DNA of 26,863 bases. It comes from a virus. Every line of letters begins with the position of its first letter. The stretch's first letter is position 1. Below are positions 1 to 26,863 of this stretch, in pieces. The stretch is taken from IMG/VR virus record IMGVR_UViG_3300005935_000106, positions 1 through 26,863 of that record; one strand, written 5' to 3'. Position numbers and translations under genes: made by a program. The notes beneath the pieces were generated by a model, which saw only the letters and a program-made list of their open reading frames with translations, was not told the origin of the DNA and searched no databases.

Positions 1-12
1 AAGAAATCTACA

Positions 13-22
13 AAATTATAAT
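13..22 (+). promoter_or_regulatory. Candidate TATA box for the 5' structured RNA
   Basis: The run AAATTATAAT resembles the archaeal TATA boxes seen elsewhere in this window. Its centre lies about 26 bases upstream of position 41-43, which is where the first helix of the structured RNA begins. This is position-based inference only; the RNA could equally begin upstream of the window. Confidence 0.35.
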
Positions 23-40
23 CAAAGGAAGGCAACGGAA

Positions 41-390
41 AGGACAGATCCACGGTACCTTTATACAATATAACGTGTAGAGCAATGGCAAGTGTACAAT
101 TCCTCCGTCCTGTCCTATGTCATAGTTATCTGTTTACGTCCAACAAATAGAGAACAGTTTAAAGTTTGCCATACCTAACCAGTATGGCCTTATACTCAAA
201 GGATTAACCTCCTGAGATAAATATTTGAGTGCCCTCGCTCGGAATGACTGGGGGCTTTATACTAAACCCTGGGTCGGGATGATGTCCGTTAACGTTAGTG
301 TCCGTTTGATAGAAACCCTAAGCCAACAGACCGGGTTAGTAATGCTTAATTGCCGAAAACCACAAGTCGGAGATAACAAGTTGGCTCAGG
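41..390 (+). ncRNA. Candidate large structured RNA or long leader ahead of the packaging genes
   Basis: This stretch has no gene on either strand that I can support and is less AT-rich than its surroundings. It contains many perfect complementary segments: 41-47 with 110-116 (7 bp) extended by 52-55 with 105-108; 168-174 with 182-188 (7 bp, 7-nt loop); 194-200 with 224-230 (7 bp, 23-nt loop); 231-236 with 250-255 (6 bp, one G-U); 261-275 with 329-340 (12 paired positions with bulges); 321-327 with 380-386 (7 bp); and 353-356 with 367-370. The sixth set lies partly inside the loop of the fifth, which predicts a pseudoknot. I do not recognise the family. It does not read as rRNA, RNase P RNA, tRNA or a group I intron. 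It could be a free viral RNA in the style of the large ornate phage RNAs, or the 5' leader of the terminase operon. Strand is inferred from gene direction. Confidence 0.55.
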
Positions 391-394
391 ACAC

Positions 395-402
395 TTTATA
401 AT
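395..402 (+). promoter_or_regulatory. Candidate TATA box for the packaging operon
   Basis: TTTATAAT lies about 40 bases before the ATG at 438, placing a start of transcription near 424 and giving a short leader. It sits just 3' of the last predicted helix of the structured RNA, so the RNA and the operon may be separate transcripts. Confidence 0.4.
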
Positions 403-437
403 CATTAATTATCGGGGGATAAGTTCAAAAAACTAAA

Positions 438-890
438 ATGGGAGCTGAAGATTTAATACCAATACGAACCAAAGAGAGAGCTAAAGAGCTAGGACGTAGA
501 GGAGGACTTGTCAAATCTGCTGCTAAATCTAGGGCTAATAGTCTTAATGCTAGGGTACGTTGGATAAAGAAGTTAGCTAATGAACAGAACTTAGATCCCA
601 CAAAGAAAAGCGTTAATATCCAAAATTTATCTAATTCTATGAAAAAAATGAAAGACTTCATTATGGATTCTGATATGGCTGCATCCGATATTTATCTATG
701 GCTCAAGAAGATAGAACCAATTGCAGAAAAAGCCCAAGACCAGATTTCGTTAGGTAAGGCTTATATCGATTTGCATAGACAGATACATGGCCATAAGATC
801 AAAGCTGATATCAAAGAAGAATTAACACTTAAAGGTTATGTTGGTTTTACGCCCGATGATTGGGACGAAGAAAAGGTAATTGATGTATGA
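438..890 (+). CDS. Probable terminase small subunit
   Basis: This 150-residue protein is the first gene of the packaging block. Its N-terminus has a basic stretch, with ELGRRGG near residues 17-23 followed by a Lys/Arg/Ala/Ser-rich helix, a pattern common at the start of phage small terminases and related DNA-binding packaging proteins. The C-terminal half has a helical run (YIDLHRQIHGHKIKADIKEE, about residues 108-127) also typical of small terminases. In known phages this subunit recognises the packaging site and regulates the large subunit. The gene is upstream of a clear large terminase at 3245, though separated from it by 2.4 kb of small genes, which is unusual. The stop overlaps the next start. 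The assignment rests on position and N-terminal style, not on a decisive motif; a general DNA-binding protein is the alternative. Confidence 0.5.
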   Translation: MGAEDLIPIRTKERAKELGRRGGLVKSAAKSRANSLNARVRWIKKLANEQNLDPTKKSVNIQNLSNSMKKMKDFIMDSDMAASDIYLWLKKIEPIAEKAQDQISLGKAYIDLHRQIHGHKIKADIKEELTLKGYVGFTPDDWDEEKVIDV

Positions 891-1264
891 TGAAAATTCC
901 GCTATTTGTTAATAAGCTATTGAGAAAGAATGTACCTGTCTATGATAAATACGCATATTTCAAATTAGCATATAGTCGTGGTGCGAACCAACTACAGATA
1001 TTAAGGGAAATAATGGCTGCAACTCCCGAGCTTATTATTCTGTTTGGGATTACTAAGTTTGATTTCACGCAACAAATAATGGAGAAAGTACCTACATGGT
1101 TGTGGGCGTTATTGCTTGCCATGTTCTTATTCATTGAGAAGTTTATGACATTCTATGTTGGGCATATAGACCTTCAGAATAGGTTAATGGATAGGGATAT
1201 CTCGTTATCTAATAAATATAATCCTGAGATACAAAAATTATTAAAAGGGGGGAAAATAGAATGA
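887..1264 (+). CDS. Small membrane protein of unknown function
   Basis: This 125-residue protein has a soluble N-terminal part of about 45 residues, a moderately hydrophobic stretch (TPELIILFGIT, about 46-56) and one convincing transmembrane helix (WLWALLLAMFLFIEKFMTFYVG, about 71-92, shown here as a 22-residue region whose core is LWALLLAMFLF). A charged tail follows. The ATG overlaps the stop of the preceding gene (ATGATGA), so the two are probably translationally coupled; the second ATG at 890 is an equally possible start. The next gene again overlaps by four bases. I do not recognise the family. Its place beside terminase genes does not by itself define a role; a holin or membrane anchor is possible but unsupported. 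Confidence 0.6.
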   Translation: MMKIPLFVNKLLRKNVPVYDKYAYFKLAYSRGANQLQILREIMAATPELIILFGITKFDFTQQIMEKVPTWLWALLLAMFLFIEKFMTFYVGHIDLQNRLMDRDISLSNKYNPEIQKLLKGGKIE

Positions 1265-1977
1265 CATTAAACGTACAATCAGATAGAACCGCGTTACTTT
1301 TCATACGTGATAAGAAAGAACAGCATGAAATAATTATCAATGTCCCTAAGTTTGTTGCTAGAAAATTCGATGCTAAGAAAAACAAATACACCATCATGTT
1401 TGACTGTGACTTAAACAAGTATGAAAGAATAATAAAGCATAAGATTAACAAAGATATTCAAGAAATGTATCTAACCATATCCGATGATCCTAATGCACAT
1501 TTCTATCCTTCAGGTGGGCTCAGTATGGGTTATATAACGATAAACTTCGCAATAATAAAAGCTAAGTTATTATCTAAATCACCCGTAGTTATAGAGACAA
1601 ATACGCTAGATTACTTTAAGCATAAGTTATATCTTCCTCCTAGGATTGCTGATGATACGGCAGGTTTCACAGGGCATAATGCGATAAATGTATTATTTGA
1701 TTTTAATCCTAAGATTCTTAGCATGGCTGAGACGACATACCTATTTAAGCCAATTCTTACTGACGATGTTAAGATAATATCGAAGATAAAAGGGTGTGAT
1801 GGTAAGAATTTATTTTCTTATTTCAATTTCAAACCTACGAGTGTTTTTAATCCATGCGTAGTGCAGCATAATGAATTCGAGACAGCCGAGGATTTAAATA
1901 AAATATATCAAGACACTGTGAAGCAGTTTCTTAATAATAAACCAGGGGTGGATCTTAATGCAAAAGATATGCACTAA
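1261..1977 (+). CDS. Conserved-looking hypothetical protein
   Basis: This 238-residue soluble protein has mixed alpha/beta character and no signal peptide or membrane segment. I do not recognise a domain. Visible features are a basic N-terminal third (VPKFVARKFDAKKNKYT), a glycine-containing segment GGLSMGYITINFAI in the middle, and two cysteines near residues 180 and 199. The start codon overlaps the stop of the previous gene in an ATGA arrangement, which supports this start. The stop lies beyond the ATG of the next small gene (1958), an overlap of 20 bases. Codon use and density match the surrounding genes, so it is very likely real even though the function is unknown. Confidence 0.65.
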   Translation: MTLNVQSDRTALLFIRDKKEQHEIIINVPKFVARKFDAKKNKYTIMFDCDLNKYERIIKHKINKDIQEMYLTISDDPNAHFYPSGGLSMGYITINFAIIKAKLLSKSPVVIETNTLDYFKHKLYLPPRIADDTAGFTGHNAINVLFDFNPKILSMAETTYLFKPILTDDVKIISKIKGCDGKNLFSYFNFKPTSVFNPCVVQHNEFETAEDLNKIYQDTVKQFLNNKPGVDLNAKDMH

Positions 1978-2095
1978 ATGTAATTTCGTATATGAGACTG
2001 AAACAAAGTGTCCTGAGTGTGGGTGCATAACATTCAATAAAGATGAAGTGAAAAAGAAACCCAAACCATTTATAGTATTCGGAGGCGGTATGTGA
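1958..2095 (+). CDS. 45-residue zinc-ribbon protein
   Basis: The product is 45 residues with two cysteine pairs: CTKC at residues 5-8 and CPECGC at 18-23. The CxxC...CxxCGC spacing is that of a small zinc ribbon. The tail is basic (KKKPKPF) and ends in Phe-Gly-Gly-Gly-Met. The start has a purine-rich GGGGTGG stretch nearby and overlaps the end of the gene before; the stop overlaps the next ATG (TGATG). This tight packing and the clean zinc pattern argue that it is a real gene. Function unknown; such ribbons usually mediate nucleic acid or protein contacts. Confidence 0.6.
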   Translation: MQKICTKCNFVYETETKCPECGCITFNKDEVKKKPKPFIVFGGGM

Positions 2096-2268
2096 TGAAA
2101 ATATGTAAAAAAGCATTAGAAAGACTTGAAAATGAAAAGTTGATTCAAAAATTAAAAAATCAACTTATATGTCCTATGTGTGCTGAAGATTTAGAAATGA
2201 ACAACATAGGTTCACAACACGTTCCTGAGTGGGAATATAAATGTAAGAAATGTGGTGTTATAGAATGA
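2095..2268 (+). CDS. 57-residue zinc-ribbon protein
   Basis: The product is 57 residues. It begins with a charged helical segment (about residues 5-24), followed by CPMC at 26-29 and CKKCG at 50-54, giving a CxxC-20-CxxC zinc ribbon. The ATG overlaps the stop of the preceding zinc-ribbon gene (TGATG) and its own stop overlaps the next ATG (ATGA), so three small genes read as one coupled unit. I cannot assign a function beyond metal binding. A similar ribbon pattern recurs in the small genes at the far end of the window (26109 onward). Confidence 0.6.
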   Translation: MKICKKALERLENEKLIQKLKNQLICPMCAEDLEMNNIGSQHVPEWEYKCKKCGVIE

Positions 2269-2498
2269 AAGCTCAGATCAAAAAAGAATATTGGGAAAAA
2301 TACATCAAAGGAACTTCTGATGCATTAGCTTGGACTCATGATTGGTGTTATGAAATTGTTAAAATATCAGATGATCAAATTACACTGAAAACAATAGTTA
2401 CGAGTGCAACAATTAATTTAATTGGAGAACGTGAAGATGGTGATTCAGTTACCAGGAGAAGAACATTCAATAAAGACGATTTAATCATGGGGGATTAA
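2265..2498 (+). CDS. Hypothetical 77-residue protein
   Basis: The protein starts MKAQIKKEYW, at an ATG that overlaps the upstream stop (ATGA). An in-frame upstream ATG at 2250 would overlap the zinc-ribbon gene further and is less likely. It is Trp/Tyr-rich at the N-terminus (WEKYIKG, WTHDWCYEIV), then predicted beta strands and a charged end (RRRTFNKDDLIMGD). The strand pattern (Y-E-I-V-K-I ... I-T-L-K-T-I ... F-N-K-D-D-L) resembles a small SH3-like barrel, but I cannot name a family. It lies in the coupled run of small genes between the two terminase subunits. Confidence 0.55.
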   Translation: MKAQIKKEYWEKYIKGTSDALAWTHDWCYEIVKISDDQITLKTIVTSATINLIGEREDGDSVTRRRTFNKDDLIMGD

Positions 2499-2499
2499 T

Positions 2500-2628
2500 A
2501 TGAAAATAATTGATAGAGTTGATATGATGACATATGTAGAAGGAACAGAAGCAGATTGCAAAGAGTGGTTATGGCACAGATTCCGAACTCAACCAGGTAA
2601 TTTCTATCGGTTTAAATTGGTGTTCTAA
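2500..2628 (+). CDS. Possible 42-residue protein
   Basis: An ATG one base after the previous stop, preceded by GGGGGATTA, opens a 42-codon frame rich in charged and aromatic residues (CKEWLWHRFRTQPGNFYRF). It ends one base before the next ATG. Only spacing and the purine-rich leader support it; no family is recognised. It may also be a remnant of a longer gene. Confidence 0.4.
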   Translation: MKIIDRVDMMTYVEGTEADCKEWLWHRFRTQPGNFYRFKLVF

Positions 2629-2629
2629 G

Positions 2630-3244
2630 ATGGCGCACTTACTATTCTTTAAGATGTGTCCTAGTTTTGTAACAGGACCTAACATAATGAAAGGCAACAT
2701 GGAAATAACAGACGAACTGGTAGATAATATGAAAATACCGTATGATGCTGTTAGAAAAGGTTACAACAAACCCTTGACTTCAACAATGCAATTCAAGAAC
2801 ATACGAATCAAAAAGGAATGCATCAATAAATTAGCCAGCGTTCTTCATACATCGATCCTTCTTAATCCGATTGATAATGATATGACACTTAAACGAATTT
2901 TATTCCCTGTATTTAATAAGAATGATAATCAAAGAGCCACAGTTGGTTCAATGATTCAAGTAATTCAATTATTATCAAAATGGATTAATAGAAGGAAAAC
3001 ATTGTCTGTTATGTTTGGTTTAATAGGTTTGTTTGAACTATTGATAACTCATTCTTTTGTTAATTTTATATTATTTATATTATTTATATTATTTATATTG
3101 TTTCAACCAATTCAACAAGTTGGATATCTTAAAAACCGTGAATCAGATCGTGGACGTGGCATTGGTGGTTCAGGAGTTTGGTCGTATAATTTTATATTTG
3201 GACAATTGAAAGATATTGACAACGGGAATGGTGAGGAACTTTAG
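2630..3244 (+). CDS. Hypothetical membrane protein with in-frame FIL repeats
   Basis: This 204-residue protein has a mostly soluble first half and a strongly hydrophobic region at about residues 124-160. That region is built partly from four copies of the tripeptide Phe-Ile-Leu encoded by a 9-bp tandem repeat (3065-3100). After it comes a Gly/Arg-rich polar stretch (RESDRGRGIGGSGVW) and a short acidic end. The last codon abuts the large terminase start with no gap. I do not recognise the family. The hydrophobic stretch could span the membrane once or twice. The low-complexity repeat suggests recent expansion, and the product could be variable between relatives. Early residues do not look like a signal peptide. 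A degraded or fused gene is possible. Confidence 0.5.
   Translation: MAHLLFFKMCPSFVTGPNIMKGNMEITDELVDNMKIPYDAVRKGYNKPLTSTMQFKNIRIKKECINKLASVLHTSILLNPIDNDMTLKRILFPVFNKNDNQRATVGSMIQVIQLLSKWINRRKTLSVMFGLIGLFELLITHSFVNFILFILFILFILFQPIQQVGYLKNRESDRGRGIGGSGVWSYNFIFGQLKDIDNGNGEEL
3065..3100 (+). repeat. Four tandem copies of a 9-bp unit (TTTATATTA)
   Basis: The unit TTTATATTA occurs four times head to tail, the last copy ending TTG. It is in frame and encodes Phe-Ile-Leu each time. Because the unit is a multiple of three, copy-number changes would lengthen or shorten the hydrophobic segment without breaking the gene. Confidence 0.9.
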
Positions 3245-4468
3245 ATGGGTGCTGTAATAAGTAACGTCTTTGAGCCTTTTCCTTGGCAAATACCTGCGCT
3301 TAGAGATAAGTCGCCAACAGTTCTTTTAACAGGTGGAGCTGGCGGTGGTAAATCTCGATGTGCCTATGAAAAGCTCCATGCTTATTTAATGAAATATCCT
3401 GGAGCTACTGGCTTACTTCTTAGAAAAGATAAAACATCACTAAGTAATTCCGCATTACTTGCAATACAGTACGGTGTTATGAATAATGATCCTAAAATAA
3501 AGATGATTAGATCCCTTAGTAGGTTCGAGTATTGGAATGGTAGTTTTCTTTGTTGGGGTGGCGTATACGATGAAAGACAGCGTGAAGCTCTTAAATCCAT
3601 AGGTAAAGAAGGTAATGTTGATTTCACATTAATGGAAGAAGCAAATGCGTTTTCTGAAGAGGATTATAATCTTATTTTAACAAGGATGCGTGGTACTGCT
3701 GCACCATGGCGACAAATACTGCCGTGTACAAATCCAGACCATCCAAAACACTGGATAAAGAGAAGACTCATTGATGGCAAAGAAGCATCTGTCTATTATT
3801 CTAAAGCTGCAGATAACCCTAATAATCCTGCAGATTACATTGCTAGTTTAAACAAATTAACAGGCGTCCAGAAAGAACGTATGGTATACGGTAAATGGGT
3901 TCGTGCAGAAGGAGTTATCTATAAATCGTTCAATGAAGAGAAACACGTTGTTAATGATTTTGGAATTTCTATACAAGATTATCAACAGATAATATTTGGA
4001 GCTGATGCTAACTTTGCAAAGCCTAGAGCTGGTTTAATAATAGGCATTACAGGAAAGGAATATCATATCATAGATGAATTCTATAAACGAGAAACAGAAG
4101 TTGAACAGCTCATTCATTGGTTAGAAGCAAATGCAAAGGGATTTATGCGACGTATGAATGGTTATCACGATCCGTCAGATCCGCAGAGTGTTATGAAAAT
4201 CAATAATGGCAATATGTTATCGTGTGATAAAGCACAGAACGCGGTTCTACCTGGCATTGTTGCAGTACAAGGTTTATTCCAGGCTAATAAAATAATCATA
4301 CATTCAAGATGCGTTAATTTGATTTCTGAATTATTATCTTATGCTTGGAAAAAAGGCAGAGAAGACGAAACTCCAGAAAAAGAGAATGATCACTTAATGG
4401 ATGCATTACGATATGCGATATATTCTAATGTCCCTAAAGCAAAACCCATACCGGGGCGATTTTTTTAA
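3245..4468 (+). CDS. terL: Terminase large subunit
   Basis: This 407-residue protein is the packaging motor ATPase and nuclease that moves genomic DNA into the prohead through the portal. The N-terminal ATPase shows Walker A GGAGGGKS at residues 30-37, an acidic Walker B DFTLMEEA at 126-133 with the catalytic Glu pair, and a coupling-type motif CTNP further on. The C-terminal nuclease fold starts with FGADANF, placing a likely metal-binding Asp at residue 254, and ends with NDHLMDALRYA, the usual last acidic cluster of the RNase H-like nuclease. Length is in the normal range for compact terminases. The ATG follows directly after the upstream stop. It ends in a T-rich codon run. The call is firm at the family level. 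Confidence 0.95.
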   Translation: MGAVISNVFEPFPWQIPALRDKSPTVLLTGGAGGGKSRCAYEKLHAYLMKYPGATGLLLRKDKTSLSNSALLAIQYGVMNNDPKIKMIRSLSRFEYWNGSFLCWGGVYDERQREALKSIGKEGNVDFTLMEEANAFSEEDYNLILTRMRGTAAPWRQILPCTNPDHPKHWIKRRLIDGKEASVYYSKAADNPNNPADYIASLNKLTGVQKERMVYGKWVRAEGVIYKSFNEEKHVVNDFGISIQDYQQIIFGADANFAKPRAGLIIGITGKEYHIIDEFYKRETEVEQLIHWLEANAKGFMRRMNGYHDPSDPQSVMKINNGNMLSCDKAQNAVLPGIVAVQGLFQANKIIIHSRCVNLISELLSYAWKKGREDETPEKENDHLMDALRYAIYSNVPKAKPIPGRFF

Positions 4469-4491
4469 TAAAAAAAAAGAGAGTGTGATAT

Positions 4492-4701
4492 GTGAAAACA
4501 ATACAAGACATTATGAAGGATATACTGGATGGTAAGGAATTTTCAAGGCAAGACATTGCGAAAGAGTTAGATACTAGAATACAACATGCTTCAAGAATAT
4601 TTAATAATTTGAAGAAATTTGATGAGTTGGAAGTGTGCTTCAGAAAGGAGATTATAAGAAATAAGCCTTTTGCAATAGAGTTTTTGAGAAAAAAAGCTTA
4701 A
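4492..4701 (+). CDS. Small winged-helix-like DNA-binding protein
   Basis: This 69-residue protein begins with a GTG codon preceded by a purine-rich GAGAGTGTG stretch; the ATG two bases upstream is followed at once by a stop in its frame. The sequence reads as helix (TIQDIMKDIL), then FSRQDIAKELD and TRIQHASRIFNNLKKFDELE, a helix-turn-helix pattern with a following strand, as in minimal winged helix domains. It lies between the large terminase and the promoter of the portal gene, so it could control the head operon. That role is inference. The family is not identified more closely. Confidence 0.55.
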   Translation: MKTIQDIMKDILDGKEFSRQDIAKELDTRIQHASRIFNNLKKFDELEVCFRKEIIRNKPFAIEFLRKKA

Positions 4702-4703
4702 TA

Positions 4704-4717
4704 ATATTTAAAGTATA
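4704..4717 (+). promoter_or_regulatory. Archaeal-type promoter of the head operon
   Basis: ATATTTAAAGTATA is centred about 27 bases before the portal ATG at 4737, which lacks a ribosome binding site. The arrangement fits a TATA box driving a leaderless transcript. Confidence 0.65.
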
Positions 4718-4736
4718 ACAATCTTTATATTACAAA

Positions 4737-6266
4737 ATGGATAAAAATTCTGACCAATCTCCGCTTCCAGAAAATGGTAATATACCTATGGGTGAAAGTA
4801 AAATACCTATCGATACTGCAAAGTCACCACCACATTATTCTGCATATGGGTTAAGTACGGGCGATTATTGGAAGGCAACTATTACAAATACAGATTTCTA
4901 TAAAACGAGAACAAGAGATGGTATAGGTAAAAAGATTGTTGTTAAATTGAAATCTGAATTATGGAAGAAAGGTTTCACGGTAACTCCTGATAAATATCAA
5001 ACACTCATAGACGAATATCTTATGACCCAAATTGTTAAATATGCTTGGGATAATGCCTATACTTTCGGATGGTGTCTTATTTATGTTGGTTATCCGGATG
5101 TTAAAACTATTAACGATTATGCAACAGAAGCTAACTTAAATCAAACTCCTGATTATTTCTTTGTCGTTCCGCCAACATGGGTAGAGGGCGATATCAAGAA
5201 AGACCATCAAGGCAAAGACCCAGAAACTTATACGATAACTTCAGAATCTGGTACTGGTTTTAAAGTACATCGAACTCGTATGATTAGAGCACATCTAAAT
5301 CCTGAAGAAAGAAGCAATTATGAATCCGCATATAATGCTTTAGATGTTGCCGATAATATTCTTTGGAGCGTAGGTCAAACATTATGGCGATATGCACAAG
5401 GCTTTCCCGTGCTTACTGTGAAAGATCCAGAAAATGTAGTTGATACGGATGGTACGCTTAAATCAGAGATACAAATATTACAGGACGATAATATTCTTAC
5501 TAATATAAATTCGCTTGCTGGTTTTATCGGCGAAGACAGATATAATTTGGATTTCAAAGGTGTTGAAGGTAAAGCATTAAAGCCCGGTGAATATTGGGAA
5601 ATATGTCTCGATTATTTGGCTATGGCAATAGATATACCTAAAGATATTCTAAGGGGTATAAGTGCGGGTGCAGTTACAGGTTCTGAAATAAACTTACAAG
5701 ATTTCTATTCAACAGTACACGCTAAACAAAAAGATGAAGTTGAACCAATCTATAATTCTATGTTTGCAAGATTAAAATTGTTACCTCCTGAATACGAATG
5801 GATTCCGTTATTTGAACAGAATGAGAAAGAAGTGGCTGAGACATTAAAATTAACTGTAGAAGCCGCGTGTCTTGCAAAACAATGCGGGGCTATTAGTAAA
5901 GAATCAGTCTTAGAAATACTGAAGAATAGATTTCCGTTCTTAGAGAAATTAAACCTTCAACCTGGCGAAGAACCAACCGAAACTGGAACTCCGAAATTTA
6001 AACCGATAGATCAATTATATAATGTTCATTTCGATCCTAAATTTATAAAATCCCAGTATGATATTTCTGATGCGGAACTATTCAAGCAACGTGTTAATAT
6101 GGCTGATGATACAAGTAACCTTCCAAAGAAATCCCAAAGAGTGGAAAAACAATACATGCGAGATATGAGCAAACTCTATAAGAAGAGTGAAGTGCAAGTT
6201 ACTAATTTAATGCAGGCGTTTAATACTGATGCAGACCCATTTATGAAAGAGTATTGGGAGGAATAA
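4737..6266 (+). CDS. Portal protein
   Basis: This 509-residue protein is placed right after the large terminase and just before the Mu F-like head protein, the standard slot of the portal. The sequence has the portal pattern: a polar N-terminus, a long alpha/beta region with DYWKATITNTDFYKTRTRDG, a helical stem region, a segment YLAMAIDIPKDILRGISAG with GSEINLQDFYSTVHAKQKDE typical of DUF1073-like and SPP1-like portals, and a C-terminal helical part. Portals form the dodecameric vertex through which DNA enters and leaves, and where the connector and tail attach. The start is leaderless under the promoter at 4704-4717. Family assignment is by order and pattern; confidence is high for portal, lower for the subfamily. 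Confidence 0.9.
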   Translation: MDKNSDQSPLPENGNIPMGESKIPIDTAKSPPHYSAYGLSTGDYWKATITNTDFYKTRTRDGIGKKIVVKLKSELWKKGFTVTPDKYQTLIDEYLMTQIVKYAWDNAYTFGWCLIYVGYPDVKTINDYATEANLNQTPDYFFVVPPTWVEGDIKKDHQGKDPETYTITSESGTGFKVHRTRMIRAHLNPEERSNYESAYNALDVADNILWSVGQTLWRYAQGFPVLTVKDPENVVDTDGTLKSEIQILQDDNILTNINSLAGFIGEDRYNLDFKGVEGKALKPGEYWEICLDYLAMAIDIPKDILRGISAGAVTGSEINLQDFYSTVHAKQKDEVEPIYNSMFARLKLLPPEYEWIPLFEQNEKEVAETLKLTVEAACLAKQCGAISKESVLEILKNRFPFLEKLNLQPGEEPTETGTPKFKPIDQLYNVHFDPKFIKSQYDISDAELFKQRVNMADDTSNLPKKSQRVEKQYMRDMSKLYKKSEVQVTNLMQAFNTDADPFMKEYWEE

Positions 6267-6267
6267 A

Positions 6268-6897
6268 ATGTCAATTAATGACGCCATTGAAAACAATTTC
6301 AGTAAGATAAAAAAATCTGTTGATGCGGTAATCCAAGCACAGAAGCCACAATACGGTTTACTAATAGATAAGTATATGGATGAAGCATTCAGGTCGGGAG
6401 TTCAAGCTGCAGAACAAGACCTTAATCTCAAAGCTAATTCTCTTTATGATTTTGAAAAAACAGCACCAGAACGTAATATACTGCGTGAAAATGCAAAGAC
6501 CATAAATTTTGAATTGTGGGATGCAATAGATAAAGAGATTACACTCATGCTTTCCGATATACAATTAAACAATATCCCTTTTACAAATACCGCATTAAAA
6601 CGAGAAATGCAAACTATATTCGCAAGACATAGCGCGAGGCTTGCAAGTCAAGTAACGACCGAAACAACAAGGGCTACAAACCAAGGCATTAAATGGGGTT
6701 ATGATAAAAGCGGTCTTGTTAGTCATAAACAATGGGCTGCAATAATAGATGGTAAGACTTCTCAGATATGTTTAGATCTCAATGGCGAGATTAGAGAAAT
6801 AGGGAAAGCGTTTAGTTCTGGCGATTATGGTCCGCCCGCGCATGTGAATTGTCGTAGTAGAATAGTTAAAGTTACATTAACATCCAAAAAAGAATAA
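6268..6897 (+). CDS. Mu F-like minor head (head morphogenesis) protein
   Basis: This 209-residue protein begins one base after the portal stop; the upstream GGGAGGAATAAA provides a binding site within the end of the portal gene. The C-terminal part has the signature of the Mu F / SPP1 gp7 family: HKQWAAIIDGKTSQICLDLNG, then a glycine turn, GPPAHVNCRSR with the conserved Pro-Pro-x-His-x-x-Cys-Arg segment near residues 190-199. Family members are a few copies per head, sit near the portal and may be delivered with the DNA. At this length it is the minimal form with no added toxin or protease domain. The call is secure. Confidence 0.9.
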   Translation: MSINDAIENNFSKIKKSVDAVIQAQKPQYGLLIDKYMDEAFRSGVQAAEQDLNLKANSLYDFEKTAPERNILRENAKTINFELWDAIDKEITLMLSDIQLNNIPFTNTALKREMQTIFARHSARLASQVTTETTRATNQGIKWGYDKSGLVSHKQWAAIIDGKTSQICLDLNGEIREIGKAFSSGDYGPPAHVNCRSRIVKVTLTSKKE

Positions 6898-6905
6898 TTT
6901 ATATA
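6898..6905 (+). promoter_or_regulatory. TATA box of the 29-codon gene
   Basis: TTTATATA immediately follows the stop of the minor head gene and is centred about 26 bases before the ATG at 6927, matching the leaderless promoter layout seen elsewhere here. Confidence 0.6.
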
Positions 6906-6926
6906 CTTGTTATACAGTGTTTTACT

Positions 6927-7016
6927 ATGGAAACAGATAATACGCAAAAAGAAATTATAAATGAATTTAAAGAAGCATTAGATGATCTTAAGGATAATAA
7001 GTTCATAGAATGCTGA
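6927..7016 (+). CDS. 29-residue acidic mini-protein
   Basis: A 29-codon frame has its own TATA box at the correct leaderless distance. The peptide is one predicted amphipathic helix (KEIINEFKEALDDLKDNKFI) with a terminal Cys. It is followed by a short T run and then the promoter of the protease gene, so it looks like a single-gene transcript within the head module. No family recognised; the KEFKEALDDL pattern is reminiscent of short helical antitoxin-like or assembly peptides, but that is speculation. Confidence 0.45.
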   Translation: METDNTQKEIINEFKEALDDLKDNKFIEC

Positions 7017-7023
7017 TTTTTTA

Positions 7024-7058
7024 TTTATAATATAAAAAGAATAGAGTTCTATAATTTT
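7024..7058 (+). promoter_or_regulatory. Promoter element, copy 1 of a repeated ~35-bp element
   Basis: The element starts TTTATAATATAAAAAGAA and continues with TTCTATA. A near-identical copy lies at 11416-11451. It ends four bases before the protease-scaffold ATG at 7062, with the TATA centred about 33 bases upstream of that ATG. The conservation beyond the TATA core suggests a shared regulatory site in addition to the basal promoter. Confidence 0.6.
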
Positions 7059-7061
7059 ACT

Positions 7062-8189
7062 ATGGATGAGTATTTCGATAGTAATTTAAGAGTTGAAGGT
7101 TTTGATTTTGAAGAAACTGATAATAAATTCATAATTTTCTCAGTACCTATTTTAGCAGAAATGGTGCAAGATTATAATGATGGCATGGTTCTTAAAGATG
7201 CAACCGAGATTAAAAAAGTGGTTGTTCAAAACATACCGCTTACAATGGTTGACGAATCCCCATCACATCCCGAATTTCTAACTGGCGCAGAACCGTCTTA
7301 TGTTGCCGATGTGCAAGTTGGTTTTATGACAGAACCAACAAGATTAAAGTCTACTGCTGATGTTGCACATAAAAGATATGCGGATTTCATTATCGATAAT
7401 AACGATAAAACAAAAGTTCTTATTGACGATTATAAAAATGGCGGGTTTATTGATACAAGTATCGGTTTCAAATGTAAAGATGATAAAACCCCTGGAACTT
7501 TCAAAGGTAAAAAATACGATTATATTCAAAGAGATATTGTGTTAGATCATAATGCAATTCTCATAGATGCCCAAGGTCGAAAGGCTACGGGTAGAATGCC
7601 GAGTCCTATTGGTGGAATTGGCGCAGATTCAAACAATAAAAAAATACCGGGTGATAATATGTCTGAAGACATTAAAGAACTACAAAAAGATAATGCTGCC
7701 CTGAAAAAACAAATTGATGACTCTAATAAAAAATTAGAGAAAATTGAGGCTGATGCTAAACTTGCTAAAGAAAAAGCAGATGATGAAGCTGATGCAAAAA
7801 AAACTCAGGATGCTAAAACTGTTGAAGAACAGAAAACAAGAATGGATGAACTTACAATCGAACGGGATAATTTCAAGAAAGAAATTGATTCCAAAGGTGT
7901 AGAGCTTCAGAAATTTAAAGATGCTGAAAAAGAAGTAATGGATGCAAAAAGAGACGCTCTTAAAAAAGCAGATCCAGACCATGCAGAACTTTACGATACA
8001 GCCTCAGAAGAGCTTATCACTAAGTTTGCTGATAAGTTGAATGAGAACAAAGACAGTAAATCCAAAAATATCGGTGCTGACATGATGCCAATTAGTAGGA
8101 GTGCTAATGTTGCTGGTGATAAACGGATGAAAAACTGGAAGGCTAACGGTAATGTAGAACCTTCTAAGAAAGACAAGGGTGATGAATAA
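7062..8189 (+). CDS. Prohead protease fused to scaffold (DUF2213-like)
   Basis: This 375-residue protein has two parts. Residues about 10-185 resemble the DUF2213 type of prohead protease: VDESPSHPEF near 63-72, a segment FIDTSIGFKC around Ser133, then DYIQRDIVLDHNAILIDAQGR with His163 and a trailing Gly-Arg. The Ser and His are the likely catalytic pair. Residues about 200-340 are a long, charged coiled coil rich in Lys, Glu, Asp and Ala, as in scaffold proteins, and the tail is basic. The protease would clear the scaffold and trim head proteins during maturation. An internal start at codon 200 may make the scaffold alone. It lies directly upstream of the decoration-like and major capsid genes, the expected order. 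Catalytic residue choice is by eye. Confidence 0.8.
   Translation: MDEYFDSNLRVEGFDFEETDNKFIIFSVPILAEMVQDYNDGMVLKDATEIKKVVVQNIPLTMVDESPSHPEFLTGAEPSYVADVQVGFMTEPTRLKSTADVAHKRYADFIIDNNDKTKVLIDDYKNGGFIDTSIGFKCKDDKTPGTFKGKKYDYIQRDIVLDHNAILIDAQGRKATGRMPSPIGGIGADSNNKKIPGDNMSEDIKELQKDNAALKKQIDDSNKKLEKIEADAKLAKEKADDEADAKKTQDAKTVEEQKTRMDELTIERDNFKKEIDSKGVELQKFKDAEKEVMDAKRDALKKADPDHAELYDTASEELITKFADKLNENKDSKSKNIGADMMPISRSANVAGDKRMKNWKANGNVEPSKKDKGDE
7659..8189 (+). CDS. Likely internally started scaffold protein (nested)
   Basis: Inside the protease-scaffold gene, in the same frame, Met200 (MSEDIKELQKDN) is preceded by GGGTGATAAT, which contains the GGTGAT ribosome binding core at a spacing of four to five bases. 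It falls exactly at the junction between the protease domain and the coiled coil. The product would be 176 residues of scaffold alone. Nested protease/scaffold genes of this kind are established in phages such as lambda (C and Nu3). Expression as a separate protein is inference. Confidence 0.55.
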   Translation: MSEDIKELQKDNAALKKQIDDSNKKLEKIEADAKLAKEKADDEADAKKTQDAKTVEEQKTRMDELTIERDNFKKEIDSKGVELQKFKDAEKEVMDAKRDALKKADPDHAELYDTASEELITKFADKLNENKDSKSKNIGADMMPISRSANVAGDKRMKNWKANGNVEPSKKDKGDE

Positions 8190-8602
8190 TGGCTACAATA
8201 TTACATCCAATGCCTTATCCTACACGGAATAAGAATTTCAGAGCTGCAGGTACTATTTCACCAGGCGATTTAGTAGTTGTAGATTCAAGCGGTTATGTTA
8301 CAAGAACTACTGAAAGTTCTGATGACGAATGGATTGGACAAGCTTCATACAATGCAAGTCAATTTCAAGCTAATGATAGAGATTATTATAGTTCCGGTGA
8401 TCAATGTGAAGTTCATCTAAGGGGCGATGTAAGAAAAACACCTTTATCTGTAACAACTGCATTAATTACTCCAGGTAATTTTGTAAAACTAGGTTCACCA
8501 GGTAAAGTTGCAGTCGAAGCAACAGCCGCAACAAAGACATTGAATACAGTTGGTATGGTAATCGTAGGCGGTTCATCAACTTGTGAATGGATTGAACTTT
8601 GA
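8189..8602 (+). CDS. Probable capsid decoration protein
   Basis: This 137-residue beta-rich protein overlaps the previous stop by one base (TAATG) and precedes the major capsid gene. It is rich in Gly, Ser, Thr and Val, with ISPGDLVVVDSSGYV near residues 23-37, DQCEVHLRGDVRK in the middle and TPGNFVKLGSPGKVAVEA near 93-110. This repeated Pro-Gly-Asp/Asn-x-Val strand pattern is that of the DUF2190 / decoration type beta-barrel that binds the outside of HK97-fold heads. Position agrees. GGGTGATGA upstream serves as its binding site. The call is moderately firm; a minor head protein is the alternative. Confidence 0.65.
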   Translation: MATILHPMPYPTRNKNFRAAGTISPGDLVVVDSSGYVTRTTESSDDEWIGQASYNASQFQANDRDYYSSGDQCEVHLRGDVRKTPLSVTTALITPGNFVKLGSPGKVAVEATAATKTLNTVGMVIVGGSSTCEWIEL

Positions 8603-8612
8603 GGTGACTAAG

Positions 8613-9536
8613 ATGAAAAATAATAATGATGCGAGCGCAACTTCCTTTCTGACAGAAGGCGAAGTTAAGGAAATCGAAAACGTTTTCCTAACAGAACCTG
8701 ACAGAGCACTTACTTTTGATAAGGTTTTCCCAACAAAGCAAATGAAAAATCCAAATGCTAAATCTGGTGAATACTATGTCGAGAGTGATGATAGTGTTCT
8801 TGCTACTTTTGTAACTCGACTTAGAGATGCTAAGAATGTTACAGTACAGGGTAGACAAGTAACTTATTCAACATACAGACCTGCTTTATCGTATAATCTT
8901 GAAATGGCTGAAATTGAGCAATCAAGAATTTACAATACGCCTATTGATATCCGTGTTGTAAGACGTATGGTGAGGAAAATTTGGAATAAAATGAATTCCT
9001 TCGCTTGGGTTGGAGATTCTGAGTATGGTGTTAGTGGTGTCGTTGATAGTATTTCAAGCATGACTACATCTGTAGGTGCGGATATTTCTGCAATGACTAC
9101 ACCTTCAGCAATTGCAAACACGTTTATCAAAGCTTTCCAGGATTTACCTGCAAAATATAGAGAAAATTACACATATAATTTGGTTATGCCAGATGCTGTT
9201 TTAAAGTATGTTAAACAGATCGGAAATCAGACTAATGATAAGTCTGCATTTAATCAGATCCTTGACTCTATATCTCAGGTTAAAAGTATTCTACCGGAAG
9301 GTCAACTTGATGAAGCTACTGCAACGGGTGGCGGTTCTACAGTGGCTAAAGGTATTGCTTTCTTCGTTCCAACAGATGAAGATGCGACAAGAATACCTAT
9401 TGGATATTTGCCAAGAAATCATATGGAAGCTAAGCCAAAAGACCAAGAGATTGATGGTTCTGGCGAAGCAAGAATGGGTCCTGTTGAATTAACTTTTCCC
9501 GAAGCATATCTGTATGTAACTACATTACTAGGTTAA
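8613..9536 (+). CDS. Major capsid protein, HK97 fold
   Basis: The protein is 307 residues when started at the ATG at 8613, which has GAGGTGACTAAG in front, an excellent GGTGA site. An in-frame ATG at 8583 would add 10 residues but lacks a site and overlaps the previous gene. Features of the HK97 fold as seen in DUF2184 and encapsulin-like capsids are an N-terminal arm, a helix with RRMVRKIWNKMNSFAWVGD followed by YGVSGVVD (the usual 'F-x-G-D ... G-x-x-G' segment), and a late strand-rich P/A domain ending in PEAYLYVTTLL. It lies after the scaffold and is followed by a strong terminator, consistent with a highly expressed end-of-unit gene. There is no long N-terminal delta domain, which agrees with a separate scaffold. 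Confidence 0.9.
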   Translation: MKNNNDASATSFLTEGEVKEIENVFLTEPDRALTFDKVFPTKQMKNPNAKSGEYYVESDDSVLATFVTRLRDAKNVTVQGRQVTYSTYRPALSYNLEMAEIEQSRIYNTPIDIRVVRRMVRKIWNKMNSFAWVGDSEYGVSGVVDSISSMTTSVGADISAMTTPSAIANTFIKAFQDLPAKYRENYTYNLVMPDAVLKYVKQIGNQTNDKSAFNQILDSISQVKSILPEGQLDEATATGGGSTVAKGIAFFVPTDEDATRIPIGYLPRNHMEAKPKDQEIDGSGEARMGPVELTFPEAYLYVTTLLG

Positions 9537-9561
9537 ACCTAGTTCTTTTTTCTTTTTTTTT
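9528..9561 (+). terminator. Hairpin plus T-run terminator after the capsid gene
   Basis: CTAGGTTAAACCTAG (9528-9542) is a palindrome spanning the stop codon of the capsid gene, followed by a long T-rich tract to 9561. Oligo-T alone is enough in archaea; the hairpin may sharpen it or protect the mRNA end. Confidence 0.75.
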
Positions 9562-9562
9562 C

Positions 9563-9576
9563 ATATTTAATATAAA
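9563..9576 (+). promoter_or_regulatory. TATA box of the connector operon
   Basis: ATATTTAATATAAA directly follows the T-run and precedes the next gene by about 26 bases from its centre to the TTG at 9596. Confidence 0.55.
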
Positions 9577-9595
9577 ACTTAAATGGGTGATGGTA

Positions 9596-10003
9596 TTGAG
9601 ACAATTTAAAGTAAAAAGAAAAACTCTACACGTAGGGTTTAAGAAATTTGTAAAAGATCAGATTATAACTGAAGAAGATGTTGGGTCTGTTAAAATGCTT
9701 CTTACGTATGACCATATTGAAGAAATCAATATTCAAAAAACTATAGAGCCAAAAGAAGCCACTGTGGAAGAAGTTCCAGAAGAAAAGGTTCCAGAAGTTG
9801 AAGAACCATCTGAAGCTGCAGAAGAGGGAGCTCCTGAAGAAGATGATGGAGAACCTGAAGTTGCATGGACTCACAGCAAAGTTAAAGCTTTAAATAAATC
9901 AGAGCAAATTGATTTTCTTAAAGAATTAGGTGTTGATGAAAAAGATATCCCTGATAGAGAATACCAGAGAATCAAAAAGATTCTTGAATTAAAAAATAAA
10001 TAG
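9596..10003 (+). CDS. Hypothetical head protein with acidic Pro/Glu-rich linker
   Basis: The preferred start is the TTG at 9596, giving 135 residues, because GGTGA lies five bases upstream; in-frame GTG (9587) and ATG (9590) would overlap that site. The N-terminus is basic (RQFKVKRKTLHVGFKKFVKD), resembling small head proteins found after capsid genes. A low-complexity acidic linker of Glu, Pro, Ala and Val occupies about residues 58-90. The C-terminal 40 residues (SKVKALNKSEQIDFLKELGV ...) form a small helical module reminiscent of Rho-N/SAP-like tails. In related phages a protein of this type fills the slot between capsid and connectors. No precise function can be given. Confidence 0.55.
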   Translation: MRQFKVKRKTLHVGFKKFVKDQIITEEDVGSVKMLLTYDHIEEINIQKTIEPKEATVEEVPEEKVPEVEEPSEAAEEGAPEEDDGEPEVAWTHSKVKALNKSEQIDFLKELGVDEKDIPDREYQRIKKILELKNK

Positions 10004-10012
10004 TGATCACTT

Positions 10013-10261
10013 ATGACAACAACGCCTGAGAGGCTGGCAACATTGGAAAATGAGATGAAAAACTTAACCAGTGCTATTAACAAACATATAAAATGCACCG
10101 ACGACAAGATAGAAAAATTAAACAAAAAAATTCAAACTAAAGCCGATAAGATGGAAGTTGATAAAATAAATAATAAACTATGGGTTATCGCTGGCACAAC
10201 CATATTAACATTATTGACAGTAGTGGGCTTTTTGTTTTCATTAAAGATGGGATGGTTATAA
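10013..10261 (+). CDS. XhlA-like coiled-coil membrane protein
   Basis: This 82-residue protein has a heptad-rich helix (about residues 6-52, LATLENEMKNLTSAINKHIK then KIEKLNKKIQTKADKMEVDK), followed by one transmembrane helix (LWVIAGTTILTLLTVVGFLF, about 56-75) and a short end. This is the layout of the XhlA/haemolysin family of small phage membrane proteins that act with holins or anchor tail and lysis components. Its place between capsid and connector genes rather than in a lysis cassette is odd. The stop overlaps the next ATG (TAATG). The layout is clear, the function only suggested. Confidence 0.6.
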   Translation: MTTTPERLATLENEMKNLTSAINKHIKCTDDKIEKLNKKIQTKADKMEVDKINNKLWVIAGTTILTLLTVVGFLFSLKMGWL

Positions 10262-10614
10262 TGGCAAGTTATGAAAAAATAAGATATCGATTAGTTCAAC
10301 AGAACGACGAGACTTTACTTCCCGATGCGGTGTTAGATGTATTCATAGCTGACGCCACAGATCAAGCGTCCGCCCCTGATGCTACTTCTATAGAATTATA
10401 TGCGTGCTATTTAATAGCTCAAAGTTGGCAATCCCTAGGTCAAGTGACAAGAGAAGATGGCGTCACTATCAAGGTTCCAAATCCGCAACACTACTTAGAT
10501 TCTTTCAATAAGCATGTTAATAAAACAACTCAGAAAGGCGTTGGAATTAAGAAAGTATCTGTGGATCAGCGATACAAATATTCTTCCAATGGTATAACTT
10601 TAGAGCGTAGATAA
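10261..10614 (+). CDS. Probable head-tail connector (adaptor) protein
   Basis: This 117-residue protein starts at an ATG overlapping the preceding stop by one base; longer upstream frames run through the membrane protein gene and are not credible. It reads as a helical protein: YEKIRYRLVQQNDETLLPDA, then DVFIADATDQASAPDATSIELYACYLIAQSWQ. This pattern of an N-terminal helix, a helix with 'D-x-A-T-x-x-x' and a central 'A-x-x-L-x-A-x-x-W/Y' helix is that of gp6-like and SPP1 gp15-like adaptors, which sit under the portal. The following two genes complete the connector set. Family assignment is by order and pattern. Confidence 0.55.
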   Translation: MASYEKIRYRLVQQNDETLLPDAVLDVFIADATDQASAPDATSIELYACYLIAQSWQSLGQVTREDGVTIKVPNPQHYLDSFNKHVNKTTQKGVGIKKVSVDQRYKYSSNGITLERR

Positions 10615-11012
10615 TGATACACAATACAAGAGCGGTAAGTCAGAATATAAATTTAGTAGGCATAGATATTTCTGTGTTTCATTATGCTGATGCAAAAACA
10701 CCTTCTTATAATCCTATTACTCAACGTCCTATTCTTACAACCCCTACGCTTACTACTCCTCGTGCGATTAAAACTAATCCGACTGAATTAGAGATACAAA
10801 ATTCTGGTGGACTTATAGATAATAATACAAAGAAATGTGTTGTCGATATAAGTTCGGAAGCTGAAATAGGTGATACTGTCGTCTTAGATGGTTTGACCTC
10901 TGCAGGTTTAACAGATAGCGTTGTTCAATACAGAATTGTAACAACTAATATCAAAAATTTAAAGAAGGATTTGTTTATTAAGAATCAGAACGAGGAAGAG
11001 TACAATGGCTAA
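10614..11012 (+). CDS. Putative head closure protein
   Basis: This 132-residue protein is coupled to the gene before (TAATG) and overlaps the next by eight bases. It is Thr/Pro-rich in the middle (ITQRPILTTPTLTTPRAIKT) and beta-rich towards the end (KKCVVDISSEAEIGDTVVLD). Proteins of this size and place are usually head completion or stopper proteins that seal the portal. I see no decisive motif, so the name follows gene order between adaptor-like and gp10-like genes. Confidence 0.45.
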   Translation: MIHNTRAVSQNINLVGIDISVFHYADAKTPSYNPITQRPILTTPTLTTPRAIKTNPTELEIQNSGGLIDNNTKKCVVDISSEAEIGDTVVLDGLTSAGLTDSVVQYRIVTTNIKNLKKDLFIKNQNEEEYNG

Positions 11013-11412
11013 GATTACGTTTAAAGCACAATTAAAAGATAAAGCATTGAGGGCGTCTCTTTCTGAATTAAAAAAAGAATATCCAAATATGGCTAAAGCT
11101 TATAAGATTGAGAAAGTAGAACAGGCTGCACGAATCGGAAGAGAAAAATTCACTCCATTTAAAACAGGAAATTTAAAATCCACTTTGAGACATGAAGTTC
11201 GTGATGATGACAGGGTTTTTTATGTTGCTGGCGGAATTCAAGGCAAGGGCAAAGGCGGAAGCGTATTTGTTAATTACGCATATTGGGTAAACAGAGGCAC
11301 TTCTAAATTTGAAGGGTTCTTTTTTCTTGAGAAATCTGCCGAGGAATCGCTAAGCACAACAAATTCTTTCGCTGATGAAGCCCTTCGGTCATGGTTGAAA
11401 ATAATAGATTAA
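11005..11412 (+). CDS. HK97 gp10-like neck / tail completion protein
   Basis: This 135-residue protein matches the HK97 gp10 family pattern. A helical N-terminal half carries FTPFKTGNLKSTLRHEV, where T-G-N/x-L-x-x-S/T is the hallmark, followed by VNYAYWVNRGTSKFEGFFF, the 'Y-A-x-x-v-x-x-G-T' motif, and a C-terminal helix. Family members lie in the neck between connector and tail tube. The ATG at 11005 has GAGGAAG in front. The gene ends just ahead of the second copy of the repeated promoter element. The call is good at family level. Confidence 0.75.
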   Translation: MAKITFKAQLKDKALRASLSELKKEYPNMAKAYKIEKVEQAARIGREKFTPFKTGNLKSTLRHEVRDDDRVFYVAGGIQGKGKGGSVFVNYAYWVNRGTSKFEGFFFLEKSAEESLSTTNSFADEALRSWLKIID

Positions 11413-11415
11413 TTG

Positions 11416-11451
11416 TTTATAATATAAAAAGAAAAGAATTCTATATATTTA
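11416..11451 (+). repeat. Promoter element, copy 2 of the repeated ~35-bp element
   Basis: It begins TTTATAATATAAAAAGAA and includes TTCTATA, as at 7024-7058. The two copies differ by a few bases over about 35 positions. Here it is 55 bases from the next start, so a second TATA (11474-11485) probably drives the gene, leaving this copy as an upstream control site or an alternative promoter. Confidence 0.6.
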
Positions 11452-11473
11452 TAATTGATTAAAATTCGTTGGA

Positions 11474-11485
11474 ATTTAATATAAA
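11474..11485 (+). promoter_or_regulatory. TATA box before the tail terminator gene
   Basis: TTTAATATAAAT is centred about 26 bases before the ATG at 11506. GGAGAT just before that ATG could also act as a ribosome binding site for transcripts from the upstream element at 11416. Confidence 0.5.
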
Positions 11486-11505
11486 TAATCTCATTGGAGA
11501 TCATT

Positions 11506-11997
11506 ATGGTTGTAAATATAGAAACGTATGATAAGGATATAATGGAATATTCCAGAAATCTCCTTCAGAATGATTCAGAATTAGCAACACTTCTCAGTAC
11601 CGCTACTGTAATACTTACAACCCCGATGACAGATAATATTTTTGTTGGTCGACCAGTAAACCAGAAAAAAGGTTTTCGTAATCCGAGAATCGTTCTTGAA
11701 GCACCTATTAAATTACCAGGTAATGTTGGTGATAATCCCGATGCATATCAAGAATCAGAAATGACTTTTCAAATAAGTGGTTGGGTAGATAATAATCCGT
11801 GGGAATTAAATTTAAACGTAAAAAATAGAATAGAAAAAATATTTGATAATATTAATTATCAACCTTATAAGGGTTCTAATCCGTCTGGTGTGGGGCATTT
11901 CAAAGTAAACTCAACAGATAGTAATTTAGATCCTGACAAGGACAACACTTACCAAGTAACGATACTGGTGCGTGCATTTATAACAATAGACGGGTGA
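11506..11997 (+). CDS. Putative tail completion / tail terminator protein
   Basis: The protein is 163 residues from the ATG at 11506; a TTG at 11494 in frame is less likely because GGAGAT at 11497-11502 serves the ATG. It has an N-terminal helical segment, then FVGRPVNQKKGFRNPRIVLE and strands including EMTFQISGWVDNNPWELNLN, and ends with YQVTILVRAFITID. The layout of helix, strands with a charged loop, and a final strand is common to tail terminator proteins that cap the tube and join it to the head. It precedes the tube protein, the normal order. Name by order and fold pattern. Confidence 0.55.
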   Translation: MVVNIETYDKDIMEYSRNLLQNDSELATLLSTATVILTTPMTDNIFVGRPVNQKKGFRNPRIVLEAPIKLPGNVGDNPDAYQESEMTFQISGWVDNNPWELNLNVKNRIEKIFDNINYQPYKGSNPSGVGHFKVNSTDSNLDPDKDNTYQVTILVRAFITIDG

Positions 11998-12005
11998 TAT
12001 ATAAA

Positions 12006-12494
12006 ATGGGAAATCCATTCATAGTAAAAGGCTCCACTATTAAATTAGGTTCAGGAGAAGAAGAATTGAAAGCGGTCGTTATTGACGATTATGATGTTGG
12101 TGTTGGACAAGCAACACAAGAAAAAGATACAGCAACAGATGGTACTTCATACAGTTATTCTGGTGAAGATGAAGATTCAAATTTGGTTCTTCCGGTTTTA
12201 CTTACAGATGATAAGTTTATACCTATGATGAATGAAATTTATGGTGCTGCAACTTTAACAACTCCTTTAGGCATTCCAACAAGAACGTGGGATTTAAAAG
12301 CCGCAGGTACTGCCGACACTGCTCTTGAAATAGCAAGTCCTGAAACTTCCGATAGCAATATTGTAAAATGGGTCGCTGTTAATCCTAAAGGTTTAGGTAT
12401 TGCGCCTACTTCCAATAAAGGTAAAGGATTCAGTGCTAATTTAAGTTTCGCATGTGACTATTGGCAAGCTGTTTATACCGGAACTCCGTTATAA
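12006..12494 (+). CDS. Major tail (tube) protein
   Basis: The protein is 162 residues from the ATG at 12006, with GGGTGAT eight bases before it; the in-frame GTG at 11994 overlaps that site. It is beta-rich and high in Gly, Thr, Ala and Asp: IVKGSTIKLGSGEEELKAVV near the start, QEKDTATDGTSYSYSGEDED, and KGLGIAPTSNKGKGFSANLS near the end. These are the features of tube proteins. It sits right before the tail chaperone and tape measure genes and is followed by a strong T-rich terminator, as for an abundant product. Family is inferred from position and composition. Confidence 0.7.
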   Translation: MGNPFIVKGSTIKLGSGEEELKAVVIDDYDVGVGQATQEKDTATDGTSYSYSGEDEDSNLVLPVLLTDDKFIPMMNEIYGAATLTTPLGIPTRTWDLKAAGTADTALEIASPETSDSNIVKWVAVNPKGLGIAPTSNKGKGFSANLSFACDYWQAVYTGTPL

Positions 12495-12496
12495 GC

Positions 12497-12523
12497 TTTT
12501 TTTATTTTTTTATTTTTTTATAA
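12497..12523 (+). terminator. Oligo-T terminator after the tube gene
   Basis: Three T runs of seven bases each, separated by single A residues, follow the tube gene stop. This is the classical archaeal terminator form. Confidence 0.75.
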
Positions 12524-12528
12524 TTAAT
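12517..12528 (+). promoter_or_regulatory. TATA box before the tail chaperone gene
   Basis: TTTATAATTAAT is centred about 28 bases before the ATG at 12550. A GGTGA site at 12538-12542 lies between them, so the start is supported by both signals. Confidence 0.5.
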
Positions 12529-12549
12529 CAAACATATGGTGATGAAAAC

Positions 12550-13053
12550 ATGGTAGAAGTAGAATTTTGGAAACGGGGAGTGGATGAGAAATTGATTCCG
12601 CAAGAGCACACAATAACAATCGTATCTCATTTATTTAATGAAGAAATAGAAAAGTATGAGAAAAAATTATTAGCCGCTCAAATAAGCAAAGATGAAAAAA
12701 GCACCAAGGTGTATGAGAAAGTGCTAATCGAAATCAAAAAACATTTCGATGATACGGCAAAGAATGAAAAGATCACATTCCTTCCATTACTTCCTTTTGA
12801 ACAAGAAAACATAGTCACTAAAAAAGGTTGTAACGGTATTTTTGTTGAAGATATGTACGCCGATATATGTGCCAACAAATGCATTATTCCCAAATATTCA
12901 TACGATGAATGGAAGTCAATGAAAAATAGAACCTTCGTTAAAGCCATAGCTAATGAAATATTTGAAGCTTCACAATCTAAACTCACTGAAGAAGAAATCG
13001 CTGAGCAGGAAGAACTTAAAAAAAAAATTCAAATGACGATTCAGAAGGGATAG
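12550..13053 (+). CDS. Tail assembly chaperone, short (G-like) form
   Basis: The protein is 167 residues from the ATG at 12550, which has GGTGA seven bases upstream. Longer in-frame starts would run through the terminator. It is mainly helical and charged: EEIEKYEKKLLAAQISKDEK, then FDDTAKNEKITFLPLLPFEQ, and DMYADICANKCIIPKYSYDE. It stands between tube and tape measure genes, the fixed place of tail chaperones (lambda G). The last codons include three Lys from a run of ten A, after which a -1 shift opens a second frame. In known phages the short form coats the tape measure protein during tail assembly. The call rests on gene order, size and the frameshift arrangement. Confidence 0.75.
   Translation: MVEVEFWKRGVDEKLIPQEHTITIVSHLFNEEIEKYEKKLLAAQISKDEKSTKVYEKVLIEIKKHFDDTAKNEKITFLPLLPFEQENIVTKKGCNGIFVEDMYADICANKCIIPKYSYDEWKSMKNRTFVKAIANEIFEASQSKLTEEEIAEQEELKKKIQMTIQKG
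13018..13027 (+). other. Slippery A10 run, -1 frameshift site
   Basis: In frame the codons are CTT AAA AAA AAA ATT. The heptamer A AAA AAA at 13020-13026 allows a -1 slip by two tRNAs. Polymerase slippage on the A10 run would also work. The run lies 27 bases before the zero-frame stop, the usual place for the G/GT type shift. Confidence 0.7.
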
Positions 13054-13253
13054 TTAGGCATATAAGTTGTATTTTACACGAATGTGGTTACAACTTTTTT
13101 AATATCCCTAGTTTAACAAGCCATGAAGTAAGACGTTTATTGCGTGATAGAGCGAAGATGAACGAAGATCCTGCAAAACGTAAAGAGCGATGGATGGATA
13201 ATCAACTTGAAAAATTAAAATTAGAGAATTACGAAAATGACAAACAAAGCTGA
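13026..13253 (+). CDS. Frameshift extension (T-like part) of the tail chaperone
   Basis: The -1 frame is open for 75 codons from 13026 to the TGA at 13251-13253 and has no start codon near its beginning, so it must be reached by slipping. The translated segment has protein-like content: DDSEGIVRHISCILHECGYN, FFNIPSLTSHEVRRLLRDR, then a charged helix DPAKRKERWMDNQLEKLKLE. The fused product would be about 234 residues, starting at 12550. The extension overlaps the tape measure start by 17 bases. This matches the GT protein of siphoviruses, where the extension recruits tube subunits. Without the shift, the 183 bases between the short form and the tape measure gene would be an unexplained gap in a tightly packed operon. 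Confidence 0.75.
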   Translation, partial: NSNDDSEGIVRHISCILHECGYNFFNIPSLTSHEVRRLLRDRAKMNEDPAKRKERWMDNQLEKLKLENYENDKQS

Positions 13254-14772
13254 AATCGAATTCATATCTAAGGACCAAGTAACTAAAACCATCACTAAGA
13301 TAGAGAAAAAACTTGGCAGTTTGTCAAAAAAACTACAGAAAAATAATAAGAAAACCGAAACTTCTTTTATAAAAATGTCCAATGTTGTTGAGACCGCATT
13401 AGGAGTATCTATTGCGGGGGTTATTTCCAGAACAGCTAATGAAGTAAAAGAATTTTTCAAATCATCCATAAAAGGTGCTTTAGAATTTGAAAATGAATTA
13501 AGGGCGTTAGAGATCCAAACTAGAGGAACCGCCAAAGCATTTATTACAGATTTAAAAGTTGCGACCAAAGGATTAGTTTCTGATTTAAACCTTGCAAAAT
13601 CAGCTAATAGGGCTTTAGCTTTAGGTATTGAAAAGGCAAGACTTCCTGAGTTATTTGAAGCAGCAGCCGCTAGAGGTAAGGTGTTAGGAGTTGATGTTAC
13701 ACAAGCCCTTGATGATATTTCATTAGGAATAGGTAGAGGGAGTAAGCTTATTCTGGATAACTTAGGTATTATATTCGATCTTGGTGCTGAATATGATAAT
13801 TATGCTAAAACATTAAATAAAACGTCTGCTGAATTAACTGAATTTGAAAAAAAACAAGCATTGACAAATGCAGTTATTAATAGCACCACGGTATTATTAT
13901 CAAGATTACAAGGAGCACAACAAACAACTCAAGATAGAATTGAAGAATTATCTGCATCTTTTGAGAACTTTAAAATAACAATCGGTTCAGGATTAAAAAC
14001 TGCATTAGAATATGCTATCAATGGTTTTTCTTTATTAGATGAAGCAATCGTTGCCGCACAAGTTGAAATAGATGCGTTTAATGAAAAGAACGAACAATCC
14101 ATAAGTATTTTAGAACGAATAAATCAAGCCGAACAGAATTTGGCAGAATCCAGAAAAGGTTTCTTAGAAGGTAATGTTCAAAAAACAAAAGAAGAATTAG
14201 ATATAGAACGACAAATCGCAATTAAGCGTGCTGAAATTGCTAAAACTCAACAACAATTATCTGCGGATATCGGTAAAGGTATATCTAAAGACGAACTTGT
14301 GAAAGCAAATGAATCGATATTAATGCAGCAAAAAGCAGTCGATAAACTTAGTACAAAACTTTCACAATTTAAAGAAATAGCAAAAGGCGCATTTACTGCG
14401 GCACAAATATCTGCGGAAGAAGAAGGGGCGTTACCAGAACAGCAATTACCCGGAATAGAAAATCTTGAAACATTTTATGCTAAACAAATAGATACTATAA
14501 AGAAAAAACAGGAAGAATTAAATACGACTGTAATAAATGGTGCAAAAGAGTTAAATGAATTGATCATCGGAAATGGTGAAGAATTGACAAGAACAAATGA
14601 TAAAATAAATAATCTTGCTTTAGCATATGCCGAAGTTAAAAAAGTCGTTGAAGAAATTAAAGGTTTACAAGTCGATATCAATGAGGAAATTGATAAACAA
14701 TTAGAAAAACAAAAAGCTTCTCTTGCACAAACTCTTTTTCCAGATTTTGCAATGATAAACACTTTGAGGTAG
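13237..14772 (+). CDS. Tape measure protein
   Basis: This 511-residue protein is dominated by helix. It has a basic N-terminus with heptads (KTITKIEKKLGSLSKKLQKN), an Ala/Gly-rich and mildly hydrophobic segment around residues 50-70, a middle section ELFEAAAARGKVLGVDVTQA with LDDISLGIGRGSKLILDNLG that is typical of tape measure proteins of the phage tail length family, and long coiled coils to the end. It sits directly after the tail chaperone pair. It fills the tail tube and sets its length; by the usual rule of about 0.15 nm per residue, the tail would be near 75 nm. No lysozyme or peptidase domain is seen at this short length. The start overlaps the frameshifted frame. Confidence 0.85.
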   Translation: MTNKAEIEFISKDQVTKTITKIEKKLGSLSKKLQKNNKKTETSFIKMSNVVETALGVSIAGVISRTANEVKEFFKSSIKGALEFENELRALEIQTRGTAKAFITDLKVATKGLVSDLNLAKSANRALALGIEKARLPELFEAAAARGKVLGVDVTQALDDISLGIGRGSKLILDNLGIIFDLGAEYDNYAKTLNKTSAELTEFEKKQALTNAVINSTTVLLSRLQGAQQTTQDRIEELSASFENFKITIGSGLKTALEYAINGFSLLDEAIVAAQVEIDAFNEKNEQSISILERINQAEQNLAESRKGFLEGNVQKTKEELDIERQIAIKRAEIAKTQQQLSADIGKGISKDELVKANESILMQQKAVDKLSTKLSQFKEIAKGAFTAAQISAEEEGALPEQQLPGIENLETFYAKQIDTIKKKQEELNTTVINGAKELNELIIGNGEELTRTNDKINNLALAYAEVKKVVEEIKGLQVDINEEIDKQLEKQKASLAQTLFPDFAMINTLR

Positions 14773-14777
14773 ATAAC

Positions 14778-15188
14778 ATGACAATTACAGTAAGAGAATT
14801 AAATGCGACAGGAACGATAATATTTCAAACTACTGCCAGTGTTAATGGTAGACCTCCAACCATATTCTTTAAGCAAGGCAGTTTTGCAAGAAATCCTGCG
14901 CCAGATTGGGTCACTAATAAAGCGAATGGTAGAACTGGTAATTATAAACATTTCAACGGTACTGATGATGAAGCGATAAAAATCATAATAGTTCTTTTGG
15001 GTTCTAATAGAAAAGTCAATCTTCAAACTATCCGTGCAATTGAAAATCAGGTTATCTATATCGATGATGGTGATTTAGATTCAAACAATAATGGGTCTTA
15101 TGTCGTACTTGGAAAACCCACAATAACATATAGGGAATCAATCGGAAAGATGGAATACAGTGCGAATTTAGAACAATATAATAATTAA
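14778..15188 (+). CDS. Tail tip protein, possible distal tail component
   Basis: This 136-residue beta-rich protein follows the tape measure gene. GAGGTAGAT in front of the ATG is a good binding site. The sequence starts with strands (TITVRELNATGTIIFQTTAS), then GRPPTIFFKQGSFARNPAPD, and has DDEAIKIIIVLLGSNRKVNL towards the end, with a final strand region KPTITYRESIGKMEYSANLE. Size and order suggest a baseplate or distal tail protein that links the tube to the hub encoded next. I do not recognise a named family. Confidence 0.5.
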   Translation: MTITVRELNATGTIIFQTTASVNGRPPTIFFKQGSFARNPAPDWVTNKANGRTGNYKHFNGTDDEAIKIIIVLLGSNRKVNLQTIRAIENQVIYIDDGDLDSNNNGSYVVLGKPTITYRESIGKMEYSANLEQYNN

Positions 15189-15190
15189 AA

Positions 15191-17662
15191 ATGGCATTAA
15201 GCAAAACCGTATTTATTGGGGAAGTAGAAGTTACTAATTTCATTATTGGAAATAATGGTTTTGATAATGGATTTAAAGATATTCCCGAAGCTAATTTCCG
15301 TTTAGATTCAAGCATCCCGATGGATTTAAACTACGGTGACGATGTTTATCAATATATTAATTTCGATTCTGATTTCAAACATTTTGGAGGTTACATCTCG
15401 TCTATTGTAACACAAGATTTCTTTCACACAATAATAGCCCGTGGTTTTGCATATAAAGCCAGAGAGACGACCTTTACTGGGCGTTTCCGACAAGATACAG
15501 GCAACGGTAATATGAAGACAATACTCATAGCAATAATCACAGAGAAGTTCCCTGATTGGACTTATGACGATACTAGCATCCCCGATATCGATTATGATTT
15601 TGTAACTAAAACTTTCAATACTGAATATGTCGATGGGATATTTAATACGTTTGCAGATTTAGTGAAACGTATTTGGACTGTTGATAAAAATAAGAAATTT
15701 TCCTTTGTTGTAGAGACTACAACCGATACAGGATTCATAGCACAGAAGCCAGGTAATATTTCGGGCAATATCGCAAAATTAAAAGATGATACTAGATTCG
15801 CTAATATAGTGCGTGTCGAGGGAAAACAATATCCCGTTACTTTTAAACAAGAATTTGTTGGAACTGGAACTCCGAAAGAATACGCCCTGAGTGCATTTCC
15901 GAGTGCAACAACCCAATTACAATACGATGATGGAACCAATATAAGCGCAACTTTAGAAGGTGCCGATGATTATGACGATCCTGATACTTATGATGCATAT
16001 TTTAAACCTGATGTGCCTTCGTTGAAATTTAATGTCGATACTGTAAACCTTGATACAATACAAGTTATAAATCAAAGCAAGGCGAGAATTACTGAGGAGA
16101 TTCCGTATGCTGATAGTATTGAATTTTATAATCATGAGAAAGTTGTTATTATTACAAATGATTATATTGAATCGCAAGATGAAGCATACAATATTGCTAA
16201 AAATTATGGGGATGCATTTTCTTTTATTTTAGAAGGATTTGAGTTCGATATCCAAATAACGTCTCAACAAGATATTACAGATGTTCAACCAAATAACAAG
16301 ATACAATTTATTGATTCTAAGAATAATGCTTTTTATACAGTAACCAGAGTAAGTGTGAATGAAAGATCATCCGATGGTTTAACATACAGAGTTGTTTTAA
16401 ATATTTCTCCTAAAAACGCTTTATTTGCTTTAAACGATATACTTCGGGACCTCAATAAACGCGGTATCTCCGATTCTTCAGGTCAGGTCTTAACCAAGTT
16501 TTTATACTATGGTACAAATATCTATATCGAGAATACAAATCTTTCTTTGTTTAGTCAAGACACAGACGATGGCACGTTCATATTACAAAATACAGATCAA
16601 CAAGATAATAGAAGCCTCATGGTGGAGATTTATTCTAATTGTGATGATGTATCAAGTTGGACTCCTAACGATTGTACCCTATCTGAAAATACAGATCTTT
16701 ATTATGTTGATGAAGGCCATGCAATTAATATAGTTAAAACTTCCGCTATTGTAGATGAATGCAATGTTGATAATGCATATACTGGCGAAGACCTTACTGA
16801 TTTTAAATTCTCAAACTTATTCAGAATAAAAGATAATACAACACTTGCTAAATTAGATTATGTAGAGCTTCGTTTAACTGATTCAACAGGTAAATATGCC
16901 TATGAGAGAATGACTTCTGCAGAAATGATAACGCCAGGACTAACAACGCCCACAAGTTGGAATTTTCTTGAAGTCAGTACAACAACTCCCGAAGGTGTCG
17001 GTGGAACTGGTACTCCCGATTTTACAGATATCACAACTCCGAGTTTACGTGTGAAATTTAATAATGTTACCGATACGTTGGCTGAAGGAGATTTTATTAT
17101 GGATAATTTCATTTATTATGATGAGGCTAATGTTGTAAGTCTTGTAACTCCTGGCATAACTTATCCCGGTATAATGCGAGAAGATTTCACAACATCCGAA
17201 TCAGAAGTCATAGTTTCAAATTTGGGAAATACATTTAGAGAACGTTTTGAAAATAGTGAGTTCATTGATTCAAGTAGTACCGGAACGCATAATGAATCCG
17301 CCGACACTTATACGCTTACAGCTTCGGAAATCCTTCTTACTAAATTACAATATAAAGATATTTTTAATATTGCTGCTTTATTATTATCGTTAGATAGTGA
17401 TGATGATACTAGCGACCTTAAAGCCGAGTTTAGTTTCACTGAAGGCGATGATTGGATTGTCGTTCCCATAGGTTCTCTTACAAATATTGCGGGCATAATT
17501 AATTTCGGTACAAGCCCTATTTTTTCTGCAGTATTCCCTTGGATATTTAATGATGCTGGTGGAACTCAAGGTTCTTCGATGATGATGCGACTTACGAATG
17601 AAGGCGCAACAGATATAACGATTAATAAATATTTTGTATTTTATAATGTTGAGGGGTCATGA
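15191..17662 (+). CDS. Baseplate hub / tail tip protein with C-terminal beta-sandwich region
   Basis: This 823-residue protein starts two bases after the previous stop. The first ~420 residues resemble tail hub proteins of the gp27/gpJ-like group: GEVEVTNFIIGN, DIPEANFRLDSS, VKRIWTVDKNKKFSFVVE, then DEAYNIAKNYGDAF and DVQPNNKIQFID, which recall the 'a-x-x-l-A-x-x-l-L-x-x-y' and 'l-x-p-G-d-x-v' segments of hub domains. The second half (about 430-823) is rich in Asp, Thr, Ser and Asn with repeated strand patterns and three Cys, and could hold one or two carbohydrate-binding-like beta sandwiches. It would form the tail tip and touch the host surface. No peptidase or glycosidase motif is visible. 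Confidence 0.65.
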   Translation: MALSKTVFIGEVEVTNFIIGNNGFDNGFKDIPEANFRLDSSIPMDLNYGDDVYQYINFDSDFKHFGGYISSIVTQDFFHTIIARGFAYKARETTFTGRFRQDTGNGNMKTILIAIITEKFPDWTYDDTSIPDIDYDFVTKTFNTEYVDGIFNTFADLVKRIWTVDKNKKFSFVVETTTDTGFIAQKPGNISGNIAKLKDDTRFANIVRVEGKQYPVTFKQEFVGTGTPKEYALSAFPSATTQLQYDDGTNISATLEGADDYDDPDTYDAYFKPDVPSLKFNVDTVNLDTIQVINQSKARITEEIPYADSIEFYNHEKVVIITNDYIESQDEAYNIAKNYGDAFSFILEGFEFDIQITSQQDITDVQPNNKIQFIDSKNNAFYTVTRVSVNERSSDGLTYRVVLNISPKNALFALNDILRDLNKRGISDSSGQVLTKFLYYGTNIYIENTNLSLFSQDTDDGTFILQNTDQQDNRSLMVEIYSNCDDVSSWTPNDCTLSENTDLYYVDEGHAINIVKTSAIVDECNVDNAYTGEDLTDFKFSNLFRIKDNTTLAKLDYVELRLTDSTGKYAYERMTSAEMITPGLTTPTSWNFLEVSTTTPEGVGGTGTPDFTDITTPSLRVKFNNVTDTLAEGDFIMDNFIYYDEANVVSLVTPGITYPGIMREDFTTSESEVIVSNLGNTFRERFENSEFIDSSSTGTHNESADTYTLTASEILLTKLQYKDIFNIAALLLSLDSDDDTSDLKAEFSFTEGDDWIVVPIGSLTNIAGIINFGTSPIFSAVFPWIFNDAGGTQGSSMMMRLTNEGATDITINKYFVFYNVEGS

Positions 17663-17937
17663 TGACTTGGGACGAAACTAAGAAAAATGCAGCAGACCCT
17701 AATAATCCGGCTTCCGATGAACAATTACCTGCACCAGAATATAACGCCATGGTTACTGATCAGAAACTCAGAGGTAAATGGGAACTTGATGGCGATACTG
17801 CGTTTATGGTGGTGCCCGCTCAATTAGGTACTCCCGAGATTTTTGAATTCAGAGACAAGGATGGAAACCCTTTTTTCAGATATAATAAGACTAAGGACAT
17901 AACATATTTGAAAGGTAGAGTTAGTAAATTAGTCTAA
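17659..17937 (+). CDS. Small tail appendage protein
   Basis: This 92-residue protein overlaps the end of the hub gene by four bases; GAGGGG lies just before the ATG, and the second ATG at 17662 is equally possible. The N-terminal half is polar and Pro/Ala-rich (PNNPASDEQLPAPEYNAM). The C-terminal half is FEFRDKDGNPFFRYNKTKDI followed by a short strand, the 'F-x-x-r-D-x-d-G-N-x-x-f-R' pattern common at the root of phage fibre and tail spike proteins. It probably connects the hub to fibres. The name is by pattern and order. Confidence 0.5.
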   Translation: MMTWDETKKNAADPNNPASDEQLPAPEYNAMVTDQKLRGKWELDGDTAFMVVPAQLGTPEIFEFRDKDGNPFFRYNKTKDITYLKGRVSKLV

Positions 17938-17949
17938 TAATATAAAAAC

Positions 17950-17965
17950 AACAATAATATAATAA
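17950..17965 (+). promoter_or_regulatory. Weak TATA-like element before the fibre genes
   Basis: CAATAATATAATAAAG is centred about 16-20 bases before the ATG at 17974, and AATATAAAA at 17937-17945 is centred about 33 bases before it. Either may drive a start near 17974, which has no GGTGA site. The evidence is weak because the spacer is AT-rich throughout. Confidence 0.35.
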
Positions 17966-17973
17966 AGATAAAA

Positions 17974-18375
17974 ATGGCTTTAACGGTAAGTATAGCGAAT
18001 GATGACCTTCTGGAAGAAGAAGCTCAAAACATATACGATAGTTATAAATATATAACTGTTGGAACTGGCGCTTCTTTGTTTAATAGTTCAACAGTACAAT
18101 TAACTACGCCTGTTGAAATCACAACACCTAATTTTAATAAAGAAGAGACGACAGATTCGTATATAACCGGAAGATCTTTTGTGAAATTTTTTAGAATATT
18201 ATCAGGAGAACCAGTATCTCAACCTGTTAATATTGCTGAAGTTGGTCTTGTTAAAACTTCTACAAATACGCCAGGACCCGGAATATATGCAAATTTAAGT
18301 GTGGCACAAACAAAAGATAATACAGTTCAACATAAATGGAGAGCATCTCTGAGAGTAAATAGACAAGGTGAATAA
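17974..18375 (+). CDS. Tail structural protein, putative fibre subunit
   Basis: This 133-residue protein is beta-rich, Thr/Ser-rich and low in Lys: TVSIANDDLLEEEAQNIYDS, then YITVGTGASLFNSSTVQLTT and FVKFFRILSGEPVSQPVNIA, ending WRASLRVNRQGE. The strand 'a-E-v-G-l-v' and 'y-A-x-l-s-v-a-q-t-K' pattern is similar to small tail collar or fibre base proteins. It is in series with other tail tip genes and is followed after two bases by the next one. No named domain recognised. Confidence 0.5.
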   Translation: MALTVSIANDDLLEEEAQNIYDSYKYITVGTGASLFNSSTVQLTTPVEITTPNFNKEETTDSYITGRSFVKFFRILSGEPVSQPVNIAEVGLVKTSTNTPGPGIYANLSVAQTKDNTVQHKWRASLRVNRQGE

Positions 18376-18377
18376 TT

Positions 18378-19313
18378 ATGTCAGATTTTCAAGAATTCCA
18401 AACTACAAATTTAAGTCCAACGGGTTTAAATGAAATGTTTAGAAAGAATTTAACAATAAGCCATCAAGCAATGATTGACGCCATACATACGCTTCAAGTT
18501 TCTGCAGGTTCTGAAATTGGAACTATAGAAAAAGAAGATATAATACGTGATATATTTAATGATACCACTGGTTTTTTTAATACTATAGATACTGGTAACA
18601 CAACAGCTCAATTCTTATCAGATCATTATACTGCTTCAATAACAGACGGATCTCCCGCATCTTCTACAGAAGCTTCATACAATGATGACAATGCTACAAT
18701 TACAACAGCGTGTACTTGTATAAATACTGGTTTTGTTTCTAAGGTTGTTTTTTCACATGGTACTACAAATCAAACAACTACTTTCATAAAATCAGATTAT
18801 TCAGAAATGATAGTTGCGGGGGATAGTTTTACAGTTGTTTCACAAACATTTAACGTACAAATAAAAAATGCCAGCGGTACAGTCATTGCAACAAAAACGC
18901 ATTCAGATACTGGCGGGTCTAATATTAGAAAATCTGGCAAATCATATACGGGTACCGATTTCTCAATGTCTTCAACTTATTTTCCTGGCAACCATGGAGC
19001 TGCTGCAAATGGCGAGATTGAATTTACCCCAGTAATATTAGGGGTTGGTGTTGTTCAAACTAACGCACAGTTCAGTGAAGGAGATAACATAACTGGTATA
19101 TTTGCAACCGGAAGAAAAGATGATGATGGAACTAATTTAATCACTTATGATGTGAGTTCTGATAATGGAAGTACATATACAACGGGATTATCGTTAAATG
19201 AAATTAACACTATAACTTCAACAGAAGGAAATGACTTAATAGTTAAATTCAACATCCCTGCAAATTTAGATATTAAATTATATGGGTATTCATTACAAGT
19301 TGGACGATCTTAA
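18378..19313 (+). CDS. Tail fibre or receptor-binding-like protein
   Basis: This 311-residue protein has a short helical N-terminus (LNEMFRKNLTISHQAMIDAI) that could attach to the tail, then a long Thr, Ser, Asn, Gly and Asp-rich beta region. Two Cys occur close together in TACTCIN (about residues 111-117). The end, DLIVKFNIPANLDIKLYGYS, looks like the last strands of a jelly-roll. Its composition fits an exposed fibre domain. It has no signal peptide, unlike the next gene. The assignment is by composition and order. Confidence 0.5.
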   Translation: MSDFQEFQTTNLSPTGLNEMFRKNLTISHQAMIDAIHTLQVSAGSEIGTIEKEDIIRDIFNDTTGFFNTIDTGNTTAQFLSDHYTASITDGSPASSTEASYNDDNATITTACTCINTGFVSKVVFSHGTTNQTTTFIKSDYSEMIVAGDSFTVVSQTFNVQIKNASGTVIATKTHSDTGGSNIRKSGKSYTGTDFSMSSTYFPGNHGAAANGEIEFTPVILGVGVVQTNAQFSEGDNITGIFATGRKDDDGTNLITYDVSSDNGSTYTTGLSLNEINTITSTEGNDLIVKFNIPANLDIKLYGYSLQVGRS

Positions 19314-22007
19314 ATGAAATCTAAATTAATACTTGGACTTGTATTTATTATTTTATTATTTTCTTCTTTTTCGTTAGCTTACGATCCTTATGCATTCCAG
19401 TTTCTTAATTCATCAGATGATACTGTTGTTACTATTGGCGGAGAGCATTATGGTGATATTAATGCTACTAGAAATATAATGACCGCTTCTTTAAATGTTA
19501 CAGATATTGGGTATTTTGGAAGTGGTGATTATCAAGCAATTATCCCTTATAGCGAGTTTGGTTTAGCAGGTTTTTTTTCAAATGGATCAGATAATTGGGT
19601 AACATTAGGAGGTTGGCAATATGGCTTAGATGTTGGCGGTGATGCATCTTTTAACAAGAACCTTGCAGTAGATAATTCAATTCATGCACAAAATGATATT
19701 ACAGCAAATGACCAATTAATAGGTGGAAGTGTGACTGCAAATTGGGCTTCTTTGGGTAGTTTTTATACTAACTATTTATTTTCTAATTTTTCAGGACCTG
19801 TTACTATCTATGATTATCTTAATGTTACAAATACAACGTATCTTGATAATGATAAATGTTCTGCAGGTGATTTTTTGACTTCAGATACTACTACTGGTGA
19901 AGTGAGTTGTGATACTCCTACAAGTGGTGGCACAAGTTATTGGAATCAATCTGATGATTATTTATTTCCGATAAACCTTAGTAAAAAGGTTGGAATTGGA
20001 ACAAATAGTCCGGACGTAAACTTAGATATTAATGGATCAGGGGATGTAGAAGTAACCATTCAAAGTTCAGATAATAATGCAATATTAAATTTAGAAGCTG
20101 ATACCGGAAATACTGCTTCAGGTTCTGCACAAGACATACGTATAAACTTGCTAACTGGCGGTACTAAGAAAGCAGAAATGACATGGATTGAACAAGATGA
20201 TGCCTTTGCAATCAATGCTTATACATTTGATAATAATCAGTTTGTTGTCTCTGGTACTAATAAGCGTGTAGGTATTGGAACATTCACTCCTTCTGAAGCT
20301 TTAGAAGTTAATGGAAATATCAAGATCACTGGTAATGGAATCATAGACGATAATTTAACTGTTAATGGGTTTGTAGGAATTAATACAACTAGCCCTACTT
20401 CAGCATTAGAAGTTAATGGTATATTAACATTTACAAATGAATCACCTACAGGAGTAGCAAAAGGGATACACTTTTTTGATGATTTTAAGTATGGGATTGA
20501 AGCAAATACATTTGAGGATGCAGAAACTGATTATGGTATGTGGTATCCTTATCTTGCTATTGAATCTAATTTTCTAATAATAAGTAGTAATGCTACTGAA
20601 AGACGTCAGAATATATTTGGTAATTTTGAATCTCAAGCAATTTTTGTATCTTCTAGTACCGGTACAACATTACAACTTTACGGTGATGATCCTTATGGCT
20701 CTGACCGTGAAGCAATAGTATTACACCCAGGTGGTCAATCTACATTTTCTCACGGAGATGTAATTGTAGGTCCTGGTGGTGGATATGGTGCATTCACAGT
20801 TCATGGAAACACGGCTTTAAAAGATAATTTAACTGTTGATGGACTTATGGCACAAAATGCGTACGGTGTGGTTAATAAATTTGGAAGTCAAAATCCAAGT
20901 TTTAATCATGTTTATTCAACTGCTAGTGCAGGATTTGCGTTTAACAAAGATATAGATCTAGTCAGTTCAGGAGGTTATAATTTCGGTTCTGCATCGTATT
21001 ATGCGAATGGAGTAAATTATAAAGTATTATACGATAGAGGTTGTATTGTTGATATAGATTCGGAGGAAGCAAAGAACCTTATTAAAAATTTAGGCACAAA
21101 ACGAATTTCACAAACAGAAGCTATCGAGAAGATTGCTAATAATGATTTTATTAATAATACTATGTTTGATATGCAATTACGTAGAGATAAACAACTCGAT
21201 AAAATGAAAGCTGTTGGTAAGAAAAAACTTGCCGAATTATCATTAGATGAAGTAGAAGCTGTTCGAGATTTAAACGATCAAAGTTTAGCAATAACAAGTA
21301 AATCTTCAGGTCTCAGTGCAGAAGAAAAATTTGAAGTTGCAGCAGTAATAAAAGAAGATTTCAAAACATATAAGGATTATGCACTTAATGAAGTTGAAGC
21401 TGTACCCTTGACAGAAGAAGAAGAGATTGATGATATTGCGAAACTATTCGCATCACGAAGATATAGAACAATAGACGTAGATGGAGAAATTTATTATGAA
21501 GGTCTTGCAGATTCTGATGGCAAAGAAGACATGCCATTATTAGACTATTCTGATTTTCCAGATTATATATATGATGACGGAACTTATATCGCAGAAAATG
21601 ATATGTATGATGATGCAGGAGATACTTCTAAATTATTATATAGAAAAGGCGATAAAGTACAAGGCAGAGAAGGAGTAGATGTTTCAGGAATTATAGCCAT
21701 GCTTATTTCGACAAGTAAAGCGGTAATTTACGAGAACGAAGAATTACTCAGTCGTGTTGAAGAATTAGAAAAAGAATTATCATTGAAAAAATTAGAAGAT
21801 AGAATAAAAGTATTAGAAGAAATGTTAGATGTTAAAGAACTATCTCCTACAGAATTCAACTGTTTTGATGAAAAGCATATACTATCAGATACTAGAGAAT
21901 GTCCTGGTGGACTTAGTAGTATAAATGATGACGGGTTACAAACTAGATGCTATAATGAAATATCAGGTTGGTATGTGTGTAGTTATGGATGGATGAAAGC
22001 AGGATGA
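19314..22007 (+). CDS. Exported fibre-like adhesin with VGIGT beta repeats and C-terminal coiled coil
   Basis: This 897-residue protein begins with a clear signal peptide: Lys at 2 and 4, hydrophobic core LILGLVFIILLFSSFS, cleavage likely after Ala22 in SLA-YDP. After this come NVT/NAT/NTT-rich beta segments, and three copies of a fibre repeat starting KVGIGTNSP (about 223), RVGIGTFTP (318) and FVGINTTSP (352), each followed by a strand ending in 'l-x-x-N-G'. This repeat is usual in tail fibres that end in self-chaperoning domains. Residues about 580-720 are charged and helical. A leucine-heptad coiled coil lies near 795-840, and the last 50 residues carry four Cys, as in an extracellular disulfide-bonded cap. 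The signal peptide is odd for a virion fibre assembled in the cytoplasm. It could be a surface protein displayed on the infected cell, or a captured host adhesin. Confidence 0.75.
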   Translation: MKSKLILGLVFIILLFSSFSLAYDPYAFQFLNSSDDTVVTIGGEHYGDINATRNIMTASLNVTDIGYFGSGDYQAIIPYSEFGLAGFFSNGSDNWVTLGGWQYGLDVGGDASFNKNLAVDNSIHAQNDITANDQLIGGSVTANWASLGSFYTNYLFSNFSGPVTIYDYLNVTNTTYLDNDKCSAGDFLTSDTTTGEVSCDTPTSGGTSYWNQSDDYLFPINLSKKVGIGTNSPDVNLDINGSGDVEVTIQSSDNNAILNLEADTGNTASGSAQDIRINLLTGGTKKAEMTWIEQDDAFAINAYTFDNNQFVVSGTNKRVGIGTFTPSEALEVNGNIKITGNGIIDDNLTVNGFVGINTTSPTSALEVNGILTFTNESPTGVAKGIHFFDDFKYGIEANTFEDAETDYGMWYPYLAIESNFLIISSNATERRQNIFGNFESQAIFVSSSTGTTLQLYGDDPYGSDREAIVLHPGGQSTFSHGDVIVGPGGGYGAFTVHGNTALKDNLTVDGLMAQNAYGVVNKFGSQNPSFNHVYSTASAGFAFNKDIDLVSSGGYNFGSASYYANGVNYKVLYDRGCIVDIDSEEAKNLIKNLGTKRISQTEAIEKIANNDFINNTMFDMQLRRDKQLDKMKAVGKKKLAELSLDEVEAVRDLNDQSLAITSKSSGLSAEEKFEVAAVIKEDFKTYKDYALNEVEAVPLTEEEEIDDIAKLFASRRYRTIDVDGEIYYEGLADSDGKEDMPLLDYSDFPDYIYDDGTYIAENDMYDDAGDTSKLLYRKGDKVQGREGVDVSGIIAMLISTSKAVIYENEELLSRVEELEKELSLKKLEDRIKVLEEMLDVKELSPTEFNCFDEKHILSDTRECPGGLSSINDDGLQTRCYNEISGWYVCSYGWMKAG

Positions 22008-22186
22008 TAAAATTGAATAAATTTTTACTTTTTTTATTAAAAAGCTGTCTAAATTCTTTATGGAATTTTATAGACAAAAACAAAGATGGCAAGATCGACA
22101 AAGCAGAATTGAGTTCAATAAAAGGCTCAGTAACTCGATTAAAAAATATCATCGCTAAACAGTTTCCAAAGAAAAAGAAAAATTAA
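22004..22186 (+). CDS. EF-hand mini-protein with hydrophobic N-terminus
   Basis: This 60-residue protein overlaps the adhesin stop (ATGA), so it is coupled to it. Residues 4-18 (LNKFLLFLLKSCLNSLW) are hydrophobic, either a short membrane anchor or signal. Residues 24-35 are DKNKDGKIDKAE, a complete EF-hand calcium loop with Asp1, Asn3, Asp5, Gly6, Ile8, Asp9 and Glu12 in place. A basic helix and the end KKKKN follow. A single EF-hand usually works as a pair, so it may dimerise or bind a partner. The coupling suggests it acts with the adhesin, perhaps as a calcium-dependent attachment factor, but that is inference. Confidence 0.6.
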   Translation: MIKLNKFLLFLLKSCLNSLWNFIDKNKDGKIDKAELSSIKGSVTRLKNIIAKQFPKKKKN

Positions 22187-22284
22187 TACTCAGTGTTTTC
22201 TAGCCCTTGTCTTATACCACCCCCGATGTTTTGGCAAAGGCGCACTATGTTTTAGCCTGTTGTTATCACTCCGATTGCAGCAGG
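22187..22284. other. Intergenic segment with one hairpin, no gene seen
   Basis: This stretch separates the tail block from the early-type genes. It is less AT-rich than its neighbours. The one structure I see is CCTGTTG at 22255-22261 pairing with CAGCAGG at 22277-22283 (seven pairs, one G-U). Scattered T runs may serve as a weak terminator for the tail operon. No coding frame is supported. Confidence 0.4.
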
Positions 22285-22293
22285 TTTATATTT
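22285..22293 (+). promoter_or_regulatory. TATA box of the 33-codon gene
   Basis: TTTATATTT is centred about 23 bases before the ATG at 22312, in the leaderless pattern. It marks the likely first transcription unit of the accessory region. Confidence 0.55.
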
Positions 22294-22311
22294 ATGTAAC
22301 ATTTGTTCAAA

Positions 22312-22413
22312 ATGGATATACCTATTGAAATAAGACGTTTATTTGTATATTCGGGTTTTGAAGAATTCAAGGCATCAGAAAAGAAAGAATCTTATTATTA
22401 TATGAAAAAATAA
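22312..22413 (+). CDS. 33-residue mini-protein
   Basis: A 33-codon frame has its own promoter at leaderless distance. The peptide, MDIPIEIRRLFVYSGFEEFK then a basic/aromatic end with three Tyr in a row, has a compact mix of hydrophobic and charged residues, unlike random AT-rich translation. It is followed after 11 bases by the next gene, so the two likely form one unit. No family recognised. Confidence 0.4.
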   Translation: MDIPIEIRRLFVYSGFEEFKASEKKESYYYMKK

Positions 22414-22424
22414 AGTTGATTAAT

Positions 22425-22712
22425 ATGGCGAAAGAAAAAGAAGAGGAATTAACACTTGAAGAGATAACACAGCCTGAATACATGCAACTCATAAACGAAT
22501 CAACGCAAGCATTAGAACGACAGGAAGAGAAGTATCTGGCTAAGATAGATACTATCAAGAAATATATCACTGACTTATACTGTCAATATAGAACAACACA
22601 AATGTACGAAATGGATAGTAATGTCAAATATTTCTTTGATTCCAAAAGTGGCGAATTATCATACAAAACAACAAAGCGCCCTAAATATATAGGTTTTAAC
22701 GATGAAGCATAA
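22425..22712 (+). CDS. Hypothetical helical protein
   Basis: The protein is 95 residues from the ATG at 22425, with GTTGAT in front; the in-frame TTG at 22416 would destroy that spacing. It starts with a highly acidic helix (KEKEEELTLEEITQPEYMQL), goes on with a coiled-coil-like segment (RQEEKYLAKIDTIKKYITDL) and ends with a Tyr/Lys-rich segment. No domain recognised. It overlaps the next gene by 11 bases, so it is probably cotranslated with the nuclease-like protein and could be its partner. Confidence 0.55.
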   Translation: MAKEKEEELTLEEITQPEYMQLINESTQALERQEEKYLAKIDTIKKYITDLYCQYRTTQMYEMDSNVKYFFDSKSGELSYKTTKRPKYIGFNDEA

Positions 22713-23028
22713 TAACATAATATTCTCTCTGGAAAATAGACTTGCAAGGATTAATCCTAATAGACTTATAGAGACAGAGCTCGAATATATCCTTGAAGAT
22801 GGTACTGAAGGAGAAGCAGATATTATAGTGATTAATATAGCACAGAATTACGCTTATGGCACAGAAGTTAAAACTAATGATAATTATAAAAATAGACTTA
22901 AAGCAGATATACAACTCTTGAAAGATAAACAATATATTTTTGAAAAATACGGGATCACTAGGGTTCATAAGTTCTACGCTTATAGTGATGATGATAACGG
23001 ATATGTGATTGAGCATGTTAGACCTTGA
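22702..23028 (+). CDS. PD-(D/E)XK nuclease-like protein
   Basis: This 108-residue protein shows the core of the PD-(D/E)XK fold: Glu26 in the first helix (LIETELEYIL), Asp40 in GEADIIVINI, then Glu55-Val-Lys57 in YGTEVKTND, and a following helix with Gln71 (KADIQLLKDKQYIFEKYG). The order Glu, Asp, Glu-x-Lys, Gln is that of many small viral nucleases, including Holliday junction resolvase-like and restriction-type enzymes. The small size leaves only the core. It could process recombination intermediates or degrade host DNA. It overlaps genes on both sides. Catalytic residues are present, so activity is plausible; the substrate cannot be told from sequence. Confidence 0.65.
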   Translation: MKHNNIIFSLENRLARINPNRLIETELEYILEDGTEGEADIIVINIAQNYAYGTEVKTNDNYKNRLKADIQLLKDKQYIFEKYGITRVHKFYAYSDDDNGYVIEHVRP

Positions 23029-23302
23029 AGAACTCACACACATACATTATGATTCAGATGCATATAAATCGATTCTAAGAGGCTTTAAAGAAAAGCTACC
23101 CAATATATACAATTCATTGCAAAGCCTTATTCGTGGGCTAGAAAACGCAACACAATCGAAAGATACGGTGTTATTCAATCATTTAGAGTTCTTATATGCA
23201 CACGCAATGGGATATTACCAATTTTTGATCACAGAACATGAAAAAAACGTATTCAATAATATCTATATTACGCAAAGAGATGCTTTCAAAAAGAAAAAAT
23301 AA
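23015..23302 (+). CDS. Hypothetical helical protein
   Basis: The protein is 95 residues from the ATG at 23015, overlapping the nuclease-like gene by 14 bases; the in-frame TTG at 23009 is possible. It is predicted mostly helical (YKSILRGFKEKLPNIYNSLQ, LFNHLEFLYAHAMGYYQFLI), with His and Tyr in the second helix, and ends in four Lys after QRDAF. No family recognised. It is the last gene before the palindrome-rich control region, whose first repeat begins within its stop codon. Confidence 0.55.
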   Translation: MLDLEELTHIHYDSDAYKSILRGFKEKLPNIYNSLQSLIRGLENATQSKDTVLFNHLEFLYAHAMGYYQFLITEHEKNVFNNIYITQRDAFKKKK

Positions 23303-23337
23303 TACGTATGATTTGGTGTTTTGTACGTATTGGCGCC
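23301..23337 (+). repeat. Palindrome repeat A with GGCGCC box
   Basis: A 30-bp unit (23301-23330) begins AATACGTATGATTT and ends TGTTTTGTACGTAT, so its ends form an inverted pair ATACGTA...TACGTAT. It is followed by TGGCGCC. The unit recurs at 23466-23495 with 28 of 30 bases the same. Confidence 0.9.
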
Positions 23338-23375
23338 TGAACACCCCCGCCCCTTGACTTCTTATGGAAAACTCT

Positions 23376-23388
23376 ATTTCTCTTTTTT
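23376..23388 (+). terminator. T-rich terminator after the helical protein gene
   Basis: A pyrimidine run ending in six T residues (23383-23388) lies 75 bases past the last stop, inside the palindrome region. It would end the transcript that begins near 22312. Confidence 0.45.
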
Positions 23389-23404
23389 GGATGTTTTAAT
23401 AGTG

Positions 23405-23425
23405 TACGTACGTACTACGTACGTA
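23405..23425 (+). repeat. Double TACGTACGTA palindrome
   Basis: TACGTACGTA occurs twice, separated by one C. Each copy is its own reverse complement, so the site presents overlapping TACGTA half-sites on both strands, in the middle between repeats A and B. Confidence 0.9.
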
Positions 23426-23438
23426 TAGAAAAAAAAGC

Positions 23439-23459
23439 ATTAAATATATAATATATATA
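23439..23459. other. AT-only tract beside repeat B
   Basis: About 20 bases of only A and T, beginning ATTAAATATATAATATATA, adjoin the GGCGCC box of repeat B. It could be a DNA unwinding element of an origin or an extra TATA box. I see no gene placed correctly for a promoter here. Confidence 0.4.
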
Positions 23460-23495
23460 GGCGCCAATACGTATGATTTATTGTTTTGTACGTAT
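23460..23495 (+). repeat. Palindrome repeat B with GGCGCC box
   Basis: GGCGCC followed by the same 30-bp unit as repeat A. Because the box is on the other side of the unit, GGCGCCAATACGTA here is the exact reverse complement of TACGTATTGGCGCC at 23324-23337. The sequence upstream of the next promoter therefore holds both a direct and an inverted relation to repeat A. Confidence 0.9.
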
Positions 23496-23521
23496 AATGT
23501 GAAAATCCTTGTGAAAAAAGA

Positions 23522-23533
23522 AATATTTAAATA
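23522..23533 (+). promoter_or_regulatory. TATA box downstream of the palindrome array
   Basis: AATATTTAAATA is centred about 29 bases before the ATG at 23557 and starts 26 bases after repeat B ends. A protein bound at repeat B would sit just upstream of the basal transcription factors. Confidence 0.6.
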
Positions 23534-23556
23534 TGAATACACTCTTAATTATTTTT

Positions 23557-23790
23557 ATGAACGATACGAATAAACTCGAAAAGATCGAGATTTCTAAAAA
23601 TAACGGTAATTTTTATTATACTGGGACTGTTGAATCTCCGGATAAAGATGGTTTTGTAACTATTAAAACTGTGCGTGGTGAAGTTCTTAAATTCAGAAAA
23701 GAACAAATAATGCAAAGAAGACGAATTGATACTAAATTAGAGGATGATACGAATGGGAAAATCTCACAAAACAATAAGTATTCCGGATGA
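23557..23790 (+). CDS. Small beta-barrel-like protein (Sm/SH3-like candidate)
   Basis: The ATG at 23557 fits the promoter distance; an in-frame ATG at 23533 lies inside the TATA box and would not be on the mRNA. The 77-residue product has an early strand set, KIEISKNNGNFYYTGTVESP, a turn PDKDG, then FVTIKTVRGEVLKFRKEQI. This 'Y-x-G-x-V-x-x-x-d-x-x-G-x-V-x-I-k-x-x-x-G-e-x-l-x-f-x-x-x-x-I' pattern is the five-strand small barrel seen in Sm-like and related nucleic-acid-binding proteins. The last 20 residues overlap the next gene. The assignment is a fold guess only. Confidence 0.5.
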   Translation: MNDTNKLEKIEISKNNGNFYYTGTVESPDKDGFVTIKTVRGEVLKFRKEQIMQRRRIDTKLEDDTNGKISQNNKYSG

Positions 23791-24151
23791 TATTTCTCAA
23801 GATATACAAAAACGGAAGGAAGAGTGCAGCTTTAATTTTTCAGATTGGGTTGAAAAGATATATAGAGATTCTTTCATGAGTATTGATGATAAAAAACGTG
23901 AGATTGCAGAGTCTGAAAAAAGAATAATACTTCTAAAAGATGAAATCGATCAAATAGAAATTCGTAAAGAAACATTTGGTAGTTCTTTAACACGTGATGA
24001 GCTTAGATTCATAAAACAAATCCCTAAATTATTATTTGAAGGAAAAGAATTAGAACCGTTATGTACTCGTTTTAATATTACATTTAAGAGAAAATTCACA
24101 AAACAGGAATTGAAATCATATGTTAAGTTCTATAGTAAAAAATCAAGCTGA
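23753..24151 (+). CDS. Ribbon-helix-helix DNA-binding protein with coiled coil
   Basis: The 132-residue protein starts at ATG 23753 (MGKSHKTISIPDD); ATG 23744 in frame is also possible. Residues 6-30 follow the ribbon-helix-helix form: strand KTISIPDD, helix ISQDIQKRKEECS, then FNFSDWVEKIYRDSF as the second helix. Such domains dimerise and bind short palindromes. The rest has a charged coiled coil (REIAESEKRIILLKDEIDQI) and a helical C-terminus rich in Lys. It lies in the first operon after the TACGTA palindromes, which would be natural operators for it. Autoregulation is therefore likely but not shown. Confidence 0.65.
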   Translation: MGKSHKTISIPDDISQDIQKRKEECSFNFSDWVEKIYRDSFMSIDDKKREIAESEKRIILLKDEIDQIEIRKETFGSSLTRDELRFIKQIPKLLFEGKELEPLCTRFNITFKRKFTKQELKSYVKFYSKKSS

Positions 24152-24536
24152 TGTTAAGAAATTAAGATATATCTATATTATAGATGTTGATAATAGAGGC
24201 AACAAGAGTAAGTTTTACGGTATTAAATTATGTCATTATGTGGGACAAACCGATGATATTATCAGAAGATTGAAACAACATATCCTGTGTTTGAATAGTA
24301 AATTCCTCTCATATAATTTCAGAAATGCTCAGAAGAAATTAGTTTATGTTGATTATATATATGGTACTGAATATGAAGCCATAGAGTTAGAAGTTAAATT
24401 AAAAATAATGAAGCGAGATAAGAAAATAGATTTGATTTCTTCTGAACAGAATAAATTGATTAAGTATGTGCCGTTGAAAGCCATAATTTTAAAGAAATAT
24501 CATAAAGATGAAGAACAAATATGTATTAGAATGTGA
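24120..24536 (+). CDS. GIY-YIG family nuclease
   Basis: This 138-residue protein shows the GIY-YIG core: YIYII at residues 17-21 (first motif), a longer than usual insert, then HYVGQTDDIIRRLKQH at 39-54 with the second motif Tyr40-Val-Gly, Arg49/Arg50 and His54, and the catalytic Glu in the segment YEAIELE at about 85-91. The family cuts DNA with one metal ion and includes homing, repair and phage enzymes. No DNA-binding extension of the homing type is seen; a short basic C-terminal end follows. The start overlaps the preceding gene by 32 bases and there is no later start codon before the first motif. It neighbours a DNA methyltransferase, so it might be the matching nuclease, but a general viral nuclease is as likely. 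Confidence 0.75.
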   Translation: MLSSIVKNQADVKKLRYIYIIDVDNRGNKSKFYGIKLCHYVGQTDDIIRRLKQHILCLNSKFLSYNFRNAQKKLVYVDYIYGTEYEAIELEVKLKIMKRDKKIDLISSEQNKLIKYVPLKAIILKKYHKDEEQICIRM

Positions 24537-24542
24537 TTGAAA

Positions 24543-25901
24543 GTGGAAAATAAAATAAGAATGTTTGAGGGATGTGCGGGTTATGGTGGCGGATCGTTTG
24601 GATTAAAGAAAGCAGGAATACAATTTGAGTGTGTTGGCTATTCAGAGATTGATAAGTACGCAATACAATGCTATGAACATAACCATAGAGAAGTTGTTGA
24701 TGATTGGGTTCCATATAATGGCTCAAAACGATTTATGGGAACAATGAAAATTCCTAAGAATTATGGTAATATATCTCTAATAAATCCAGAAGATATTCCT
24801 GATTTTGATTTATTCTTAGCGGGGTTCCCATGCCAATCATTTAGTATTGCAGGTAAAAGAGAAGGCTTTGAATCTAAAAAAACAGGCAATATATTCTTTG
24901 ATATATGTAAAATACTAAACCATAAGAAACCTGGGTATGTCGTATTAGAAAATGTGGCAGGTATCTTAAGTCATGATAATGGTAAAACTCATAAAACAGT
25001 TTTAGATACATTAAAGAAAATAGGTTATGGTGTGGCGTGGAAATGTCTTAATTCTAAAAATTATGGGATTCCTCAGAATAGAGAACGTGTCTGGTATGTG
25101 TGTAAATTAGGCGGTTGGGATTTCATGGAGTTTACGTTTCCCGAGAAAGAGAAATTGAAATTAAAACTTAAAGATATTCTTGAAGATGAAGTTGATGAGA
25201 AGTATTATCTGAAAGAAGAAACTGTAAAACAATTATTACCAAACCAAGATGTATCGTATTGTATTGATGCTAATTATTTCAAGGGGACAAATATAAAAGG
25301 GTTTATCGAAAAAAAAAGATGGCAAATTATTCAAGTAAATAATCCAAAGCATTCTAATGATAGATTATATTCAGAAAAAGGAATAAGCCCAACATTAAAT
25401 GCTATGCAAGGTGGAAACAGACAACCGTTCATAGTAGCGTCGCGAGGAAGAAATCCTAAGGATCCTTCAGATAGAACAACGGGAAGTCCTACAGAACAAA
25501 GACTAGAACCGCAGACAGACGGGACGAGTAATTGCTTATCAACAGTTCAGAAAGATAATTATGTATGTGTTAAGAATGCAACAGCTAAAAGGTATCAAGA
25601 AGTAAAACCTGGCGATGGAATAAACCTCGAACAACCAAATTCTGAAACAAGGCGTGGAAGAGTACAATCGCAATCTGTTGGTACATTGCAAACAAATGAC
25701 CAACGTGACGTATTAACTGAAGATATGAGAATAAGAAAGCTTACACCGACCGAGTGTTTCAGACTCATGGGGTTCTTAGATGACGGAATAAACCTAGAAG
25801 GATTATCAAATTCTCAACGCTATAAATTAGCTGGGAACGGTTGGGATATTAATTTAGTAAGCAAGATATTTAAGAGATTATTTAGTAATAAATTTCAATA
25901 A
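24543..25901 (+). CDS. DNA (cytosine-5)-methyltransferase
   Basis: The protein is 452 residues from the GTG at 24543, which has GTGAT five bases upstream; the TTG at 24537 is an alternative. Motif I is FEGCAGYGGGSFGL (8-21) for SAM binding, motif IV FPCQSFS with catalytic Cys97, motif VI LENV (135-138), motif VIII QNRERVW (178-184), then a variable target recognition region, and motifs IX RKLTPTECFRLMGF and X KLAGNGWDINLV at the end. All catalytic motifs are intact. The recognition region contains GRNPKDPSDRTTGSPTEQRL, a segment I know from many phage C5 methyltransferases of bacteria, so the gene probably moved between virus groups. It likely protects viral DNA from host restriction. The target site cannot be read from sequence. 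Confidence 0.92.
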   Translation: MENKIRMFEGCAGYGGGSFGLKKAGIQFECVGYSEIDKYAIQCYEHNHREVVDDWVPYNGSKRFMGTMKIPKNYGNISLINPEDIPDFDLFLAGFPCQSFSIAGKREGFESKKTGNIFFDICKILNHKKPGYVVLENVAGILSHDNGKTHKTVLDTLKKIGYGVAWKCLNSKNYGIPQNRERVWYVCKLGGWDFMEFTFPEKEKLKLKLKDILEDEVDEKYYLKEETVKQLLPNQDVSYCIDANYFKGTNIKGFIEKKRWQIIQVNNPKHSNDRLYSEKGISPTLNAMQGGNRQPFIVASRGRNPKDPSDRTTGSPTEQRLEPQTDGTSNCLSTVQKDNYVCVKNATAKRYQEVKPGDGINLEQPNSETRRGRVQSQSVGTLQTNDQRDVLTEDMRIRKLTPTECFRLMGFLDDGINLEGLSNSQRYKLAGNGWDINLVSKIFKRLFSNKFQ

Positions 25902-25902
25902 G

Positions 25903-25910
25903 TTTAAATA
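25903..25910 (+). promoter_or_regulatory. TATA box of the small RNA
   Basis: TTTAAATA just past the methyltransferase stop is centred about 26 bases before 25932, five bases ahead of the first stem of the structured RNA. There is no coding frame at this distance, so the promoter points to an RNA product. Confidence 0.6.
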
Positions 25911-25931
25911 ACAGAATCATCTATATTCATA

Positions 25932-26024
25932 TCCAAGGGGTCGGTTGGGGAACTCATGATGTAAAGGGCAACCCGGTATTTCTTAGGAATTATCACCTCC
26001 AAGTACCCGACCCCGCCTTTTTTC
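25932..26024 (+). ncRNA. Small structured RNA with anti-Shine-Dalgarno sequence
   Basis: An 8-bp closing stem, GGGGTCGG at 25937-25944 with CCGACCCC at 26007-26014, encloses about 60 bases and is followed directly by a T-rich terminator. A TATA box at 25903-25910 is at the right distance for a start near 25932. The inside includes ATCACCTCC at 25992-26000, identical to the 3' end of archaeal 16S rRNA that pairs with ribosome binding sites, and a weak inner helix CTTAGG with CCT..AAG that would partly cover it. It is GC-rich compared with flanks. It is not a tRNA: no T-loop and no D-arm pattern. It may pair in trans with GGTGAT sites of viral mRNAs, or in cis with the GGAGGTTGAT site at 26095-26104 if transcription reads through. 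Function is inference; the structure and motif are directly visible. Confidence 0.65.
26016..26024 (+). terminator. Terminator of the small RNA
   Basis: CCTTTTTTC directly follows the closing stem of the small RNA. Stem plus T run would end the transcript in either domain of life. Confidence 0.6.
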
Positions 26025-26038
26025 TATTAAAAAACGAA

Positions 26039-26053
26039 ATATTTATATATAAG
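26039..26053 (+). promoter_or_regulatory. TATA box of the zinc-finger gene cluster
   Basis: The run ATATTTATATATAAG is strongly TATA-like. A start near 26072 would give a leader of about 35 bases that contains GGAGGTTGAT (26095-26104), the binding site of the first gene. Confidence 0.6.
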
Positions 26054-26108
26054 TATGTTGTATAATATACAAGAACTTAAAGATTATGCAACTTGGAGGT
26101 TGATGAAT

Positions 26109-26372
26109 ATGACAAACGAACGAATTGATGAAGACCTTATACCTGCTTTCTATTGTACTTCTTGTAAAAGCTACGTTGCCAAAGATTGTGTTAGTAAAAA
26201 GCATGATGAAAAGAGATGTATCTGTATTGATTGCGATATGAAAATAAAGAATATGTTGAGAGAACCAGTGTTAATGTGTCAAGAGTGTGGACTTTCTACT
26301 GATGACCTAAAACGATCAAAGAAAACTAATAAAATGATATGCACAAAATGTCAGGAAAAGGAGGGATTATAA
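26109..26372 (+). CDS. Double zinc-ribbon protein
   Basis: The protein is 87 residues from ATG 26109, chosen because GGAGGT lies eight bases upstream; an in-frame ATG at 26055 sits beside the TATA box and is unlikely to be transcribed. It has CTSC near residue 16, a further CICIDC cluster, CQECG near 58 and CTKC near 79, so two zinc ribbons separated by a basic helix (DMKIKNMLREP). No family name. Its upstream leader could pair with the anti-SD segment of the small RNA. It begins a run of four small zinc proteins. Confidence 0.6.
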   Translation: MTNERIDEDLIPAFYCTSCKSYVAKDCVSKKHDEKRCICIDCDMKIKNMLREPVLMCQECGLSTDDLKRSKKTNKMICTKCQEKEGL

Positions 26373-26566
26373 TGTATGTTGAAAAAATAACTTATTATGA
26401 TTGTCCCGATTGTGGAGAAATTCACGAATCTCTTAAAGAAGCAAAAGACTGTTGTCCTAGAGAATTTGAAAAAACAGTTAAGTATATGTGTGGAGATTGT
26501 GGAGAAGAATTTGACACAAAGAAAGAAGCAGAAGATTGCTGTAAGGATGATCATGATGATGCTTGA
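26372..26566 (+). CDS. Tandem CxxC-EA-CC zinc-finger mini-protein
   Basis: The ATG at 26372 overlaps the previous stop (TAATG) and has GGAGGGAT in front. The 64-residue product is two copies of one unit: YDCPDCGEIHESLKEAKDCC and YMCGDCGEEFDTKKEAEDCC. Each has CxxCGE, a spacer, Glu-Ala, and a Cys pair, a compact zinc finger. It ends in an acidic/His tail DDHDDA. The two copies are clearly related, so the gene arose by duplication. Small zinc fingers of this type are frequent in phages, with mostly unknown roles. Confidence 0.65.
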   Translation: MYVEKITYYDCPDCGEIHESLKEAKDCCPREFEKTVKYMCGDCGEEFDTKKEAEDCCKDDHDDA

Positions 26567-26747
26567 TAAGAATGATATCGTATTAGATTATGGTGACAGG
26601 GTTAAGTTTACTCCTTTAAGGGATGAGTTGTTGTGTGAAGTGAAGCAAGATCCTGAAACTAAAGAATCCTATTTGAAGCTCATAAAGGGCAATACAAAAA
26701 TAATAGACTGGGTCTTTAATAGTGAACGAATAGTGAAGGTGAAATAG
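26559..26747 (+). CDS. Hypothetical small beta protein
   Basis: The product starting at ATG 26559 (MLDKNDIVLDYGDRVKFTPL) is 62 residues; three further in-frame ATGs lie just upstream (26547, 26553, 26556) and the choice is uncertain. It overlaps the previous gene by eight bases. The strand-rich pattern D-I-V-L-D-Y-G-D-R-V-K-F-T and K-E-S-Y-L-K-L-I-K-G-N-T-K-I-I-D suggests a small barrel. No family recognised. Confidence 0.5.
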   Translation: MLDKNDIVLDYGDRVKFTPLRDELLCEVKQDPETKESYLKLIKGNTKIIDWVFNSERIVKVK

Positions 26748-26863
26748 GTGTCAGAATTCAAAGACACTGAACAGTACAAATGCACTCTCTGTAATAAAAC
26801 ACATAGTAATTATGAAGATGCAACAGCTTGCGCATATCAATGTTCTACAGATCGTATTGAAAC
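26748..26863 (+). CDS. Partial zinc-finger protein, runs off the window
   Basis: A GTG directly after the previous stop has AGGTGA five bases upstream. The 38 readable codons include YKCTLCNKTHSNYEDATACA followed by YQC, related to the CxxC ... EA/DA ... C unit of the gene at 26372. The gene continues beyond the window, so length and any further domains are unknown. Confidence 0.55.
   Translation, partial: MSEFKDTEQYKCTLCNKTHSNYEDATACAYQCSTDRIE

Follow-up and report, generated by a model that had tools for sequence, protein, structure and literature searches.

What does a virus with a tightly packed genome keep in the noncoding DNA that precedes its packaging genes? The question is raised by the window, the complete and linear IMG/VR record IMGVR_UViG_3300005935_000106 (26,863 bases), which carries head and tail genes of a tailed virus (terL, portal, Mu-F-like head protein, prohead protease, major capsid and tape measure) and opens with 437 noncoding bases. 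The reading that we favour, and judge marginally probable, is that these bases form a noncoding-RNA locus of an archaeal tailed virus, in a slot for RNA genes situated just before the packaging and late operon. To our knowledge, the large structured RNAs of tailed viruses come from bacteria and their phages, and they have no known function. The four related, probably archaeal viruses described below, all with a gap in the same place, would constitute a first archaeal set in which such RNAs can be sought. Should the RNA reading fail, the region would be the natural place to seek the packaging or late-promoter site of this virus group.

The noncoding stretch upstream of the small terminase gene

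The locus and its neighbors are arranged as follows:
1–437, + strand: noncoding stretch of raised G+C before terS, truncated by the contig start; proposed RNA locus
395–402, + strand: TATA-like box TTTATAAT of putative function, 43 nt before the terS ATG, with similar boxes at 60 and 256
438–890, + strand: terS (small terminase subunit), 150 aa, with a C-terminal KGYVGFTPDDWDEE motif as in ORFs directly upstream of related terL genes
3245–4468, + strand: terL (large terminase subunit), 407 aa (Pfam Terminase_3 3.8e-16, PHROG terL 1.5e-34)

The gene at 438–890 is assigned as terS because its C-terminal tail (KGYVGFTPDDWD/KGYVGFTPDDWDEE) matches the tail of ORFs beside terL in many related viruses, KGYVGFTPDDWD being common to the ORFs that adjoin related terL genes. 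The initial annotation had placed the noncoding stretch ahead of the packaging genes, and it does lie there, with terS starting at 438 and terL starting a further 2.8 kb beyond the TerS start. Five small ORFs (891–3244) separate the two terminase genes; in distant TerL relatives a TerS-like gene directly precedes terL.

The G+C content is 0.403 for 1–437 and 0.434 for 41–395 against 0.338 for the whole record, the stretch is the GC-richest among all intergenic gaps of the record, and a run of at least 437 noncoding bases is unusual in such a dense genome. The initial claim that there is no coding frame is confirmed in that no credible one exists: stops interrupt every frame, two forward frames containing 10–12 of them, and the longest ORF, which has 58 codons and a TTG start (225–401), belongs to no family above cut-off, its best Pfam match (E 0.007) falling far below it. 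A coding role for 1–437 was thus rejected. No clear promoter is present in positions 1–40.

Helices and structure statistics in 41–395

Several helices can be read in the region, all on the + strand:
41–116: helix AGGACAG (41–47) / CTGTCCT (110–116), perfect, 7 bp
168–188: hairpin GCCATAC / GTATGGC (168–174/182–188), 7 bp with a 7-nt loop, also in the MFE and centroid structures
193–231: helix 193–200/224–231, 7 Watson-Crick bp plus one G-U, with 194–200/224–230 perfectly Watson-Crick; it competes with a local CUCA/UGAG hairpin
260–341: long bulged helix 260–275/329–341, 13 bp, with bulges A266 and U270-G271, read from the sequence and by the stem finder
317–390: helix 321–327/380–386, perfectly Watson-Crick, interleaved with 260–275/329–341 as a proposed pseudoknot and extending to 317–319/388–390
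297–395: helix AGTGTCC (297–303) / GGACACT (389–395), perfect, 7 bp, which crosses 260–275/329–341 and excludes the 317–319/388–390 extension
353–370: small hairpin CCGA (353–356) / TCGG (367–370), read from the sequence and modelled

The helices of the initial annotation, including the interleaved pair (there 261–275/329–340 with 321–327/380–386), are present where they had been drawn. The helix at 317–390 appears in the inverted-repeat listing with 11 nt at 91% and belongs to the best pseudoknot pair returned by the stem finder. Their number had been described as far more than expected, which overstates a modest excess. Helices of at least 7 bp amount to 6 in 41–390 against 2.9 in shuffles (28 of 300 shuffles reach 6), and to 8 in 41–400 against 3.4 (3 of 300 shuffles have as many). 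The MFE z scores against shuffles are -0.24 for 1–450, -0.95 for 41–400 and -1.21 for the minus strand; with z of -0.2 to -1.0, the region folds no better than its own shuffles. The best pseudoknot score, -41.2 against -33.4 +/- 3.9 in shuffles, was equalled or bettered by 18 of 400 shuffles, which corresponds to a p of about 0.045 before allowing for the selection of the region, and the region ranks third among 74 equal windows of the record on both helix z and pseudoknot z. The single-sequence structure statistics for the window region are marginal.

The corresponding gap in related viruses

Used as single queries in IMG/VR, TerS and the major capsid protein (MCP) retrieved no relatives, and TerL alone retrieved only relatives of 25–30% identity. 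Two rounds of TerL alignments in IMG/VR (A1, A3) brought in GC-richer viruses, mostly below 45% identity, in which terL comes immediately after a TerS-like gene and which showed no comparable RNA gap in front of terS; alignment A3 found no close relative among genome contigs. A narrower motif alignment (A4) led to record 3300033153_008633 (L234), whose terL and portal are 56% and 43% identical to those of the window. An alignment based on HDPSDPQS, a motif of the group (A5), led to records 3300031227_000189 and 3300035698_006003 (L281/L282) and 3300035698_007669 (L283), with portals 45–46% identical to that of the window, and a portal alignment (A6) added no further members from IMG/VR. The three recognisable IMG/VR relatives, with portals 43–46% identical, thus make up with the window a group of four distinguishable members, which share portal, Mu-F, protease, MCP and terL and which, as far as the present searches show, include no studied virus. 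The window ORF at 2630–3244 has homologs in L281 and L283, placed there after terL and before the portal gene.

Each of the three relatives has a noncoding gap upstream of terL with a G+C content above that of its own genome:
L234, 2835–3281: 447 nt, G+C 0.342 against 0.293 in the genome
L281, about 7227–7527: G+C 0.399 against 0.354 in the genome, with an Rfam tRNA at 7415–7501
L283, 2657–3271: 615 nt, G+C 0.405 against 0.336 in the genome, with no tRNA and no Rfam match

The L234 gap opens with the archaeal-type TATA box GAAACATTTATATATG. Its fold is far stronger than that of its shuffles (z -2.65, none of 100 as good), and this is true of the L283 gap as well (z -3.17, 0 of 20). Rfam-level tRNAs occur at the sites of two of the three relatives, L281 and L234 (in the latter at 3644–3721, beyond the gap), each being the sole one above cut-off in the whole record. 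Inside the L234 gap, positions 3000–3107 fold into a cloverleaf of four arms that has a hairpin inserted into its anticodon arm; the fold energy of this cloverleaf is not unusual by itself (z -1.07). Because of the tRNAs in L234 and L281 and the well-folding gaps in L234 and L283, the slot upstream of terL is seen to hold RNA genes in this group. Occupation of the same slot is nonetheless not proof of homology, since the gap varies in length and content among the relatives and different small ORFs lie between it and terL; terS is recognised beside the gap in the window only.

At the sequence level, no homolog of the 139-nt core of the window was found in the three relatives, local pairwise alignments remaining at shuffle level and blastn returning nothing. 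The covariance model of window positions 258–396 recovered only itself (next best E 2.7), and blastn of the region against phages and plasmids gave no match. L281 (7248–7318) and L283 (2659–2725), whose TerL proteins are 66% identical, have in common an element of 63–71 nt (CGAGGAGTTTAATTTTYTYTYCCTTCATTGAG...) of high identity at the start of the gap; according to its model, this element is absent from the window and from L234. The large pseudoknotted RNA proposed initially stands in part: the relatives lend indirect support to an RNA locus at this place, but the architecture drawn for it is not established, the statistics being marginal. For a new large RNA, a stronger lead than the window's region is the 615-nt gap of L283, which folds best among the four. 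It seems rather unlikely that the pre-terminase gap of this group is the gene for a new class of large RNA with pseudoknots, an archaeal counterpart of GOLLD and ROOL with the L283 gap as its best representative.

Sequence signals make an archaeal host likely. In the window, TATA boxes (TTTATATA/TTTATATT) stand 27–29 bases before the ATG codons at 6898 and 22285, where short unlisted ORFs start, and a TATA box about 27–29 bases before the ATG is the arrangement of leaderless archaeal genes. The cloverleaves at L281 7415–7501 and L234 3000–3107, both missed by ARAGORN with default settings, contain inserts in the anticodon arm; these appear to be of the archaeal/eukaryal kind and suggest tRNA introns in an archaeal virus. 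The portal had one distant match in Thermoplasmatota genomes, and no MCM was found in the four records.

Known RNAs and competing explanations

In the Rfam covariance scan the region matched no family, Phage_pRNA, GOLLD and ROOL included, whether at the gathering score or with the limit relaxed to E 10, the relaxed search giving only two chance snoRNA/thermometer matches, both on the minus strand. The initial failure to match the region to a family is thereby corroborated. For the comparison with packaging RNAs made at the same time, only position speaks. A proposed structured RNA near packaging genes recalls the pRNA of phi29; the window differs in the lack of a match to Phage_pRNA and in having a canonical Terminase_3 TerL with a TerS instead of a phi29-type motor. 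GOLLD and ROOL are reported to occur often near tRNA islands in phages, and GOLLD to rise during lysis (PMC12286853). The region resembles them in being noncoding, in its many helices and proposed pseudoknots and in its tailed-virus genome. As to nearby tRNA genes, two of the three relatives have a tRNA at the matching place and the window itself has none. By contrast, it has no Rfam match to either, which makes this a resemblance of setting only; it measures about 350–400 nt, whereas many GOLLD RNAs exceed 800 nt; and the known members occur in bacteria and their phages, whereas the window virus looks archaeal. Among archaeal tailed viruses, HGTV-1 carries 36 tRNAs (PMC8651126). The viral tRNA genes of archaeal tailed viruses have their counterpart in the corresponding slot of L281 and L234, but none is detectable in the window.

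Like a viral noncoding-RNA locus, the stretch is noncoding, has a G+C content above an AT-rich background and occupies a place that lies beside RNA genes in the relatives. Also counted in favor of an RNA locus were the pseudoknot pair, which falls in the top 5% relative to shuffles and takes third place among the 74 windows, the tRNAs and well-folding gaps of the relatives, the TATA box that opens the L234 gap and the element common to L281 and L283; against it we counted an MFE of the window copy at shuffle level, the absence from the window of a tRNA, of a homolog of the core and of the L281/L283 element, the variable gap of the relatives and the lack of a clear promoter at 1–40. For the window copy we infer transcription, ends, fold and role as follows. 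The promoter would lie at the left end of the contig or outside it, with transcription running toward the late genes, and the product would act as a folded RNA, not as a message. It would probably end near 395, before the separate TATA-like box at 395–402, which could start a separate terS transcript. On the model of GOLLD and ROOL, the RNA might act on its own in late infection and not as a part of the packaging motor.

Alternatively, although we consider it clearly less probable, the region could be a DNA control region containing late-operon promoters, a pac/cosB-like packaging site bound by TerS, or both, the helices being inverted repeats of a binding motif. In lambda, the small-terminase gene comes right after the cos region, and the region studied here likewise directly abuts terS and contains short inverted repeats. 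The 5-mer TGTCC/GGACA has 5 copies in its 437 bases, where its frequency in the rest of the record predicts 0.26. It forms two of the helices, which for that reason may represent a DNA motif repeated in inverted orientation; its recurrence is as compatible with a DNA site as with an RNA. Three of the four copies of CTTTATA in the whole record fall within 1–437, the MFE is no better than that of shuffles, and the contig starts here, as contigs of cos-ended genomes can. On the other hand, for no k-mer does the number of repeats in the region exceed that in its own shuffles, the window record has no reported end repeats, and the contigs of the relatives do not end at the corresponding place. The raised G+C and the structure and tRNA genes at the matching place of the relatives, which depart from a lambda-like cos or pac, point to RNA.

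The noncoding-RNA reading must also be weighed against chance, that is, ordinary intergenic DNA in which a few helices were picked by eye and the positional resemblance to the relatives is fortuitous. An MFE z of -0.24 to -0.95, a pseudoknot p of about 0.045 before allowing for selection and a rank of third in 74 windows are what such DNA could give. We nevertheless hold it unlikely, given the unusual length of 437 or more noncoding bases in a dense genome, a G+C content well above that of the genome and of every other gap, and the RNA that relatives have in this position. It is quite improbable that the stretch represents a tRNA array that has decayed or been rearranged, the counterpart of the tRNAs found in this slot in L281 and L234. 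The segment 41–116, closed by a 7-bp stem, is as long as a tRNA (76 nt), but no T-arm combines with an acceptor stem on the + strand, even with inserts giving a gene of at least 260 nt. No tRNA covariance match was found in the region up to E 10, nor any + strand match with introns allowed, and ARAGORN gave only sub-threshold calls at a density typical of coding DNA. Finally, a group I intron (RF00028) is barely credible and mostly refuted: taking 260–275/329–341 as P3, 321–327/380–386 as P7 and 353–370 as P8 reproduces the order P3-P7-P3'-P8-P7' and the spacing of the core, with one base between P7 and P3', but this likeness is of topology only, as there is no Intron_gpI covariance match up to E 10 and no upstream exon, only 45 nt (276–320) remain for P4-P6, without P4, P5 or P6, and the helix 297–303/389–395 would cut through that domain.

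Further features were observed toward the right end of the window. An ORF with a GIY-YIG domain (24120–24536) is immediately followed by one for a C5 cytosine DNA methylase (24537–25901). In the intergenic stretch 25937–26023, GGGGTCGG (25937–25944) and CCGACCCC (26007–26014) close a structure of about 80 nt followed by six T, for which no Rfam match above cut-off was found and which is a candidate terminator or small RNA. At 23324–23473, a perfect 15-nt inverted repeat (TACGTATTGGCGCCT / AGGCGCCAATACGTA) surrounds 120 bases that include TACGTACGTA palindromes, and is possibly an operator, an origin or the remnant of a mobile element.

Follow-up and report, generated by a model that had tools for sequence, protein, structure and literature searches.

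Among the regulators of archaeal viruses, ribbon-helix-helix (RHH) proteins are reported to bind at distal sites and to spread from these towards the BRE/TATA elements of a promoter (PMC5569661, excerpted text). The closest described examples are SvtR and AvtR, short RHH regulators for which several sites are bound cooperatively and the high-affinity sites are promoter-distal (PMC5569661, excerpted text). The repeat array reported here, found in an IMG/VR virus contig, resembles these systems in that it lies beside a gene for a candidate short RHH regulator and could offer several sites for cooperative binding. On balance, it is somewhat more readily explained as a multi-site, probably autoregulatory operator upstream of the operon at 23557-25901 than otherwise.

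General features of the viral contig

The contig has 26,863 bases and is referred to here, over its whole length, as the window. The IMG/VR record either found no end repeats or does not give completeness, so genes may be missing and the contig is possibly a fragment. Genes for terminase, portal, head-morphogenesis, head maturation protease and major head proteins were recognised, and the window is therefore a tailed virus or part of one. The closest terminases share 24-30% identity with that of the window, and no relatives were matched through the MCP, the RHH-like protein, the 823-aa protein or, in genome_contigs, the 897-aa protein. Comparison of the array with phages and plasmids by blastn returned short chance pieces only, and neither an RNA family nor a tRNA was found in the window. 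The host is presumed to be an archaeon; the promoter signs look archaeal, and sigma-70-like sites show no excess (22, against 25.7 in shuffles). At the left end of the window (1-437), some 430 bases carry no listed ORF of at least 80 aa. The protein encoded at 22431-22709 has a match to phage Mu Gam that is below threshold (E 6e-4, 20.2 bits against 28.3).

Organization of the array

The array takes up most of the interval from the ORF at 23009-23302 to the next gene run, and includes the following elements:

23301..23330, unstranded: outer unit 1, AATACGTA...TACGTAT, with two TACGTA at a centre distance of 21 bp
23332..23337, unstranded: GGCGCC box on the inner side of unit 1
23405..23425, unstranded: core, TACGTACGTA-C-TACGTACGTA, with 20/21 positions self-complementary
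23439..23459, unstranded: AT-only tract of 21 nt, adjoining the second GGCGCC box
23460..23465, unstranded: GGCGCC box on the inner side of unit 2
23466..23495, unstranded: outer unit 2, 28/30 identical to unit 1 and in the same orientation

A previous sequence-only reading had counted eight TACGTA in about 190 bp, and the count was confirmed: eight of the 11 copies in the window (23303, 23324, 23405, 23409, 23416, 23420, 23468 and 23489) fall within 192 bp, while 1000 Markov-1 shuffles of the window gave at most 3 per 195 bp. The two 30-bp units, with 28/30 identical bases and a start-to-start distance of 165, were likewise found where that reading had placed them. No other near-direct repeat of the window is as long, and 60 shuffles gave a maximum of 18 matched bases. 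The sequences TACGTATGATTT and TGTTTTGTACGTA, which form the ends of the units, are absent from the rest of the window. The double palindrome reported between the units is also present, as the two core decamers separated by a single C. The inverted TACGTA ends attributed to the units do exist; they are partly trivial, since TACGTA reads the same on both strands, and unit 1 has no palindromic symmetry in its interior (18/31 positions self-complementary, 16 of these in the two 8-bp ends). GGCGCC has two copies only in the window, at 23332 and 23460, on the inner sides of the two units, and the perfect inverted repeat to which they belong has a length of 15 nt (TACGTATTGGCGCCT, 23324-23338; AGGCGCCAATACGTA, 23459-23473) and not of 14 bp. 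Measured from centre to centre, the TACGTA of each outer unit are 21 bp apart and the core decamers 11 bp apart, distances of about two turns and one turn of DNA, and the short palindromic sites of the array (21, 11 and 21 bp) are in helical phase.

The array is real and non-random, and probably functional. An accidental cluster without function would fit the lack of any relative of the window virus in which conservation could be seen; the shuffle controls and the recurrence of the layout in another virus (MSTV1, below) speak against it, making this explanation extremely improbable.

The combination of iterons and an AT-rich element had also led to the suggestion of a replication origin. In such an origin, with which repeats and an AT-only tract in an intergenic gap would agree, the TACGTA would act as iterons, the AT tract would melt and a viral or host Orc1/Cdc6-type initiator would bind. 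The tract, which may be TATA-like or easily melted, was found beside the box as reported, with 21 nt instead of 20 bp. With five further AT-only runs of 20 nt or more, six in all, the window gives this tract no special standing. The GC-skew has no turning point in the window or at the MSTV1 array, skew being weak evidence given the one-way gene order, and no initiator was found among the scanned ORFs of this possibly fragmentary record. The suggestion of an origin found no support in the window, and such a function is considered unlikely.

Promoter and genes next to the array

The genes and the promoter-like element beside the array are as follows:

23009..23302, + strand: upstream ORF, whose stop codon ends at the array edge
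23520..23533, + strand: archaeal BRE/TATA-like element, GAAATATTTAAATA, a putative promoter
23557..23790, + strand: small ORF, operon gene 1, with no family match
23753..24151, + strand: RHH-like protein, operon gene 2, with a KTISIPDD strand, two helices, a long helix and a C-terminal helical part
24120..24536, + strand: GIY-YIG domain protein (E 6.8e-5, over the Pfam cut-off)
24537..25901, + strand: C-5 cytosine DNA methyltransferase (E 7e-71)

The TATA-like element, a consensus-like match and nothing stricter, is located about 25 bp past unit 2. Exact GAAATATTTAWATA occurs twice in the window (23520 and 26036), and both copies precede a gene of the same orientation. Allowing up to two mismatches raises the number of matches to four, where 4.3 are expected, and weight is therefore given to the exact copies alone. 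In view of its spacing from the TATA-like element, 23557 is the presumed start of the first operon gene, in preference to 23533. The first three genes of the operon overlap, and that at 24537-25901 starts at the next base.

An operon after the array with an RHH gene in it had been proposed; the operon was recovered, while the RHH assignment of the protein at 23753-24151 comes from its KTISIPDD...FSDWVEKIYRDS motif and a weak match of its N-terminal 51 residues to VAPB_antitox (PF02697), with an E of 0.029, under the cut-off. The same protein has no match to RHH_1 (PF01402), its structure model is of low confidence (pLDDT 57), and a PDB search with this model gave no match. Since there is no RHH_1 match, a weak VAPB_antitox match and no relative, the pairing of this protein with the array is putative.

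The GIY-YIG gene and the C-5 cytosine methyltransferase gene are directly adjacent (24120-25901), possibly as a restriction-modification pair or as a methylase plus an endonuclease. Past them, at 25937-26014, GGGGTCGG...CCGACCCC pairs enclose an intergenic stretch with a fold of -29.2 kcal/mol (z -1.35), to which 16/200 shuffles were equally stable and which has no Rfam match.

A related array in Methanobrevibacter smithii tailed virus 1

The scan for TACGTACGTA-N(0-3)-TACGTACGTA yielded two contigs, L061 and L062, and no TACGTACGTA-N(0-1)-TACGTACGTA was found in genome_contigs. L062 was rejected as a relative of the array, its match being a simple (TACG)n run. L061 encodes a protein with 99.3% identity to one from Methanobrevibacter smithii tailed virus 1 (MSTV1; L069, PP537965), a virus of M. 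smithii, which places L061 in the M. smithii virus group. The MSTV1 array (8668-8802) is intergenic and has no annotation in PP537965. Its core of ACGTACGT palindromes (about 8717-8753) is flanked by 28-bp direct repeats (8668 and 8775) with one mismatch; the inner 20 bp of these repeats, TGTAAACATTTATGTTTACA, are unique to them in the MSTV1 genome. The array follows by 2 bp a gene annotated as 'putative DNA-binding protein' (8249-8668), which encodes an RHH-like N-terminus. The model of the L061 copy of this protein (pLDDT 77) has two helices where the RHH helices are expected and, beyond these, a 56-residue helix and a small C-terminal domain; it had no significant match in the PDB, and the window and L061 RHH-like proteins gave no alignment when directly compared. 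Between L061 and MSTV1, the array is identical in 129/129 positions, the adjacent RHH-like genes are 96-97% identical and ERF is 94% identical, and the similarity stops just past the second repeat, where the next gene is replaced. MSTV1 also has a 40-bp near-direct repeat with 2 mismatches at 11399 and 11589, 190 bp apart.

This virus bears on the origin as well, for it encodes an ORC1/Cdc6 protein (3990-5213), 3.5 kb from an array that is fully conserved with L061; against that, the L084-type prophages and L085, described below, carry the decamer as promoter-proximal sites. The array of the window had also been offered as a partition site, and RHH proteins are centromere binders in some plasmids and archaea; a centromere-like array of this kind or an attachment site for recombination is very unlikely. 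No ParA-type ATPase or integrase was found in the scanned window ORFs (about a dozen ORFs were outside the scan), the MSTV1 recombinase gene is more than 7 kb from the array, and ParA is not annotated in that genome.

Occurrence of the decamer next to RHH genes in other viruses

A wider scan of viral contigs for TACGTACGTA-N(4-34)-TACGTACGTA returned 31 contigs. The decamer was paired with an RHH or RHH-like gene in 12 of these, from three lineages (10 prophage-family contigs, L085 and L061), with L085 and L061 counted by sequence motif, both being under the HMM threshold. The ten contigs of the L084-type prophage family have TACGTACGTA-N20/21-TACGTACGTA, a gap length not fixed by the search pattern. 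In these, the second decamer ends one base ahead of the start codon for an RHH protein of 63 residues (truncated in L079, where the locus ends), which belongs to the HicB family with an E of 1.7e-5, over the cut-off. In L085, six exact TACGTACGTA, most of them at distances of 22-23 bp, precede a gene whose RHH-like product has sub-threshold CopG_antitoxin/RHH_7 matches (E 0.024-0.025).

By HMM, 5/29 array contigs had a HicB match no more than 100 bp away from the array, all of the prophage family and comprising the five L084-type members tested, and L098 has an RHH_1 match 8.2 kb from its array. The 21 control contigs, taken from the 33 with the pattern TACGTATTGGCGCC, had three RHH matches in two contigs and none within a control locus; none of the 33 has a TACGTA cluster like that of the window. 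The decamer scans took in TACGTACGTA only, and a stronger link to RHH genes than that of other palindromes is not claimed. In 19/31 pair contigs an RHH gene was not recognised, the neighbours having been read in 12 of these and not one by one in L086, L091, L092, L093, L098, L106 and L107. Starting from the genes, six records of the phage collection were found, five with a homologue of the prophage RHH protein and one with a homologue of the L085 protein; TACGTACGTA was upstream of the homologue in 0/6 records, with a single TACGTA in one, a result that covers the L084 and L085 proteins, the window protein having no known homologue.

At 330-400 of L109, one of the records with a homologue of the prophage RHH protein, an inverted repeat, TGTACCTATT/AATAGGTACG, is present a few bases before the start codon, in upstream DNA that is identical in L110 and L111, at the position where the L084-type prophages carry their decamers. 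Because a different repeat is kept at the same place, this place looks like an operator in which the word varies, and the sequences suggest such a role for the position before the RHH start codon. As far as the scanned sequences go, TACGTACGTA is recurrent, and not universal, beside RHH genes.

The clade of L070, L072, L075 and L078 has intergenic regions of some 350 bp that are dense in ACGTACGT/TACGTA, partly conserved in alignment and followed by a TTATAAA archaeal-like promoter element:

L070, 2261-2610: dense ACGTACGT region
L072, 944-1280: dense ACGTACGT region
L075, 2394-2730: dense ACGTACGT region
L078, 11781-12115: dense ACGTACGT region

No RHH gene was recognised beside these regions (neighbours read in L070 and L078), which speaks for a use of the word by another factor as well. 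In the window, this other factor could be a host regulator, or the methyltransferase itself, acting on the CpG in TACGTA/GGCGCC and switching the promoter by methylation. The C-5 cytosine methyltransferase gene in the operon and the abundance of CpG palindromes in the array agree with an operator of this type, as does the existence of TACGTA arrays without a recognised RHH gene. Methylation as a switch fits less well with TACGTA being just mildly scarce outside the array (3 seen, 4.9 expected) and with no methyltransferase being noted beside the MSTV1, L084 or L085 arrays. An operator for another factor has about the same low probability as the origin. Within the literature searched, no account of TACGTACGTA or TACGTA as an RHH operator was found; TACGTA together with 'ribbon-helix-helix' occurred within oligonucleotides, and together with archaea and 'binding site' in work on maize.

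Proposed function

In the favoured reading as an operator, dimers of the virus-encoded RHH-like protein (operon gene 2) would bind the palindromes in the major groove, and the phasing of the sites, with 11 bp for the core and 21 bp for the outer units, would allow them to be filled cooperatively. Either a bridge between the outer units, which are 165 bp apart, or spreading of the protein from one to the other could block TBP/TFB at the AT tract and the TATA-like element at 23520, and the RHH, GIY-YIG and methyltransferase genes would then be under autoregulation. The layout, the spacing, the promoter-like element, the gene order and the recurrence of the decamer in unrelated viruses are observed; that the RHH-like protein is the binder, that it represses and does not activate, and that it spreads or forms loops, we infer. 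An array beyond chance and in phase, with the operon start and a promoter-like element directly downstream, argues for an operator, and the window protein without a PF01402 match and the pair contigs without a recognised RHH gene argue against it. Support for the operator cluster of the sequence-only reading comes from comparison with three other viral lineages, in which the decamer adjoins RHH or RHH-like genes, and not from the window alone. A broader proposal is rather doubtful: a nested cis-module (outer repeats, TACGTACGTA core, AT tract and RHH/coiled-coil protein) might be common to unrelated archaeal tailed viruses and build a long-range nucleoprotein switch or a replication-start complex, unrelated viral RHH proteins having converged repeatedly on TACGTACGTA.

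If the operator reading is true, this easily searched DNA word would help to locate early operons under RHH control in uncultivated viruses, and the array of MSTV1, a cultivated archaeal virus, would allow a direct bench test of RHH assembly over at least 100 bp. If it is wrong, the MSTV1 array is still a conserved and unexplained regulatory or replication element.

Comparison with known systems

The consensus sites of SvtR and AvtR differ from TACGTA, being ATnnTTCAAnAnnnnnAAAATG and ATnnTnnTAnnACnTT in the excerpted text of PMC5569661. The L084-type prophages share with the window the TACGTACGTA pairs, in their case immediately before the RHH gene; however, they have two sites only, 30-31 bp apart and abutting the start codon, no outer units, and a GC of 0.45-0.51, unlike the window. 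L085 also has several TACGTACGTA upstream of an RHH-like gene, whereas its regular spacing of about 22-23 bp is without nested repeats and a terminase-like gene follows. Judged by sequence, the MSTV1 array is the nearest in layout to that of the window: in both, near-identical direct repeats flank a palindrome core, an AT-rich stretch is found just before the second repeat, and the array adjoins RHH-like DNA-binding genes. In contrast to the window, the outer units of MSTV1 (TGTAAACATTTATGTTTACA) are without TACGTA, there are no GGCGCC boxes, and two RHH-like genes are located upstream of the array, where the window has one downstream. The window array probably belongs among the RHH-type operator arrays, with a nested layout that is unusual.
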